The position numbers were made by a program, and so were the translations under genes. From positions 857,538-921,537 of the forward strand of contig NZ_CM001440.1 of NCBI RefSeq assembly GCF_000244975.1: a stretch of 64,000 nucleotides of DNA, written 5' to 3'. Under the pieces are notes generated by a model, which was not told the DNA's origin, ran no database searches, and saw only the letters and a list, made by a program, of their open reading frames with translations. How positions within the stretch are numbered: position 1 is the stretch's first letter; each line of letters begins with the position of its first letter. This stretch comes from Saccharomonospora cyanea NA-134. GTDB taxonomy: Bacteria > Actinomycetota > Actinomycetes > Mycobacteriales > Pseudonocardiaceae. Shown in pieces: positions 1-64,000 of this stretch.

Positions 1-1627
1 GTCCCGCGCGTCCGCGAAGCTGGTCGTCCAGCCTGCTGCTCGGATACCGAGCGGTACCGATGACGTGGAGACCGCCGAGTTCCGCGACCCGTTCGGCGTC
101 GGCGCCGTCGGCGCCTCCCAGCCTGATGTCGGTGCCCCGGCCCGCCATCTGCGTCGACACCGTGATCGCCCCGTGGGCTCCGGCCCCGGCGATGACGGCG
201 GCCTCCTCGGCGTCGTTGCGCGCGTTGAGCACGACGCACGAGAGCCCGGTCTTGCGCAGTTTCTCCGCCAGCTCCTCGGACTCGGCGACGTCCTGCGTGC
301 CCACGAGGATCGGCCTTCCGGTCTCGTGCACCTCGCGGATCTCCTCCACGATGGCGCGGAGCTTGCGGGTCGGCGTGGTGTACACGCGGTGCGGGAGGTC
401 CTCGCGGATCGTGGGGGTGTTCGGCGGGATGACGGCCACGTCGAGCTTGTAGAACTCCTGGAGCTGCTCGGCCACCGCCACCGCGGTGCCGGTCATGCCG
501 GCCACCTGGGGGTAGCGAGCGATCAACGCCTGCACCGTGATGGAGTCGAGGATCTCCCCGTGATCCGACGGCGGGAGCTGCTCCTTCGCCTCCACCGCGG
601 CCTGGAGGCCGTCGGGCCAGCGCTGCAACTCGGCGACCCGGCCCCTGGAGGCGTTGATGAGCTGCACCTTCCCGTCGCGCACCAGGTAGTCGACGTCCCT
701 CGTCAGCAGCGCGTGTGCGTGGAGGGCGGCGTTCACCGCCGCGAGCCGGTCGGCGCCCGCGTCGCCGTAGAGGTCGATGCCGCCGAGCGCCTTCTCCACC
801 ACGGAGGCGCCCGCCGTGGTGAGCCAGGCGTTACGGCCGTCGGGGTCGGTCTCGTAGTGCAGTCCGACCCGTAGGCGCCGCACGATGTTGGCGACCTCCT
901 CGTCGGCCACACCGGCGTCGACGGAACCCGCCATCACCAGCGGGACCCGCGCCTCGTCCACGAGCACCGAGTCGGCCTCGTCCACGATGGCGACCTCGGG
1001 CTCCGGCTGCGTGAGTTCCTCAACCGACGTCACCAGCCGGTCGCGCAGCACGTCGAACCCGATCTCGCTGACCGCGCCGTAGCAGACCTCCCGGTGGTAG
1101 GCGTCGCGGCGCTCCTGCGCGGTCAACGCGGGCTCGACCCACCCCACGGACACCCCGAGCAGGTCGTACACCGGTTTCATCCACTCGGCGTCGCGGCGCG
1201 CGAGGTAGTCGTTCACCGAGATGACGTGCACGCGCTTGCCCTGCAGCGCGTAGCCCGCCGCGGCGAGCGCACCCGAGAGGGTCTTGCCCTCACCGGTGGC
1301 CATCTGTACGACGTGCCCCGTGAGCAGGCCCATCGTGCCCAGCAACTGCACGTCGAAGGCGCGCTCGGAGAGGGCTCTCCGAGCCGCCTCCCGGCCCAGT
1401 GCGCACACCTCGACCAGCAGGTCGGCGTCGGTCTCGCCCATCTCCCGCACGGCCGTGGCCCGCTCGGTGAGTTCGGCGTCGGACAGCTTCTCCAGTTCGG
1501 GCTCCAGCTCGCCGATACGCGAGAGGAGCGCTTCGTACCGCGTCAGGTCCGCACTCGCGGGCCGGGACAGCATTCGTCTCAGCGTCTTCGAAACCCGGCT
1601 CAAGAACGCCACCTGCGCTTCTCCCAT
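1..1627 (-). CDS. secA2: SecA2, accessory preprotein translocase ATPase (3' end cut by window)
   Basis: This is a SecA-family ATPase that would drive export of a subset of proteins through the SecYEG channel. The visible 542 codons contain the Walker A motif MATGEGKTL near residue 109, the DEAD-type motif [12 protein letters not shown] near residue 213, and SecA motifs late in the visible part ([20 protein letters not shown]). It resembles actinobacterial SecA2 rather than housekeeping SecA1: the N-terminus is short and the text between motifs follows the mycobacterial SecA2 pattern. The ATG at 1627 gives [13 protein letters not shown]; a GTG six codons in is an alternative start. The gene diverges from the hydrolase at 1701. 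The C-terminal part, including the rest of helicase domain 2, lies outside the window, so an intact end cannot be confirmed. Confidence 0.93.
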
Positions 1628-1700
1628 CTACTCGCCCGCGCCACGCCCAACGTAGCCGTCGCCGTGCCGAGTTCACAGTGGTGATGGCACGATCGCAGGC

Positions 1701-3275
1701 GTGCGCACCACGAAACGCTACCTGCCGGTGGCGGCGGGTCTCCTCCTTCTTTCGTCGCTGACCGCCTGTTCGAACTCCGCCGACGACGGGCCTGCCGTGC
1801 CCGCGGGCCCGGTCCCGGAGGGGCTGGAGAAGTTCTACGCGCAGCAGCTCGAATGGGGCGACTGCGCGCCGTACGCCACGAACATGATGGCGACGCAGGC
1901 GTTCGCCGGCGACGGCCTCGAGTGCGCGCGGCTCACCGTCCCACTGTCGTACTCCGAGCCGCAGGGCACCACGATCACCGTGGGGCTGCTCCGCAGGCAG
2001 GCGAGCGACCCCGACCGCCGCATCGGCTCGCTGGTGCTGAACCCGGGCGGGCCGGGTGGGTCGGGCATGACCACGGCCGCTCAGCTCTCGGGTGCGGTGG
2101 GGAACACCGAGCTGGGCAAGCGGTTCGACCTCGTGGGCTTCGACCCTCGCGGTGTGGGGGCCAGCGAGCCCGCTGTCGAGTGCCTCACCGACGCCGAGAT
2201 GGACGCCGACCGCGCCGACATGACAGCCATGGACGGCGTCGACGACGTCGCCGACGCGGAGAACGACGCGAAGGAGTTCGCGGCCAAATGCGCCGAGCGC
2301 ACCCCGCACGGCGAGAAGATGCTCGCCAACCTCGGCACTCGCGACGTGGTGCGCGACATGGACGTACTGCGTTCCGCGCTCGGTGACGAGAAGCTCACCT
2401 ACCTCGGCTACTCCTACGGCACGCGGATCGGCTACACCTACGCCGAGACGTTCCCACGCAACGTGCGCGCACTGCTGCTCGACGGGGCGCTCGACCCCGA
2501 GCAGGACATGGTCGAGTCACTGGTCGCGCAGGCGGAGGGCTTCGGCGGCACCTTCGGCAAGTTCGTCGAATGGTGCGTCGGCCGCCCCGACTGCGCGCTG
2601 GGCCGGGACGCGGGGACGGCCGTCCAGGCCTACCACGAGCTCGTCCGGCCGCTGCTGGACGAGCCGGTGAAGCTGCCCGACGGGCGGATGCTCTCCTACG
2701 AGGACGCCACCACCGGCACCGTGGCGTCGCTGTACAGCAGGCAGCTCTGGCCGACGCTCAACCAGGGGCTCGCCACGCTCGCCAGGGGCGAGGGCACGGT
2801 CATGATGGCGTTGGCCGACATGTACTACGAGCGCGGCCCCGACGGGAAGTACTCCTCGGCGCAGGAGGGGCTGGTGGCGATCCGCTGCGTCGACGACCCG
2901 CCCGTGACCGATCGCGAGCGCATCGAGGAGGCACAGGCCGAATACGTCGAGAAGGCCGAGTTCCTCGACTCCGGTCTGCCACCGTCGTCGGCGAGGGACG
3001 CCTGCGCGTTCTGGCCGGTGGAGCACACCTCCGAGCCGCACCTGCCCGACGTCGACGGTGTCCCGCCGACGCTGGTGATCTCCACGACGAACGATCCGGC
3101 CACGCCGTACCAGGCGGGTGTCAACCTCGCGAAGGCGATGAACGGCAGGCTCCTGACGTTCGAGGGTGCCCAGCACACGGCGTTCCTTTCGGTGGGCAAC
3201 GCGTGCGTCGACCAGGCGGGTATCGCCTACCTCGTCGACGGCACCCTTCCGCCGGAGGGCACCCGCTGCCGGTGA
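1701..3275 (+). CDS. Exported alpha/beta hydrolase lipoprotein, S33/TAP-like (Hip1/CaeA-like)
   Basis: A 524-residue secreted hydrolase of the tripeptidyl-aminopeptidase-like S33 family. The N-terminus is a lipoprotein signal with lipobox LTAC, cysteine at residue 23. The oxyanion region NPGGPGGSG lies at about 114-122. The nucleophile elbow GYSYG puts the catalytic serine at 238. The C-terminal TAP-like domain has TNDPATP (acid region) and AQHTAF (histidine). The start is GTG. In Mycobacterium tuberculosis related exported hydrolases (Hip1/CaeA) lie next to glnA2, as here with glnA2 at 4130, so this is probably the syntenic counterpart. It converges on the lipoprotein gene, with only 9 bases between stop codons. 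Substrate unknown; a peptidase or esterase acting at the cell envelope is the likely role. Confidence 0.88.
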   Translation: MRTTKRYLPVAAGLLLLSSLTACSNSADDGPAVPAGPVPEGLEKFYAQQLEWGDCAPYATNMMATQAFAGDGLECARLTVPLSYSEPQGTTITVGLLRRQASDPDRRIGSLVLNPGGPGGSGMTTAAQLSGAVGNTELGKRFDLVGFDPRGVGASEPAVECLTDAEMDADRADMTAMDGVDDVADAENDAKEFAAKCAERTPHGEKMLANLGTRDVVRDMDVLRSALGDEKLTYLGYSYGTRIGYTYAETFPRNVRALLLDGALDPEQDMVESLVAQAEGFGGTFGKFVEWCVGRPDCALGRDAGTAVQAYHELVRPLLDEPVKLPDGRMLSYEDATTGTVASLYSRQLWPTLNQGLATLARGEGTVMMALADMYYERGPDGKYSSAQEGLVAIRCVDDPPVTDRERIEEAQAEYVEKAEFLDSGLPPSSARDACAFWPVEHTSEPHLPDVDGVPPTLVISTTNDPATPYQAGVNLAKAMNGRLLTFEGAQHTAFLSVGNACVDQAGIAYLVDGTLPPEGTRCR

Positions 3276-3284
3276 ACCGCCGGG

Positions 3285-4004
3285 TCACGAACGGCCGGTG
3301 GGCTCACCCGCCGGCCGTGGTTCGGCCGCGTTGTGGCCGCTCAGCGCAAGCTCCAACTGCACGGCACCCTCGTTCTTCTTCCTCGGGGGCACCTGGACCC
3401 AGACCCGCATGAGCCGGTCGCCCTTCTCCGCGATCCAGAACTTGACGTCGACGTCGTCGTGTACGCCGGCCACCAGCGCCGAGATCGCCTGGTGGCCCAG
3501 TTCGCCGTCGATCCGGTAGGTCTCGACGTCGTCCAGTTCCTCGCGGGTCTCCGTCCGCAGGCCGGTGGCCTCCGTGAGCAGCCGTCGAATGCCGTCTTCG
3601 GGATCCAGCAGTCGGGTGGGGGCGTACCCGGCGGGTACGGGCTGTCGCACCGTGCTGCCGTCCGGGTCGGTCAAGGTGAGCGTGTCGTCCTCGACGACGA
3701 ACGAGTACTGGACGCGCTCGGTGAGCAGTTGCGCGTCGGCGTGACCGCTCGCCGTGCCGCTCGATCCGTCCTCGCGGGCGGCGACGCCCTCGACCTCCCG
3801 CACCGGTAGGCCGGGAATCGCGCCGCTCACTCGGAACTCGAAGGCCACGCTGGTCAGCTCGCGCAGGTTGTCCGCCGCCGCGTCGACCAGGCCCGCCGCC
3901 TCGGGAAGCGGCCCGGTGTTGTCGGGATTACCGGCGCACGCCGACAGTGGTGCCGACGCGACCAGCGCGACGAGGAGGAGTTGCGCGAGGCGACGGAGGA
4001 GCAT
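3285..4004 (-). CDS. LppX/LprG-family envelope lipoprotein
   Basis: A 239-residue lipoprotein of the LppX_LprAFG family, whose members bind or carry lipids across the actinobacterial cell envelope. The ATG at 4004 begins a hydrophobic signal peptide with lipobox LSAC, cysteine at residue 23. The rest follows the family pattern: an amphipathic helix (AADNLRELTSVAFEF), then alternating strands including IPGLPVREVEGV and YRIDGELGHQAISALV. The open frame extends 38 codons upstream of 4004, but that extension would place the signal peptide internally, so it was not used. The gene diverges from glnA2. The exact ligand cannot be told from sequence. Confidence 0.85.
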   Translation of the reverse strand: MLLRRLAQLLLVALVASAPLSACAGNPDNTGPLPEAAGLVDAAADNLRELTSVAFEFRVSGAIPGLPVREVEGVAAREDGSSGTASGHADAQLLTERVQYSFVVEDDTLTLTDPDGSTVRQPVPAGYAPTRLLDPEDGIRRLLTEATGLRTETREELDDVETYRIDGELGHQAISALVAGVHDDVDVKFWIAEKGDRLMRVWVQVPPRKKNEGAVQLELALSGHNAAEPRPAGEPTGRS

Positions 4005-4091
4005 GCGAATTACCGTATCGGGGCGTTCTTCGCCGGCCAGACAAGGTGGGCACCACCCTCCCGGGCGATAGGCCGGACGAGGATGCGTCCC

Positions 4092-4123
4092 GAAACACCG
4101 CGTTAACACGTCGCGCATAGGGT
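4092..4123 (+). promoter_or_regulatory. Possible GlnR half-sites and -10 of glnA2
   Basis: GAAAC at 4092-4096 is followed after six bases by TTAAC at 4103-4107. These match the b (GaAAC) and a (gTnAC) half-sites of the actinobacterial nitrogen regulator GlnR at the correct 11-bp period. TAGGGT at 4118-4123 lies six bases before the glnA2 ATG, as expected for the -10 of a leaderless transcript. Only one b-a pair was found, so this is much weaker than the array before glnA. Confidence 0.4.
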
Positions 4124-4129
4124 CGCGGC

Positions 4130-5473
4130 ATGGATCGCCAGCAGGAGTTCGTGCTGCGCACGCTCGAGGAACGCGACATCCGGTTCGTGCGCCTGTGGTT
4201 CACCGACGTCCTCGGGTTCCTCAAGTCGGTGGCCGTCGCGCCCGCCGAGCTCGAAGGTGCCTTCAGCGAGGGCATCGGCTTCGACGGCTCCGCCATCGAG
4301 GGTTTCGCCCGCGTGTACGAGTCCGACATGGTGGCCAAGCCCGATCCCGCGACGTTCCAGGTCCTGCCGTGGGAGACCACGGACGGCGACCACTACTCCG
4401 CGCGGATGTTCTGCGACATCGCCATGCCGGACGGCTCGCCGTCGTGGGCGGACCCGCGCCACGTGCTGCGCCGACAGCTCTCGAAGGCCAGCGAGGCGGG
4501 CTTCACCTGCTACGTGCACCCCGAGATCGAGTTCTTCCTCCTGGCGAACATGCCCGAGGACGGGCGGGAGCCGGAACCCGCCGACAACGGGGGGTACTTC
4601 GACCAGGCCAGCCACGCCACGGCGACCCACTTCCGCCGCCACGCCATCGAGGCACTGGAGGAGATGGGCATCTCCGTCGAGTTCTCCCACCACGAGGCCG
4701 CGCCCGGCCAGCAGGAGATCGACCTGCGGTACGCCGACGCGCTGACGATGGCCGACAACGTGATGACGTTCCGCTACGTCGTCAAGGAGGTTGCCCTCAC
4801 GCAGGGAGTGCGCGCCACTTTCATGCCGAAGCCGTTCAGCGACCAGCCCGGTTCGGGGATGCACACCCACGTGTCGCTGTTCGAGGGAGACCGCAACGCC
4901 TTCTACAGCCCGGAGGACCCGTACGAGCTGTCGGAGACCGGCAAGGCGTTCGTCGCGGGACTGTTGCACCACGCGAGGGAGATCTCGGCGGTCACGAACC
5001 AGTGGGTGAACTCCTACAAGCGCCTGATCCAGGGGGGCGAGGCCCCGACGACGGTGTCGTGGGGGCGCGCCAACCGTTCGGCTCTCGTGCGCGTGCCCAT
5101 GTACTCGCCGGGTAAGGCGTCCTCGCGCAGGGTGGAGATCCGTACCCCGGACTCGGCGTGCAACCCGTACCTGGCGTACTCGGTGATCCTCGCGGCCGGC
5201 CTCAAGGGAATCGAGAAGGGCTACGAGCTGCCGCCCGCCGCCGAGGACAACATCTGGACGCTCTCCGACGCCGAGCGCAAGGCGGCCGGCTACACCGAGC
5301 TGCCCCAGAACCTGGGCGAGGCGCTCGCCGAGATGGAACGGTCGGAGCTGCTGCCGGAGGCGCTGGGCGAACACGTCTACGACTTCTTCCTCCGCAACAA
5401 GCGCGTCGAGTGGGACAACTACCGCAGTCAGGTCACGCCGTACGAGCTGAGGACCCTGCTCCCGGTGCTTTGA
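4130..5473 (+). CDS. glnA2: Glutamine synthetase-like protein GlnA2 (type I)
   Basis: A 447-residue type I glutamine synthetase family enzyme, matching the mycobacterial GlnA2 pattern closely from the first residues (MDRQQEFVLRTLEERDIRF). It has the beta-grasp N-terminal domain, the metal-binding motif YVHPEIEFFL, the ATP-binding region MPKPFSDQPGSGMHTHVS, and the C-terminal RVEIRTPDSACNPY. At the place where adenylylated GSI enzymes have a tyrosine loop, this protein reads DNIWTLSDAER, with tryptophan, so control by GlnE is not expected. Family knowledge says such paralogues can have low glutamine synthetase activity or act on other amines; the sequence does not decide. Probably leaderless. 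It is separated from glnE by the rrn operon. Confidence 0.93.
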   Translation: MDRQQEFVLRTLEERDIRFVRLWFTDVLGFLKSVAVAPAELEGAFSEGIGFDGSAIEGFARVYESDMVAKPDPATFQVLPWETTDGDHYSARMFCDIAMPDGSPSWADPRHVLRRQLSKASEAGFTCYVHPEIEFFLLANMPEDGREPEPADNGGYFDQASHATATHFRRHAIEALEEMGISVEFSHHEAAPGQQEIDLRYADALTMADNVMTFRYVVKEVALTQGVRATFMPKPFSDQPGSGMHTHVSLFEGDRNAFYSPEDPYELSETGKAFVAGLLHHAREISAVTNQWVNSYKRLIQGGEAPTTVSWGRANRSALVRVPMYSPGKASSRRVEIRTPDSACNPYLAYSVILAAGLKGIEKGYELPPAAEDNIWTLSDAERKAAGYTELPQNLGEALAEMERSELLPEALGEHVYDFFLRNKRVEWDNYRSQVTPYELRTLLPVL

Positions 5474-5861
5474 GTCGTTCACTGTTGTGTTGGGGTGTCT
5501 GAGCTGGGGAAATGTGGTTAGGGGACCCCCCTGTTCGGGTGGGTTTTGGGGGCGTGTAATCTTCTTTTCGTCGCCGGGGAGACCGGCCGGGCCCGGAAGG
5601 GCCGGGGCGGGGTACTCGGTGCGGGGATGGCGAACCAAGCTCCCACGGGTGTGGTAGAGTGGGCTTCCCCGGGTGGGTGAGACTGCTTCATCATCGGTTT
5701 TGGTGGTGGGGTTGGTTGCGCCCGGTGGCTGGAAATACACAATGTGTGTTGTTTGAGAACTCAACAGTGTGCTAGTGATTGTCATGCTAGTAGTGCTCTT
5801 TTGAGCCCCTTTTTTGTGGGTTTCTTTGAGATGACATGTGAGTCATCGGATTGACTGTTCA
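5474..5861 (+). promoter_or_regulatory. rrn promoter and leader region
   Basis: This 388-base gap holds the rRNA promoter and leader and no credible gene. TAGAGT at 5655-5660 and TAATCT at 5557-5562 are -10 candidates, but neither has a good -35, so start sites are uncertain. At 5747-5772 lies the conserved actinomycete leader element with palindrome TTGAGAACTCAA, the usual position for boxA-type antitermination signals. CTAGTAG at 5787-5793 is complementary to CTACTAG at 7425-7431 beyond the 16S gene, consistent with part of the 16S precursor stem. Confidence 0.6.
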
Positions 5862-10700
<4,839 letters not shown>

Positions 10701-10773
10701 AACATGCTACGCACCCACTCTGCAACTCTGAAACACCACCCCGGGAACACACCCGGCGTGATTGTTTCCCAGA

Positions 10774-10893
10774 GTTTCGGTGGTCACAGCGGTAGGGGAA
10801 ACGCCCGGTCCCATTCCGAACCCGGAAGCTAAGCCCACCAGCGCCGATGGTACTGCACCCGAAGGGGTGTGGGAGAGTAGGACACCGCCGAAC
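10774..10893 (+). rRNA. rrf: 5S ribosomal RNA
   Basis: A 120-base 5S gene. GTTTCGGTGG at the 5' end pairs with CCGCCGAAC at the 3' end. The central CCCATTCCGAACCCGGAAG block is typical. It is the last gene of the rrn operon, with a terminator 20 bases downstream. Confidence 0.97.
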
Positions 10894-10912
10894 AAATAGT
10901 GAAAATGAGGAA

Positions 10913-10976
10913 GGCCCCAGCGGTCGGCAGGTCGAGACGGAAACGTCTCCCGCCGATCCTGGGGCTTTCGTCTTTT
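10913..10976 (+). terminator. rrn operon terminator
   Basis: GCCCCAG at 10914-10920 pairs with CTGGGGC at 10959-10965, with further inner pairing (GTCGGC with GCCGAT), followed by TTTCGTCTTTT. It lies just after 5S and is a convincing intrinsic terminator. Confidence 0.85.
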
Positions 10977-11027
10977 CCGGGTTGTGAGTATTGCTGCCTG
11001 CGTGGCCCGAAGCCGTAAGCTGGGCTG

Positions 11028-11789
11028 GTGAGTGCACCTCGCCTTCTCGTTATCCAGCCGGATCCGTTCGCTCCCCTGGGGCCGCTCGGTGACTGGTTCG
11101 CCGAAGCCGATGCGTCGGTCGATCTGAGGCTGATGCCAGATCGCGAACTGCCCTCGTCGCTGGACGGTCATGACGGGGTCGTGGTGCTCGGCGGTGGCAT
11201 GAACGCCGAGCAGGACGAGCGGCACCCGTGGTTGGCCGGCATCCGGACCCTGCTGAGTGCCGCCGTCGCGCAGGACAGAACCACACTGTGTGTCTGTCTC
11301 GGTGCGCAACTGCTGGCAGTCTCGGCAGGTGGCCGGGTGACGGCCGGGCACGACGGGCCTGAGGTCGGTCCGTCACTCGTCGCGAAGAAGGACGCGGCGT
11401 GGATCGATCCGCTGTTCGCAGACCTGCCCCTCATGCAGGACGTCTTGCAGTTCCATTCGGACGAGATCGCGCAGTTACCGCGCAATGCCGTACTGCTGGC
11501 GTCGTCGCCACGGTACGAGAACCAGGCATTCCGTCTGGGCCGTCGTGTCTACGGAATCCAGTTCCACATCGAGACCACTCCGGACGTGGTGTTGCGATGG
11601 GCGACCAAAACCCGATCGAAAGCGGATGCCGTACGGCAGGCCGCGTTCGACGAGGAAACGTTGGCGCAGGCTCACGCCGACATCGCCGAAACGTGGCGTC
11701 CGTTCGCCCACCGGTTCGTCGAACTCGCCGCGGGGCGACTCGAACCCGCGCAGACCTCCCGGCCGTCCCTACCGATCGCCGATGGCTGA
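11028..11789 (+). CDS. Class I glutamine amidotransferase domain protein
   Basis: A 253-residue stand-alone class I glutaminase-fold protein, similar to the amidotransferase half of GMP synthase. The nucleophilic cysteine is C90 in CVCLGAQ, and histidine H180 and E182 lie in GIQFHIE, completing the triad. No synthetase domain follows. The start is GTG, about 9 bases after a TAAGCT hexamer, so the mRNA may be leaderless. The stop overlaps the glnE ATG by 8 bases, so the two are translationally coupled. That links it to nitrogen metabolism, but the acceptor substrate is unknown. Confidence 0.88.
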   Translation: MSAPRLLVIQPDPFAPLGPLGDWFAEADASVDLRLMPDRELPSSLDGHDGVVVLGGGMNAEQDERHPWLAGIRTLLSAAVAQDRTTLCVCLGAQLLAVSAGGRVTAGHDGPEVGPSLVAKKDAAWIDPLFADLPLMQDVLQFHSDEIAQLPRNAVLLASSPRYENQAFRLGRRVYGIQFHIETTPDVVLRWATKTRSKADAVRQAAFDEETLAQAHADIAETWRPFAHRFVELAAGRLEPAQTSRPSLPIADG

Positions 11790-14754
11790 ACGGGTTCGTC
11801 CGGCGGCCTCGGCTGCTCGCTACGGTTTCACCGAGCACGGCGCCCAGGAGGCGTTGCGTGCCACGGGCTGGTGGAGCGACACCGGCCCAGAACCCGAGGC
11901 CGGCGCTGTGCTGGCCTCGCTCGCACGTACGCCCGATCCGAACCTCGCGCTGCTCACACTCGACCGAATCCGGAGTGCGGACGAGGACGCGTGGACGGAA
12001 CTCGACGCGGCGTTGCGCACCGATCTGCGGCTCCGAGCGAGGCTGCTGTCGGTGCTGGGATATTCCACGGTGCTCGGAGACCTGGTCGTCAGCGATCCGG
12101 TTCGATGGCATCGTCTCGCCGCCCCTGTGCTGACGCCGGTGCGGGAATACGACGCACGACTGACGGAGGCCGTCACCACCGACGACACCGTGCTGACCGG
12201 CACGGCGGCCGCGCGCGCGTTGCGAGCCGCGTACCGCGGCCTGTTGCTGGAGATCGCGGCGTCGGATCTCGCGCACGTCGTGGAGCCGGAGTTGGACGAA
12301 CCGCCGCTCGGCGACACCACCAGGGCGCTGACGGCGCTGGCCGAGGCCGCGTTACGGACGGGACTGTTGGTCGCCGAGCAGGAGGTGGGGCACAGCGCCG
12401 ACGCGACGTTGGCGGTCATCGCGATGGGCAAGTGCGGAGCGCGCGAGCTCAACTACGTCAGCGACGTCGACGTCGTGTTCGTCGGTGAGAGCGACATTCC
12501 GGTAGCGACACGGTTGGCCTCGACACTCATGCGCATCGTGAGCCAGGCCTGCTTCGAGGTCGACGCGGCACTGAGACCGGAGGGCAAAGCCGGAGCGCTC
12601 GTGCGGTCGCTCGAAAGCCACGAGGCGTACTACACGCGGTGGGCTCGGACGTGGGAGTTCCAGGCTCTGCTCAAGGCGCGGCCGGTGGCCGGTGACGTTG
12701 AGTTGGGACGCCGCTACGCCGAACTGGTGGCGCCCATGGTGTGGTCGGCCGCGGAACGCGAGGACTTCGTTGTCGACGTGCAGCGGATGCGCCGCCGCGT
12801 CGAGCGCCACGTTCCCGCCGACCTCGCCGACCGGGAGCTGAAACTCGGCCGCGGTGGTCTGCGTGACGTCGAGTTCGCCGTCCAGCTGCTCCAGCTCGTG
12901 CACGGCCGGGCGGACACCACACTGCGTTCACCTTCTACTGTGGACGCGCTGGAGGCGCTGGGTGCCGGCGGTTACGTGGGCCGGGCCGACGCGGCGGAGT
13001 TGCGGGAGTCCTACGAGTTCCTGCGCAAGGTGGAGCACCGGCTGCAGTTGAGAGGGCTGCGGCGCACGCACCTGTTCCCCGAACCCGATGACGTGGAGCA
13101 GCTGCGATGGTTGGCGCGCGCGAGCGCCGTGCGGCCGTTGCGGGGCCGTCCCGAGAGCGAGGTGCTGACCGCCGAGTTCCGCAGGCACGCGCGCCGGGTG
13201 CGCCGGCTGCACGAGAAGTTGTTCTACCGGCCGCTGCTGGAGGCGGTGTCGAAGGTTCCCACGGCGGCGTTGCGGTTGACGACCCAGCAGGCCGCCAGTC
13301 GGCTGGCCGCGCTCGGCTACCTCGCACCCGACGGGGCGCTCCGGCACATCCGCGCGTTGACTGCCGGGGTGTCGCGGAGGGCGGCGATCCAGCAGACGCT
13401 GCTGCCCGTACTGCTGGACCTGCTCGCGGACACGCCCGACCCGGACGGCGGTCTGCTGGCGTACCGGCGTGTGTCCGAGGAGTTGGCCGACACTCCGTGG
13501 TACCTCAGGGTGCTGCGTGACGAGGCGGCCGTCGTCGAACGTCTCGCCACTCTGCTGGGCACGTCCAAACTGGTGCCGGACCTGTTGGTACGTGCGCCCG
13601 AGGTGCTGCAACGGCTGAGCGACCGCGAAGCGCTCGCGGGCCGGATTCCCGAGGAGGTGGCGCGGTCGTTGCGCGCCGCGGCGGGCAGGCAGCCGGGCAT
13701 GGAGGCCACCGTGGTGGCAGCCCGTTCCCTGCGCAGGCACGAGTTGTTGCGCGTGGCCTGCGCCGACCTGCTCGGACTGCTCGACGTCAGCTCGGTCTGT
13801 GTCGCGTTGTCGTCGGTCTGGACGGCGGTGTTGCAGGCCGCCCTGGCTGCTGCCGTGCGCAGGCGGGCCGAGGAGGCAGGCGGTGAGCGGGCACGCATCG
13901 TCGTGATCGGCATGGGCAGGCTCGGCGGTGAGGAACTCGGATACGGCTCGGACGCCGACGTGCTGTTCGTGTGCGAGCCGGTGGGGGGTGCCAGCGACTC
14001 CGAGGCCGTCCGGTTCGCCACCTCCGTGGCAGAGTCGGTGCGCTCGGCGCTCGGTGCCCCGAGTCAGGATCCGCCGCTGGTGGTGGACACCGAGCTACGG
14101 CCCGAGGGACGCAGTGGGCCGCTGGTGCGCACGTTGGACTCCTACCGCGCTTACTACGCACGCTGGGGAGAGGTGTGGGAGGCGCAGGCCCTGTTGCGGG
14201 CCAGGGTCGTGGCCGGTGATCCGGAACTCGGTGAGCGGTTCCTGGCGGACGTGGAGGGTCTGCGTTACCCGGACGGCGGCCTGGACGCGGCGAAGACACG
14301 TCAGATCCGGCGGATCAAGGCGAGGGTCGAGACCGAACGGCTGCCGAAGGGAGCGGACCCGACCACGCACACGAAGCTCGGTCGCGGTGGCTTGGCCGAT
14401 GTGGAGTGGACGGCGCAGTTGATGCAGTTGCGGTACGCCCACGAAATCCCCGGTCTGCGCACGACCTCGACTCCCGGCGCGCTGCACACGCTCGTCGACG
14501 CGGGCCTCGCCGACCGGGACGACGTGGACGCGCTCGTTCGCGCCTGGGAGCTGGCCACCCGGGCGCGCAACGTGACGATGCTCGTCAAGGGCAGGCCGTC
14601 CGACCAGCTTCCCGCTTCGGGTCGGGAGCTGGCTGCGGTGGCGCGGGTGTTCGGTCTTTCCGCCGACGACGATCCCGGCGAGTTCCTGGACACCTACCGG
14701 CGGGTGACGCGCCGCGCTCACGCCGTGGTGCAACGGCTGTTCTACGAGTCGTGA
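11782..14754 (+). CDS. glnE: Glutamine synthetase adenylyltransferase/deadenylyltransferase
   Basis: A 990-residue bifunctional enzyme that adenylylates and deadenylylates glutamine synthetase in response to nitrogen status. It has the two expected nucleotidyltransferase domains: the first with GKCGARELNYVSDVDVVF near residues 216-233, the second with GRLGGEELGYGSDADVLF near 712-729. Each is followed by its linker (KLGRGGLRDVEF and KLGRGGLADVEW). The ATG at 11782 was chosen because it gives MAERVRPAASAARYGF and overlaps the amidotransferase stop; the frame is open further upstream but that part is antisense-like filler. The target GlnA is encoded at 16397-17821 and carries the modifiable tyrosine. 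Confidence 0.96.
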   Translation: MAERVRPAASAARYGFTEHGAQEALRATGWWSDTGPEPEAGAVLASLARTPDPNLALLTLDRIRSADEDAWTELDAALRTDLRLRARLLSVLGYSTVLGDLVVSDPVRWHRLAAPVLTPVREYDARLTEAVTTDDTVLTGTAAARALRAAYRGLLLEIAASDLAHVVEPELDEPPLGDTTRALTALAEAALRTGLLVAEQEVGHSADATLAVIAMGKCGARELNYVSDVDVVFVGESDIPVATRLASTLMRIVSQACFEVDAALRPEGKAGALVRSLESHEAYYTRWARTWEFQALLKARPVAGDVELGRRYAELVAPMVWSAAEREDFVVDVQRMRRRVERHVPADLADRELKLGRGGLRDVEFAVQLLQLVHGRADTTLRSPSTVDALEALGAGGYVGRADAAELRESYEFLRKVEHRLQLRGLRRTHLFPEPDDVEQLRWLARASAVRPLRGRPESEVLTAEFRRHARRVRRLHEKLFYRPLLEAVSKVPTAALRLTTQQAASRLAALGYLAPDGALRHIRALTAGVSRRAAIQQTLLPVLLDLLADTPDPDGGLLAYRRVSEELADTPWYLRVLRDEAAVVERLATLLGTSKLVPDLLVRAPEVLQRLSDREALAGRIPEEVARSLRAAAGRQPGMEATVVAARSLRRHELLRVACADLLGLLDVSSVCVALSSVWTAVLQAALAAAVRRRAEEAGGERARIVVIGMGRLGGEELGYGSDADVLFVCEPVGGASDSEAVRFATSVAESVRSALGAPSQDPPLVVDTELRPEGRSGPLVRTLDSYRAYYARWGEVWEAQALLRARVVAGDPELGERFLADVEGLRYPDGGLDAAKTRQIRRIKARVETERLPKGADPTTHTKLGRGGLADVEWTAQLMQLRYAHEIPGLRTTSTPGALHTLVDAGLADRDDVDALVRAWELATRARNVTMLVKGRPSDQLPASGRELAAVARVFGLSADDDPGEFLDTYRRVTRRAHAVVQRLFYES

Positions 14755-14803
14755 TCGTCACCGCCGGGGGACGCCGAAGAGGCGGACGGCATATGGTGGG
14801 GCC

Positions 14804-15241
14804 GTGAGTGAGCTGGAGCCGTTCCGAGTCCGAGTCAAGGTGCGTCATTACGAGCTCGACAGCCTCGGCCACGTGAACCACGCCGTGTACCACCAGTACG
14901 GCGAGATCGCCCGACTGGAGCTGTTCGAGAAGGCCGGGGGCATCAACGGTGACCTTCTCAAGTGGGGGATGGCTCCCGTGCTCCTCGAATCGCACATCGT
15001 CTACCGTCGCGAGTTGCGCTCGGGCGACGAGGTGGACGTGAGCTGCCGTGCGAAGTTCGGCGACGGCAAGGTGTTCTGGATGTCGAACGAGATCGTCAAA
15101 ATCGACGGCACACCGTCGGCCGACATCCGGTGCACACTCGGCCTCATGGACCTGAACCTGCGCAAGCTCGTGGCCGAACCCCGCGAACGCTTCGCCGAGG
15201 CGGGACTCGACCTCGACGTGCTCTGCGGCACCGCGTCGTAG
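14804..15241 (+). CDS. Hotdog-fold acyl-CoA thioesterase (4HBT/YbgC-like)
   Basis: A 145-residue thioesterase of the 4-hydroxybenzoyl-CoA thioesterase type, which would hydrolyse acyl-CoA esters in the cytosol. The N-terminus has the family signature, VRHYELDSLGHVNHAVYHQY, with the aspartate and the GHVN turn that form the active site. The length is normal. The start is GTG with TATGGT six bases upstream, so it is probably leaderless. It follows glnE by 49 bases but likely has its own promoter. Substrate not predictable. Confidence 0.88.
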   Translation: MSELEPFRVRVKVRHYELDSLGHVNHAVYHQYGEIARLELFEKAGGINGDLLKWGMAPVLLESHIVYRRELRSGDEVDVSCRAKFGDGKVFWMSNEIVKIDGTPSADIRCTLGLMDLNLRKLVAEPRERFAEAGLDLDVLCGTAS

Positions 15242-15251
15242 CGGCCACCGG

Positions 15252-15713
15252 TCACAGGGCGGCGGCGACGGCCGCGCCGACGAAGACCACCTGCATCACC
15301 GTGCGGAGCGGTAACGGGGTGACAGGCCTGCCTCCGAGCGTGAGGTTGCGCCGAGCCGCGGACACGTTGGCGGGAAACATCGCCAGCATGAGCAACGCCA
15401 GCCCCAGCGCGGCCCACCGAGCGACGGGTGGGACGAGCAGCGCGACGGCGCCGCCCAGTTCCAGCACTCCCGTGACGGCCACCAGCACCCGGGGGTAGGG
15501 AAGAGCAGGCGGGACCATGGCCGCCATGGCGTCGCGCCAGCCCGGCAGAAAGTGCGGGACTCCCGTGAACACCAGCATCAGTGCCAACGCGGCACGCAGG
15601 GCGGGTTGCCAGCCGTCCAGGACGTCCACGCCGACCAGACCGACGAGCCGGAACGCGACGAACCCGCCGATGAGAGCGAAGAGGGGTACCAAGGCACACT
15701 CCAATCTTGACAT
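15252..15713 (-). CDS. DoxX-like small membrane protein
   Basis: A 153-residue membrane protein with four hydrophobic segments. The text matches the DoxX-like family: LMLVFTGVPHFLPGW, then VTGVLELGGAVALLVP. Function in this family is poorly known; some members act in redox or quinone-linked processes. The ATG at 15713 lies inside the first arm of the palindromic operator, so the true start may be the GTG at about 15697. It diverges from a TetR-family regulator and is its most likely target. It ends 10 bases from the convergent thioesterase gene. Confidence 0.75.
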   Translation of the reverse strand: MSRLECALVPLFALIGGFVAFRLVGLVGVDVLDGWQPALRAALALMLVFTGVPHFLPGWRDAMAAMVPPALPYPRVLVAVTGVLELGGAVALLVPPVARWAALGLALLMLAMFPANVSAARRNLTLGGRPVTPLPLRTVMQVVFVGAAVAAAL

Positions 15714-15753
15714 TGACAAGATTGCAGAAGTGCGATAACTTGTCAACGTCAAG
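15706..15753. promoter_or_regulatory. Inverted-repeat operator between doxX-like and tetR
   Basis: CTTGACATTGACAAG at 15706-15720 and CTTGTCAACGTCAAG at 15739-15753 form an inverted repeat with 14 of 15 positions matching and an 18-base spacer. Each arm is itself close to palindromic (CTTGnC...GnCAAG), so the region could bind two dimers. It sits between divergent genes and is the natural site for the adjacent TetR regulator. Confidence 0.8.
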
Positions 15754-15763
15754 TTCTGGAGGG

Positions 15764-16351
15764 GTGAGGAAGATCGGCGGCTCGGGTTATCACCACGGAA
15801 ACCTGCGGCGCGCGCTTCTCGACGCCGCGCTCGAAGCCATCACCGAGCAGGGGCCTGCCGGGTGGAGCCTGCGCGAACTCGCGCGGCGTGCCAACGTCTC
15901 CCACGCCGCGCCAGCACACCACTTCGGTGACAAGACCGGGGTGTTCACCGCTTTGGCCGCGGAAGGGTACGAGTTGTTCGCCGACGCCCTCGAACGCGAG
16001 TCGCACGACTTCCAGCGGGTCGGCGTGGCCTACGTGCGGTTCGCGCTGGAGAGACCGGCCTACTTCACCGTGATGTTCCGCCCCGATCTCTACCGTGTCG
16101 GCGATCCGTCGGTGGCCGTGGCACGCGACCGTGCTCGTGCGGTGCTCGTCAACGGTGCTCGCACGCTCACGCCCGGTGCCGTAGCCGACCGAGCGGCGAT
16201 TCTGGCGGCGTGGTCGTGTGCTCACGGCTTCGCCCACCTGTGGTCGAGCGGCGCGCTGCCGGAGAGCATGGGGGGCGATCCGGAGGAGACGGCACGCGCG
16301 GTGTTCCGCGTTCTGTCCGGCGCCTCGAACGCCGATGGCCCGCCGGCGTGA
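15764..16351 (+). CDS. TetR-family transcriptional regulator
   Basis: A 195-residue TetR-type repressor. The helix-turn-helix is at about residues 20-55 (GNLRRALLDAALEAI, then SLRELARRANVSHAAPAHHF), followed by a C-terminal WHG-type ligand domain with YVRFALERPAYFTVMF. The GTG at 15764 was chosen since it follows GGAGG, though the spacing is very short; an upstream TTG at 15707 would run through the operator. It diverges from the DoxX-like gene and probably represses both by binding the inverted repeat. The inducer is unknown. Confidence 0.85.
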   Translation: MRKIGGSGYHHGNLRRALLDAALEAITEQGPAGWSLRELARRANVSHAAPAHHFGDKTGVFTALAAEGYELFADALERESHDFQRVGVAYVRFALERPAYFTVMFRPDLYRVGDPSVAVARDRARAVLVNGARTLTPGAVADRAAILAAWSCAHGFAHLWSSGALPESMGGDPEETARAVFRVLSGASNADGPPA

Positions 16352-16396
16352 GTGCCGACGGGCCATCCGGCTCAGCGCGTGGGCGCGGCGCTCGCG

Positions 16397-17821
16397 TCAC
16401 ACGTCGTAGTACAGCGCGAACTCGTACGGGTGCGGGCGAAGGCGCAGCGGGTCGATCTCGTTCTCCCGCTTGTACGAGATCCACGTCTCGATCACGTCGG
16501 GAGTGAACACGCCGCCTTCGAGAAGGAAGTCGTGGTCGGCCTCCAGCGTGTCCAGAACGGTGCCCAGGTCACTCGGCACGAGCTTGACGTCCCTGGCCTC
16601 CTCGGGAGGAAGCTCGTAGAGGTCCTTGTCGATGGGCTCCGGCGGCTCGATCTTGTTCTTGATGCCGTCGAGCCCGGCCATCACCATCGCGGCGAACGCC
16701 AGGTACGGGTTGCCGGACGAGTCGGGGCACCGGAACTCGATGCGCTTGGCCTTCGCGTTGCTGCCCGTGATCGGGATGCGCACGCACGCGGAACGGTTGC
16801 GCTGCGAGTACACGAGGCTTACCGGCGCCTCGTACCCCGGCACCAGGCGGTGGTAGGAGTTGATCGTCGGGTTCGTGAACGCCAACAGGCTCGGCGCGTG
16901 CGTCAGGATGCCGCCGATGTAGTAGCGCGCCATGTCCGACAGGCCGGCGTAGCCGGACTCGTCGTAGAACAGCGGGTCGCCGTCCTTCCACAGCGACTGG
17001 TGGCAGTGCATGCCCGACCCGTTGTCGCCGAACAGGGGCTTCGGCATGAAGGTCACCGTCTTGCCCGCGGCGAACGCCGTGTTCTTGACGATGTACTTGA
17101 ACAGCTGCAGGTCGTCGGCCGCGTGCAGGAGCGTGTTGAACCGGTAGTTGATCTCAGTCTGCCCGCCGGTGCCGACCTCGTGGTGAGCGCGCTCCAGGAC
17201 GAAGCCCGACTCGATGAGCCGTTGCGAGATGTCGTCGCGCAGGTCGGCGTAGTGGTCCACCGGCGGCACGGGGAAGTAGCCACCCTTGAACTTGGTCTTG
17301 TAACCCTTGTTGCCGCCTTCCTCCTCGCGGCCGGTGTTCCACCAACCCTCGACGGAGTCGATCTCGTGGAAGGTCGCGTGCTCCGAGGAGTCGAAACGCA
17401 CGGAGTCGAAGATGTAGAACTCGGCTTCGGGCCCGAAGAACGCGGTGTCCGCGACACCGGACTCCGTGATGTACTGCTCGGCCTTCCTCGCGATGTTGCG
17501 AGGGTCGCGGCTGTAGGGCTCCCGAGTGAACGGGTCGTGCACGAAGAAGTTCAGTGACAACGTCTTGTGCTTGCGGAACGGGTCGATGCGAGCCGTCGCG
17601 GGGTCCGGAAGCAGCAGCATGTCGGACTCGTGGATCGACTGGAAGCCGCGGACCGACGATCCGTCGAAAGCGAGGCCCTCTTCGAACGCCTCCGCGTCGA
17701 AGGTCGACGCGGGAACGGTGAAGTGCTGCATCACGCCTGGCAGGTCACAGAACCTCACGTCGACAAACTGCACGTCCTCGTCCGCGAGCAGACGCAGGAC
17801 CTCGTCTGGAGTAGTGGACAC
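16397..17821 (-). CDS. glnA: Glutamine synthetase type I (adenylylation-regulated)
   Basis: A 474-residue main glutamine synthetase, forming glutamine from glutamate, ammonium and ATP; the family is dodecameric. The metal and substrate motifs are [43 protein letters not shown] and [14 protein letters not shown]. The adenylylation loop [11 protein letters not shown] places the target tyrosine at residue 402, so it should be controlled by the GlnE encoded at 11782. The ATG at 17821 gives [19 protein letters not shown]. It is preceded by four GlnR half-sites, and diverges from an RDD protein gene as in mycobacteria. Confidence 0.97.
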
Positions 17822-17858
17822 CCTCGGTGGCTCCTTCGTGGTCGGTGCCGGCGGCAGT

Positions 17859-17885
17859 GCTCTCGTTGCTCTCGTCGCTCTCGTC
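17859..17885. repeat. Three-unit 9-bp tandem repeat in the glnA leader
   Basis: GCTCTCGTT, GCTCTCGTC and GCTCTCGTC lie head to tail, 38-64 bases upstream of the glnA ATG and just downstream of the GlnR half-sites. They would be in or near the 5' untranslated region. Possible meaning is unknown. Confidence 0.7.
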
Positions 17886-17906
17886 GAATCACGCTACGAG
17901 TGCGGT

Positions 17907-17944
17907 GTTGCCCGACCGTCACCCCGATGTTTCGCGGACGTTAA
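17907..17944 (-). promoter_or_regulatory. GlnR operator array upstream of glnA
   Basis: On the minus strand, reading towards glnA, the sequence has TTAAC (17944-17940), GAAAC (17933-17929), GTGAC (17922-17918) and GCAAC (17911-17907). These alternate as a-b-a-b half-sites (gTnAC, GaAAC) with exactly six bases between each, the arrangement described for GlnR control of glnA in Streptomyces. The array ends 85 bases before the start codon. Strong evidence for GlnR regulation, although glnR is not in the window. Confidence 0.85.
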
Positions 17945-18027
17945 CTGAGTACCTCGTCAGCCGGTCGGCGACACGGGTGAATTGACCGGCCCGGACGCGG
18001 GCGACGCACGGTGAATACCCTGGGAGA

Positions 18028-18510
18028 GTGGCACGATGGACCGGCGAATGGCTGCAGACGATCTCGTCCGGAGGGGCGACCACCCAGGAGCCCCCTCGAT
18101 GGCCGGGTGAGCGCTTCGGGCTTCCCGAGAGCGGACCCCGCGCTGTCGCGGGCACAGGGCGGAGATTGCTCGCGCTCGTGGCGGACCTGGTCCTCGCATC
18201 CCTGTTGACGGCGGTCTTCACCCGCCCGGACTATTCCGACCTCGCCGCCATGCAGGAGCACAACCTCTGGGCGCTGGTGGCCTGGGCCGTCATCACGGTC
18301 GTACCCGTGACGTTCTTCGGGTTCACCCCCGGCATGGCGATGACAGGAATCCGCGTGGCGCGGTTGGACGGCAAGGCGGTCGTCGGACTGTGGAGGGCCG
18401 CCCTGCGGTGTTTGCTGACCTTCTTCATCATCCCAGCCGCGGTGCGTAACGCCGACAACCGCGGCTGGCACGATCGCCTCACCAACACCGTCGTGGTGAC
18501 GATGCGTTGA
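18028..18510 (+). CDS. RDD-family membrane protein
   Basis: A 160-residue protein with an N-terminal cytosolic tail of about 45 residues, then three hydrophobic segments typical of RDD proteins. The family signature is partly visible: RRLLALVADLVLASLL at about 46-61, GMAMTGIRVARLDGK, and the C-terminal NRGWHDRLTNTVVV. An RDD gene next to glnA is conserved in actinobacteria. The start is GTG at 18028. The role is unknown; transport of small molecules or Na+/H+ has been proposed for other RDD proteins. Confidence 0.88.
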   Translation: MARWTGEWLQTISSGGATTQEPPRWPGERFGLPESGPRAVAGTGRRLLALVADLVLASLLTAVFTRPDYSDLAAMQEHNLWALVAWAVITVVPVTFFGFTPGMAMTGIRVARLDGKAVVGLWRAALRCLLTFFIIPAAVRNADNRGWHDRLTNTVVVTMR

Positions 18511-18544
18511 CCGGGCGGCGTGTGCCGCCCCGACGACGAGGGGC

Positions 18545-19273
18545 TCAGCGCCGACGGATGGTGCGCTGGACGTTCCGCATCTTCGCGCCCTGCGGCATGG
18601 GTCCCTTCGGCATGGCGGCACCGCGGTTGCCGAGGGCCGCGAGCTTGGTCTCGAGCACATCGATGTCGCGGGGCCTGAGGTTGCGCGGGAGCTTCATGAG
18701 GTGGCTCTGCAGCTTCCGCAGGGGCACCTGACCTTCGTCGGTTCCCACGATGACGTCGTAGATCGGGGTCTCACCCACGAGCCGCGCGATGCGCTTCTTC
18801 TCCTGTGACATCAGGTTCTTCACGCGGTGTGGCGCGCCTTCGGCCACGAGGATGATCCCCGGGCCGCCCAGCACGCGGTGCACGGCGTCGAGTTGCGTCG
18901 TCGCGGCCACCGTCTGTGTCACACGCCAGCGTCCGCGCAGGTTGTCCAGGGCCCACGCGGCGGCACCCGGCTGCCCCTCGGCCTTCGTGAACACGGTCTT
19001 CTGCACCCGGCGACCGAAGATGATCATGGCGGCGAGCAGGCCCAGCATGATGCCGATCGGCAGCAGCCACCACTCGATCCCCATGAGCCATCCGAGCCCG
19101 AAGACGATTCCGGCCACGACGAGGAAAGACCCGAGCATCCAGGGGATGAGGGCCTTGTCCTCTTTGCGCTGCATCGAAAACGCCTGGAAGATCTGTGCCC
19201 GCCTGGCCTTACCAGCCGCGCGCTTCTCCCGCTTGGCCTGCTTGGCAGCTTCCTTGTCCTGCTTTCCCGCCAT
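18545..19273 (-). CDS. DUF4191 membrane protein
   Basis: A 242-residue conserved actinobacterial protein. It has a lysine/arginine-rich N-terminus, two adjacent membrane segments ([39 protein letters not shown]), and a cytosolic domain ending in a basic tail. No enzyme motif is seen. It corresponds by position to the DUF4191 gene near glnA in mycobacteria. It converges on the RDD gene and diverges from uvrD2. Function unknown. Confidence 0.88.
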
Positions 19274-19339
19274 AATTCCCCAGGATACGGGCGGCCGGGT
19301 GGGCGTCGGCCCGTCGGTCCCCTCTGCGAGGATGCGAGA

Positions 19340-21457
19340 GTGGCCAGCGCACAACGCCCGATCCGGTCGAAGGACCCGCTCGACGGCCTTGATCCGGAAC
19401 AGCGCGCGGCTGCGAGTGCTCCTCGCGGCCCGGTGTGCGTGCTCGCGGGTGCTGGTACGGGCAAGACGCGAACGATCACTCGTCGTATCGCCTACCTCGT
19501 GCGTCAGGGGCACGTCGCCCCGACGCAGGTACTCGCGGTGACCTTCACCGCCCGAGCAGCGGGAGAACTCCGGGCACGGTTGCGGCAACTCGGTGTCGAC
19601 GGCGCCCAAGCCCGCACCTTCCACGCCGCGGCGCTTCGCCAACTCCGGTACTTCTGGCCTCGCGTGGTGGGCGATGCGCAGTGGGACCTCCTCGACGGCA
19701 ACAAGCTCCGGCTCGTGGGGCTCGCCGCGAACAAGGTGGCGCTGCCCACCGAGACCGAGGTGCTGCGTGATCTCGCGGGTGAAATCGAATGGGCGAAGGC
19801 GTGCCTGGTCGGGCCCGACGAATACCCGTCCGCGGCTCGGGCCCGCCGCCGCGACATCGGGCACCCGGCGGAGCGGGTCGCGGACGCCTATCGCACCTAC
19901 GAGGAGCTCAAGAACGACCGGCGGCTGCTCGACTTCGACGACCTTCTGTTGCACACCACGGCCGCGTTGGAGGAGCACCGCGAGGTGGCCGAGGAGTTCC
20001 GCGACCGGTACCGCTGCTTCGTGGTGGACGAATACCAGGACATCACGCCCGCCCAGCAGCGATTGCTCGACGCCTGGCTCGGTGGACGCGACGACGTGAC
20101 GGTGGTCGGCGATGCCAACCAGACGATCTACTCCTTCGGAGGTGCTTCGCCGCGCCCCCTGTTGGAGTTCACCCGGCGGTACCCGAATGCCACCGTGGTC
20201 CGGCTCGAGCGGGACTACCGCTCCACGCCGCAGGTGGTGGAGTTGGCCAACCGGGTCATCAGCGGGGCACGAGGACGTCCCGCAGGCGCACGACTGCGCC
20301 TCGTGGGGCAGCGCCCCGACGGCCCGCGGCCGACGTTCTCCGAGTACGACGACGAACCCGCCGAGGCCGCCGCGGTGGCCCGGCAGATCCGCGACCTCGT
20401 GGGCAACGGTGTTCCGGCCGCGGAGATCGCTGTGTTGTTCCGGGTCAACGCGCAGTCCGAGAGCTACGAGCAGGCACTGGCCGATGTCGGAGTGCCCTAC
20501 CAGGTCCGGGGAGGTGAGCGCTTCTTCTCCCGGCAAGAGGTCCGGCAGGCGATGGCCGCCCTGCGCACCGCTTCGGCATCGGATTCCGAAGCGGGAACGA
20601 CCGACCTGCCCGCACTGGTGGGGCGGGTCCTCGCCCCGCTTGGATGGGGGCTGCGACAGCCCAGCGGTGGCGCGGCCCGCGAACGCTGGAGCGGGCTGCA
20701 GGCCCTGTACGAACTCGCGCAGGACTTCACGGCCGAGTTCACGGCGGTGTCCGCGGGGGAGCGACCGGCCCTGGCACGCTACGTCGCTGAGCTCGAGCAG
20801 CGCGCCTCCTCGCAGCATCCGCCTGTCGTGGACGGCGTGACACTCGCGTCGCTCCACGCGGCCAAGGGCCTCGAATGGGATGCCGTCTTCCTCGTCGGCC
20901 TGGCCGAAGGCACCGTGCCGATCCAACACGCCACCACGGAGGACGCGATCGAGGAGGAGCGCAGGCTGTTCTACGTGGGTGTGACCCGGGCCAGGGAACA
21001 CCTCGCGCTCAGCTGGTCGCTCTCCCGCACGCCCGGCGGACGGCCGCACCGCAGACGCAGCCGGTTCCTCCACGGACTCGCCGGGGAAGAGGAGCCTGCC
21101 CCGCGCGTCCGCCGTCCGTCGCGACGACGCGCGGGGACGAGGGCGGTCTGCCGTGTCTGTGGCCGCGACCTTGAATCCACACTGGAAATCAAGATCGGGC
21201 GTTGTGCCGACTGCCCCTCCGACATCGACGAGGAACTTCTCGAACGACTCAGGCAATGGCGCGCGGAGAAGGCCAAGGAGCTGAAGATCCCGGCGTTCGT
21301 CGTGTTCACCGACGCCACGCTCGTCGCCATCGCCGAGCAGCGCCCCACCGATGCCCGTGGCCTCGTGGCGATCTCCGGCATCGGAACGGCCAAGGTGGAG
21401 CGGTTCGGCGAGGAGGTCCTCACCGTCGTCAACGACGAGGACCCCGGCCGCGAGTGA
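19340..21457 (+). CDS. uvrD2: ATP-dependent DNA helicase UvrD2
   Basis: A 705-residue superfamily 1A DNA helicase. Walker A is LAGAGTGKT at residues 35-43; motif II is VVDEYQDI; later motifs include [26 protein letters not shown] and YVGVTRARE. Near residue 603 there is a four-cysteine motif (CRVC...CADC), followed by a C-terminal HRDC domain. This cysteine plus HRDC architecture is that of mycobacterial UvrD2. The start is GTG at 19340. The downstream whiB7 also matches mycobacterial order. A weak terminator-like hairpin with a T run follows at about 21470-21492. Confidence 0.94.
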
Positions 21458-21514
21458 GCTCCTGGACTGAACCGCCTGGTCAGGAGGGTTTTTCGGCAGT
21501 CCGGGAAATTCGTC

Positions 21515-21553
21515 GAAAAATAAGTTGCCGCGCCGGGCGCAGGGCAATAACCT
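21515..21553 (+). promoter_or_regulatory. whiB7 leader promoter with WhiB7-type AT-rich element
   Basis: TTGCCG at 21525-21530 (-35) and TAACCT at 21548-21553 (-10) are 17 bases apart. An AT run, GAAAAATAA at 21515-21523, lies just upstream of the -35. WhiB7 is known to activate SigA promoters that carry such an AT-rich patch, bound by its AT-hook, including its own promoter. This predicts autoregulation. Confidence 0.75.
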
Positions 21554-21634
21554 GCAAGCACTGGGTGGATACTGCGCGATCTTGGCCGCCGTTGTGAGCG
21601 GTGGATCGCCGGACAGCGAGAGGAGGTGCCAGCG

Positions 21635-21889
21635 ATGACGGTCAACTGGAAGAACGGCATTGCCGGCACGCCGCTGTCTCGGATCGGTCACGCCATCCGT
21701 GAGCGCCGACACGTCATGATGTCGCGGTGTGCGCAGCAGAGCCGGGGGAGCGTGTACGTCAGCGCTGTCTCCGCTTTCTCTGCTGCCGTCGGCGGTGCCG
21801 AAGGCGTCAATTCGGCATTCCGTCGTATGACCGCCGATCTGCCAAAGCAGTTCTGGGTTCCGTTGTGCCCACAGGAGAGTGCCCCCTGA
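21635..21889 (+). CDS. Upstream ORF in the whiB7 leader (84 codons)
   Basis: This small open frame starts at an ATG behind a strong Shine-Dalgarno (GAGAGGAGG at 21617-21625) and lies downstream of the whiB7-type promoter. It ends 23 bases before the terminator hairpin at 21913. The product is basic and cysteine-containing and resembles no enzyme I know. Its position fits a regulatory leader ORF: in mycobacteria, whiB7 is induced when ribosome stalling on an upstream ORF prevents termination. At 84 codons it is longer than the mycobacterial leader ORFs I recall. CCGTTGTG at 21860-21867, inside the ORF, could pair with the first terminator arm with one mismatch. Confidence 0.65.
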   Translation: MTVNWKNGIAGTPLSRIGHAIRERRHVMMSRCAQQSRGSVYVSAVSAFSAAVGGAEGVNSAFRRMTADLPKQFWVPLCPQESAP

Positions 21890-21912
21890 CCTGAGTGTCA
21901 GTGGAACAGGCT

Positions 21913-21962
21913 CACAAAGGCCGCGGAACCGTACACCGGATCCGCGGCCTTTGTGCTGTTTC
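21913..21962 (+). terminator. Strong hairpin/attenuator before whiB7
   Basis: CACAAAGGCCGCGGA (21913-21927) pairs perfectly over 15 bases with its complement at 21941-21955. Inside the loop, CCG and CGG can add three more pairs. The tail CTGTTTCGG has only a short T run. It stands between the leader ORF and whiB7, so it is best read as an attenuator. Confidence 0.85.
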
Positions 21963-22016
21963 GGTCCGGGCGTCGGCTGAAACAAGTAGCGCACAACAAC
22001 ATGAGGGAGAGAACGA

Positions 22017-22421
22017 ATGTCATCGGCGATCGCCTTCGCGTCAGAGAAGGCGTCGGAGAAGCTGCTGACCGACGACAACACCGGTACGACGGGCGTGGCC
22101 GACTTGCTCGACTCGGTCACCACCCCGGAAGCCGACCTGCCGTGCCGCTCGGGTGACGCGGACCTGTGGTTCGCCGAAACTCCGGCGGACCTGGAGCGGG
22201 CGAAGTACCTGTGCGGTGACTGCCCTGTGAGGGCCTCCTGTCTGGCGGGTGCGCTCGCCCGGCGTGAGCCGTGGGGCGTATGGGGCGGCGAGATCTTCGA
22301 GAGAGGCGTGGTGGTGGCACGGAAGCGGCCGCGTGGTCGTCCTCGTAAGCACCCGGTGGTGCCCGCTGCCTCGTCGGCAACCCCAGCAACGCAGCAGACC
22401 GGACAGCGGAGTGCGGCATGA
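22017..22421 (+). CDS. whiB7: WhiB-family transcription factor WhiB7 (WblC)
   Basis: A 134-residue iron-sulfur regulator that activates intrinsic antibiotic-resistance genes with the main sigma factor. The four cluster cysteines lie in LPCRSG and YLCGDCPVRASC, followed by the GVWGGE turn and the AT-hook RGRPRK that distinguishes WhiB7 from other Wbl proteins. The ATG at 22017 follows GAGGGAGAG. The C-terminal tail after the AT-hook is longer than in mycobacteria and of low complexity. Expression is probably set by the upstream promoter, leader ORF and hairpin. Confidence 0.95.
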   Translation: MSSAIAFASEKASEKLLTDDNTGTTGVADLLDSVTTPEADLPCRSGDADLWFAETPADLERAKYLCGDCPVRASCLAGALARREPWGVWGGEIFERGVVVARKRPRGRPRKHPVVPAASSATPATQQTGQRSAA

Positions 22422-22525
22422 CCACCACACTGTTTCGCGAACGGCAGCTGCCGCACCGGACCGCAACTCACCGCGTTGTCCGCTTCATTCCTTTCCCCAC
22501 ACTGACCAACAAGGAGTACACAGCC

Positions 22526-22678
22526 ATGTTGATGCACGAAGAACTCGCCAGAGAACGAATACGGGACATGCTGCAATCGGCAGCCGAGCAACGTGAGGCC
22601 CGAGCCGCCGGGAATACTCGGCGATGGGCGCGCGTGGTCGGTTGGGCCCAACGCCGGGCGCACCGAAATCATTCGTGA
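22526..22678 (+). CDS. Small conserved actinobacterial protein (50 aa)
   Basis: A 50-residue basic, helical protein beginning MLMHEELARERIRDML and ending in an arginine/histidine-rich tail. The ATG has a good Shine-Dalgarno, AAGGAG, 10 bases upstream. Similar tiny proteins of the pattern EELAR..R...ML..A occur in many actinobacteria in my experience, which is why it is called a gene. Function unknown. The open frame extends upstream to 22418, but that part has no ribosome-binding site. Confidence 0.65.
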   Translation: MLMHEELARERIRDMLQSAAEQREARAAGNTRRWARVVGWAQRRAHRNHS

Positions 22679-22744
22679 GCGAGGTGGGGGTAGCGGAATA
22701 CTTCGCTGCCCCCACCTTCGCGAGTACGGAAAGGGAACTCCGAC

Positions 22745-23620
22745 ATGTCTGCTGCGACGCACGACGACATCGACTGGGCGGCCAGGCTGAGCGCTATGCG
22801 ACGGCTCGACATGCTGGAACGCGACGCTGTACGCGGCGTCGGTGCCAAGCTCGCCGGAGGGCTGCCGCCGGGGGCGGTCGTCGTGGACGCGGGATGCGGG
22901 GCAGGGGGGATGAGCACTGCGCTGGCCTCGGTGCTGCGGGAGAACGGTGGAGGACGCCTGGTACTGGTCGACGCCAGTGACGCGCTTCTCGCGGCGGCGC
23001 GGGAGGCGGCCGTGGCTGCTGGAGGCGAAACCGTCTCGGTGACCACGGTGGCCGCGGACGTCGCCACAGACCCGCTGGACACGCGGGTTCCGCAGGCCGA
23101 CCTCGTCTGGGCGTCGGCGATGGTGCACCACCTGCCGGACCAGCAGGCGGGCGTCACGGTACTCGCGCGGCTGCTCGCCCCTGGTGGCATGCTGGCGCTC
23201 GCCGAAGGTGGGACGGGGCAGACATTCATTCCGTGGGACATCGGGCTGGGACGTGCAGGACTGGAGGCTCGGCTCAATGCGGCGCGTGACGCCTGGTTCG
23301 GCGAGTTGCGCGCGGGGATCGAAGGTGCGATCGCCATGCCTTACGGCTGGACGGCGGCACTGAGCCGGGCCGGGCTCGGGGAACCCACGTCGTTCAGCTA
23401 TCTCGTCGAGCATTCCGCTCCTCTGGACGAGACCGCCCGCCAGTACGTGGTCGAGCGGTTCACCTGGCTGGCCGAAACAGTGGGGGATCGGGTGGACCCG
23501 GCAGACCGGGAGACCCTGGCCGCGCTGACCGACCCCGGCAGCCCCCACTACGTCGGTGGGCGCGACGACGCGTTCGTGCTCTACGCCCGCACCGTGCACA
23601 CGGCGCGACGACTGTCCTGA
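22745..23620 (+). CDS. Class I SAM-dependent methyltransferase
   Basis: A 291-residue methyltransferase. Motif I is VVVDAGCGAGG at residues 45-55; motif II is LVLVDASD; then the region QADLVWASAMVHHLPDQQ and the post-motif APGGMLALAEGG. The C-terminal half is helical and could form the substrate site. The start ATG at 22745 follows a GGAAAGGGAA stretch. It lies between whiB7 and the AbiEi-like gene, where the mycobacterial order has nothing, so it looks like a lineage insertion. Acceptor unknown. Confidence 0.85.
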   Translation: MSAATHDDIDWAARLSAMRRLDMLERDAVRGVGAKLAGGLPPGAVVVDAGCGAGGMSTALASVLRENGGGRLVLVDASDALLAAAREAAVAAGGETVSVTTVAADVATDPLDTRVPQADLVWASAMVHHLPDQQAGVTVLARLLAPGGMLALAEGGTGQTFIPWDIGLGRAGLEARLNAARDAWFGELRAGIEGAIAMPYGWTAALSRAGLGEPTSFSYLVEHSAPLDETARQYVVERFTWLAETVGDRVDPADRETLAALTDPGSPHYVGGRDDAFVLYARTVHTARRLS

Positions 23621-23635
23621 CGCTCTCATCGCTGA

Positions 23636-24649
23636 TCAGGCGGCGATGACACGGGCTTCGGACAACACGCGGGGGCGGGGCCGTCGCGCCGCCTGACGAA
23701 AACCACGGACCAGCTCGGCGATGACGAACTCGGAATGGTGCCGCACCATCGACGGTGTGGTGCGAACCAGCACCACACCCACGGAGGTGAGGGCGAGACG
23801 GTCGCGCTCGTCCTTGGCACCGCGAGAAGCCGGGGCTCCAGTGGTGGTCACCGACCATGCCAGGCCAACGTCGTCCCACCATGCGTCGACGCTGCCGAGG
23901 CGACACCGATCGCGGGTGAAGACGGTCGTGTCCCAACGTGGTGGAGGCAACGGGCAGCGCCGTACCAACTGCCGCGCGGTTCTGCGCAGATCGGACAGGT
24001 CGGTGCGTGCCAACGTGCGGAGCTGTACTCGAACCGCCGCCGAGCCACGCTGGTTGCCTTTCTCGAGCTCATCACCAAGCTCCTCGATGGTGCACAGACC
24101 TTCCTGCACCGGCAGTGCCAGCACACGCCGAAGAAGGTCCGGATCAGCCTCCTGGCGCGCTGCGTCGATCGTCGCCCGAACCGGTGGGGCGTAGGGCAGT
24201 CCCTCGATGTCGACAGGCACGGGCAGCCGCGCAGTGCGTTCGAGGGACACGAACGCGGGCGGTGTCAGGCGGCGATGCGCGGGCACGAGCGCCCTGACGG
24301 CTGTCGGCGGGGGTAGCCGGACGCCGTAGGTGCGCAGAGCGTCGAGGCCTGTGATGACGCTGTCGGGACCCAGGTAGGCGGTGGTGGCTTGGAGCAACTG
24401 GTGACGGGTCGGCTCGCCTGTGCCGAGCAGGACGACACCGGGGGCGAGTCGTCGCCACGGCCCACCCGGCCTGCAGCGCTTCGTGATCGTGCTCGGGTGC
24501 ACACCGAGGGCGCGAAGCTGCGCCACGGACAGCACTCGAGCCTGGCTGTCCCTCGGACGAGTCGGAGAGCGCACGGCTGAGAACACCGAGGTCAGCGTGG
24601 GCCCGGAAACTGTGGTCGCGGATCGTGTCGTGGAGGTCGTTGTCGCCAT
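23636..24649 (-). CDS. AbiEi-like/DUF559-like protein of unknown function
   Basis: A 337-residue protein. The N-terminal part has a helix-turn-helix-like segment (VLSVAQLRALGVHPSTITKRC, about 40-60) followed by WRRLAPGVVLLGTGEP, the layout of type IV AbiEi antitoxin-like proteins. The C-terminal part (SVDAWWDDVGLAWSVTTTG, then a strand-helix ending EFVIAELVRGF) resembles the Vsr/DUF559 endonuclease-like fold seen in many actinobacterial paralogues of this type. No AbiEii toxin gene is adjacent. The ATG at 24649 is the first likely start; the frame is open further upstream but crosses the DnaA-box region. Function uncertain. Confidence 0.6.
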   Translation of the reverse strand: MATTTSTTRSATTVSGPTLTSVFSAVRSPTRPRDSQARVLSVAQLRALGVHPSTITKRCRPGGPWRRLAPGVVLLGTGEPTRHQLLQATTAYLGPDSVITGLDALRTYGVRLPPPTAVRALVPAHRRLTPPAFVSLERTARLPVPVDIEGLPYAPPVRATIDAARQEADPDLLRRVLALPVQEGLCTIEELGDELEKGNQRGSAAVRVQLRTLARTDLSDLRRTARQLVRRCPLPPPRWDTTVFTRDRCRLGSVDAWWDDVGLAWSVTTTGAPASRGAKDERDRLALTSVGVVLVRTTPSMVRHHSEFVIAELVRGFRQAARRPRPRVLSEARVIAA

Positions 24650-24699
24650 GCCACGAGCCTGTACCGTGCCTCCACACTCCGACACCACCTCGCACGCGT

Positions 24700-24761
24700 T
24701 GTGGACAACCACCGCCTGCGAACGGCGCCACTCGGCTCCCCAGAAGCATTCCTGTGGACAA
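24700..24761. promoter_or_regulatory. Two perfect DnaA boxes
   Basis: TGTGGACAA occurs at 24700-24708 and 24753-24761, same orientation, in the 137-base gap between two minus-strand genes. This is the reverse of TTGTCCACA, the DnaA-box consensus of high-GC actinobacteria. Two copies 53 bases apart are unlikely by chance. Confidence 0.55.
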
Positions 24762-24786
24762 CCCGAGCCTGTGGGCGGTTCTTCCG

Positions 24787-26133
24787 TCAGTCGGCGAAGC
24801 CGGGTTGCCACCGTTCGACGATCGAGCGCACGGGCAGTTCGGCGTCCAGTTGGCACAGAATGCCGATCGCCCCTGCCGTGACCCGATGGATCAACAACCA
24901 CTGGGGTGGCAGGTTGAGCGAACGTCCGGTGTGGAAGTCCTTGTTCCGCGTGTCGCCCATACGCATCGCCTGCTTCTGCGCCCACTGGCGTGTGAAGTGG
25001 AAGCTCTCGTCGGTCAGCGGGGCGACGAGCGGCAGCAGCCAGGCGTAGACGTCGTCGGCGTCGAGCCCCACCTCCGGGCGCACGAACCCCTCGGCCCGCA
25101 GCACCTCGAAAAGGTCCTGTGACCGGCCTTCGAGAGCCAACCGCATCATCACGCCGAGAGCGCGAGGCGCGCCCTCCGGCAGGTTCGCGACAGCACCGAA
25201 GTCGATCACGCAGAGCCGCCCGTCCTCGAGCAGCATGAAGTTGCCGGGATGCGGGTCGGAGTGGAGGAGACGCGCCCTCGCCGGAGAGGAGTAGTGGAAT
25301 TCGGCCAGCAGTCTGCCCGCCGTGTTGCGTTGCCCGACCGTGCCGTCCGCGATGATTCGCGAGTAAGGGGTTCCCGTGACCCATTCCGACACGATCACCT
25401 TCGGGGCGCTCGCCACCACTCTGGGTACGAACACGTTCTCGTCATCGTGGAACGCCTTCGCGAACCGGCGCTGGTTGTCTGCCTCACCCCGGTAGTCGAG
25501 TTCCTCGTTCATGCGCTCGGCGAGCTCCGTCAGCAGCGGCTTGACCTCGGCGCCCGGCAGAAGCGCCTGGAAAAGCCTGCTGAACCGCTGTAGCTGCCTG
25601 AGATCGCTGCGCAGCGCCTCGTCCGCACCCGGGTACTGCACCTTCACGGCGACGTCTCTGCCGTCGTGCCAAACGGCCCGGTGCACCTGTCCGATACTCG
25701 CCGCCGCGGCCGGTTCGTCGTCGAACTCGGCGAACCGCTTGGTCCAGGAGCGACCGAGTTGTTCGGCGAGCACCCGCCGTGTCTGGCTGACCGGCATCGG
25801 CGGCGCGGCCGACTGGAGGCGGGTCAACGCGTCGCGGTACGGGGCGGCGAACTCCTCGGGCACGGCGGCCTCGAACACGCTGAGTGCCTGCCCGAACTTC
25901 ATGGCGCCACCCTTGAGCGTGCCGAGCACCTCGAACAGCTGCTCCGCGGCTTTGGCCGACAGGGTGGCGTTGATGTCCTCGGCGCTTTGCCCGGTGAGTC
26001 GTCGGCCCCACCCACCGACGGCCCGGCCTGCTATGCCGAGGGGCAGGCTCGCCAACTTCGCCGTTCGCGCCATCGTCCGGCGTGGAAGGGGTGCGTCCGC
26101 TTGGTCACCGAGGGAGTCGCGGGAGTCCGTCAC
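24787..26133 (-). CDS. ABC1/UbiB-family atypical kinase-like protein
   Basis: A 448-residue member of the ABC1/AarF/UbiB family of atypical protein-kinase-like ATPases. The diagnostic KxGQ motif reads MKFGQALS, the alanine-rich loop is AAAASIGQVHRA, and the catalytic and metal loops are LLHSDPHPGNF and CVIDFGAV. In mycobacteria an ABC1-type gene lies beside whiB7, as here. Homologues support quinone biosynthesis in other bacteria, but most actinobacteria make menaquinone, so the role here is open. The GTG at 26133 is the chosen start; upstream codons look non-coding. No Shine-Dalgarno was seen, so the start is uncertain. Confidence 0.88.
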   Translation of the reverse strand: MTDSRDSLGDQADAPLPRRTMARTAKLASLPLGIAGRAVGGWGRRLTGQSAEDINATLSAKAAEQLFEVLGTLKGGAMKFGQALSVFEAAVPEEFAAPYRDALTRLQSAAPPMPVSQTRRVLAEQLGRSWTKRFAEFDDEPAAAASIGQVHRAVWHDGRDVAVKVQYPGADEALRSDLRQLQRFSRLFQALLPGAEVKPLLTELAERMNEELDYRGEADNQRRFAKAFHDDENVFVPRVVASAPKVIVSEWVTGTPYSRIIADGTVGQRNTAGRLLAEFHYSSPARARLLHSDPHPGNFMLLEDGRLCVIDFGAVANLPEGAPRALGVMMRLALEGRSQDLFEVLRAEGFVRPEVGLDADDVYAWLLPLVAPLTDESFHFTRQWAQKQAMRMGDTRNKDFHTGRSLNLPPQWLLIHRVTAGAIGILCQLDAELPVRSIVERWQPGFAD

Positions 26134-26194
26134 GACAGCGATTCTGCCTGTCGGGCCGCCGCTTCCGCACCGGTTTTGGGATGTGAAAGGGAAG

Positions 26195-27238
26195 TCAGTG
26201 CTGCGCCCGGTGCTGTGGTGCACCGCAGGGACAACGCGGATGAGGTGGCCACTCCCGCCTGGTGACGACGCCTGTGACGCAGTCGAGTTCGAGAGTCGCG
26301 TTCCAGGTGGGCGGTGGTTCCACGGCGAGTGCCGGAGGTGTCGCGCGGAGTGCCCGCAGAGTCTGGCCCACCGCCAGTGCGGCAGTGCCGTACACGCTTG
26401 TGAAATCCGCCTCCTGGTACCGCCCGGCGAGCTGACCGGCGATGCGGGGCCAGCAGGCGTCGCGTCCGGTGCGGTGCAGATCCGCGCATCTCAGGCAGCT
26501 GCTCCGGCCGGGCACGACCAGCGGGCCGACGATGCCGACACCGTCTCTGACCCGCGCCACCAGGTGCGGCACGCCGCTGGCCACCAGATCGGTCACCACC
26601 TCGGGGGCGGGCACCACCGCGTCGGTCAGGACGACCAGGTCGGTGGGCGTGGCGCCGGGGCGGAGACGAGAGACCCGCACCTCCGGATCGAGTCGTCTCG
26701 CGACGTCCGCGAGCGCGGCCGCGCGGTTCCGTCCGACGTCCTCGTCGCGAAAGCCGGACCCGACGTCTGCCCTGGCCACGACGCCGTCGGCGGCGAGACA
26801 GAGCCTGGCCACCCCAGCTCCGGTGAGGAGGGCGGTGACGGCGGTCGCCAGCCGGCCACCGCCGTGGACACCGATCGAGTGGTTGGCGTAGCCGACCGCG
26901 ATGCCGGACGGACTCATGGGCGCCCCGAGGGGGTCGGCGGAGGCCTCCGCGTCCTCGACGAGGCCTCGTTCGGCGAGGCCGCACAGCACGGCCTTGAGCC
27001 GATCAGCGTGCTCGTCCCGCACCAGCGACAGGAGCGTGTCGGTGCTGCGCCTGCCGTCCAACCCGCGAAGGACGTCCACCAGGATGGGCGGGAGATCGGT
27101 CGCGATGACGCCATGGCGTGGGTCGAGCCCGATCTGGAGCTCACCTTCGCGCCGTTCCACCACGGGCAGTCCCGCGCGCAGGCGGGGTCGCCTTGGCAGC
27201 GGGACGCGGAAGGCGACCTGCGGCGGTGATCCGGTCAT
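26195..27238 (-). CDS. ThiF/E1-like protein (cyclodehydratase-related)
   Basis: A 347-residue protein with the layout of ThiF/E1-superfamily proteins, often annotated as TOMM-type leader-peptide-binding. The N-terminal 110 residues form a winged-helix-like domain. A Rossmann-like segment, VHGGGRLATAVTALLTGAGVA, follows near 125-145. CLRCADLHR and a terminal CPCG supply paired cysteines expected to hold zinc. The usual ATP-binding residues of active E1 enzymes are not obvious, so it may be non-catalytic. No precursor peptide or other azole-modification gene is adjacent. By order it matches a conserved hypothetical in the mycobacterial whiB7 region. Function unknown. Confidence 0.65.
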   Translation of the reverse strand: MTGSPPQVAFRVPLPRRPRLRAGLPVVERREGELQIGLDPRHGVIATDLPPILVDVLRGLDGRRSTDTLLSLVRDEHADRLKAVLCGLAERGLVEDAEASADPLGAPMSPSGIAVGYANHSIGVHGGGRLATAVTALLTGAGVARLCLAADGVVARADVGSGFRDEDVGRNRAAALADVARRLDPEVRVSRLRPGATPTDLVVLTDAVVPAPEVVTDLVASGVPHLVARVRDGVGIVGPLVVPGRSSCLRCADLHRTGRDACWPRIAGQLAGRYQEADFTSVYGTAALAVGQTLRALRATPPALAVEPPPTWNATLELDCVTGVVTRREWPPHPRCPCGAPQHRAQH

Positions 27239-27286
27239 GCGCTCACTCTGGCCGTGATCCGCGTACCCCGCACACCTGGTGACCGA

Positions 27287-27318
27287 GTTGTCCACAGGGT
27301 GACACACGTGTGGACAAC
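27287..27318. promoter_or_regulatory. Inverted pair of perfect DnaA boxes
   Basis: GTTGTCCACA (27287-27296) and TGTGGACAAC (27309-27318) form a 10-bp perfect inverted repeat with a 12-base spacer. Each arm contains the DnaA-box consensus TTGTCCACA. It sits in the divergent promoter region between the ThiF-like and metallopeptidase genes, so it could also act as an operator for both. Confidence 0.6.
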
Positions 27319-27377
27319 TGGGGTGATCCAGGCCGGTGATCGCCATGATGTCAGTCCTTGGCCTTACCGTTGTTCCC

Positions 27378-27974
27378 GTGGCCGATGCACGGTTTCCCTC
27401 CCTCAGAAATCGGAACAGCACACAGCGGGATTCCGCTGACAAGCAAGAGAAAGTGGAAGTCCGAAGGAGTCCACGACGCCGCCGGACGGTCACCGCGTAC
27501 CGGGACGGTGACACGCTCGTCGTACTGATCCCTGCCACCATGACCAAGGCGGAGGAGAAACACTGGGTGGCCGAGATGCAGCGCAAGCTGCAACGCACGG
27601 AGAGTCGACGCGCCAGCCCGGCGCGGGCCTCCGACGAGGCCCTCCTCCTGCGTTGCACGCAGCTCTCACGCCGCTACCTGGACGGGACGGCGCAACCCGC
27701 GAGTGTGCGCTGGGTTCCGCCGATGCGCACGAGGTGGGCGTCGTGTACGCCCGCTGACCGCACCATCCGCGTCAGCGAACGGCTCAGGGACGTGCCGTCG
27801 TGGGTGCTCGACTACGTCCTCGTGCACGAACTGGCGCACCTTCGCGTGGCCGAGCACAACCGCACGTTCTGGAACCTGGTCAGGCGGTATCCCAAGACCG
27901 AGCGCGCCATCGGGTATCTCGAGGGGCTTTCGGCCGCCGAACGACTCGGCGGCGCAACTCCCTGCAACGACTGA
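27378..27974 (+). CDS. YgjP-type zinc metallopeptidase domain protein
   Basis: A 198-residue protein with the zinc-peptidase motif HELAH in VLVHELAHLRVAEHNRTFW near residue 155, and the preceding MRTRWASCTPADRTIRVSERL, both characteristic of the YgjP/DUF45 (SprT-like, WLM-related) family. No signal peptide is seen, so it should be cytosolic. The GTG at 27378 was chosen because TACCGT lies 7 bases before it, as in leaderless genes; a start further in, at the GTG near 27451, is possible. The gene converges on the DUF2342 protein. Substrate unknown. Confidence 0.8.
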   Translation: MADARFPSLRNRNSTQRDSADKQEKVEVRRSPRRRRTVTAYRDGDTLVVLIPATMTKAEEKHWVAEMQRKLQRTESRRASPARASDEALLLRCTQLSRRYLDGTAQPASVRWVPPMRTRWASCTPADRTIRVSERLRDVPSWVLDYVLVHELAHLRVAEHNRTFWNLVRRYPKTERAIGYLEGLSAAERLGGATPCND

Positions 27975-28021
27975 CCGCGGTGGAGCAGGTGCCGCTGGGC
28001 GCGAACCCGGCGGCACCGTCC

Positions 28022-29392
28022 TCACTCCTTGCCGTCCCCGTCGCTGTCAGGGCGCTCGGCTCCACCGTCCTGCCCGTTCTCGCCCTCGTCCTGACGGGCG
28101 CGCTCGGTCCGTTCGAGCTCCGCGAGCGGGTCGATGCCGTCGTCGAGGGCCCCGTTCGCACCGAGACGCTCGGCGAAGCCGATCGGGTCGTCGAGATCGT
28201 CGGCCGTCGGCATGAGATCGGGGTGGGTCCACAGAGTGTCACGGGCCTGCATCCCGTGTCGGTCTCCCACGAGCTTCCACAGCGCGGACGCGGCGCGCAT
28301 CCGGCGAGGACGCAGCTCAAGGCCCACGAGCGTCGCGAACGTCTGCTCGGCGGGACCGCCCGTCGCGCGGCGTCGACGCAGGGTCTCCCGCAGTGCCTCC
28401 GCACCGGGAAGCCGGTCGCCGACAGCGTCCGCCACGACGACGTCGACCCAGCCCTCCACGAGCGCGAGCAGCGTCTCCAACCTGCCGAGCGCCGCCTTCT
28501 GCTCAGGCGTCGTCTGCGGCTCCAGAAGGCCGGAGGACATGACTTCCTCGATGCTGGCCGGGTTGGTGGGATCGACACGGCCGGCGAGCTGTTCGAGCGC
28601 GCTGGTGTCCACCGTGATCCCCGAGGCGAACTCCTCGACCGTCGCCAGCAGGCGCTGCCGCAGCCACGGGACGTGGGCGAACAGCCGCTGGTGCGCGGCC
28701 TCCCGCGCCGCGAGGAACACGAGCACCTCGCTCTTCGGCCGCTCCAGCCCCTCGGAGAACTTGTCGATGTTCCTGGGCAGCAGCGCCGACGTGGTCTCGG
28801 GGCCCAGCGGCAGTCCCACGTCCGTGGAAGTGAGGACCTCGGACGCGAGCCCGGCCAGTGCGTTGCCCAGTTGAGAGCCGAACGCCATGCCGCCCATCTG
28901 CCCGACCATCGAGAGCAACGGCCCGGCCGCCTGCTTGGCCTCCTCGGGGAGAGCCTGCATCCACGCGCCGGAGACCTGCCTCGCCACCGGGTCGCACAAC
29001 CGTTGCCAGGTGGGCAGTGTCTTGTCGATCCAGTCCCGCGCCGTCCACGTCGTGGTGGTGGTGGCCCCGGCGGGGAGGATCGTGGCCTCGTCCAGCCAGA
29101 GCTCCGCGAGGTGGGCCGAGTCGCGTACGGCCGTCTCCCCCGACTGGTCACCCGCTGAGAAACCCATCTGCCCCTCGGAGCCCAGGCGTTGCACAGCGAT
29201 TTGTTTGGCCAGGTCGTAGTTCACCGGCCCTGAGGAGCTACCGGCCTGGCTGAGCATCTGCCCGAGCTGACTGAGCATCTGTCCCAGCTGCTGGAAGGCG
29301 TCGGAGCCCGAGCCGGACTGCCCGCCCGACGATTCGTTGTCGCGGCCTTTGTCGGGATCGGGTAGTCCGAAGCCGAACGGTGGGTTGCTCAT
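28022..29392 (-). CDS. DUF2342 protein (putative zinc-dependent metalloprotease)
   Basis: A 456-residue conserved actinobacterial protein, often annotated as a zinc-dependent metalloprotease or F420-associated protein. The N-terminus is glycine/serine/glutamine-rich with the repeated QLGQMLSQLGQMLSQ. The core has the family text FLAAREAAHQRLFAHVPWL, where histidines stand in place of a classical HExxH. The C-terminus is acidic and probably disordered. It diverges from the PDZ/Lon-like protease, as in mycobacteria. The enzymatic assignment rests on family annotation only. Confidence 0.85.
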   Translation of the reverse strand: MSNPPFGFGLPDPDKGRDNESSGGQSGSGSDAFQQLGQMLSQLGQMLSQAGSSSGPVNYDLAKQIAVQRLGSEGQMGFSAGDQSGETAVRDSAHLAELWLDEATILPAGATTTTTWTARDWIDKTLPTWQRLCDPVARQVSGAWMQALPEEAKQAAGPLLSMVGQMGGMAFGSQLGNALAGLASEVLTSTDVGLPLGPETTSALLPRNIDKFSEGLERPKSEVLVFLAAREAAHQRLFAHVPWLRQRLLATVEEFASGITVDTSALEQLAGRVDPTNPASIEEVMSSGLLEPQTTPEQKAALGRLETLLALVEGWVDVVVADAVGDRLPGAEALRETLRRRRATGGPAEQTFATLVGLELRPRRMRAASALWKLVGDRHGMQARDTLWTHPDLMPTADDLDDPIGFAERLGANGALDDGIDPLAELERTERARQDEGENGQDGGAERPDSDGDGKE

Positions 29393-29482
29393 AACACCAC
29401 CGTACGCGGCCCGGGGGAGGTCCGTAGAAAGGACCGTGATGCCCACGGCGTGCGCGTGGTACATGGTCCGTAGGCTGGTCGC

Positions 29483-30634
29483 GTGAGTGAGTCCCCGGAC
29501 AAGGCAGCACCGACCGAGCAACCCGCCGGGCGCCCCGTCGGCACACTCAGTGACACCGGCGGTGCGGAGCGGACCCCCGGACGGGGCCGCGACGGCCGGC
29601 GCCGGCTGAGCAGGCGCGGCTGGACGATGGTGGCCAGCGCCGTGCTCGTGCTCACGTTCGCGATGTTGGGCGCGTTCGTTCGCGTGCCCTACGTGGCACT
29701 CGGGCCGGGACCGACGTACGACACCCTCGGCGCGGTGGACGGCACCTCGGTCATCGAGATCGACGGCGAGCGCACCTACCCAACCGGTGGTGAGCTCCGC
29801 ATGACCACGGTGGCCCTCAACGACAACATGACGTTGTTCGGCGCGCTCGGTATGTGGGTCAGTGGGCGTTACGCACTCGCGCCGAGGGAGGAGTACTTCC
29901 GGCCGGGGCAGTCGGAGGAGGAGGTGCGCAGGGAGAACCTGCGACAGTTCCAGGACTCGCAGAGCAACGCCGAGGTGGCGGCGTTGCGCAAGCTCGGTCA
30001 CCCGGTGGTGGCCGTGGTCGACCAGGTCGTGGGCGACAGCCCCGCCGAGGGGGTTCTCGAGCCCGGTGACCGGATCGTGAAGGTGGACGGCAGGGAGGTG
30101 GCCGACTCCGACGCGGTGCGCGACGTCCTCGGTGGCACACGACCCGGGCAGACGGTGTCCGTGACGTTTCAGCGGGGCGAGGAGGCGGAACGGACGGAGT
30201 CGGTGACCCTGGCGCGACACCCGAACGGCGCGCACGGCTTCCTCGGCATCCAACCCTCGGACAGCGCCGAGACGTCCTTCGACGTGGAGATCGCGCTGGA
30301 GGACGTCGGCGGCCCGTCGGCCGGACTGATGTTCGCGCTGGCGATCGTGGACGAGTTGACGCCGGGGCAGTTGACCGGAGGCGAGCATGTCGCCGGCACC
30401 GGCACCATCGACTCGAAGGGCAACGTCGGCGCCATCGGGGGCATCCCGTTCAAGCTCGTCGCAGCCCGGGAAGCCGGCGCCACGGCGTTCCTCGTGCCCG
30501 AGGACAACTGCGGCGAGGCCGTGGCCGCCGCGCCGGACGGCCTGCAGCTCGTGCGGGTGGGCACTCTCGACGACGCCGTCAGCGCGCTGGAGTCGTTGGC
30601 GAACGGGCGACCGGTGCCGTCCTGCGCAGGCTGA
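29483..30634 (+). CDS. Membrane-anchored PDZ and Lon-like serine protease
   Basis: A 383-residue protein with one N-terminal membrane helix (about residues 50-72), so the rest is outside the membrane. A PDZ domain follows (GDRIVKVDGREVADSDAV near 195-212), then a Lon-type S16 proteolytic domain. The serine lies in DVGGPSAGLMFAL and the lysine in IPFKLVAAREAGA, forming the Ser-Lys dyad. No AAA ATPase domain is present. The start GTG at 29483 follows a TAGGCTGGT segment. The same gene is conserved near UPF0182 genes in actinobacteria. Its substrate at the envelope is unknown. Confidence 0.9.
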   Translation: MSESPDKAAPTEQPAGRPVGTLSDTGGAERTPGRGRDGRRRLSRRGWTMVASAVLVLTFAMLGAFVRVPYVALGPGPTYDTLGAVDGTSVIEIDGERTYPTGGELRMTTVALNDNMTLFGALGMWVSGRYALAPREEYFRPGQSEEEVRRENLRQFQDSQSNAEVAALRKLGHPVVAVVDQVVGDSPAEGVLEPGDRIVKVDGREVADSDAVRDVLGGTRPGQTVSVTFQRGEEAERTESVTLARHPNGAHGFLGIQPSDSAETSFDVEIALEDVGGPSAGLMFALAIVDELTPGQLTGGEHVAGTGTIDSKGNVGAIGGIPFKLVAAREAGATAFLVPEDNCGEAVAAAPDGLQLVRVGTLDDAVSALESLANGRPVPSCAG

Positions 30635-30644
30635 CGCCGGAGGA

Positions 30645-31229
30645 TCAGGGCTGCAGCGTGGCTCGCAGCGCGTCGATCAGGTTCGGTGCGAGGTCCGGGC
30701 TCTCGACGATCTCGTCGACCGCCTCGGAGTCGTCGTTGCCCGTGACCCCGCCGCGCAGGCGCATGACACAGGAGGCCGATCCGTCGCGCAGGACGGCGGC
30801 CACGAGCCGGGCCTCGGTACGGCGCGGGTGGTCGGCCGCGGCCTGCCGCAGGCGTTGCAGGTCCTGCTCGCTGACGTCGCCGTCGTCGGTCTCCTCGGTC
30901 AGGCCGGGCAGCTCCTGCTCGGCGTCCGGAGGGAGCACGATGATCTCCTGGGCGAGGGCGCAGCCGTGAACGGCGTCCGGCCAGGCGATGCGACCGAGGG
31001 CCTCCGCGAGGTCACCTTCCGGAAGTGAGTCCTGGGCGACCGGGGTGAACTCGCTGTTCTGGTCGAGTTGGTCGGCGAGTTCGGGTTGCTGGCGGAGCAG
31101 GTCCGCTGTCGGCACCAGCGCGAACAGTTGAGGCTGCTGGTCCCAGCCTCCGCTCGCGACGAACTCCTCGACCTCGCGGGCCAGTGCGGCTACCCTTCCG
31201 GGACCTGCCCGGTTCTCGCTCTCCGTCAT
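30645..31229 (-). CDS. PPA1309-family conserved protein
   Basis: A 194-residue acidic cytosolic protein of the PPA1309 family, restricted to actinobacteria. Recognisable segments are LFALVPTADLLRQQPELA, WPDAVHGCALAQEIIVLPP and LRGGVTG. No catalytic motif is visible. It diverges from UPF0182 and converges on the PDZ protease, a neighbourhood kept in many actinobacteria. Function unknown. Confidence 0.82.
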   Translation of the reverse strand: MTESENRAGPGRVAALAREVEEFVASGGWDQQPQLFALVPTADLLRQQPELADQLDQNSEFTPVAQDSLPEGDLAEALGRIAWPDAVHGCALAQEIIVLPPDAEQELPGLTEETDDGDVSEQDLQRLRQAAADHPRRTEARLVAAVLRDGSASCVMRLRGGVTGNDDSEAVDEIVESPDLAPNLIDALRATLQP

Positions 31230-31382
31230 GACGCCATCCTGGCAGGCGAGGGGCTCGGCCTGCGCGGCGCCCGATTTGGGGGGCTTCGGGAACTCAGGTC
31301 GCGGTCCGTACAGTTAGGTAACCAGGGACGCTCGTAGGTCGGCGCCCCGACAACGACAGCCTTGACCACGGGAGTGTGCGTA

Positions 31383-34331
31383 GTGGCCACCCGGCCTCCA
31401 GCCAGCCTGCCGAAACTCTCTCGGCGCGCCCGCGTGTTGCTCATCATCGCGGCCGTCCTCGTTCTCCTGCTCCTGCTCGGCGCCCGTCTGCTGGACACGT
31501 ACGTCGACTGGCTGTGGTACGGCGAGGTCGGTGCGCGTGACGTCTTCTCGACGATACTGCTGACCCGGGTGGCTCTGTTCTTCGCGACGGGTGTGCTGGT
31601 GGGCGGCCTGCTCGCGGTGAGTCTGTGGCTCGCGTACCGCACACGCCCCGTGTTCGTCCCCGTGTCGAGCACCGAAGACCCGCTCGCGCGGTACCGCTCG
31701 CTGATCGCGGCCCGTACGAAGCTGTTCGGTGTCGGCATCCCGGTGGTCACGGGTCTCATCGCGGGGGCGAGTGGTCAGGGCAGCTGGGAAGTCGTGCAGA
31801 TGTGGCTGAACGGCACCGAGTTCGGCCGTACCGATCCGGTGTTCGGCAAGGACGCCAGCTTCTTCACGTTCGACCTGCCGTTCTACGGCTGGCTGCTCGG
31901 CTGGGTCTTCGTGGCGCTGGTCATCTCCTTCTTCGGCGCCGTCGTGACCCACTACCTGTTCGGTGGCATCCGGTTGGCGGGCCGGGGTGGGCAGATCTCC
32001 GCGCCCGCCAAGGTGCACCTGCTTGTGCTGATCGGTGTGTTCGTGCTGTTCAAGGCGCTCGAATACTTCTTCGACCGGTACGAGCTGCTGCTGTCGGGCC
32101 GCAACGACCTCTTCACAGGTGCCGCCTACACCGACCTGCACGCGGCCATGCCGGCCAATCTGATCCTGCTGTGCATCTCCGTGCTCTGCGCCATCGCGTT
32201 CTTCGCGGGTGCGTTCCTGCGGAACATCCAGCTCCCCGCCATCTCGCTGGTGTTGTTGCTGCTGTCGGGGCTGATCCTCGGGGTCGCCTGGCCCGCGGTG
32301 CTGGAGCAGTTCTCCGTCCGCCCGAACGCGAACGAGAAGGAAGCGGAGTCGATCGAGCACAACATGGCGGCCACCAAGTTCGCCTACCAGCTCGACACGC
32401 AGAACGTGGAGATCAGGGACGACTACACGGGCAACACGAACGCGTCCCCCGAGGAGATCCGGGCGGACTCGGGCACGATCCCGAACATCCGTCTTCTCGA
32501 CCCCAACGTGCTGAGCTCCACCTTCACGCAGCGGGTCGGCCGGGAGAACTTCTACGGCTTCCCCGAGAAGCTGGACGTCGACCGGTACACGGTCGACGGC
32601 AAGGAGCAGGCGTACATCGTCGCCGCCAAGGAGATCAACACCAACGGTCTCGCCGAGAACCAGCAGACGTGGATCAACCGGCACCTGGTTTACACCCACG
32701 GTAACGGCTTCGTGGCGGCACCGGCCAACACGATCGACCGCGCTCTGGAGGACGCCAACAGCGACGGTGGTTACCCGCTCGCCCGGACGAGTGACACGCA
32801 GAACCCCAAGGGGTCGGGTATCGAGGTCAAGGAACCCCGCATCTACTACGGCGAGTTGGCCACGGACTACGCGATCGTGGGCGGTACGCGGGGCCAGGCG
32901 CCGGGTGAGTACGACACCGCCACCGACCGGAGCTACCTCTACGAGGGCAAGGGTGGCGTTCCGATCGACAACCTGTTCAACCGGCTGGTCTTCGCCGCGC
33001 AGTACGGGGAGCGCAACATCCTGTTCTCCGACCAGATCAGCGACGGTGCCAAGATCATGTACAACCGCGATCCGCGCGAGCGGGTGGAGAAGGTGGCGCC
33101 GTGGTTGACGGTGGACGGCGATCCCTATCCGGCGGTGATCGACGGACGTATCCAGTGGATCGTCGACGGCTACACCACGCTGAACAACTACCCGTACTCC
33201 CAGCGGACCTCGCTGGGGGGTGCTACCGAGGACTCCCTCACCGGGGTGGCCCGTCAGCAGGACAACCGGATCAACTACATCCGCAACTCGGTCAAGGCCA
33301 CCGTCGACGCGTTCGACGGCACCGTGACGCTGTACGAGGTGGACAAGAACGACCCGGTGCTGAAGACGTGGATGGAGACGTTCCCCGGGCTGGTCAAGCC
33401 GAGTTCGGAGATCACCCCGGAACTGCGGGCGCACTTCCGCTACCCGGAGGACATCTTCAAGGTGCAGCGTGAGCTGCTGACGAAGTACCACGTGAACAAC
33501 GCGCAGGAGTTCTACTCGACCCAGACGTTCTGGAACGTGCCGCAGGACCCGACCCAGGAGGGCGGTCTCGACCCGAACTCCGACACGGCCAACCAGCCGC
33601 CGTACTACATCTACGCGCAGGCGCCGGGCCAGGACGAGCCCACGTTCCAGATCACCAGCGCGTTGACACCGCTGGCGCGGCAGTACCTCGCGGCGTGGGT
33701 GACGGTGTCGTCCGAACCGGATGACTACGGCAAGATGACGGTGCTCAAACTGCCCACAGGCGGTGGTCAGCAACTCGAAGGGCCGGTGCAGGTCCAGAAC
33801 GCGTTCCAGAGCAACCCGAAGTTCACTCAGGACCGGACGTTGCTCGGCAACCAGAGCGTCGACATCATCTACGGCAACCTGCTGACGCTGCCCGTCGCGG
33901 GCGGGTTCCTCTACGTCGAACCGGTCTACATCCAGCAACGCAACGCGCAGAGCTACCCGCAGCTCGCTCGGGTGCTGGTGTCGTTCGGTGGCCGGATCGG
34001 GGTCGCCTCGACGCTCAACGAGGCGTTGGACGAGGTGTTCGGCGAAGGGACGGGTGAGGCCGCGACCGGTCCGGCCGACCAGGGTGGAACGGACGGTGGC
34101 GACACCGGCGACCAGGAACAGCCGAACCCCGGCGACGACCAGGCGGTGCCTCCGCCGAACGGCGATTCGGGTGGCACGGAGGTCGACCAGGTCGTGGACG
34201 AGATCCAGGCCGCGCTGCAGAAACTGAAGGACGCGCAGCAGTCCGGGGACTTCGCGGCCCAGGGTGAGGCGCTGCAGGAACTCGACGCGGCGGCTCAGCG
34301 GTACGAGGAGCTCACCGGGTCGGGCAACTGA
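31383..34331 (+). CDS. UPF0182-family large membrane protein
   Basis: A 982-residue protein with about seven membrane helices in the first 320 residues, then a large soluble domain rich in Tyr, Asn and Asp, probably outside the cell. The C-terminus is a low-complexity Gly/Asp/Glu linker followed by a short helix (ALQKLKDAQQSGDFAAQGEA). The signature TYVDWLWYGEVGARDVF lies near residue 40. The GTG at 31383 was chosen; the frame opens seven codons earlier without a better site. TACAGT at 31309 may be the -10, leaving a leader of about 65 bases. Function unknown. Confidence 0.92.
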   Translation: MATRPPASLPKLSRRARVLLIIAAVLVLLLLLGARLLDTYVDWLWYGEVGARDVFSTILLTRVALFFATGVLVGGLLAVSLWLAYRTRPVFVPVSSTEDPLARYRSLIAARTKLFGVGIPVVTGLIAGASGQGSWEVVQMWLNGTEFGRTDPVFGKDASFFTFDLPFYGWLLGWVFVALVISFFGAVVTHYLFGGIRLAGRGGQISAPAKVHLLVLIGVFVLFKALEYFFDRYELLLSGRNDLFTGAAYTDLHAAMPANLILLCISVLCAIAFFAGAFLRNIQLPAISLVLLLLSGLILGVAWPAVLEQFSVRPNANEKEAESIEHNMAATKFAYQLDTQNVEIRDDYTGNTNASPEEIRADSGTIPNIRLLDPNVLSSTFTQRVGRENFYGFPEKLDVDRYTVDGKEQAYIVAAKEINTNGLAENQQTWINRHLVYTHGNGFVAAPANTIDRALEDANSDGGYPLARTSDTQNPKGSGIEVKEPRIYYGELATDYAIVGGTRGQAPGEYDTATDRSYLYEGKGGVPIDNLFNRLVFAAQYGERNILFSDQISDGAKIMYNRDPRERVEKVAPWLTVDGDPYPAVIDGRIQWIVDGYTTLNNYPYSQRTSLGGATEDSLTGVARQQDNRINYIRNSVKATVDAFDGTVTLYEVDKNDPVLKTWMETFPGLVKPSSEITPELRAHFRYPEDIFKVQRELLTKYHVNNAQEFYSTQTFWNVPQDPTQEGGLDPNSDTANQPPYYIYAQAPGQDEPTFQITSALTPLARQYLAAWVTVSSEPDDYGKMTVLKLPTGGGQQLEGPVQVQNAFQSNPKFTQDRTLLGNQSVDIIYGNLLTLPVAGGFLYVEPVYIQQRNAQSYPQLARVLVSFGGRIGVASTLNEALDEVFGEGTGEAATGPADQGGTDGGDTGDQEQPNPGDDQAVPPPNGDSGGTEVDQVVDEIQAALQKLKDAQQSGDFAAQGEALQELDAAAQRYEELTGSGN

Positions 34332-34355
34332 TCCTGTGAGCCAGGGGACACCCAC

Positions 34356-34468
34356 TTTGCGTCGTGCGGGCAGCCTGGCGTAGAGTGGGTGTCACCGAAG
34401 AGGTGAAAGCCACGGCCGACACACTCCCGGACCCCCCTGAAACAGGGGGAAAACGGATGTGCTAGAGT
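34356..34468 (+). promoter_or_regulatory. Promoters of tRNA-fMet
   Basis: The 150-base gap after UPF0182 has two TAGAGT -10 hexamers. One near 34382 is preceded 18 bases upstream by TTGCGT. The other, at 34463-34468, is 14 bases before the tRNA and is the likely proximal promoter. CCCCCTGAAACAGGGGG near 34434-34450 forms a small hairpin between them. Confidence 0.55.
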
Positions 34469-34482
34469 GGTAATCACAACGA

Positions 34483-34556
34483 CGCGGGGTGGAGCAGCTC
34501 GGTAGCTCGCTGGGCTCATAACCCAGAGGTCGCAGGTTCGAATCCTGTCCCCGCTA
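34483..34556 (+). tRNA. Initiator tRNA-fMet (CAT)
   Basis: A 74-base tRNA with anticodon CAT in loop CTCATAA. The initiator features are clear: the unpaired C1/U72 end (CGCGGGG against CCCCGCT) and three G-C pairs in the anticodon stem (GGG/CCC). CCA is not encoded. Confidence 0.96.
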
Positions 34557-34561
34557 CGAAA

Positions 34562-34606
34562 CGAAGAAGGCCCGGATCGCTACGATCCGGGCCTTCTTCG
34601 TGTGTC
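34562..34606 (+). terminator. tRNA-fMet terminator
   Basis: An 18-bp perfect stem (34562-34579 with 34583-34600) with loop CTA. Its outer arms, CGAAGAAGG and CCTTCTTCG, supply the A/T-rich flanks. Unusually long and perfect. Confidence 0.92.
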
Positions 34607-34698
34607 CGTCCCGGTGCACAGGGTGAACCAGGGGTTCCATTGTGGACGCAACCCTGACCACTGTGGACAGATCTCGATTTTCGTGGCACGGTAGAGGC

Positions 34699-35199
34699 GT
34701 GTCCGATTTGAACGCAACTGCCGCAGCATTGCTTGGTTTGCTCCATGACGGTCCCGCTACCGGTGGCGAACTCGTGGCGGCGGCTGAGGAACGATTCGGC
34801 ACGTTCTTCAGCGTCACGAGGAGTCAGGTCTACCGGGAGCTCCCCGCGCTGCACAAGGAGGGTTACGTGCGGTTGGGGAAGCAGGGGCCCCGTTCCAGTC
34901 AGCAGTACGTCCTCACGGCCGCGGGGAAGAAGGCCTTCAAGGCGTGGCTGACGAGTGCCTCCGCGCCTGACCACCTGCGGAGTCCGCTCATCCTCAGGGT
35001 GGTCAACTCGGGTGTGCTCACACCGAAGCAGCGAGCGACCCTCTTCGAGTCGGCCCGTGAGACCTACAAGGCCGAACTCGACGAGGCCAGGGCCGCGGTG
35101 AAGGCAGCCGTCGACCCGGTGGAGAAGGCGGTCGCCGAGTTCGGTCAGGCGCACGCCAGGGCCGCGCTGAAGCTGCTGGACGCGGTGTCGTCGGCCTGA
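34699..35199 (+). CDS. PadR-family transcriptional regulator
   Basis: A 166-residue PadR-type winged-helix regulator. The N-terminal domain is ATAAALLGLLHDGPATGGEL, then SVTRSQVYRELPALHKEGYV with the recognition helix and wing. The C-terminal half (from about 90) is a long helical dimerisation domain. GTG at 34699 was chosen since it gives the usual short N-terminus; an ATG at 34642 would add 19 residues. No divergent partner gene is present, so its target is not evident. A terminator follows. Confidence 0.85.
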   Translation: MSDLNATAAALLGLLHDGPATGGELVAAAEERFGTFFSVTRSQVYRELPALHKEGYVRLGKQGPRSSQQYVLTAAGKKAFKAWLTSASAPDHLRSPLILRVVNSGVLTPKQRATLFESARETYKAELDEARAAVKAAVDPVEKAVAEFGQAHARAALKLLDAVSSA

Positions 35200-35245
35200 C
35201 GGGCCGTGACGGTGGGTCAGCGAGAACGGTGAAGACGGCGAGTCG

Positions 35246-35277
35246 GAGCGACCGCCCGGGAAGCGGTCGCTCGATTT
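35246..35277 (+). terminator. Terminator after padR
   Basis: GAGCGACCGC (35246-35255) pairs perfectly with GCGGTCGCTC (35263-35272) around a 7-base loop, followed by GATTT. It separates padR from prfB. Confidence 0.7.
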
Positions 35278-35295
35278 GCCGTAACCTTGTGTTTC

Positions 35296-36402
35296 GTGAG
35301 TGCCGACTTCGAAGCTGCGCTGAAGGACCTCGGCGGCAAGCTGGCCCAGATCGAGGCCGTAATGGATCTGGATTCGCTCCGCAAGGAGGTCGCCGAGCTG
35401 GAGGAGGAAGCCGCCCGGCCGGACCTCTGGAACGATCCAGAAGTCGCCCAGAAGGTGACCAGCCAGCTCTCCCACAAGCAGGCTTCCCTGAGGCGTGTCA
35501 CCGAACTGCGTCAGCGGGTCGACGACCTCGCCGTGCTGCACGAGCTGGCCGAAGCCGAAGGTGACGCGGCGAGCCGGTCCGAGGCTGAGGCGGAACTCAC
35601 CGACATCACTCGCGACGTCGACGCCCTCGAGGTCCGCACCCTGCTCTCCGGCGAGTACGACGAGCGCAACGCCGTCGTCACCATCCGGTCCGAGGCCGGT
35701 GGCGTGGACGCGGCCGACTGGGCGGAGATGCTCCTGCGCATGTACCTGCGGTGGGCGGAGCGGCACGACTACCCGACCCAGGTCTACGACATCTCCTACG
35801 CCGAAGAAGCGGGCATCCGGTCGGCCACCTTCAAGGTCAGCGGGCCCTACCTCTACGGGACGCTTTCGGTCGAGCAGGGCACCCACCGCCTCGTTCGCAT
35901 CTCGCCGTTCGACAACCAGAGCAGGCGTCAGACGTCCTTCGCGCACGTCGAGGTGCTCCCGGAGGTCGAGGAGGTGGACCACGTCGAGGTGCCCGAGAAG
36001 GACATCCGCGTCGACGTCTACCGTTCGTCGGGCCCCGGTGGGCAGAGCGTGAACACCACCGACTCGGCCGTGCGCATCACCCACCTGCCCACGGGCATCG
36101 TGGTGTCGTGTCAGAACGAGAAGTCGCAGTTGCAGAACAAGGCCTCGGCGATGAAGGTGCTCCAGGCCAAGCTGTTGCAGCGGAAGAAGGAAGAGGAGCG
36201 CAAGGAACTCGACGCGCTGCGTGACAGCGGTTCGAGTTGGGGCAACCAGATGCGTTCGTACGTGCTGCACCCGTACCAGCTGGTCAAGGACCTGCGCACC
36301 GAGTACGAAGTGGGTAACCCGTCGGCCGTGCTCGACGGTGAGCTGGACGGTTTTCTCGACGCCGGCATCCGTTGGCGCAAGCAGCAGGCCGAGGTCGCGT
36401 AG
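35296..36402 (+). CDS. prfB: Peptide chain release factor 2
   Basis: A 368-residue RF2 that ends translation at UGA and UAA. The stop-codon recognition motif SPF appears in [15 protein letters not shown], and the catalytic GGQ in [20 protein letters not shown]. The start is GTG at 35296; TAACCT eight bases upstream suggests a leaderless mRNA. The frame runs uninterrupted from the start, so there is no programmed +1 frameshift of the enterobacterial kind. It precedes ftsE-ftsX-smpB, the usual actinobacterial order. Confidence 0.96.
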
Positions 36403-36465
36403 GCGGGAGCGCGGAGCCGGTGGTCAACCGAGGCTTAACCGGCTCCGACTGTAGGATGGCCGACC

Positions 36466-37155
36466 GTGATCCGGCTTGAGAGTGTCTCCAAGGTCTACAA
36501 GACCTCTTCACGTCCTGCGCTCGCAGACGTCTCGGTCGACGTGGACAAGGGTGAGTTCGTCTTCCTCATCGGCCCCTCGGGTTCGGGGAAGTCGACGTTC
36601 CTGCGGCTTCTGCTGCGGGAGGAGGTACCCAGCCAGGGCCGGGTGATGGTGTCGAACTTCGACGTCGCCAAGTTGCCCCGGCGCAAGGTGCCCCGACTGC
36701 GGCAGACGATCGGCTGCGTGTTCCAGGACTTCCGGCTGCTGACCAACAAGACCGTGGCGGAGAACGTCGCGTTCGCCCTCGAAGTGATCGGCAAGCCGAA
36801 GAAGACCATCGACAGGGTCGTCCCCGAGGTCCTGGAGCTGGTCGGCCTGGACGGCAAGTCGGATCGGATGCCTCACGAGCTGTCCGGCGGTGAGCAGCAG
36901 CGCGTCGCGATCGCGCGGGCGTTCGTGAACCGTCCCCTGGTCCTGCTCGCCGACGAGCCCACCGGGAACCTGGACCCCGACACGAGTCAGGACATCATGC
37001 TCCTGCTGGAGCGCATCAACCGCACCGGAACGACGGTGCTCATGGCCACCCACGACCACTCGATCGTCGACTCCATGCGCCGTCGGGTCGTCGAACTGGA
37101 TCACGGGCGCGTGGTCCGCGACGACCGGCGCGGCGTGTACGGCGTCAGCCGCTGA
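36466..37155 (+). CDS. ftsE: Cell-division ABC ATPase FtsE
   Basis: A 229-residue ATPase that with FtsX transmits a signal across the membrane to peptidoglycan hydrolases at the division site. Walker A is GPSGSGKST near residues 37-45, the Q-loop is CVFQDFRLL, the signature is LSGGEQQR and Walker B is [11 protein letters not shown]. Length is normal. GTG start at 36466, just after GACCGTG. It is followed by ftsX after 63 bases. Confidence 0.96.
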
Positions 37156-37218
37156 CCGCTCCCGGTCGTTCCCCCACCCGCCTCCCCACTTCCCCCGACC
37201 CAAGGAAACCTCGTACCG

Positions 37219-38118
37219 ATGCGTGCCAGCTTCGTCTTGAGCGAGGTCATCACCGGCCTTCGCCGGAACGTCACGATGACCATCGCGATGATCCTCACCA
37301 CGGCCATCTCGCTCGGGATGTTCGGCGGTGGTCTGCTGTTCGTCCGCACGATCGACAAGATGAAGGCGAACTACCTCGACGACGTCCAGGTGACGATCTA
37401 TCTGAACGAGGAGGTCAGTTCGAGCGACGCCACGTGTGCGTCCGACACGTGCACCACGTTGCGGCAGTCGCTGGAGACGAATCCGGGCGTCGAGTCGGTG
37501 ATCTACGAGAACCGGGACCAGGCCTACAAGCGGTTCCAGGAGATCTTCGCGGGGCAGCCGGAGCTCGTCGAGCTGGCCCGTCCCGAGTCGCTGCCCTCGT
37601 CGCTGCACGTGAAGCTCGTCAATCCCGAGCGTAGTGACGTACTCGTGCAGGAGTACTCCGCGATGGAGGGTGTCGACCACGTCGACGACCAGAACAAGTT
37701 CCTCGAACGATTCTTCGACATCCTCAACGCGGGACGGAACGGTACGTTCATCATCGCGTTGATCGCCGCGTTCGCGGCCGTGCTGCTCATCGCGAACACC
37801 ATCCAGGTCTCGGCGTTCACCCGGCGCACCGAAGTGGGCATCATGCGTCTCGTCGGTGCCACCCGGTGGTACACGCAGTTGCCGTTCCTCCTGGAGGCGG
37901 TGGTCGCCGGTGTGCTGGGCGCGGTCATCGGCACGGGCGGCCTGGTCGCGTTGAAGTACCTGGTGCTCGACTCGATCATCGGGGCGACGGGGTCCGTCAT
38001 TCCCCAGATCGAGCTGGTGGAGATCCTCGCCTGGGTGTCGCCCATACTGCTCGGCACGTCGATACTGATCTCGGCGGTCACGGGTTACGCGACGTTGCGC
38101 CTGTACGTGCGGCACTAA
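37219..38118 (+). CDS. ftsX: Cell-division membrane protein FtsX
   Basis: A 299-residue four-helix membrane protein, partner of FtsE. The first helix ([20 protein letters not shown]) is at about 20-40. The extracellular domain runs to about 175 and holds two cysteines, C75 and C80, probably a disulfide. The FtsX fold follows ([34 protein letters not shown]-like loop; two more helices). ATG at 37219 with AAGGAAA upstream. In mycobacteria the extracellular loop binds a NlpC/P60 hydrolase; none is adjacent here. Confidence 0.95.
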
Positions 38119-38158
38119 TTCGGTCGGGAAGACCGTCAGGGAAAGATACAGTCGAGGT

Positions 38159-38641
38159 ATGGCGAAGGAAGTCGGTCAGAAGGTGATCGCGTCGAACCGG
38201 CGTGCCCGGCACGACTACACGATCATCGACACCTACGAGGCCGGAGTGGCGCTCGTGGGTACGGAGGTGAAGAGCCTGCGCGCGGGCAAGGCGTCGCTGG
38301 CCGACTCGTTCGCGACCGTGGACGACGGCGAGGTGTTCCTGCGGGGCCTGCACATCCCGGAGTACTCGCACGGCACGTGGACCAACCACGAGCCGCGGCG
38401 GACGCGCAAGCTCCTGCTGCACCGCAAGGAGATCGAGAAGCTGATCGGCAAGACGAAGGAGTCCGGTCTCAGCCTCGTGCCGCTCTCGCTGTACTTCAGG
38501 GACGGCAAGGTCAAGGTCGAGTTGGCGTTGGCGAAGGGCCGCAAGGCGCACGACAAGCGGCAGGCCATCGCCAAGCGCGACGCGCAGCGCGAGATGGCGC
38601 GCGCGATGGGACGGGCGGCGAAGGGCAAGTACCGCCGTTGA
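38159..38641 (+). CDS. smpB: SsrA-binding protein SmpB
   Basis: A 160-residue RNA-binding protein that brings tmRNA to stalled ribosomes. Typical segments are [34 protein letters not shown], and the basic C-terminal tail [19 protein letters not shown] that enters the mRNA channel. ATG at 38159. Its partner ssrA lies 5 kb downstream at 43802. The stop codon overlaps a TTG start for the next gene. Confidence 0.96.
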
Positions 38642-39585
38642 GCGTCGCCGACGATCACCACGGGCCCGGTCCGCGGTCCGACGAGGACGTGGCGGACTGG
38701 GTGCGTGGACTCGGCCTCGACGGGATCGTGGACGTCCACGTGCACTTCCTGCCCGAGCGGGTGCTGCGCAAGGTGTGGGCGTACTTCGACGACGCCGAAA
38801 AGCACTACGGCCTGCGGTGGCCGGTGTACTACCGGCTGCCGCAGCCCGAGCGGCTGGCCGTACTGCGGTCGCTCGGGGTGCGGGCGTTCGCGCCGCTGGT
38901 GTACCCGCACAAACCGGACATGGCCGAGTGGCTCAACACGTGGGTGCGCGAGTTCGCCGCCGACGTGCCCGAGGCCGTCCCCACCGCGACGTTGTTCCCC
39001 GAGCCCTCCGTGGCGACCTACGTGGAGGAGGCTCTGACCGCGGGTGTGCGATGTTTCAAGGCGCATGTGCAGGTGGGCGCCTACGATCCCCGCGACGCGG
39101 CGCTCGACCTCGCGTGGGGGCTGATCGCGGACGCCGGTGTGCCCGTCGTGGTGCACTGCGGGCACGGGCCGCTGCGGGGTGAGCACACCGGCATCGAGGT
39201 CTTCGAACAGGTGTTGAACCGGCATCCGCGGTTGGTGGCGGTGCTCGCGCACGCGGGCATGCCCGAGTACGACGCCGCACTGGAACTGGTGCGGCGGTAC
39301 CCCAACGTCCACCTGGACACCACGATGGTCGGCGTGCCGTTCACCGAGGGGTTCATGCCCATGCCCGCCGCCTGGCCGAGCCGGCTGGTCGACATCGCCG
39401 ATCGGGTGGTGCTGGGGACCGACTTCCCGAACATCCCGTACTCCTATGCCACCCAGTTGCGTGCCGTGGCGTCGTGGGCGGAATCGCACCCGGGCCTGGG
39501 GCAACCGTTCCTGCGTGCGGTGCTGCACGACACGCCGTCGCGGTTGCTCAGGCAGGCACCGGCGTCCGGGACCGGACGCGGGTGA
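38638..39585 (+). CDS. Amidohydrolase-2 family protein
   Basis: A 315-residue metal-dependent TIM-barrel hydrolase. The metal motif is [10 protein letters not shown] near residue 32, further histidines lie in [15 protein letters not shown] and [10 protein letters not shown], and the C-terminal acid in [13 protein letters not shown]. The TTG at 38638 overlaps the smpB stop (TTGA); GTG at 38689 is the alternative start. Substrate unknown; related enzymes act on aromatic acids or lactones. Its end overlaps the convergent acyltransferase by 38 bases. Confidence 0.82.
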
Positions 39586-40813
39586 GGGCGTAGGCGCAGA
39601 CGACCAGGGCGATCCACGGCCACGGCGCCGAGGAGAATCCCGTGGCGGCCAGCGCGAGTGTGCCCGTGGCGCCGAGCAGCGCCGCGACACAGAGCCGGGG
39701 CGTGGAAGTGGGCCCCGAGTGCGGCACGTGGGTCTCGAACCGGCCGAACACCCGTAGCAGCACGGCCAGGATGGCGCCGGCCGACAGCAGCCAGCCCGGG
39801 GCCGTGGCGAACCACGTGATCGTGCCTGGAAGTGGTGTCGCGTAGTCGAACCAGAGCACCGTCACACCCGTGAGCACGATCAACGCGGGCATGTGCCACA
39901 GGTACACGCTCATGAACCGGCTGCCGAGCCAGCCGAGGGTCGAGGCGATCGCGGGTCGTTCTGCCCACGTCGTCAGGAATTCGCGGGCGGCGAGAGTGAG
40001 ACCGATCTGGCCGACGGCGAGGGACACCAGGACAACGGCGGGAGGGCTCATGTTGGACATCGGAGCGCCAGGCATTCCGATCATGCTCGCCACGTACGGG
40101 CCGAAGGCCACGAGGAGTGCGGTCACGCCGAACCCGGCCGCCGACACGGACAGGGCCGCACGGCGGGACAGGCGTCGGAGCGTCCCGTCGGAGTAGAAGA
40201 AACCGAGCTGGTGCACGGCGAACCAGACGAAGACCGCGTTGGCGTAGCCGACGTAGGGCATACCGTCGAAGCGGGCGGCGTCCACCACGGCCGCCAAGGC
40301 CGCGAGCACCGCGGGAACGGCCCAGCGCCAGCGTCGGTGGGCGGCGACGAGCAGCGGCGTGGCGAGCACGGTGATCAGGTAGACGCCGAGGAACCACAGA
40401 AGCTGTGCCGCGATCGAACTCGCCAGCGCCACGGGCTGCTCAGGGGCGCCGAGCAGCCGCAGCACCGGTGGAACGGCCGTCCAGACGGCGAGGAGCGGCA
40501 GCACCGGAAGCAGGAGCCTGCTCAGCCGCCTCGACAGCCACGAGCGGGCCGTGGTGGCACGGGTCAGCGACAGGTGGTTGGCGGCCCCACCGGTGAAGAA
40601 CACGAGAGGCATGACCTGTGACAACCACGTCACGATCCACCATCCGGGCGTGGTGAACGCGTTGCCGGCGGTGAGCAGACCGTCGGTGTAGCCGAGCACC
40701 GGCATGGTCCAGTGCTGGACCACCACGGCCACGATGGCCAGTGCGCGGACGACGTCCAGGAAGCGGTCTCGGGTGGGCACCACGGTCGCCGTTCTCGGCG
40801 CACTCAAAGTCAT
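39548..40813 (-). CDS. Acyltransferase-3 family membrane protein
   Basis: A 421-residue membrane enzyme with about ten helices, of the acyltransferase-3 family that acylates envelope sugars, lipids or small molecules. The catalytic-type histidine is in ALAIVAVVVQHWTMP near residue 33; the second family marker is RLSRLLLPVLPLLAVW. ATG at 40813. The promoter region carries an 18-bp palindrome, also present before the two-component operon, and five 11-bp repeats. That suggests control by the nearby response regulator. Its substrate is unknown. Confidence 0.85.
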   Translation of the reverse strand: MTLSAPRTATVVPTRDRFLDVVRALAIVAVVVQHWTMPVLGYTDGLLTAGNAFTTPGWWIVTWLSQVMPLVFFTGGAANHLSLTRATTARSWLSRRLSRLLLPVLPLLAVWTAVPPVLRLLGAPEQPVALASSIAAQLLWFLGVYLITVLATPLLVAAHRRWRWAVPAVLAALAAVVDAARFDGMPYVGYANAVFVWFAVHQLGFFYSDGTLRRLSRRAALSVSAAGFGVTALLVAFGPYVASMIGMPGAPMSNMSPPAVVLVSLAVGQIGLTLAAREFLTTWAERPAIASTLGWLGSRFMSVYLWHMPALIVLTGVTVLWFDYATPLPGTITWFATAPGWLLSAGAILAVLLRVFGRFETHVPHSGPTSTPRLCVAALLGATGTLALAATGFSSAPWPWIALVVCAYALTRVRSRTPVPA

Positions 40814-40870
40814 GATCGAATCGTGGCGTGCCCGGCGGCGGAAAACAGCGGTGCGAGCCGGTGTCTTGAA

Positions 40871-40888
40871 GGTGGGGTTGTCCCTACC
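40871..40888 (-). promoter_or_regulatory. 18-bp palindrome upstream of the acyltransferase gene
   Basis: On the minus strand the site reads GGTAGGGACAACCCCACC, 58-75 bases before the ATG. A near copy, GGTGGGGACAGCCCTACC, lies before the sensor/kinase/regulator operon at 43680-43697. Both fit GGTRGGGACARCCCYACC with dyad symmetry. Probably the binding site of the response regulator encoded at 41046. Confidence 0.65.
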
Positions 40889-40905
40889 GTGTCGGCCACC
40901 ACAGT

Positions 40906-40960
40906 GGACACACCGGGGACACACCGGGGACGCACCGGGGACACACCGGGGACACACCGG
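40906..40960. repeat. Five-unit 11-bp tandem repeat
   Basis: Five head-to-tail copies of GGACACACCGG, the third with one change (GGACGCACCGG). It lies 93-147 bases upstream of the acyltransferase ATG and 85 bases from the 3' end of the response-regulator gene. One turn of helix per unit would place every copy on the same DNA face. No coding sense was found. Confidence 0.9.
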
Positions 40961-41045
40961 CACGGGCGGCATGGCGAAGCGAGCGCGTCGGCGCCGGGAA
41001 CCCCGGTTCGCTTTCCGCGGTCCCCACTCACCCACCGTCGGGGCT

Positions 41046-41687
41046 TCAGCGTCCGAGATAGGTCAGCACGGCACGGACCCGGCGGTGCTCCGTGTTGCTG
41101 CTCTCCAGGCCGAGCTTGGCGAAGATGTTGCCGATGTGCTTCTCCACGGCACCGTGTGACACGACGAGCCGGGAGGCGATGGCGCTGTTGGTGAGACCCT
41201 GCGCCATGAGGCTCAGCACCTCGGATTCGCGCGGGGTGAGCGAATCCAGCGGGTTCCGGCGCCCCCGCGCCATGAGTTGGCTGATCACTTCGGGGTCGAT
41301 CGCCGTGCCTCCGGACGCCACGCGCCGCACGGCGTCCAGGAACTCGGCCACGTCGGCCACGCGTTCCTTCAGCAGGTAGCCCACGCCACCCGCGCCGCCG
41401 GAGAGCAACTCCACCGCGTACGTCTCCTCGACGTACTGCGACAGCACCAGCACCGGCAGACCCGGCACGAGCTGCCGCGCCCGCAGCGACGCCCGCAGCC
41501 CCTCGTCGGTGAACGTCGGGGGCATCCGCACGTCCGCGATCGTGAGATCCGGACGGTGCTGCTGAACCGCCTCTATCAGGTCATCGCCGTTGTCCACAGC
41601 GGCCACCGTCTCGACGCCGTCGTCGGCCAGCAGCCGCTGCACCCCCTCCCGCAACAGGACGGCGTCCTCCGCGATGACCACGCGCAT
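41046..41687 (-). CDS. NarL/LuxR-type response regulator
   Basis: A 213-residue two-component regulator. The receiver domain has acidic residues VIAEDAV (8-14), the phospho-acceptor aspartate in DLTIADVRMP near residue 55, and lysine in LLKERV. The DNA-binding LuxR domain is LTPRESEVLSLMAQGLTN, then AIASRLVVSHGAVEKHIGNI. It follows the kinase gene by 27 bases in the same operon. The palindrome shared by this operon and the acyltransferase gene is its most likely target. Confidence 0.93.
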   Translation of the reverse strand: MRVVIAEDAVLLREGVQRLLADDGVETVAAVDNGDDLIEAVQQHRPDLTIADVRMPPTFTDEGLRASLRARQLVPGLPVLVLSQYVEETYAVELLSGGAGGVGYLLKERVADVAEFLDAVRRVASGGTAIDPEVISQLMARGRRNPLDSLTPRESEVLSLMAQGLTNSAIASRLVVSHGAVEKHIGNIFAKLGLESSNTEHRRVRAVLTYLGR

Positions 41688-41714
41688 GTGTACTCCCCAG
41701 GTGTGCGATACAGC

Positions 41715-42899
41715 TCACCACGTACACGGCAGGTCCGCTCGGACGACGGTGGGGCCGCCGGGTGGGCTGACGACGGAAACGGTGCCGTCTATGGTCGCAG
41801 CCCGGTCGGCGAGGCCCGCAAGGCCACCACCGGGTCGTAGACTCGCGCCGCCCTTACCGTCGTCGGTCACCTCCACCACGACGGTGTCGCCGTCGCGCCA
41901 CACCCTCACGGAGGCCCGGTCGGCTCCGGAGTGCTTGGCGATGTTGGTCAAAGACTCACCCACGATGAAGTAGGCCGTCGTCTCCACGGCCGCGGGAGGG
42001 CGGGGCTCCACCTCCACCGTCACGTCGACGGGAATGGGCGATTTGGCGGCCTGCGCGGACAGCGCCGCGTCGAGGCCCCTGTCGGCCAGCACGGCGGGGT
42101 AGATGCCCCTGGCGAGGTCGCGCAGCTCCGACACCGCGAGTTTCGCGTCGGAATGCGCCTCGTCGATCAGCTCCCGCAGCGCGTCGGTGTCGGGTCGAGT
42201 ACCAGCGCCGACCTTGGCCTTCGCCCGGCCCAGGGTCATGGCCACCGAGACGAGTCGCTGTTGCGCGCCGTCGTGGAGGTCGCGTTCGATGCGTCGTCGT
42301 TCGGCCTCGGCCGCGTCCACGCCGCGCGCCCGCGACGCTTGCAGCCGCTGGGCCCGCGCCTCCGCCCTCTGCGCCTTCGGAGGTCCGAGCAGGGCGGAGG
42401 CGAGCTGGGCGTGCAGCCATCCGAGCGTCGGCATCACCCAGATCGCGACCGGCACGAGCAGGATGGCCACCAGACCCACGGCGAACTCGACGATTCCGAT
42501 GGGGAAGGCGAGCATCAGGTACGCGAGGTCGCGCCACGTCGTCGGATCGGTCGCCCGGGTCAACCAGCGTCGGCCCCACCCGCCGTCACCGCGTGCGCGT
42601 TCCGCGTCGGGGACGCTCACACCCAGTGTCCGCCGTACCCATGCCCGTTCCAGGTCGCCGAACGCGCGCACGAGCCAGATCGTCGCCGTCAGGATCGGGA
42701 TACCGATCCAGATCACGACGGTGGCGACCCCGATCAACGTGCCGCAGACGATCAGCACGAACTGGACGAGTCGCAGCGGGAAGCTCGCGATCATGAAAAG
42801 GAGGGTGAGCCACCCTCGTGGTCGCTCCGGTGAGCCCGCCGATGAACTTTTGGGGTCTGCGGAAGCCTTGTTCGGCATGCGCACATTCTCCGTGGTCAC
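41715..42899 (-). CDS. Sensor histidine kinase with N-terminal sensor domain
   Basis: A 394-residue HisKA_3-type kinase. The first 160 residues form a membrane 'sensor' domain with four hydrophobic segments, similar to the upstream stand-alone protein. The phospho-acceptor histidine is in ERRRIERDLHDGAQQRL near residue 215. The ATPase domain has IVGESLTNIAKHS (N-box), EVTDDGKGG and GGGLAGLADRA. The GTG at 42899 overlaps the upstream stop (GTGA), showing coupling; an ATG seven codons in is the alternative. Confidence 0.92.
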   Translation of the reverse strand: MTTENVRMPNKASADPKSSSAGSPERPRGWLTLLFMIASFPLRLVQFVLIVCGTLIGVATVVIWIGIPILTATIWLVRAFGDLERAWVRRTLGVSVPDAERARGDGGWGRRWLTRATDPTTWRDLAYLMLAFPIGIVEFAVGLVAILLVPVAIWVMPTLGWLHAQLASALLGPPKAQRAEARAQRLQASRARGVDAAEAERRRIERDLHDGAQQRLVSVAMTLGRAKAKVGAGTRPDTDALRELIDEAHSDAKLAVSELRDLARGIYPAVLADRGLDAALSAQAAKSPIPVDVTVEVEPRPPAAVETTAYFIVGESLTNIAKHSGADRASVRVWRDGDTVVVEVTDDGKGGASLRPGGGLAGLADRAATIDGTVSVVSPPGGPTVVRADLPCTW

Positions 42900-43594
42900 G
42901 GGCGCACCGGGAACGGGGCCGTCTCGGTGTCGTCCGCGTCGAGCTCCCGCATCCGGTTGAACGTCGGACCCAGCATCGCCTTGGCGAAGCGCGCGTGCGC
43001 CGCCCCGAGTCCACGGGTCAGCAGTGCCGTGCACACCAGCAACAGCACACCGAGCGCCGACCACGGCAGGGCCGTCCAGACGGAGTCGACCGTCACCCAG
43101 CGCAGCGAGACGTCATGCGACGGGAAGTGCCACGCGCCACCGGGGAGGAACCGGTAGTAGACCGGCAGCGCGAGGAGAGCCAACGAAACACTCCACGTCG
43201 CGACCATCAGCACGAATTCCGCGATACCCAGGGGGAACAGCAGGAACAGGTAGACGTACTCCCGCCACGTCGCCGAGTCGGTGAGCCGGGTCCGCCACCG
43301 TTGCTTCAGACCTCCCTGCGGCAACGGCCTGGTCGAGGGCGGGATGTAGGCGCCGAGCAGGGCGTACACGCGGGCTCGCTCCACGTGGGCGGCTCCCCTC
43401 GTCAACAGCACCGTACCGGCGAGGACCGGCAGGCCGATCCACACGATGGCGGTGCCGATCCCGAAGACGGTCAGCGTCAGCAGCACCACGAAGGCGGCGA
43501 CACCGATGGGGAAGCTCAACAGCAGGTAGGTGAGTGAGCCCGCGACCGAAGGACGGCCGCGCTCGTGGTCGTCGTGGGACCGTACCGTCGACAT
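42896..43594 (-). CDS. Stand-alone sensor-domain membrane protein
   Basis: A 232-residue membrane protein with the same layout as the kinase's N-terminal part: SFPIGVAAFVVLLTLTVFGI against the kinase's FPLRLVQFVLIVCGTLIG, then RARVYALLGAYIP, then a TWREYVYLFLLFPLGIAEF segment against TWRDLAYLMLAFPIGIVEF. So the two are paralogous. ATG at 43594 has AAAGGA upstream. It is the first gene of the operon and may pair with the kinase as a sensing heteromer or act as an accessory, as LiaF does in Firmicutes. The signal is unknown. Confidence 0.85.
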   Translation of the reverse strand: MSTVRSHDDHERGRPSVAGSLTYLLLSFPIGVAAFVVLLTLTVFGIGTAIVWIGLPVLAGTVLLTRGAAHVERARVYALLGAYIPPSTRPLPQGGLKQRWRTRLTDSATWREYVYLFLLFPLGIAEFVLMVATWSVSLALLALPVYYRFLPGGAWHFPSHDVSLRWVTVDSVWTALPWSALGVLLLVCTALLTRGLGAAHARFAKAMLGPTFNRMRELDADDTETAPFPVRP

Positions 43595-43679
43595 GGCTGG
43601 AACGTCCTTTCGCTCTCTCGTCCGTCCCAGCATCACCGAGCAGGGCCCCTCCGGCCATCAGGCCTGCTGGTCTCGTGGG

Positions 43680-43697
43680 GGTAGGGCTGTCCCCACC
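43680..43697 (-). promoter_or_regulatory. 18-bp palindrome upstream of the sensor-kinase-regulator operon
   Basis: On the minus strand GGTGGGGACAGCCCTACC, 86-103 bases upstream of the sensor ATG. It matches the site before the acyltransferase gene at 15 of 18 positions, and both keep the dyad. It suggests autoregulation of the operon. Confidence 0.65.
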
Positions 43698-43701
43698 CTG
43701 A

Positions 43702-43725
43702 GGTGTGTGGGGAGGTGTGTGGGGA
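43702..43725. repeat. Two-unit 12-bp tandem repeat
   Basis: Two copies of GGTGTGTGGGGA lie next to the palindrome at 43680. The complement, TCCCCACACACC, shares the CACACC core with the 11-bp repeats at 40906, so both promoter regions pair a palindrome with a GT/AC-rich repeat. Confidence 0.7.
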
Positions 43726-43801
43726 CGTCGGCCCACGGGAATTATCGGGTTGCGCCCCGCGTTATCCTTGGTGCAGTGATCGGAAGAGATCAGCTGAACT
43801 A

Positions 43802-44171
43802 GGGGGTGAACGGTTTCGACTCTGGACGTTGATCCAGGGGAAGCGTGCCGGTGCAGGCAACGACCACCGCAAGCGTCGTCGCAATAAATACAAGCGCCAA
43901 GACGAACAGTCAGCGCGACTTCGCCCTCGCCGCCTGAGCGACGGTGAAGTCTGTCGGCCCGGGGACGCCTCCGCCCCGGTTCGCCGGCATCAGCTAGGAG
44001 GCTCACCGCCGGTTCCGGCCACGGGAACCGGTTGGGAAGCGAACAGTGGCTGGGCCCGTCACACCGGCTCGTTCGCGTGACCGGTGGGGCCGAGCAGAGA
44101 CACAGCGAACTGCGCACGGAGAAGCCCTGGAAAGGCGGCAGAGGACCCGGGTTCGATTCCCGGCACCTCCA
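43802..44171 (+). ncRNA. ssrA: Transfer-messenger RNA (tmRNA)
   Basis: A 370-base tmRNA. The 5' end GGGGGTGAACGGTTTCGACT pairs with the 3' GCACCTCC end to form the tRNA-like acceptor stem; the T-loop GGTTCGATTCC is intact. The tag-coding part likely resumes at GCA near 43882 and reads AINTSAKTNSQRDFALAA before TGA, the last five residues being a typical degradation signal. The exact resume codon is inferred. It works with SmpB (38159). A strong terminator follows. Confidence 0.95.
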
Positions 44172-44178
44172 CGACCGG

Positions 44179-44218
44179 CAAGAAGGCCACCCGCTCAGCG
44201 GGTGGCCTTCTTGTTTCG
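44179..44218 (+). terminator. ssrA terminator
   Basis: A perfect 16-bp stem (44179-44194 with 44198-44213), loop TCA, then TTTC. It directly follows tmRNA. Confidence 0.9.
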
Positions 44219-44309
44219 TGGGGGCCGCCGCGGTCGGCTCGACCGCTGCATACCGGCGCCCGCCACCGGGTAGTCGGCTGTCGAACACACGAGCGAACGA
44301 GGTGACGAC

Positions 44310-44525
44310 ATGGCCGACGACAAGCGCACCGGGCGACCGGAGCCGACACCCGAGAAGGACCCTGACGACTGGGTCACCGGAGCCGAACCGATGACCGGCC
44401 CGCAGCGCTCCTACCTCAACACCCTCGCGCAGGAGGCCGGTGAGCAGGTGCCGGATGAGCTGAACAAGGCGGAGGCGTCCGAGCGGATCGACGAGCTCCG
44501 GAAACGCACCGGGCGCGGTGGTTGA
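44310..44525 (+). CDS. DUF3072 small protein
   Basis: A 71-residue hydrophilic protein. The family signature is MTGPQRSYLNTLAQEAGE followed by LNKAEASERIDELR, a SAP-like helix pair. The ATG at 44310 has GAGGTG upstream. It is the first of three small genes in a row. Function unknown; homologues are common in soil actinobacteria and proteobacteria. Confidence 0.85.
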   Translation: MADDKRTGRPEPTPEKDPDDWVTGAEPMTGPQRSYLNTLAQEAGEQVPDELNKAEASERIDELRKRTGRGG

Positions 44526-44585
44526 CGCCGCTGTTTGGGCCTCCCGACGCCCGGCAAGTCTGCGAAGGGACGAGAGGAGCCACGG

Positions 44586-44810
44586 ATGACGTCGCAACCG
44601 CCGAGTCCGGTCAAGGACAAGAACTACAACCTCATCAGCGTGTTGCAAGCATCGCTCGAATACGCCTGGCAGATGGAGACCTACATCGCCGATGCCGAGC
44701 GAGAGGGCGACAACGAACTCGCCACCTGGTTCCGCAAGATCCAGGAGAACAACGTCAAGGCCGGGGAGCAGGGCAAGCAACTGCTGGCCGAGCGGCTGAA
44801 GAAAGGTTGA
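44586..44810 (+). CDS. Small conserved helical protein (74 aa)
   Basis: A 74-residue helical protein: LISVLQASLEYAWQMETYIADAER, then GDNELATWFRKIQENN. The spacing of Glu and helix pattern is reminiscent of ferritin-like small proteins, but no di-iron motif is evident. ATG at 44586 has GAGAGGAG upstream. It lies between DUF3072 and DUF2267, probably in one transcript. Function unknown. Confidence 0.8.
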   Translation: MTSQPPSPVKDKNYNLISVLQASLEYAWQMETYIADAEREGDNELATWFRKIQENNVKAGEQGKQLLAERLKKG

Positions 44811-44815
44811 CGTCC

Positions 44816-45223
44816 ATGGACCACGATCACTTCATCGGTCAGGTTCAGGCGCGGGCGCAGTTGGCCAGCCGCGGCGAGGCGGAAGGGCTGACTCGCGCGA
44901 CGCTGGAAACCCTCGGGGAACGCATTCCGGAGCAGGTCGCCACGCATCTCGCCGACCAGTTGCCCATCGAGATCGGGGAGAACCTGCGCAGGACCATCAC
45001 CATGGGCGGCGCGGGGTCGGGGGAGCGGTTCGGGCTCGACGAGTTCGTGCGCCGGGTGTCGGAACGCGGACACCTCCCCGAGCCCAACGCTGTGTACGGG
45101 TCCCGGGTGGTCCTCGAAGTGACGGGTGAGGCGACCCAGGGGGTGCTGAACAAGGTCCGTGACTCGTTGCCGGAGGAGCTGCGTCCGCTCGTGGACTCCG
45201 GGAGCAAGGGAGAAATGAGCTGA
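44816..45223 (+). CDS. DUF2267 protein
   Basis: A 135-residue DUF2267 protein: MDHDHFIGQVQARAQL, then ATLETLGERIPEQVATHLADQLP. DUF2267 proteins are widespread and of unknown function, sometimes seen with stress genes. The start is six bases after the previous stop, so the three small genes form an operon. Confidence 0.88.
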   Translation: MDHDHFIGQVQARAQLASRGEAEGLTRATLETLGERIPEQVATHLADQLPIEIGENLRRTITMGGAGSGERFGLDEFVRRVSERGHLPEPNAVYGSRVVLEVTGEATQGVLNKVRDSLPEELRPLVDSGSKGEMS

Positions 45224-45303
45224 GCCGCCTTCTGATGCGGTGAGGGCGCCGCGGGTATGCGGGAGCCGGGTGAGCTCGTGCGGTGTTCGGCACAATGCCG
45301 CGC

Positions 45304-46074
45304 ATGGCTACTCCTGCAGTGGAAGCCCGCGGCGTCGGCAGGTGGACCGTGGACATCGCGATGGTGGCGCTCGCGGCGCTCTCGGTCGGGCTGCTCTCCT
45401 ACGTGACCTTCTTCGACGTGTCGGAGGAGACGGCGCACACCGTGTTCGTCGTGGACACCGTCGTGTGCGGTGTCTTCGCGCTGGAGTTCCTCTGGCGGTG
45501 GCGGATGGCGCGCTGGAACCGGCGGTTCCCGATCCGCCGCTGGTACGAGGTGCTGGGCATGATCCCCATCGCCCATCCGGCACTTCGCGGTCTCCGTCTG
45601 TTGCGGATCGTGGTGCTGGTGGTGCGGTTGGCCCGCACCACCGACCGCGTGTTCGGGGAGAGGGCGACCCAGCGGTTCGTGGAACGCTTTTCGCGCCCCA
45701 TCGTGGTGGCCATCAAGAAACCGGTCACCGTCGCCGTGCTCGACGAGGTGGCGAAGGTGCTCGAAACCGGGCGGTACCCGCGTAACATCGCGCGGTCCGT
45801 GGAGGAGCACCGGGAGCTGCTGCTCGACATCGTCACCGAGAAGGTGAAGAACGATCCGCAGGCGGGCCGGTTGTCCGGGCTGCCGTTCCACGACGAGATC
45901 CTGCGCTCGCTGGTGGACACCACCATCCGCGTCGTCCTCGACGTGCTGAGCGACCCGCGGACCGACGTGTTCTTCGCGCACGCCGTGAGGGAGAACCAAG
46001 CGCAGGTCCGCGCCGCTGTGGCCGAGGGCCTCCACGAGCGTGCGGACCCGACGCGGCCCGCGCACCGAAGCTGA
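45304..46074 (+). CDS. Voltage-sensor-like (ion transporter type) membrane protein
   Basis: A 256-residue protein with three to four membrane segments in the first 115 residues in the order of a voltage-sensing domain: VDIAMVALAALSVGLLSYV, VFVVDTVVCGVFALEFLWRW, then an arginine-rich S4-like helix LRGLRLLRIVVLVVRLARTTD. No pore segment is seen. The second half is a cytosolic helical region. ATG at 45304; seven codons upstream are open. Could be a proton channel-like or regulatory protein; the family annotation is usually just ion transporter. Confidence 0.75.
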   Translation: MATPAVEARGVGRWTVDIAMVALAALSVGLLSYVTFFDVSEETAHTVFVVDTVVCGVFALEFLWRWRMARWNRRFPIRRWYEVLGMIPIAHPALRGLRLLRIVVLVVRLARTTDRVFGERATQRFVERFSRPIVVAIKKPVTVAVLDEVAKVLETGRYPRNIARSVEEHRELLLDIVTEKVKNDPQAGRLSGLPFHDEILRSLVDTTIRVVLDVLSDPRTDVFFAHAVRENQAQVRAAVAEGLHERADPTRPAHRS

Positions 46075-46090
46075 CGGAACGCCCCGTCTC

Positions 46091-46130
46091 GTGTCCGCAG
46101 GTTACGTACGCGTGCATGGGCTGCGGACAC
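46091..46130. terminator. Possible bidirectional terminator
   Basis: GTGTCCGCAG (46091-46100) and CTGCGGACAC (46121-46130) are perfect inverted repeats with a 20-base spacer between two convergent genes. No T run is present on either side, so termination is only suggested by position. Confidence 0.4.
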
Positions 46131-46134
46131 GGCG

Positions 46135-48654
46135 TCAGCGGCGGCGGGTCGTACCTTTCGTGGGTTCGGCGGTCAGCGGGTCGGGCGGCCAGGGGTGTTT
46201 CGGGTAGCGGCCGCGCAGTTCCGCGCGCACTCCCGCGTAGCCGTGCCGCCAGAACGACTCCAGGTCGGAGGTCACCGCGGCCGGTCGGCCGGCGGGTGAC
46301 AGCAGGTGGAGCACGACGCGCACGGTCCCGTCGGCGATCCTCGGGGTCTCGCGCCACCCGAAGGTCTCCTGAAGCTTCACCGCGAGTACGGGTTCGTCCC
46401 CGGAGTAGTCCACTCTCACTCGTGAGCCGGTGGGCACCTGAAGCCGTTCCGGGGCGAGTTCGTCGAACCGCGCCGCCTGTGGCCAGGGCAGCAGGCGGCG
46501 CAGCGCCGCCGTCGTGTCGACAGCGGCGAGGTCGGCGCGGCGGCGCACGGTGCCGAGTTCCGGTCCGAGCCAGGTGTCCATCCGGGCGAGGAGTTCGTCG
46601 TCGGAGACGGCGGGCCAGGGCTCGCCGAGGTGCCGGTGCAGGAAGGCGAGGCGCTGCCGCAGCCGGGTGGCGTCGTCGGGCCACGGGAGCAGGCGCAGGC
46701 CCTCCCGCCGCAGGCCGTCCGACACCGCGGCGCGCACGGCCGTCGGGTCGGGATCCGGCAGGGCACGCTCCGAGAGCGTCACGGCGCCGAGTCGCCGTAC
46801 CCGGCGGGAGACGACGTCACCGTCGGTCCAGGCGATCTCGTCCTTCTCGGTCACCAGCGCCGCGCCCGCCCACGTGGCCAGGCGCTCGTCGGCCACCGCG
46901 GCGAGGCGCACCACGCCGTGCGCGCGCCCCGGTTCCCGTGTCGCCTCCGCGACGGCCAGCCATTCGCTGTCGCCGAGTCCGCTTCCGGGCGGCACCTCCA
47001 CCGCCGTACCACCTGCCAGGAGGTACACGGGCGAGTTGCCGGGCCGCCCTGGTCGCCGCCGGGCCAGCCGTTCGGGATAGGCCAGAGCCACCACAGCGGC
47101 GGGGTCGCGCGAGTCACCGCCACCGTGGTCGTCCACGAGCGCACCGAGGCGGGTGACCTCCCGCCGCCAGCGCCGCGCCTGAAGGTCGTCCGCCCCGCGC
47201 AGGCGGGCGAGTTCGGAGTCGAGGTCGGTTCGCTTCGAGCCCGCGTCGAGCAGCGCCACCACTTCGGCCGCTGTCCGGGCACCGACCACCTCGGCCCCGT
47301 CGAGCAGCGCGCGGGCGAGTCGCGGGTGCAGTCCCACGGAGGCCATTCGCCGTCCTCGCGCGGTGGGACGGCCGTCGGTGTCCACGGCACCCAGCGTGGC
47401 CAGCAGGTTCCTCCCCGCCATGAGCGCACCCTCGGGCGGCGGGTCCCACCAGGCGAGCCCGGCACCGTCCGGAGTGGACCAGCACGCCAGTTCGAGCGCC
47501 AGCCGGGACAGCTCGGCGGCCCGGATCTCCGGTTCCGGGTAGGCGGGCAGGCTCGCGTGTTCCGCACGTGGCCAGCAGCGGTACGCCACCCCGGGCGCCT
47601 CCCTCCCGGCCCGGCCGGACCGCTGGTCGGCGACCGCGCGCGACACCCGCACGGTCGCCAGCCCCGGAAGGCCACGCCGGTGGTCGACCCTGGGTACACG
47701 CGCGAGCCCGGAGTCCACCACCACGCGCACTCCGGGCACCGTCAGGCTCGACTCGGCCACCGCCGTCGACAGCACGACGCGGCGCCGCGGTCCCGGGGTG
47801 AGCGCCGTGTCCTGTTGCCTCGCCGACAGGCGGCCGTGCAGCACCACGACGTCGGCGTCGAGGTCGCCGAGCAGGTTCCCCACCCGGTCGATCTCGGCAA
47901 GGCCGGGGAGGAACACGAGGACGTCACCGTCGTTCTCCGCCAGTGCCGTGTGGACGGCCCTGGCGACACAGGCCTCGACACGTTCGCCTCGGTCGGGTGG
48001 CCGGTGCACGACGTCGACGGGATGCGCCCGGGCTTCCGCGGTGACGACCGGCGCGTCTCCGAGGAGCGCGGCCAGCCGTTCCGACGCCACGGTCGCCGAC
48101 GTCGCCAGGAGCCGCAGGTCGTCCCGCAGCCCCGCGCGAGCGTCCAGCAGCAGTGCCAGCAGCAGATCGGCGTCGAGGTGGCGTTCGTGGCACTCGTCCA
48201 GCACCACCACCGACGTGTCGCTCAGCTCGGGATCGTTCTGGAGGCGCCGCACGAGGAGCCCGGAGGTCACCACCTCCACGCGGGTTCGGGCGGAGACCCT
48301 GCGGTCGCCCCGCACCGAGTAACCGACGGTGCCGCCGACCGGTTCCCCGAGCAACGCCGCCATGCGTGAGGCGGCGGCACGGGCGGCGAGCCTGCGCGGC
48401 TCCGCCACGACCACTTTGCGTGGCTCCGCCACGGTCACTTCACGTGGCCCCGCCACGGTCACTTCACGTGGCTCCGCCACGGTCACCTCGCGGTGGACGC
48501 GCCTTGCCAGCTCCAGCGGCACGAGTGTGGTCTTGCCGGTGCCGGGTGGGGCGACGAGCACGGCGCTGCCGTGTGCTTCCAAAGCGGCGCCGACGTCGGC
48601 GAGCACGGCACGCACCGGGAGGTCGGGCAGCACCACGGTGTCGAGGCCGCTCAT
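46135..48654 (-). CDS. hrpB: ATP-dependent helicase HrpB
   Basis: An 839-residue DEAH-type RNA helicase of the HrpB family. Walker A is APPGTGKTT at residues 35-43, the DExH box reads VVLDECHERHLDADLL, motif III is LLATSATV, and later motifs include STAVAESSLTVPGV and SGRAGRE. The C-terminal HrpB domain ends in RGRYPKHPWPPDPL. Motif Ia, normally one EPRRLAARAAA, is preceded by three extra copies of a similar octapeptide (residues about 53-84). ATG at 48654 overlaps the stop of the upstream solute-binding gene. The role of HrpB in actinobacteria is unclear. Confidence 0.93.
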   Translation of the reverse strand: MSGLDTVVLPDLPVRAVLADVGAALEAHGSAVLVAPPGTGKTTLVPLELARRVHREVTVAEPREVTVAGPREVTVAEPRKVVVAEPRRLAARAAASRMAALLGEPVGGTVGYSVRGDRRVSARTRVEVVTSGLLVRRLQNDPELSDTSVVVLDECHERHLDADLLLALLLDARAGLRDDLRLLATSATVASERLAALLGDAPVVTAEARAHPVDVVHRPPDRGERVEACVARAVHTALAENDGDVLVFLPGLAEIDRVGNLLGDLDADVVVLHGRLSARQQDTALTPGPRRRVVLSTAVAESSLTVPGVRVVVDSGLARVPRVDHRRGLPGLATVRVSRAVADQRSGRAGREAPGVAYRCWPRAEHASLPAYPEPEIRAAELSRLALELACWSTPDGAGLAWWDPPPEGALMAGRNLLATLGAVDTDGRPTARGRRMASVGLHPRLARALLDGAEVVGARTAAEVVALLDAGSKRTDLDSELARLRGADDLQARRWRREVTRLGALVDDHGGGDSRDPAAVVALAYPERLARRRPGRPGNSPVYLLAGGTAVEVPPGSGLGDSEWLAVAEATREPGRAHGVVRLAAVADERLATWAGAALVTEKDEIAWTDGDVVSRRVRRLGAVTLSERALPDPDPTAVRAAVSDGLRREGLRLLPWPDDATRLRQRLAFLHRHLGEPWPAVSDDELLARMDTWLGPELGTVRRRADLAAVDTTAALRRLLPWPQAARFDELAPERLQVPTGSRVRVDYSGDEPVLAVKLQETFGWRETPRIADGTVRVVLHLLSPAGRPAAVTSDLESFWRHGYAGVRAELRGRYPKHPWPPDPLTAEPTKGTTRRR
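48401..48496 (-). repeat. Four-unit 24-bp tandem repeat within hrpB
   Basis: Four in-frame 24-base units at 48401, 48425, 48449 and 48473, with few differences among units 2-4. They encode REVTVAEP, REVTVAGP, REVTVAEP and RKVVVAEP on the minus strand, joining the helicase motif Ia (EPRRLAAR). Confidence 0.92.
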
Positions 48655-49490
48655 GGGCCCTCGATCTCCGGTGGGTCGGAGACCTCGACACCGGACGGGG
48701 CGAGGTGCCGTTCCAGCGACGCGCGCCACGACCCCGAGTCGATCATCTTCCGGAGGGCGGCGTTGACGGCCGCCTGCCCGTCGAGATCACCCTTGCGCAG
48801 GCCGATGCCGTAGCTCTCGGTGGACCACCGGTCACCGGCGAGCGTCATCAGTTCGGGGTGTTGCGCGACGTATCCGGCGAGGATGGCGCCGTCGGTGGTC
48901 ACGGCGTCGACGCGGCCGGCGATCAGCGCGGTGACGCACTCGGACACGCGCGGGTACTCCGCGAGCTTCACCGAATCGCCGAACCGCTGCTTCACGTTGT
49001 GGGCGGAGGTGGAACCCGTGGAGGTGCATACCGTGCGCCCGGCGAGTGAGTCGGGGCCGGAGATGTCGGCGGGGTCGGCGGAGGTGCGCCGCACGAGCAG
49101 GCCCTGTCCCGTTTCGAAGTACGGGCCCGCGAACGTCACCTCGCGGCTGCGTTCGTCGGTGATCGAGTAGGCGGCCACGACCAGGTCGACGGCGCCGGAA
49201 CGCAGAGCGTCCTCCCGCGCCGAGGGGATGGTCTCCCGCCAGACGATGTTCTCCTCGGCGACACCGAGCTCGGCCGCGACGAACCGTGCGACGTCGGCGT
49301 CGAAGCCGACCAGGCGGCCGTCGATGGTCCGCTCCGACAAGCCCGGCTGGTCGAACCGGATGCCGATGGTCAACGATTCGGTGTCACTCGCTCGGGCGAC
49401 AATCGAGCCGGGTTCGGCAGTGGTGGCCGAGCACGCCGCGAGCAGAATCCCTGCCAAAGCCACGTTGACCAGGCATCTGAGCCGTCGCAT
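48651..49490 (-). CDS. Amino-acid-type ABC solute-binding lipoprotein
   Basis: A 279-residue family-3 solute-binding protein. The signal peptide has lipobox LAAC with cysteine at residue 20, so it should be anchored outside the membrane. Type-3 signatures: GRLVGFDADVARFVAAELG, the hinge FAGPYFETGQGLLVRR and the ligand loop VCTSTGSTSAHNV. It resembles GluB-like glutamate receptors. No permease or ATPase gene is near, so its transporter is elsewhere. It overlaps hrpB by four bases (ATGA), an unusual pairing. Confidence 0.88.
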   Translation of the reverse strand: MRRLRCLVNVALAGILLAACSATTAEPGSIVARASDTESLTIGIRFDQPGLSERTIDGRLVGFDADVARFVAAELGVAEENIVWRETIPSAREDALRSGAVDLVVAAYSITDERSREVTFAGPYFETGQGLLVRRTSADPADISGPDSLAGRTVCTSTGSTSAHNVKQRFGDSVKLAEYPRVSECVTALIAGRVDAVTTDGAILAGYVAQHPELMTLAGDRWSTESYGIGLRKGDLDGQAAVNAALRKMIDSGSWRASLERHLAPSGVEVSDPPEIEGP

Positions 49491-49540
49491 CGCCGTTGCC
49501 CCTCACGATTTTCACAGGTGCGCTGGCTAGCCTAGAGGTT

Positions 49541-50149
49541 GTGCTTCTCTCCCGTGGACGGCTGCTTCAGGGCATCGGACTGCTCGCCAGAATCGGGCTG
49601 GCGGCCGTCTGGCTGATCTCGGGGACCTTCAAGGTCGCCGATCCGGGCCAGACGTACCTCGCTGTGCAGGCGTACGACGTCCTGCCCGAGGGGCTGGTGC
49701 GCGTGGTGGCCACCGCGTTGCCGCTGGCGGAGATCGTTTTCGGGTTGCTGCTGCTGTTCGGCATGGTCACCCGGATCACGGCCATCGCGTCGGCTGTGCT
49801 GCTCGTGGTGTTCGTCGCCGGAGTGGTGCAGTCGTGGGCTCGGGGACTGACCATCGACTGCGGTTGCTTCGGTGGTGGCGGGGAGGTGGCACCGGGTGAG
49901 ACGGCCTACCCCCAGGAGATCGCCAGGGACGTCGGTTTCCTGGCGTTGGCCGTGTGGTTGTCGGTGAGGCCGGACACGCCGCTGTCGGTCGACGGCTGGC
50001 TGAGGCGTGGGCGGAGTGCGACGGGGGAGACGTCGCAGCGGGCGGCCGAGGCGACCGAACGGAATGACGATTCGAGGAAGGACCCCAGTGGGCGGAGCGG
50101 AGCGGACGGCGAGGAAACGGCGCCAACAGCAGTTGGCCGCCAGGAATGA
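49541..50149 (+). CDS. MauE/DoxX-type membrane redox protein
   Basis: A 202-residue protein with four or five membrane helices of the MauE/DoxX type. The loop LTIDCGCFGGGGEV has a CxC pair close to the helices, typical of MauE-like proteins thought to pass electrons to thioredoxin-fold partners. The C-terminal tail from about 150 is polar. GTG at 49541 is likely; TAGAGG lies just upstream. The next gene overlaps its end by 62 bases in another frame and encodes a DsbA-like protein, so the two likely form a thiol-disulfide pair. Confidence 0.85.
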   Translation: MLLSRGRLLQGIGLLARIGLAAVWLISGTFKVADPGQTYLAVQAYDVLPEGLVRVVATALPLAEIVFGLLLLFGMVTRITAIASAVLLVVFVAGVVQSWARGLTIDCGCFGGGGEVAPGETAYPQEIARDVGFLALAVWLSVRPDTPLSVDGWLRRGRSATGETSQRAAEATERNDDSRKDPSGRSGADGEETAPTAVGRQE

Positions 50150-50903
50150 CGGCGGGAAGGCCGTAGCCGCCGCACGGCGTGGTGGCGACGGCAAGCGCAT
50201 CGCCGTGATCGTCGGCGTGGTCGTGGCCGTACTCGCCGTCGTGATCGGCGGGCTCGTGTGGACCAACGCGTCCAAGAACGCCACGGAGGGGCAGACGATC
50301 CCCACCGAGTCGGTGCAGGCGGACATCGCCGAGCGCAGGGACGGTGCCGTGGTCGTGCTCGGCGACGAGAACGCCCCCGCGACGATCGACGTGTACGCCG
50401 ACTTCCTCTGCCCGGTGTGTGCGACGTTCGAGCAGCAGTACGGCCAGCAGATCATGCAGAAGGTCGCCCAGGGACAGCTTCAGGTCCGCCAGCACATGCT
50501 GCCGATGCTGGTGGAGCAGTCGGACCCGCCCGGCTATTCCATGGAGGCGGCCAACGCGGCGCTGCTCGCCGCCGACGAGGGCAAGTTCGTCGAGTTCCAC
50601 GACAGCCTGTTCGCCAGCCAGCCCGAGGAGGGCAAGCGCGGCTACGACAAGGAACAGCTGATCCAGCTCGGCCGTGACCTCGGCATCACCAGCGACGCCT
50701 TCGCCGAGGGCGTGCGGAGCGGGAAGTACGAGAAGCTGCTCGACCAGGAGATGCAGCGGGTCAGCGAGGACACCAGCCTGCACCAGGACTTCGGTGGCGG
50801 TCAGGTCGGGTTCGGCACGCCGACCGTCGTCGCGAACGGCAGGATCGTGAACCTCGGTGACACCGCCTGGCTCGACAAGGCCGTGCGCACGCAGGCGAGT
50901 TGA
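50088..50903 (+). CDS. Membrane-anchored DsbA-like thiol-disulfide protein
   Basis: A 271-residue protein with a basic N-terminus, one membrane helix (about 45-67) and an outer thioredoxin-fold domain. The active site is FLCPVC, cysteines 108 and 111; the cis-proline loop is VGFGTPTVVANGR. This is the DsbA_2/SerC-type domain common in actinobacteria. GTG at 50088 starts MGGAERTARKRRQQQ. It overlaps the MauE-like gene and is probably re-oxidised by it or a VKOR not in this window. Confidence 0.9.
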   Translation: MGGAERTARKRRQQQLAARNDGGKAVAAARRGGDGKRIAVIVGVVVAVLAVVIGGLVWTNASKNATEGQTIPTESVQADIAERRDGAVVVLGDENAPATIDVYADFLCPVCATFEQQYGQQIMQKVAQGQLQVRQHMLPMLVEQSDPPGYSMEAANAALLAADEGKFVEFHDSLFASQPEEGKRGYDKEQLIQLGRDLGITSDAFAEGVRSGKYEKLLDQEMQRVSEDTSLHQDFGGGQVGFGTPTVVANGRIVNLGDTAWLDKAVRTQAS

Positions 50904-51015
50904 GCGTTTCCCGTCTTGCGTGTACTCCCGGTGTTCTAGTGTTCGACCCGGAGTGCACGCGAGGAGGGAACCGTGGGGTAGTCCACCGCGTCGCACTCAC
51001 GCGAAGGAGGGTGAC

Positions 51016-51357
51016 GTGGACGGCACACCACACAGGGGTTTCTGGGTCGAGGAAGGCACTTACGACCACTACGCCCGCAGCATCGACCCCACCGGCGACG
51101 ACGTCAGGAAGGCATCCGACCGGCACGTCTCGCCGCACATCGAACTGGGCGGCGACGGGTTCTCCGCGATGGGCGCGGAGGCCGGGTTCTCCGGCGCGTA
51201 CGCCGCGCGTATGCGCGGAGTCCAGGAGCGGTTGAGCAAGCTCGGGGGCAACTGGCAGGCGATGGCTGACGCCGCGCGTCGTACCAGCGCGAACTACGAG
51301 GTCGTCGAGTCGGAGCAGCAGAGCACCATTCAGCGGCTGGGCAAGGAGCTCGGATGA
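51016..51357 (+). CDS. EspC/WXG-like type VII secretion-associated protein
   Basis: A 113-residue helical protein. Text such as GFSAMGAEAGFSGAYAARM and KLGGNWQAMADAARRTSANY, with W in a turn between helices, fits the ESX secretion-associated EspC/DUF2580 group. There is no signal peptide. GTG at 51016 has AAGGAGG upstream. The stop overlaps the next ATG by four bases. No ESX core genes (eccC, eccD, mycP) are in the window, so export by a type VII system is an inference from the family. Confidence 0.75.
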   Translation: MDGTPHRGFWVEEGTYDHYARSIDPTGDDVRKASDRHVSPHIELGGDGFSAMGAEAGFSGAYAARMRGVQERLSKLGGNWQAMADAARRTSANYEVVESEQQSTIQRLGKELG

Positions 51358-52472
51358 CCGAGACCGCGGAAGTCACCAGGGCGGCGCTGGACCTGCCCGA
51401 CCAGTTCGCGCGTCGCATGCGCACCGACGACGCGGCCATCGACTCCGCTGTGGGCGGGCAGGCGGCGTTGCGGACGTCGCTGGACGGCGTTCGGGGCACC
51501 GCCTCGGCCCAGCGCGTACTGCTGTCGGAGCGGTCGTCGGGCAACGCCACGGACAACGCCGTCGGTACCGCACAGGCGCTGGAGGACGAGGTCCAGGCGC
51601 TGCTCGACGAGAGCATCGAGATCGAGAACGCGGTGGCCGAGGCGGCGGAGGCTCTCAAGGTGGGGCAGGTCGAGAACGACCGGGTCCGCGAGGAGATCAT
51701 CCGCGAGATCAGCAAGACGATGAAGGCGGTCGCGGCGGCGAGGCAGACCCCGCCGGTGCCGACGGGCGGTCAGGCCGCCGTGCGCGAGCTCATGGTCCGG
51801 CTCCAGCAGAAGATCGCCGAGCTCACCGGACAGTCGGCCGACATCAGTGACCGCACGTTGTCCACGTTGACCGACATCGCGGGCAAACTCGGCCGCGACA
51901 GCGGGTCGACGACCGCGAGCAGTGCGAGCACCGAGGTCGCGTCGTCGTTCAACTCACAGGGCTCCGGCGGTGGTGGCGGTGGCGGTGGCGGCTCCGGTGG
52001 CGGCGGCTACAGCGGTGGTGGCGGTGCCGTGACCAAGCCGCGCCTTCCGGTGGCGATTCCTCCGCAGCCAGGTACCGGCGTGAAGATCAACCTGCCGAAC
52101 GGGCAGACGGTCGAGGCGCCGAACGAAACGGCCGCCAAGGCCGTGCGCGCGGCGATCTCGCAGCTCGGCGTTCCCTACGTGTGGGGCGGCACGGAACGCG
52201 GGGTGGGGCTGGACTGCAGTGGGCTCACCATGACGTCGTACCGCGAGGCGGGTCTCGACATCCCCCGCCTCGCGCAGGAGCAGACCGTGGGTGCGGAGGT
52301 GCCGTCGCAGGACCAGCTTCTGCCCGGTGACCTCGTGGTGTGGTCCGGCCACGTCGCGATGGTGGTCGGTGACGGGCTCATGATCGAGGCCGGTGACCCG
52401 GTGAGCATCAACCCCATCCGCACCACCAACGCGGGGCAGCAGTTCATCGGCTTCTACCGGCCCACCGGATAG
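51354..52472 (+). CDS. NlpC/P60 peptidoglycan peptidase with helical N-terminus
   Basis: A 372-residue protein. Residues 1-200 are helical and polar, with no signal peptide. A glycine/serine run at about 202-225 joins a C-terminal NlpC/P60 cysteine peptidase: C288 in GLDCSGLTM, H333 in WSGHVAMVVGDG. Such domains cut peptide stems of cell-wall peptidoglycan. The lack of a Sec signal and the coupling to an EspC-like gene suggest it is a type VII substrate. Confidence 0.88.
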   Translation: MTETAEVTRAALDLPDQFARRMRTDDAAIDSAVGGQAALRTSLDGVRGTASAQRVLLSERSSGNATDNAVGTAQALEDEVQALLDESIEIENAVAEAAEALKVGQVENDRVREEIIREISKTMKAVAAARQTPPVPTGGQAAVRELMVRLQQKIAELTGQSADISDRTLSTLTDIAGKLGRDSGSTTASSASTEVASSFNSQGSGGGGGGGGGSGGGGYSGGGGAVTKPRLPVAIPPQPGTGVKINLPNGQTVEAPNETAAKAVRAAISQLGVPYVWGGTERGVGLDCSGLTMTSYREAGLDIPRLAQEQTVGAEVPSQDQLLPGDLVVWSGHVAMVVGDGLMIEAGDPVSINPIRTTNAGQQFIGFYRPTG

Positions 52473-52534
52473 GTGCGGTCCATGACGGCAAGTGACAGTG
52501 GTGCGGTGTGTTCTCCGGGGGTTGTGGGGGAGTG

Positions 52535-52921
52535 ATGGAGTTGGACGCGGAACGCGAAGCGAACCGGATCGACGAGCAGGTGCGGCAGACCTCGCAGCGA
52601 GCCGCCGACCAGTTCGCCCGCGTGGGCACCGTCAGCGGTAAGGCCGAGTCGGGTGACGGCGCGATCCAGGTCGAGGTCGCACCCGGAGGACTGCTCACGG
52701 GGGTCCGGCTCACCCATGCCGCGCTGAGGTCGGGCACCGACGCGCTCGCGCAGCAGATCCTGGCTCTGGCCCACACGGCGACGCGGCGGGCGGGCGACCG
52801 GATGTACCGCGCGCTGTCCCCCGTGCTGGGCCCGGACGGGGATGCCACGTTGGCGTCGCTGGGTTACGAGCCGTTGCCAGATGACGAGGAGGACGACTAC
52901 CCGGTGTTGGGGAGAGGGTGA
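52535..52921 (+). CDS. YbaB/EbfC-like protein (first copy)
   Basis: A 128-residue protein with the YbaB/EbfC pattern: N-terminal helix, then strands (GAIQVEVAPGGLLTGVRLT) and a C-terminal helix. An acidic tail (PDDEEDDYPV) follows. ATG at 52535; GTG at 52532 is equally possible. The stop overlaps the next start (GTGA). YbaB proteins bind DNA, but copies in WXG/ESX-like loci are thought to have other, unknown roles. Confidence 0.75.
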   Translation: MELDAEREANRIDEQVRQTSQRAADQFARVGTVSGKAESGDGAIQVEVAPGGLLTGVRLTHAALRSGTDALAQQILALAHTATRRAGDRMYRALSPVLGPDGDATLASLGYEPLPDDEEDDYPVLGRG

Positions 52922-53484
52922 GGGACGCGGTGATCGAACAGGTGCCGGTCGGAGGCGGGAGCACCAGGGAGCTCATCGCGCAGGCCCGGGCTCGCCAGGA
53001 CGCGTTGGCGTCCGTGGACGCGCTCATGGCCAAGGCCACGGGAACCGCGCACGACGTCGACAACACGATGGAGTTGACGGTGGACGCGCGCGGCAAGCTG
53101 CTGCGGCTGTGGCTTTCGCCCTCGGCGGTGAACTGGGGGCCCGAGCGGCTCGGTTCCCTGCTGGTCGAGGTCGCGCAGGTGGCGATGAGGGAGGCCATCC
53201 AGGCGAGTTACAACATGGTGGCGTTGCGGCTGGGCGAGGACATGACGTACCTCATCGAGCAGCTCTCCGGTATGCCCGCGCCTGCGCGTGATCCCCAGGC
53301 CGACACGGGCATCACCGTGGAGGAGTTCCAGCGGCGGCGCGAGGAGCGGCTGCGGGAGGCCGAACGGCGTACGGGCCGCACCACGCAGACGCAGCCGGAC
53401 GACGCGGGAGGCGGTCCGGAGGACGAGGCCGACGACTACGACCTCGACACCTTCGACCCGGCGATGCTGCGGTCGGACCGGTAG
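52918..53484 (+). CDS. YbaB/EbfC-like protein (second copy)
   Basis: A 188-residue protein with a YbaB-like core (NTMELTVDARGKLLRLWL, then AVNWGPERLGSLLVEVAQVA) and a long acidic C-terminal tail rich in Asp, Glu and Gln. It starts with GTG overlapping the previous stop. It is the fourth gene in the coupled cluster starting at 51016. Function unknown. Confidence 0.75.
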   Translation: MRDAVIEQVPVGGGSTRELIAQARARQDALASVDALMAKATGTAHDVDNTMELTVDARGKLLRLWLSPSAVNWGPERLGSLLVEVAQVAMREAIQASYNMVALRLGEDMTYLIEQLSGMPAPARDPQADTGITVEEFQRRREERLREAERRTGRTTQTQPDDAGGGPEDEADDYDLDTFDPAMLRSDR

Positions 53485-53545
53485 GGAGACCCCCCGTGCG
53501 AGGTGCGCTCCACGGCCCTGTATAGTTGTCAGCACAAACGAACAC

Positions 53546-53618
53546 GGGGCTATGGCGCAGCTGGTAGCGCACCTCACTGGCAGTGAGGGGGTCAGGGGTT
53601 CGAGTCCCCTTAGCTCCA
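53546..53618 (+). tRNA. tRNA-Ala (GGC)
   Basis: A 73-base tRNA with acceptor GGGGCTA pairing TAGCTCC, and anticodon loop CTGGCAG giving GGC. TATAGT at 53521-53526 is the likely -10. CCA is not encoded. Confidence 0.96.
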
Positions 53619-53638
53619 CGTAAATCGAGAACATGTAT

Positions 53639-53675
53639 CGAAAGGCCCCGCTTGATATGGCGGGGCCTTTTCGTG
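53639..53675 (+). terminator. tRNA-Ala terminator
   Basis: CGAAAGGCCCCGC (53639-53651) pairs with GCGGGGCCTTTTCG (53660-53673), with one bulged T. The T run lies in the stem. Confidence 0.85.
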
Positions 53676-53802
53676 TTCGGGCTCGGATCGTCCGCGGCGA
53701 CGACGAGCCGCTTCGTTTCGTCTCACCGGGGTCGTGATCCCGTGGGTGACCGTGCCGGCTGGAGTACTTCCGTGGGCAACGAGCAGGAATCGCCCGAGGA
53801 TT

Positions 53803-53818
53803 TATCACACGTGTGATA
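53803..53818. promoter_or_regulatory. 16-bp perfect palindrome operator of the ABC-F/tetR operon
   Basis: TATCACACGTGTGATA lies 10 bases before the ABC-F ATG. It overlaps GATACT at 53815-53820, the likely -10 of a leaderless transcript. A repressor bound here would block RNA polymerase; the TetR at 55506 in the same operon is the obvious candidate. Confidence 0.8.
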
Positions 53819-53828
53819 CTTTGCCTGT

Positions 53829-55502
53829 ATGGGGCATCTCGACATCACGTCCGTCGGTTACTCGCTTCCCGACGGCCGCCCGCTGCTCAGCGAGGTGTCG
53901 TTTCGGGTGAGTGACGGGGACCGGGTGGCTCTGATCGGGGCGAACGGCGCGGGTAAGAGCACGCTGCTGAAGATCGTCACCGGCGAGCTGGCTCCGGACT
54001 CGGGGTCCGTGTCCCGCAGCGGAAGTCTCGGGGTCATGCGGCAGTTCGTCCAAGGCTCGACGGTGGGCGACCTGCTGCTGTCGGTAGCGCCGCCGAGGAT
54101 CCGCGAAGCCTTCGTAGCACTCGACCGCGCGGAGAAGGCGATGCGGGCACAGGACACGACGGACACGCAGATGGCCTACGCGTCCGCGCTGGCGTCCTGG
54201 GGTGAAGCGGGGGGCTACGACGCGGAAGTGCTGTGGGACGTGTGCACGACCACTGCCGTCGGTGTCCCGTTCGCGCGATGCCGGGAGCGCGCGGTGACCT
54301 CGCTGTCCGGTGGTGAGCAGAAACGGCTGGCGCTGGAGGCGCTGCTGCGCGGGCCGGACGACCTGCTGCTCCTCGACGAGCCCGACAACTTCCTGGACGT
54401 GCCGGGTAAACGCTGGCTGGAGGACCGCCTGCGGGAGACCAGCAAGAGCGTGCTCTACGTCAGTCACGACCGCGAACTGCTCGCACGCACCGCACGAAGC
54501 ATCGTGACCCTGGAGTTGGGTGCGGCTGGCAACACCGCCTGGGTGCACGCGGGCGGGTTCGCCACCTACCGGAAAGCGCGCGAACGGCGGTTCGAGCGGC
54601 TCGACGAACTGCGGCGGCGCTGGGACGAGGAGCGGGCCAAGCTGCGCGCGCTCGTGCACATGTACAAACAGAAGGCCGCCTACAACTCGGACATGACCTC
54701 CCGGTACCGGGCGGCGCAGACCCGGCTCGCCCGATTCGAGGAGGCCGGACCGCCGGAGGCGCAGCCGCGCGAGCAGAGGCTGTCGATGCGGCTTCGTGGT
54801 GGTCGGACCGGCAAACGGGTGCTCGCCTGCGAGGGGCTGGAGTTGACCGGTCTTATGCACCCGTTCGACCTGGATGTCTGGTACGGCGACCGGATCGCGG
54901 TACTGGGCTCGAACGGCTCAGGAAAATCCCACTTCCTGCGCCTCCTCGCGGCGGGCGGCAGCGAACCCTCGGCCGAACACACTCCGGTCACCGGTATGGC
55001 GGTCGAACCGGTGGAGCACACCGGGACGGCCCGGCTCGGTGCGCGGGTGCGGCCGGGCTGGTTCGTCCAGACGCACGGGCGAGAAGACCTGGCCGGCCGA
55101 ACGCTGTTGACCATCCTGCACCGCGGTGACGAGCACAGGTCCGGAATGCCGCGGGATGAGGCCTCCCGGACTCTGGCCCGGTACGAGCTGGCTCGCGCGG
55201 CGGAGCAGACCTTCGACTCCCTCTCCGGCGGTCAGCAAGCACGGTTCCAGATCCTGCTGCTCGAACTCGGCGGCGCGACCCTGCTGCTGCTCGACGAGCC
55301 CACCGACAATCTCGACCTCGAATCGGCCGAGGCGCTCCAACAGGCACTGGCCGCCTTCGACGGTACGGTGATCGCCGTGACCCACGACCGCTGGTTCGCC
55401 CGTGACTTCGACAGGTTCCTGGTGTTCGGAACGGATGGCGAGGTCTGCGAATCCACGACGCCGGTCTGGGACGAGACCCGCGTGGCACGAGAGCGAGGGT
55501 GA
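53829..55502 (+). CDS. ABC-F subfamily ATPase (possible ribosome-protection resistance protein)
   Basis: A 557-residue protein with two ATPase domains and no membrane part. Domain 1: Walker A GANGAGKST near residue 38, signature LSGGEQKRL, LLLLDEPDNFLD. Domain 2: Walker A GSNGSGKS near 363, signature LSGGQQAR, LLLLDEPTDNLDLE. The arginine-rich linker lies around 245-310. ABC-F proteins act on ribosomes; several give macrolide, lincosamide or streptogramin resistance. The operon with a TetR gene and operator points to drug-inducible expression. Which ligand is unknown. Confidence 0.92.
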   Translation: MGHLDITSVGYSLPDGRPLLSEVSFRVSDGDRVALIGANGAGKSTLLKIVTGELAPDSGSVSRSGSLGVMRQFVQGSTVGDLLLSVAPPRIREAFVALDRAEKAMRAQDTTDTQMAYASALASWGEAGGYDAEVLWDVCTTTAVGVPFARCRERAVTSLSGGEQKRLALEALLRGPDDLLLLDEPDNFLDVPGKRWLEDRLRETSKSVLYVSHDRELLARTARSIVTLELGAAGNTAWVHAGGFATYRKARERRFERLDELRRRWDEERAKLRALVHMYKQKAAYNSDMTSRYRAAQTRLARFEEAGPPEAQPREQRLSMRLRGGRTGKRVLACEGLELTGLMHPFDLDVWYGDRIAVLGSNGSGKSHFLRLLAAGGSEPSAEHTPVTGMAVEPVEHTGTARLGARVRPGWFVQTHGREDLAGRTLLTILHRGDEHRSGMPRDEASRTLARYELARAAEQTFDSLSGGQQARFQILLLELGGATLLLLDEPTDNLDLESAEALQQALAAFDGTVIAVTHDRWFARDFDRFLVFGTDGEVCESTTPVWDETRVARERG

Positions 55503-55505
55503 ACG

Positions 55506-56105
55506 ATGCCGGCCCGGATCGACCCGCGACAGCGGCGTCGGCACGTCATCGAGGCGGCGTTCCGCCTCGTCGTCGCCGAGGGCATGGAAGGCCTGTCGTT
55601 GCGCAAGGTCGCCGCCGAAGCGGAGCTGAACATCGGTTCGGTGCGGCACTACTTCGACGGCCACGAGGAACTTCTCGCCGCCGCGGCGCAGGAGGCGGGC
55701 GACCGCATGGGTGCTCGGCTCGCTCGGCACCCAGCGGAAGGTCTCCGCGGCTTGACCGGTGAGGCAGCGCTGGAGGCGCTCCAGGAGCTCGTGGAACAGG
55801 TCATGCCGGTGGACGAGGAGCGACGCGGCGAGGCGATCGTCGTCGTGGAACTCATCCTCGCCGCCCGCACCCGGCCGGTGTTCGCCCCCGTCGCCGAACG
55901 GATGGCTCGCGACCTCCACCAGGTCGTCGTGGACGCACTCACGGCACTCGACGTTCCCGATCCCCACGGCGGCGCGGCACAGCTCACCGCGCTGATCGGC
56001 GGACTGACGATCGACACCGTCACCCCGCACGGTCGCCTGAGCGTCGAGCGACTCCGGGCCACGCTGCGCGCGCATCTTCGCCTGCTGCTCGAAGCCCGGG
56101 CGTAG
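55506..56105 (+). CDS. TetR-family regulator of the ABC-F operon
   Basis: A 199-residue TetR regulator. HTH: RRRHVIEAAFRLVVAEGMEGLSLRKVAAEAELNIGSVRHYFDGHEELL split across residues 9-57. The C-terminal domain is of the BetI/TetR_C_6 kind (ERRGEAIVVVELILAART). It starts three bases after the ABC-F stop, so the genes form one operon and the regulator probably controls itself via the palindrome at 53803. Confidence 0.9.
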   Translation: MPARIDPRQRRRHVIEAAFRLVVAEGMEGLSLRKVAAEAELNIGSVRHYFDGHEELLAAAAQEAGDRMGARLARHPAEGLRGLTGEAALEALQELVEQVMPVDEERRGEAIVVVELILAARTRPVFAPVAERMARDLHQVVVDALTALDVPDPHGGAAQLTALIGGLTIDTVTPHGRLSVERLRATLRAHLRLLLEARA

Positions 56106-56239
56106 AGCTCGGGAAAGGTCACCGCCGGGGTGGCTTTCCCCGAGTGTTCACTCGCCGGAGTTCAGCGACGTTCGGCTCCGCAGACGAGGTCGTGGTGAGG
56201 ACCTGAACATCCGCTAGTGTCTCGGCCTTCAGGCCCCTC

Positions 56240-56824
56240 TTACTGCGCGGCCGGTGTGTCGGCGAACTGGGTGACGAGGAAGTCGAGCCGTTCCTCTTGT
56301 ACGTTCGGTGGGATGCGGCCGCTGTCCGCCAGGACGACTATGCCGTGCAACGCGCTCCAGGTGACTTCAGCGAACAGTTCGCGTCGCTGGTTGTCCGAGC
56401 GGAAGCAGCTCACGAACTCGTCGAAGGCAGCGCGCAACGGGGGCGGTGTTTCGGCGTGCGCGAACTTCACATCGGTCGGCAGGACGAACATGGCCTGGTA
56501 GAGGGCGGGCTGCTCGGTCGAGAACTCCAGGTACGCACGGCACACGGCGTGTAGTGCCTGAGGCGACTCGGGGGAGGCCAGCCGGGCGCGGCGCAGGCGG
56601 GCTGCTAGTTCACCGAAGCCCTCGATCGCCACGGCGCGCATGATGGCGTCCTTGCCGTTGAAGTGGCTGTAGAGCACGGGCTGGCTGTACTCGACGCGTT
56701 CGGCGAGTCTTCGCGTTGTCACCGCCTCCCACCCTTCGGCCTCGGCCAGTTCGCGAGCGGCCGTGATGATCAGCTGGTGGCGTTGGGCACGTTCACGTTC
56801 ACGACGTTCGTTGACGGCGGACAT
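56240..56824 (-). CDS. TetR-family regulator (WHG domain)
   Basis: A 194-residue TetR regulator with HTH (RHQLIITAARELAEAEGWE, then TTRRLAERVEYSQPVLYSHF) and a C-terminal WHG-type domain containing VTWSALHGIVVLADSGRIP. ATG at 56824. It diverges from the DUF4267 gene; the palindrome TCTAGCAATGCTAGA between them is its likely operator, controlling both. Confidence 0.9.
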   Translation of the reverse strand: MSAVNERRERERAQRHQLIITAARELAEAEGWEAVTTRRLAERVEYSQPVLYSHFNGKDAIMRAVAIEGFGELAARLRRARLASPESPQALHAVCRAYLEFSTEQPALYQAMFVLPTDVKFAHAETPPPLRAAFDEFVSCFRSDNQRRELFAEVTWSALHGIVVLADSGRIPPNVQEERLDFLVTQFADTPAAQ

Positions 56825-56832
56825 GGCGACAT

Positions 56833-56870
56833 TCTAGCAATGCTAGACATTCTGTCGACGCTAGCAATAC
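56833..56870. promoter_or_regulatory. Operator between tetR and the DUF4267 gene
   Basis: TCTAGCAATGCTAGA (56833-56847) is a perfect palindrome around a central base. A further half-site, CTAGCAATAC, lies at 56861-56870. Both are within 50 bases of the tetR ATG. Confidence 0.75.
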
Positions 56871-56934
56871 GGTCGATCACTACGTGCGCCTCGCGGAACC
56901 GCCGCGGGTGCTCCCGCCAAGAGGAGAGCAACTC

Positions 56935-57312
56935 ATGCTTGTCAACGTCGCCACCGTGCTTGCCGGACTGATCGGCGTAGGAATCTTCTTCATCGGAGCA
57001 CGCGCCTTCTGGGCCCCGCAGGCCGCGGTGGGCTTCGGCATCCCCGACACGCCGACCGAGGACCGGACCTTTCAGGCCTGGTTGTCCGTCAAGGCCATGC
57101 GCGACATCGGAGCGGGGCTCTTCATCTTCGTTTTGTTGGTCGGCGGGACCTCCCACCTGTTGGGCTGGTTCATGCTGGCAGCCACCGTCATCCCCCTCGG
57201 CGACGCGCTCATCGTGTTGCGCAGCAACGGGCCCAAGGCGGCCGTCTACGGTGTCCACGGCGCCACCGCCATGGTGATGCTGGTGATCAGCGTGCTTCTA
57301 CTTGTCGCGTAA
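56935..57312 (+). CDS. DUF4267 small membrane protein
   Basis: A 125-residue protein with four predicted membrane segments. Family text: FFIGARAFWAPQAAVGFGIPDTP, SVKAMRDIGAGLFIFVLLV. ATG at 56935 has AAGAGGAGA upstream. It is divergently paired with a TetR gene, as DUF4267 genes often are. Function unknown; it may respond to a compound sensed by the regulator. Its end overlaps the neighbouring minus-strand fragment. Confidence 0.85.
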   Translation: MLVNVATVLAGLIGVGIFFIGARAFWAPQAAVGFGIPDTPTEDRTFQAWLSVKAMRDIGAGLFIFVLLVGGTSHLLGWFMLAATVIPLGDALIVLRSNGPKAAVYGVHGATAMVMLVISVLLLVA

Positions 57313-57870
57313 CCGCTTGTCATGCCGCTTCGGTCCGGGGTACAGGTCACCGTCGGTGAGAGGCGTCGCGTTCAGAGCGTCCTGTCCCACTGCTTGCGGT
57401 AGTCGTGAAGAACGGGGACGGCTCAACGTCGGGTCGCTGGGATAGTCGAGTTCGTCGGCGACCGGTTCGAACGGTGAGTACACCGAGTCCGTCTCGCGCC
57501 ACGAGCACGCGGTGACGAAGGTCGGCGCCACTGATCCGAACGGACACAGTGCAACGATCCGTGTCTCGAACATCGGGGGCAGGTCCTCCGGTGCCAGAGC
57601 GGTCGGTCCGTGGAGCCAGTCGACGAAGGAGTAGTCGTCGACGGCGCGGCTGCGGAGGATCACGTTGCGTTGACGGCGGGCCGTGCCGTCCAGGTGCCAC
57701 AGCTCACCCCACGAGCGGGCTGTGAGCACCACCCTGCGGCAGTGCTCGGTGCGCACCGCCTCGTACGCGGCCACCGCTGCGTCCCAGTCCACCGTGCTCG
57801 TTCGTCCCGCGCCGACCATCGTCGGGATTCGATAGTTCGAAGCCTTAGCGCCACGGCTTTTCGAGGACAT
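57298..57870 (-). pseudogene. Broken duplicate of the 3-hydroxybenzoate 6-hydroxylase C-terminus
   Basis: An open frame of 190 codons whose middle (57566-57801) is identical to the C-terminal part of the FAD hydroxylase at 59644-60927, in the same strand and frame (TVDWDAAVAAY... to EDLPPMF). The FAD-binding N-terminal two thirds are absent, so it cannot be an active hydroxylase. The first 25 and last 80 codons do not match the hydroxylase and I do not recognise them; the C-terminal text could be a leftover of another gene. Whether it is expressed is unknown. Confidence 0.75.
57555..57801. repeat. Direct repeat copy 1 (shared with 59625-59940)
   Basis: From 57566 to 57801 the sequence is identical, base for base, to 59705-59940 (236 bp). 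To its left, 57555-57571 matches 59625-59641. In copy 2 the two matching parts are 69 bases further apart, and both junctions carry TCGAAC, so copy 1 looks like a deletion between two TCGAAC direct repeats. Confidence 0.95.
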
Positions 57871-57973
57871 GGATCGCGGGTGCGCGGTGTCGAGGCGGCT
57901 TGGTGTGTGCCGCTGACGGTGAGGTCCGGATTCCGCCAGCAGTGGAGGGGGCCGCTTCCTACCGTCGGACGGT

Positions 57974-59200
57974 GTGAATGCTGATTCCGCCGCCGAGTCC
58001 TCGCTCGCGGCCCCCCTCCGTGGTCCCGTCGTGTGGTTCCTGTCGCTCGCGGCGGCGCTGGGGACGTCCGCGATCTACCCGTTGCAGCCCGCGATCGCCG
58101 ACGTGGCGGGTTCACTGGACTCCCCGGTCACCGCTGTCGGGGTCGCGCTCGCGTGCGGGCCCGCCGGATACCTGGTCGGTCTCGCCCTGTTCGTTCCCCT
58201 GGTCGACCGGTTCTCCCCCGGCCGGGTGCTGGCGGTCCAATTCGCGGTGCTGGCTGCCGCGTTGGCGTTGAACGCCGTCGTCGGCAGCGTGTGGGTGCTG
58301 GGTCCGGTGATCGGCGTGATCGGAGCCTGTTCGGCGGTCGGTGCGGGCCTCAGTTCGGTGGCAGCCCGGTTCGCTCCGCCTCGTCGACGCGCGGCGGTGC
58401 TGGGAGTCGTGACCGCCGGGATCTCGGCCGGAATCCTCGCGGGCAGGATCGTCGGTGGCTGGCTTGCCGACGAGATCGGCTGGCGCGGCATGGTGCTGGT
58501 GTTCGCCGCCGCGTGCGCGCTCGTGGCGTTCTGCTGTCTGTCCGTGTTCCCGGCTGTGCGGGGTGGGGGCGAGCGCGGTTACCTCGCCACTCTGCGCTCG
58601 ATCCCCGGACTGTTCGCCCACTACGCCACGTTGCGGCTCGCGGCCGCTCGCGGAGCCTTGTGGTTCTTCGCGTTCTGCGCCGTGTGGGCCGGGATCGCGG
58701 TAGCTCTCTCGCAGCCCCCGTTCTCGTACTCGGCCGAGCGGATCGGCCTGTACGCGCTGGCCGGTTTGTCCGGCATCTTCGCGACCCAGATCGCCGGTAC
58801 CTGGACCGATCGGGTGGGAGCCCGGCGTGTCATCCTGGCCGGCTTGGTGGTGGCGGGAGCCGCGGCGGCCGTACTTGGTTTCGCGCTCGACAACACCGCC
58901 GTGACGCTTGCCTGCCTGGGGCTCTTCGACGCCGGTCTCTTCGCCGCTCAGGTCGCGAACCAGAGCACCGTCCTCTCCATCGACCCTGCGGCCCCCGCCC
59001 GTTTCAACAGCGCCTACATGCTGGTGTACTTCGTGGGCGGAAGCCTCGGTACCGCCTTCGGCGCGGCGGCCGTCGAATGGTTCGGCTGGCCGGTCACGGC
59101 TCTGCTCACGGCAGCGATGGTCGGGGCAGCCGCCGTGATCACCGGAGTCGCACGCCAGGTCGCGCCGACGCCGGTAAGTCCTGTCTCGGTGAGCCGCTAG
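57974..59200 (+). CDS. MFS transporter (putative efflux permease)
   Basis: A 408-residue major facilitator protein with 12 hydrophobic segments. The N-terminal half has the DHA-like GWLADEIGWRG loop and the residue pattern APPRRRAAVLGVVTAGISAG; the second half has GTWTDRVGARRVILAGL. The start is GTG at 57974, with TACCGT nearby upstream, so it may be leaderless. It lies between the broken hydroxylase copy and the gentisate operon; whether it moves aromatic acids or drugs is not clear. Confidence 0.9.
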   Translation: MNADSAAESSLAAPLRGPVVWFLSLAAALGTSAIYPLQPAIADVAGSLDSPVTAVGVALACGPAGYLVGLALFVPLVDRFSPGRVLAVQFAVLAAALALNAVVGSVWVLGPVIGVIGACSAVGAGLSSVAARFAPPRRRAAVLGVVTAGISAGILAGRIVGGWLADEIGWRGMVLVFAAACALVAFCCLSVFPAVRGGGERGYLATLRSIPGLFAHYATLRLAAARGALWFFAFCAVWAGIAVALSQPPFSYSAERIGLYALAGLSGIFATQIAGTWTDRVGARRVILAGLVVAGAAAAVLGFALDNTAVTLACLGLFDAGLFAAQVANQSTVLSIDPAAPARFNSAYMLVYFVGGSLGTAFGAAAVEWFGWPVTALLTAAMVGAAAVITGVARQVAPTPVSPVSVSR

Positions 59201-59354
59201 TGAATGCGGTGAGCCGGGCACCACTGGTGTTCGTGCCGGGTTGTGCTTGACTTCCGCCCAAGACCTACCCCGGTGGCCTGCGACGTGGAGGGCCGAGGAC
59301 TCACGGCACAGGGCGAGTTCGGTCTCTCGTCAGGGATTCCGCTGTACCGACGGC

Positions 59355-59592
59355 ACTGTCAACACCGTCCTCGGCCCCGTTCCGGCGTACGAGTTGGGGA
59401 TCGTCGCGATCCACGAGGCTCTGCCCTCCGTGGCCCGGTGCCGAGCACGCGTTCGACATCACCATGGACCGCGCCGAGATCTTCGAGACCTGGCGGAGAA
59501 GCTGACGGAATTCCGCGACCACGGCGGGGATCGTCGTCGATGCCACGGGCATGTTCCACGGCCGCGACGTGCGGCTGTACGAGGCGCTCTCG
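59355..59592 (+). pseudogene. Decayed phosphotriesterase-family gene
   Basis: Four short segments in shifting frames spell an N-terminal phosphotriesterase: TVNTVLGPVPAYELGIVAIHE (from 59355, shown up to 20 of its residues as TVNTVLGPVPA and GIVAIHEA), then PGAEHAFDITMDRAEIF, LAEKLTEFRDHGG, and IVVDATGMFHGRDVRLYEAL. Frameshifts lie near 59433, 59487 and 59527. The first metal motif HEH is damaged to HEA. The C-terminal two thirds are missing. Clearly not functional; it fills the 443-base gap between the MFS gene and the hydroxylase. Confidence 0.75.
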
Positions 59593-59643
59593 GCGCCCGC
59601 CCGATCATCGTCCGGGGCGGGCGCCGATCCGTGTCTCGAACGT

Positions 59644-60927
59644 TCAGGCTTCCGTGAGGGCGGGTTGGTCCTGCCCGACGTCGACCGATTCCAGCGGGAT
59701 CGGGTCGAACATCGGGGGCAGGTCCTCCGGTGCCAGAGCGGTCGGTCCGTGGAGCCAGTCGACGAAGGAGTAGTCGTCGACGGCGCGGCTGCGGAGGATC
59801 ACGTTGCGTTGACGGCGGGCCGTGCCGTCCAGGTGCCACAGCTCACCCCACGAGCGGGCTGTGAGCACCACCCTGCGGCAGTGCTCGGTGCGCACCGCCT
59901 CGTACGCGGCCACCGCTGCGTCCCAGTCCACCGTGCTCGTCGCGGCCTCGCGCCTGCGGGCGACGTGCTGGGCGAGCACCCAACCGTCCTCGATCGCCAT
60001 GACCGCGCCCTGCGCCAGGTACTGCAGGGGCGGATGCGCGGCGTCGCCGAGCAGGACGACCCGCCCGCGAACCCAGTTCGTGATCGGGTTCCGGTCGAAC
60101 ATGCGCCACCACCGGTCGCGCCACATGAGCGGGATCCCGGCCCGTACGTCCTCGCAGGTGTCGGTGAACGCCTGGTCCAGCTCGTCCGGGGTGCCCCAGT
60201 CCTCCTCACCGGCCAGGGCCTTGGGCGAGGCGAACACGGCGACCTGGTTCAGCATCTCGCCACCGCGCAGGCCGTACCGCACGAAGTGGCAGCGCGGTCC
60301 GACGTGGACCGACACCTCGTCCAGGTCGACCTCGCGATCGACGTCGGCGAGCGGGATCGCGCCCCGGTAGGCGACGTAGGCGGAGTTGACCAGGTCGTCT
60401 CCGGCCAGCCACTGCCGGGCGACCGAGTGCAGACCGTCGGCGGCGATGACCAGCTCGGCTTCCTCCACCCGGCCGTCGGCGAGCGTCACCGAGGCACGGT
60501 CGGCGGTACTCGCGTATCCGGTGACGCGCTGCTCGGTACGCAGGTCGACACCGCGTTCCCGGCACGCCCGCAGGAACACGGCGTGCAGGTCGCTGCGGTG
60601 GATCACGACGTAGGGGAAGCCGTAGCGTCGTTCGAGGTCGTGGAGGTCGAGCCGGGTGAGTTCACGACCGTCGACGGCGTCGCGCATGACCATGCTGGAG
60701 GGGAGAACGCCGAGGCTCTTCACCTCCTCCAGCAGCCCGTACTCGTGGAGAATCCGGGTGCAGTTCGGGGCGATCTGCAGACCCGCGCCGACTTCGCCGA
60801 ACTCGGGCGCCTGTTCCAGGACTCTGACGCGCAAACCCTGCCGGGACAGCGCGTAGGCAGCGCTCAACCCGCCGATGCCGCCGCCCACGACGAGCACGTC
60901 GACGGCGGCGCGGTTCGAATCAGTCAT
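59644..60927 (-). CDS. 3-hydroxybenzoate 6-hydroxylase (FAD monooxygenase)
   Basis: A 427-residue flavoprotein of the aromatic hydroxylase family. FAD motifs: VVGGGIGGLSAAYAL near residue 13, and GDAAHPPLQYLAQGAVMAIED near 300. The text GPRCHFVRYGLRGGEMLNQVAVF and WGELWHLDGTAR follows Rhodococcus 3-hydroxybenzoate 6-hydroxylase closely as I recall it. The reaction is 3-hydroxybenzoate plus NADH and O2 to gentisate. ATG at 60927 with AAGGA upstream. It ends the operon that begins with gentisate dioxygenase. Its 3' part is duplicated at 57566-57801. Confidence 0.9.
   Translation of the reverse strand: MTDSNRAAVDVLVVGGGIGGLSAAYALSRQGLRVRVLEQAPEFGEVGAGLQIAPNCTRILHEYGLLEEVKSLGVLPSSMVMRDAVDGRELTRLDLHDLERRYGFPYVVIHRSDLHAVFLRACRERGVDLRTEQRVTGYASTADRASVTLADGRVEEAELVIAADGLHSVARQWLAGDDLVNSAYVAYRGAIPLADVDREVDLDEVSVHVGPRCHFVRYGLRGGEMLNQVAVFASPKALAGEEDWGTPDELDQAFTDTCEDVRAGIPLMWRDRWWRMFDRNPITNWVRGRVVLLGDAAHPPLQYLAQGAVMAIEDGWVLAQHVARRREAATSTVDWDAAVAAYEAVRTEHCRRVVLTARSWGELWHLDGTARRQRNVILRSRAVDDYSFVDWLHGPTALAPEDLPPMFDPIPLESVDVGQDQPALTEA
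59705..59940. repeat. Direct repeat copy 2, inside the intact hydroxylase gene
   Basis: Identical over 236 bp to 57566-57801. This copy is within the intact 3-hydroxybenzoate 6-hydroxylase frame and is taken as the source. Confidence 0.95.
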
Positions 60928-60953
60928 CGTGTGTTCCTTCGTGTTTCGGGCCC

Positions 60954-61664
60954 TCAGAGCCACGCCGCCAGGTCAGGTGCGGGCGAACCGTCGGTGGTGG
61001 CCACCGCGTGCGGGCGCCCGGTGAGGTAGGCCGTGACGTCGGCGAGGGAGCCGCCGACCTCGACAGGCGTCCCGTCGCCGGGAAGCCGCCACGTCTCACC
61101 GGTGTCGGTGGCGGTGAGCGCCACCGCCGTGCCGGGTTTGGCGCCGCGCTTGACCACGACGTCGTCGGCGAGGGCGGTCAGGAAGTCGGCGGGCAGGTCG
61201 GAGAAGCCGACGTTCGCGGCCAGGTCGACGGCGTGCACGCAGACCTCCCGCGCCCGCATCCACGGCACCTCGGTGGCCGGGACCGTCCTGCCCTGCGCGG
61301 TCACCACCTCGGTCCGCCACTGCCGCTCGTCGAGGGAGGCCATGGCGGCGGCGAGCCGTTCGGCGGACTCCCGCAGCCACACGGTCAGCTCGTGCGCGGG
61401 GCGTTGCGCGCCGGCTTCGATGTCGGCGGCGCGCTGCTCCGGTGAGGAGTACATGGGGGTGCGCTCGCCGGTGGCCGCCCAGTGCACGAGGTTGCCCAGC
61501 GCGTCGGCGTTCGCCGCGAGGTGGGCGATCAGGTGCTTACGGGTCCAGCCCGGCAGGCCCGACGGGGCCGACATCTCCGGCTCGCCCCACCCGGCGGTGG
61601 CGCTGCGCACCAGCTCGGTGCCGAGTTCGGTCCACCGCCGGGCGTCGTCAAAGCCGCGGCGCAT
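60954..61664 (-). CDS. Mycothiol-dependent maleylpyruvate isomerase
   Basis: A 236-residue DinB-fold enzyme that would isomerise maleylpyruvate to fumarylpyruvate using mycothiol. The metal site is suggested by HLIAHLAANADAL near residue 46 and EVCVHAVDLAANVGF near 140. The C-terminal domain (AKPGTAVALTATDTGETWRL) is the usual MDMPI extension. The ATG at 61664 overlaps the stop of the hydrolase gene. Found next to gentisate dioxygenase and fumarylpyruvate hydrolase, which settles the assignment. Confidence 0.9.
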   Translation of the reverse strand: MRRGFDDARRWTELGTELVRSATAGWGEPEMSAPSGLPGWTRKHLIAHLAANADALGNLVHWAATGERTPMYSSPEQRAADIEAGAQRPAHELTVWLRESAERLAAAMASLDERQWRTEVVTAQGRTVPATEVPWMRAREVCVHAVDLAANVGFSDLPADFLTALADDVVVKRGAKPGTAVALTATDTGETWRLPGDGTPVEVGGSLADVTAYLTGRPHAVATTDGSPAPDLAAWL

Positions 61665-62512
61665 CACGCCCCGCTTTCCGCGACGACGGTGTTCTCCAGT
61701 CGACCGATGCCCTCGACCTCGGTCACCACCGTCTCGCCACCGATCAGGTACCGCTTGGGGTCGCGTGCGTGGCCGACGCCGCCCGGCGTTCCGGTGGCGA
61801 TGATGTCGCCGGGGTTGAGCCGGACGACGGTGGAGACGTACTCGACCAGATCGACCGGATCGAAGAGCAGGTCGCCGGTGTTGTCCTGTTGCATGACCTC
61901 GCCGTCGACGGTCAGGCGCACGTCCAGCGTGGGGCGGACACCGCCCGGCAGCTCGTCCGGGGTGACGAGGCAGGGCCCGACGGGCGTGGAGGAGTCCCAC
62001 GTCTTGCCCTGCAGCCACTCGCGTGTGCGGAACTGCCAGTCGCGGCACGTGATGTCGTTGAGCACGGTGAAGCCCGCGATGGCGGACTCGGCGTCGGCAC
62101 CGCGAGCGCGCCGGACTCCGCGGCCGACGACGACGGCCAGCTCGACCTCCCAGTCGAATGCCTCCGTCTCGCCGGGGCGCACGATGTCGTCGGTGGCGCC
62201 GACGAGGCTGTCGGCGAACTTGGCGAACAGGGTCGGGTGCTCCGGCAGGTCGCGGCCCATCTCCTGGATGTGGTTCTTGTAGTTCAACCCGACGCAGACG
62301 ACCTTCGACGGGCGCGGAACGACGGGTGCGAAGTCCGCGCCGTCCCGGGCGTAGGCCCTCGCGGTGGACGCGTCGACGGCCGCGGCCGCTTCCGCCCAAC
62401 CGTCCCGGGCGAGCAGTTCGCCGACGTCGGAGACGCCGAGATCGATCAACTTCTCGTCGTCGACCCGGACCGCGCGGGTCGTGCCGTCGATGCGGAGAGT
62501 GGCCAGCTTCAT
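61664..62512 (-). CDS. Fumarylpyruvate hydrolase (FAH family)
   Basis: A 282-residue fumarylacetoacetate hydrolase-fold enzyme. Motifs: VCVGLNYKNHIQEMG, DWEVELAVVVGRG (metal-binding acids), DITCRDWQF, and NPGDIIATGTPGGVG. It would split fumarylpyruvate to fumarate and pyruvate, the last step of the gentisate path. ATG at 62512 overlaps the dioxygenase stop by four bases; the end overlaps the isomerase start. The FAH fold alone does not fix the substrate; the operon does. Confidence 0.9.
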   Translation of the reverse strand: MKLATLRIDGTTRAVRVDDEKLIDLGVSDVGELLARDGWAEAAAAVDASTARAYARDGADFAPVVPRPSKVVCVGLNYKNHIQEMGRDLPEHPTLFAKFADSLVGATDDIVRPGETEAFDWEVELAVVVGRGVRRARGADAESAIAGFTVLNDITCRDWQFRTREWLQGKTWDSSTPVGPCLVTPDELPGGVRPTLDVRLTVDGEVMQQDNTGDLLFDPVDLVEYVSTVVRLNPGDIIATGTPGGVGHARDPKRYLIGGETVVTEVEGIGRLENTVVAESGA

Positions 62513-63678
62513 CGGGAGGTCCCTTCCGTGTCCTTCACAGAGGTGCGGTCGAGGTTCAGCGCTTCGAGGACCGGGGAGTCGCTGAACCGGAACAGATCGA
62601 GGGCGCCGGTGTCGGAGTCGCCGCCGCCCGCCTCGGAACGCACGGACAGCGGCTGCCACGACGGGACGACGAACAGGTCGCCACGGGTCACCGACCAGGT
62701 CTCCTCCCCGACGGTCACGGTGCCGGAGCCGTCGAAGACCTGGTAGACCGACGAGCCCGTTTCGCGGACCGGCGCGGTCTCGGCGCCCCGGGCGATGCGG
62801 TGGAACTCGGTGCGCAGGGTCGGCAGGACGTCCCCGCCGGTGGCGGGGTTGACGTAGCGCACCGCGGCGTGGCCGGGCTCGACCGTGCCGCCGTAGCCCT
62901 CCCGCTCCATCGCCAGCTGGTCACTCAGCGCACGGTCGGTGAACTCCCACTTGTAGGCCAGCAGCGGTGTTCCGGGGCCGACCTCGCCGACGGACAGCGG
63001 GCGCAGGCCCGGATGACCCCACAGTCGCTCGGACCGCGAGCGCTCCGGCGTGGTGCGTTCGGCGTCGGAGATCTCCTCGCGTCCGAACTGGAAGAACTGC
63101 GACTCGGTGACGTACTGGAACGGAATGTCCAGGCCGTCGACCCACGCCATCGGTTCGGTGGTGGCGTTGTGGTGGGCGTGCCAGTTCCAGCCCGCCTGGG
63201 GCAGGAAGTCACCGCGCCGCATCGGCACGGGGTCTCCGCCGACGACCGTCCAGACGCCGGAGCCCTCGACCACGAACCGGAAGGCGTGCTGGGTGTGCCG
63301 GTGTTCGGGAGCGTCCTCACCTGGCATGAGGTACTGGATCGCGGCCCACAGGGTGGGTGTCGCGAACGGCCTGCCGCCCAGGGCCGGATTGGCCAGCGCG
63401 ATGGCGCGGCGCTCGCCGCCGCGCCCGACGGGCACGAGATCACCCGCCTGCTCGGCCAGTTTCCGCAGGTGTTCCCACCGCCACAGGTGCGGGACGGCGG
63501 AGGAACGGGGGTGTGCCGGCATCAGATCGCCGATCTCGGTCCACAAGGGGACGAGAAGCTCGCGTTCGAACCCGCGGTAGAGCGCTTCGAGTTCCGGTGT
63601 CACGTCTGGTTGTCCCGGCGCGTCGACGGCGCGGAGCCGGACGGGCGACGTCGTTGTGCTCGCCTCAGGTGTGCTCAT
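62509..63678 (-). CDS. Gentisate 1,2-dioxygenase
   Basis: A 389-residue bicupin ring-cleavage enzyme that opens gentisate to maleylpyruvate using Fe(II) and O2. The N-terminal cupin has PEHRHTQHAFRFVVEGSG, supplying metal histidines, and GWNWHAHHN. The second cupin is at about 280-350. Length and text fit gentisate dioxygenases rather than 1-hydroxy-2-naphthoate enzymes, though these are related. First gene of the four-gene operon; ATG at 63678. Confidence 0.92.
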   Translation of the reverse strand: MSTPEASTTTSPVRLRAVDAPGQPDVTPELEALYRGFERELLVPLWTEIGDLMPAHPRSSAVPHLWRWEHLRKLAEQAGDLVPVGRGGERRAIALANPALGGRPFATPTLWAAIQYLMPGEDAPEHRHTQHAFRFVVEGSGVWTVVGGDPVPMRRGDFLPQAGWNWHAHHNATTEPMAWVDGLDIPFQYVTESQFFQFGREEISDAERTTPERSRSERLWGHPGLRPLSVGEVGPGTPLLAYKWEFTDRALSDQLAMEREGYGGTVEPGHAAVRYVNPATGGDVLPTLRTEFHRIARGAETAPVRETGSSVYQVFDGSGTVTVGEETWSVTRGDLFVVPSWQPLSVRSEAGGGDSDTGALDLFRFSDSPVLEALNLDRTSVKDTEGTSR

Positions 63679-63689
63679 GCCGTTAGCGT

Positions 63690-63734
63690 GGTCACCGCGG
63701 TCACCGCAGAACGCGAGATTCTGCTGTGCAGAAC
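63690..63734. promoter_or_regulatory. Operator region of the gentisate operon and iclR
   Basis: GCAGAACGCGAGATTCTGC (63706-63724) is an inverted repeat of GCAGAA arms, and a third GCAGAAC follows at 63728-63734. GGTCACCGC occurs twice in tandem at 63690-63707. These lie between the divergent dioxygenase and IclR genes, and form a likely IclR site. Confidence 0.7.
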
Positions 63735-64000
63735 AACGGGAGTTCGATCAGTGTGGACGAGATCCAGAAGAACCCTCCGCCGTACGCGATCCGGAGTGTG
63801 GACCACGCGTTGCGGCTCGCCGCCATGTTGCAGCTGGAAGGCGAGCTGACGGTCTCGGAGGCCGCCCAGCGCCTGGGCGTCGCACGGTCCACCGCGCACC
63901 GGCTGCTCGCGATGCTCGTGTACCGCGACTTCGCGGTGAAGGACGACCAGCACGGCTACCGGGCAGGCCTCGTGCTGGAGCTCGCGGCCCACTCGCCGTC
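63726..64000 (+). CDS. IclR-family regulator (3' end cut by window)
   Basis: The first 91 codons of an IclR-type regulator: AIRSVDHALRLAAMLQLEGEL, then VSEAAQRLGVARSTAHRLLAML, the winged helix-turn-helix, followed by the start of the effector domain. The GTG at 63726 is the earliest start; GTG at 63753 is an alternative. It diverges from the gentisate operon and likely controls it, sensing 3-hydroxybenzoate or gentisate. Confidence 0.85.
   Translation, partial: MQNNGSSISVDEIQKNPPPYAIRSVDHALRLAAMLQLEGELTVSEAAQRLGVARSTAHRLLAMLVYRDFAVKDDQHGYRAGLVLELAAHSP

Follow-up and report, generated by a model that had tools for sequence, protein, structure and literature searches.

A shared palindrome connects a predicted three-component envelope-stress operon with a membrane acyltransferase in Saccharomonospora cyanea and related actinomycetes

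In the soil actinobacterium Saccharomonospora cyanea, an 18-bp palindrome of the form GGTRGGG-N4-CCCYACC precedes both a three-gene operon (43594-41046) for a membrane sensor, a kinase and a regulator, and a gene for a stand-alone acyltransferase-3 (AT3) membrane protein. All positions refer to the window, the 64,000-nucleotide stretch of DNA that was analysed. Co-regulation of the operon and the acyltransferase through this common palindrome, already proposed in a preliminary description of the window, is well supported, since the motif precedes the orthologues of both in relatives, tracks the regulator across genomes and recurs with the same genes in other families. We consider it likely that the operon encodes a three-component envelope-stress system that would activate itself and a set of defence genes through the palindrome.

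The operon, the acyltransferase and the two candidate operators

Inspection of the sequence returned both palindromes, GGTAGGGACAACCCCACC and GGTGGGGACAGCCCTACC, where the preliminary description had placed them and with the same identity (15 of 18 positions), and its coordinates for the two start codons and the regulator gene were correct. Of the dyad that it had assigned to both sites, the arms GGTRGGG and CCCYACC are conserved in relatives, but the N4 spacer varies across 74 sensor and 45 acyltransferase sites, which rules out the central ACAR as a recognition element. The same description had taken the operon for a two-component system; a kinase and a regulator are present, but the gene starting at 43594 encodes a stand-alone Sensor protein and not the kinase (Table 1).

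In Pfam the Sensor protein matched PF13796 alone, and in NCBIfam it matched no family; its structure model (mean pLDDT 85.6) is helical, with a pair of short strands in residues 155-169. In an alignment, a loop of the Sensor domain is kept in this protein and deleted in the measured kinases that adjoin a stand-alone sensor, suggesting that the sensor is split between the two partners. The nearest solved chains of the regulator are VraR and then DevR, and 15 aligned orthologues share 73-93% identity with it; it is the presumed reader of both operators. The acyltransferase scored 86.8 bits against PF01757 (gathering cut-off 31) and, like other stand-alone members of this family, carries the R/K-X10-H and RxxR signatures given for it in PMC9558356. 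These are found as R23-X10-H34 and R96xxR99, with R23 and H34 nearly invariant and R96 and R99 invariant among 13 aligned sequences. No solved relatives were found for the acyltransferase at the sequence level.

Table 1. Features of the window discussed in the text
Feature	Position	Strand	Details
Stand-alone Sensor-domain membrane protein, 232 aa	42896-43594	-	PF13796, full profile 1-162, E 3.4e-40
Sensor-type histidine kinase, 387 aa	41715-42878	-	Truncated PF13796 (1-113 of 162), HisKA_3, HATPase_c
NarL/LuxR-type response regulator, 213 aa	41046-41687	-	Response_reg PF00072 and GerE PF00196, above cut-off
Stand-alone acyltransferase-3 (AT3) membrane protein, 421 aa	39548-40813	-	PF01757, E 1.8e-24
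Candidate operator 1, GGTGGGGACAGCCCTACC	43680-43697	-	85 bp upstream of sensor ATG; exact match
Candidate operator 2, GGTAGGGACAACCCCACC	40871-40888	-	57 bp upstream of acyltransferase ATG; exact match
Putative -10-like hexamer GATGCT, sensor operon	43629-43634	-	Offsets +46 to +51 after motif
Putative -10-like hexamer CACGAT, acyltransferase	40820-40825	-	Same offset from operator as in sensor operon
11-bp tandem repeat, 5 copies	40906-40960		Beside operator 2; appears incidental
12-bp tandem repeat, 2.2 copies	43700-43725		Beside operator 1; appears incidental

Anchored on their motifs, 74 sensor promoters showed conservation at +47 and from +49 to +53. A leaderless start of the acyltransferase would fit the position of its -10-like element. 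Distances from motif to start codon in relatives cluster at 57/58 and 79-82 bp, where single values can be wrong because many start codons came from a simple in-house gene caller. Sequence conservation leaves the sign of regulation unfixed, and the same regulator could sit on both operators as a repressor that is released upon a change in its phosphorylation state. We regard this as improbable, as the operator is placed at a clear distance upstream of the probable promoter, a usual position for activation, and positive autoregulation is common in LiaR/VraR-type systems.

Tandem repeats do adjoin both palindromes, as had been pointed out, but a conserved role for them did not hold up: none was seen by eye next to the palindromes of same-genus relatives (five acyltransferase and six sensor regions), so the repeats look incidental and were discarded as additional operators. 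One of these relatives, L083, does have its own short repeat.

Conservation of the motif and co-occurrence with the regulator

A scan of the window allowing up to 3 mismatches gave three matches, two exact and one at 3 mismatches, where 0.50 would be expected; this is weak evidence by itself because 3 of 100 shuffled windows also reached three. In the 5.4-Mb genome, GGTRGGGN4CCCYACC occurs exactly only three times, against none for a reversed-pattern control, and the third site (G000:C1:4999936-4999953) has a gene for a membrane-type protein.

The expectation that the motif would precede the orthologues in related genomes was borne out. In 72 named loci, drawn from the best 80 of 217 after removal of L204-L211, the motif with 0-1 mismatch was present before 70 of the 71 stand-alone sensor genes and before 43 of the 59 acyltransferase genes, compared with only 7 of 675 other genes. 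It preceded none of the 76 regulator genes, 0/55 amidohydrolase genes, 0/52 smpB genes, 6/399 unassigned genes and a single kinase gene out of 76, which had no sensor gene. Within the same best 80 of 217, the motif before the acyltransferase was eroded to at least 2 mismatches in 15 of 58 gene-bearing loci, all from Amycolatopsis, and the retrieved DNA of 14 of the 72 loci, some of which end at contig ends, held no acyltransferase, which makes it a frequent and not an obligate output. Among the eight loci kept outside these counts, six had a 0-1-mismatch motif before a sensor, kinase or acyltransferase gene, with L205 and L207 lacking it. A second set of Pseudonocardiaceae loci showed the motif (0-1 mismatch) before 12 of 12 acyltransferase genes, six of which lie in loci of the named set; as 7 of the 18 loci of this second set are shared, it is not independent of the 72-locus counts. 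An early survey of 18 genomes and its comparison group is a biased test, since the genomes had been picked for a good sensor or kinase match with a nearby motif; G019, with a sensor-like gene and a 1-mismatch motif only, had been placed in the comparison group.

An automatically drawn sample of 200 Pseudonocardiaceae genomes linked the motif to the regulator. Orthologue cut-offs were set after viewing the lists, at E <= 1e-105 for the regulator, where a gap is visible, and at E <= 1e-112 for the acyltransferase. The 107 genomes with a regulator orthologue contained 352 exact sites against 99 for the reversed-pattern control, and the 93 without one contained 56 against 76 (Mann-Whitney p about 1e-27 for site counts in positive versus negative genomes). 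At least one exact site was present in 106 of the 107 regulator-positive genomes, G366 being the exception. An acyltransferase orthologue was detected in 56 genomes, 54 of them with the regulator (Fisher p about 3e-16); both p values overstate independence because the genomes are related. In the two genomes where the acyltransferase was present and the regulator absent at the cut-off (loci L300 and L301), the motif still preceded the acyltransferase, with 1 and 0 mismatches. Control counts indicate nearly one exact site per genome by chance, so single matches may be spurious, and the two palindromes of the window could in principle be a coincidence of GC-rich DNA, as the shuffled windows would allow. 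We give this reading almost no weight, since both positions are conserved over dozens of genomes and the 72-locus counts speak strongly against it.

Recurrence in other families and the wider regulon

Outside Pseudonocardiaceae, a related kinase adjoins the acyltransferase in 12 of 29 homologue loci examined; the motif is present in 11 of these 12 loci, and all five kinases tested were of the Sensor type. Around more distant acyltransferase homologues (34-40% identity), the exact motif was found in none of 18 loci, with one match at 1 mismatch. Regulator- or kinase-like genes (27-45% identity) adjoin three of these 18, and both kinases tested lacked the Sensor domain; a related system beside these homologues was rejected.

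The regulon is broader than the operon and acyltransferase of the preliminary description. Further recurrent motif-headed genes in relatives encode MacB/LolD-type and Drr-type ABC exporters, MMPL, DUF2306 and DUF4097 (Toastrack) proteins, the last in two genes. The loci examined for the regulon included 40 that were hand-picked from the sites listed, excluding those adjoining the regulator gene. A subset of motifs with an AT-rich spacer, such as GGTAGGGATATCCCTACC, precedes an ECF sigma gene and an Hsp70-like gene accompanied by a small HisKA_3 protein. This subset may have its own reader and, with binding of the regulator to the operator being a prediction, the palindrome might in general be read by another DNA-binding protein for which operon and acyltransferase are merely co-targets. 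We find this quite improbable: among the 200 genomes sampled, the motif outnumbers its control only in those with a regulator orthologue, and it stays with genes for Sensor-type kinases in other families and in other gene arrangements.

Relation to known systems and proposed mechanism

The system resembles LiaFSR/VraTSR of Firmicutes in its NarL-type regulator, closest to VraR among solved proteins, its HisKA_3 kinase, the additional membrane-protein gene ahead of the kinase gene, the signature of autoregulation and the presence of DUF4097 among targets in relatives. In contrast, the membrane partner is a PF13796 protein paralogous to the sensor domain within the kinase itself, and Pfam and NCBIfam do not place it in the LiaF/VraT type; the operator differs and the output is an acyltransferase; the kinase also fell below the LiaS equivalog cut-off (45.6 of 450 bits). 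We regard the system as a novel form of envelope-stress signalling akin to LiaFSR/VraTSR. EsrISR of Corynebacterium glutamicum is likewise an actinobacterial three-component envelope-stress design, with a partner protein from a family other than that of the stand-alone Sensor protein. Similarity of kinase and regulator to MacRS, MadRS and MctRS is weak, and membership in these systems was ruled out by scores far below the NCBIfam cut-offs (MadR 106.4 of 300, MadS 58.4 of 500, MacS 50.5 of 300, MctS 97.9 of 700 and MctR 85.5 of 300 bits); no known NCBIfam regulator came near its cut-off. OsdR and DevR (DosR), the latter second to VraR among the regulator's nearest solved proteins, are also NarL-type regulators acting on GGG/CCC-rich palindromes (PMC5069765). 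However, the OsdR consensus given there, AGGGCCGATCGGCCCT, has GGG-N8-CCC, whereas the motif here has GGG-N4-CCC flanked by GGTR/YACC, and this half-site spacing rules out a DevR/OsdR box.

In the proposed mechanism, a membrane disturbance would be detected by two integral membrane proteins, the stand-alone Sensor protein and the kinase, and the kinase would phosphorylate the NarL-type regulator. A regulator dimer would then bind GGTRGGG-N4-CCCYACC, in most cases 57-87 bp ahead of a start codon, and increase transcription both of the operon that encodes it and of defence genes. In S. cyanea these would be the AT3 acyltransferase and the membrane-type protein at the third site, and in relatives the exporters and the MMPL, DUF2306 and DUF4097 proteins. 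The acyltransferase would modify an extracytoplasmic glycan or lipid. It might instead serve self-protection by acting on an antibiotic or another toxic small molecule, as several recurrent motif targets are exporter-type genes and the hosts include species of Amycolatopsis, a genus known for antibiotic producers. An envelope substrate is favoured and self-protection appears unlikely, as AT3 proteins are reported chiefly as modifiers of surface sugars (PMC9558356).

In agreement with the preliminary description, which knew of none, we found no description of the palindrome or of the pairing of operon and acyltransferase in our searches of open-licence papers, which miss most subscription papers; the putative stress-response network and its palindromic switch are apparently undescribed. 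We see about an even chance that this is a split-sensor envelope-stress system widespread in actinomycetes, with a loop-less kinase that relies on a loop-bearing Sensor paralogue, an undescribed operator and a regulon of exporters and an envelope acyltransferase. The operator sequence makes the regulon of a conserved, apparently uncharacterised signalling system predictable in Saccharomonospora, Prauserella, Amycolatopsis and Actinokineospora, and a stand-alone AT3 acyltransferase is now tied to a defined signal pathway. The loop kept in one protein and lost in its partner offers a natural experiment on how a sensor kinase may cede detection to an accessory membrane protein.

Operators and gene organization in the window

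The preliminary description placed two 18-bp minus-strand palindromes with a common GGTRGGGACARCCCYACC before an acyltransferase gene and a sensor gene, each next to tandem repeats, and proposed that an envelope-sensing system regulates itself and activates the acyltransferase. Both palindromes were found exactly at those positions, with no other exact motif match in a scan of the window. With its spacer left free, GGTRGGGN4CCCYACC occurs at three sites in the 5,408,301-bp host genome and the reversed control pattern at none. The third exact operator (G000:C1:4999936-4999953; L117:2937-2954 in the fetched locus) lies directly upstream of a membrane-type protein gene, for which no Pfam family was found; the motif also precedes two homologues of this protein in other genera (loci L096 and L115). 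The sensor gene of the preliminary description encodes a stand-alone Sensor-domain protein and not the kinase, which is the product of a separate gene; the operon comprises three genes.

Features of the three-gene system, its operators and its neighborhood (window positions)
Feature	Position	Strand	Description
tmRNA gene (ssrA)	43802-44172		directly upstream of operon
Sensor operator	43680-43697	-	before sensor gene
Sensor gene	42896-43594	-	operon gene 1; stand-alone Sensor-domain protein, PF13796 complete
Kinase gene	41715-42878	-	operon gene 2; Sensor-HisKA_3-HATPase, Sensor domain truncated
Regulator gene	41046-41687	-	operon gene 3; NarL-type
GTCCACTGTGG element	40899-40909	-	10 bp upstream of acyltransferase operator
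Acyltransferase operator	40871-40888	-	before acyltransferase gene
Acyltransferase gene	39548-40813	-	AT3 type
smpB	38159-38641		NCBIfam equivalog; other side of system, past an amidohydrolase gene

The system and the acyltransferase are flanked by smpB and ssrA, both parts of ribosome rescue (38159-44172), and smpB is nearby in many related loci as well. Inspection by eye showed the GTCCACTGTGG element again 10-20 bp upstream of the operator in loci L077, L082 and L083 and a related element farther upstream in L078; nothing resembling it was seen upstream of the acyltransferase operator in L079.

Conservation of the operator and its link to the regulator

The check proposed in the preliminary description, a search for the motif upstream of orthologues of the sensor and acyltransferase genes in relatives, was run, and the motif was present before most of them. 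Across a first set of 18 Pseudonocardiaceae loci, it preceded 12 of 12 acyltransferase genes at 0-1 mismatch and all 13 sensor genes, being exact before 12 and carrying one mismatch before the other. A second scan of genomes yielded a best 80 of 217 loci, including 7 duplicates of the first set, from Saccharomonospora, Prauserella, Amycolatopsis, Actinokineospora, Thermocrispum, Nakamurella, Glycomyces, Streptosporangium and others. Counts were made on the first 72 of these 80, taking the motif as present if it lay no more than 400 bp before the gene with 0-1 mismatch. It preceded 70 of 71 sensor genes (the exception being that of Prauserella rugosa, L184) and 43 of 59 acyltransferase genes, and, among the other genes, 0/76 regulator, 1/76 kinase, 0/55 amidohydrolase, 0/52 smpB and 6/399 unassigned genes. 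The single motif-preceded kinase gene (L203) comes first in a locus without a sensor gene. Two results count against the co-regulation reading: the acyltransferase site has at least two mismatches or is gone while the gene is kept in 15 of 58 loci, all from Amycolatopsis (L154, L155, L157, L160, L164, L167, L168, L170-L174, L181, L182, L197), and no acyltransferase was seen in the fetched DNA of 14 of 72 loci, some of them ended by contig ends. In a separate arrangement, a diverged Sensor-like gene (L086:4290-4991) adjoins smpB with a 1-mismatch operator and no kinase or regulator beside it.

With repeated loci included, 43 of 57 acyltransferase genes have their start codon 57 or 79-82 bp from the motif, and 43 of 87 sensor genes have it at 81-87 bp; at the further sites, 11 of 64 genes show a distance of 57 or 58 bp. 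Alignment of 74 motif-anchored sensor promoters showed conserved blocks at +18 to +25 (CACCATGG) and +47 to +53. We infer that the latter would be a -10-like element and that the 57-bp register would correspond to leaderless starts.

Genome-wide co-occurrence was examined in an automatically drawn sample of 200 Pseudonocardiaceae genomes, using orthologue cut-offs of E <= 1e-105 for the regulator and E <= 1e-112 for the acyltransferase. The 107 genomes with a regulator orthologue contain 352 exact motif sites versus 99 for the reversed pattern, with at least one site in 106 of them, and the 93 genomes without it contain 56 versus 76; within these 200 genomes, exact sites rise above background solely where the regulator is present. 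Motif number differed with regulator presence (Mann-Whitney p ~1e-27; control pattern p 0.20), and 54 of the 56 genomes with an acyltransferase orthologue also carry the regulator (Fisher p ~3e-16), although the genomes are related and both p values overstate independence. The best reading of these sequence patterns is that the regulator would bind the palindrome, autoregulate its own operon and control the acyltransferase, with activation favored because of the operator position.

Outside the window genome, we fetched 29 acyltransferase homologues that ranked highest when 296 genomes from across the class were searched. A kinase homologue adjoins 12 of them, and the fetched piece contains the motif in 11 of these, exactly in 10, with the genes arranged divergently or in operon-like order. 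In each of the Streptosporangiaceae loci L206 and L208, one site separates divergent acyltransferase and kinase genes. The remaining 17 comprise 4 with an exact motif, 2 with one mismatch and 11 with none. Distant homologues (34-40% identity) showed no exact motif in 18 of 18 loci, with a 1-mismatch match in one, and the pairing therefore belongs to one acyltransferase group and not to AT3 enzymes at large.

Proposed division of the Sensor domain

Kinases without an adjoining sensor gene match the entire PF13796 profile (4/4, plus 5/5 tested from the other-family acyltransferase loci), and in kinases that have such a neighbor the match covers no more than the first 107-136 profile positions (6/6, plus the window kinase at 113). 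An alignment located a block of ~58 columns that is absent from four short kinases and kept in four long kinases and three sensor proteins. The anchor-motif spacing is 82-83 residues in 62 of 62 kinases with a recognized sensor neighbor (six loci counted twice), also 82 in five more whose sensor gene the neighbor test had overlooked, and 124-133, or 42-51 residues longer, in five kinases without a sensor gene (L084, L085, L090, L093, L203); 17 kinases without the first anchor were left out of this measurement. In the sensor-protein model (mean pLDDT 85.6), the region of the block forms two short strands between long helices and would face outward. The most economical interpretation is that detection has passed to the stand-alone protein, in the manner of the accessory proteins of LiaFSR-like systems. 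The overall design resembles LiaFSR; however, the window system falls outside LiaF/VraT and LiaS in membership tests, and it differs from LiaFSR/VraTSR in its partner protein, its operator and its acyltransferase output. No description of the operator or of the pairing was found in the open-licence literature searched.

Predicted wider regulon and probable signal

A set of 64 fetched loci holds 64 exact sites (two in one locus, none in another), which we sorted by the following gene. MacB/LolD-type ABC ATPases account for 13, of which 7 start 57-58 bp after the motif; the nearest NCBIfam models to the one tested were below cut-off, and FtsX-type permeases accompany these ATPases in both loci checked. 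Drr-type ATPases follow 3 sites (for the one tested, drrA was nearest but below cut-off), and DUF2306 membrane proteins follow 7, of which two were tested. Another 3 sites lie before MMPL-type proteins that diverge from S8 peptidases, one such pair having been tested. DUF4097 and DUF998 proteins account for 2 sites each (both of the former and one of the latter were tested), and a single site precedes a VTT-domain protein. Many further sites precede genes met only once, and 9 lie inside a gene or lack a downstream gene, as expected of chance matches. A subset mostly with AT-rich spacers (e.g. GGTAGGGATATCCCTACC) precedes ECF sigma genes (6) and Hsp70-like genes divergent from small HisKA_3 proteins (5 and 6 genes; one of each tested) in loci L244, L250, L254, L257, L260 and L273, and L107, L243, L249, L251 and L261; these motifs may have a second reader of their own, recognizing the same half-sites.

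The acyltransferase carries the R-X10-H and RxxR residues that mark AT3 enzymes; its substrate is probably a glycan or lipid outside the cytoplasm, and less probably an antibiotic. DUF4097 is described as a partner of Lia/PSP systems (PMC11237479). Together with the VraR-like regulator, the putative exporter, MMPL and DUF4097 targets suggest that the system responds to envelope stress or antimicrobial attack.
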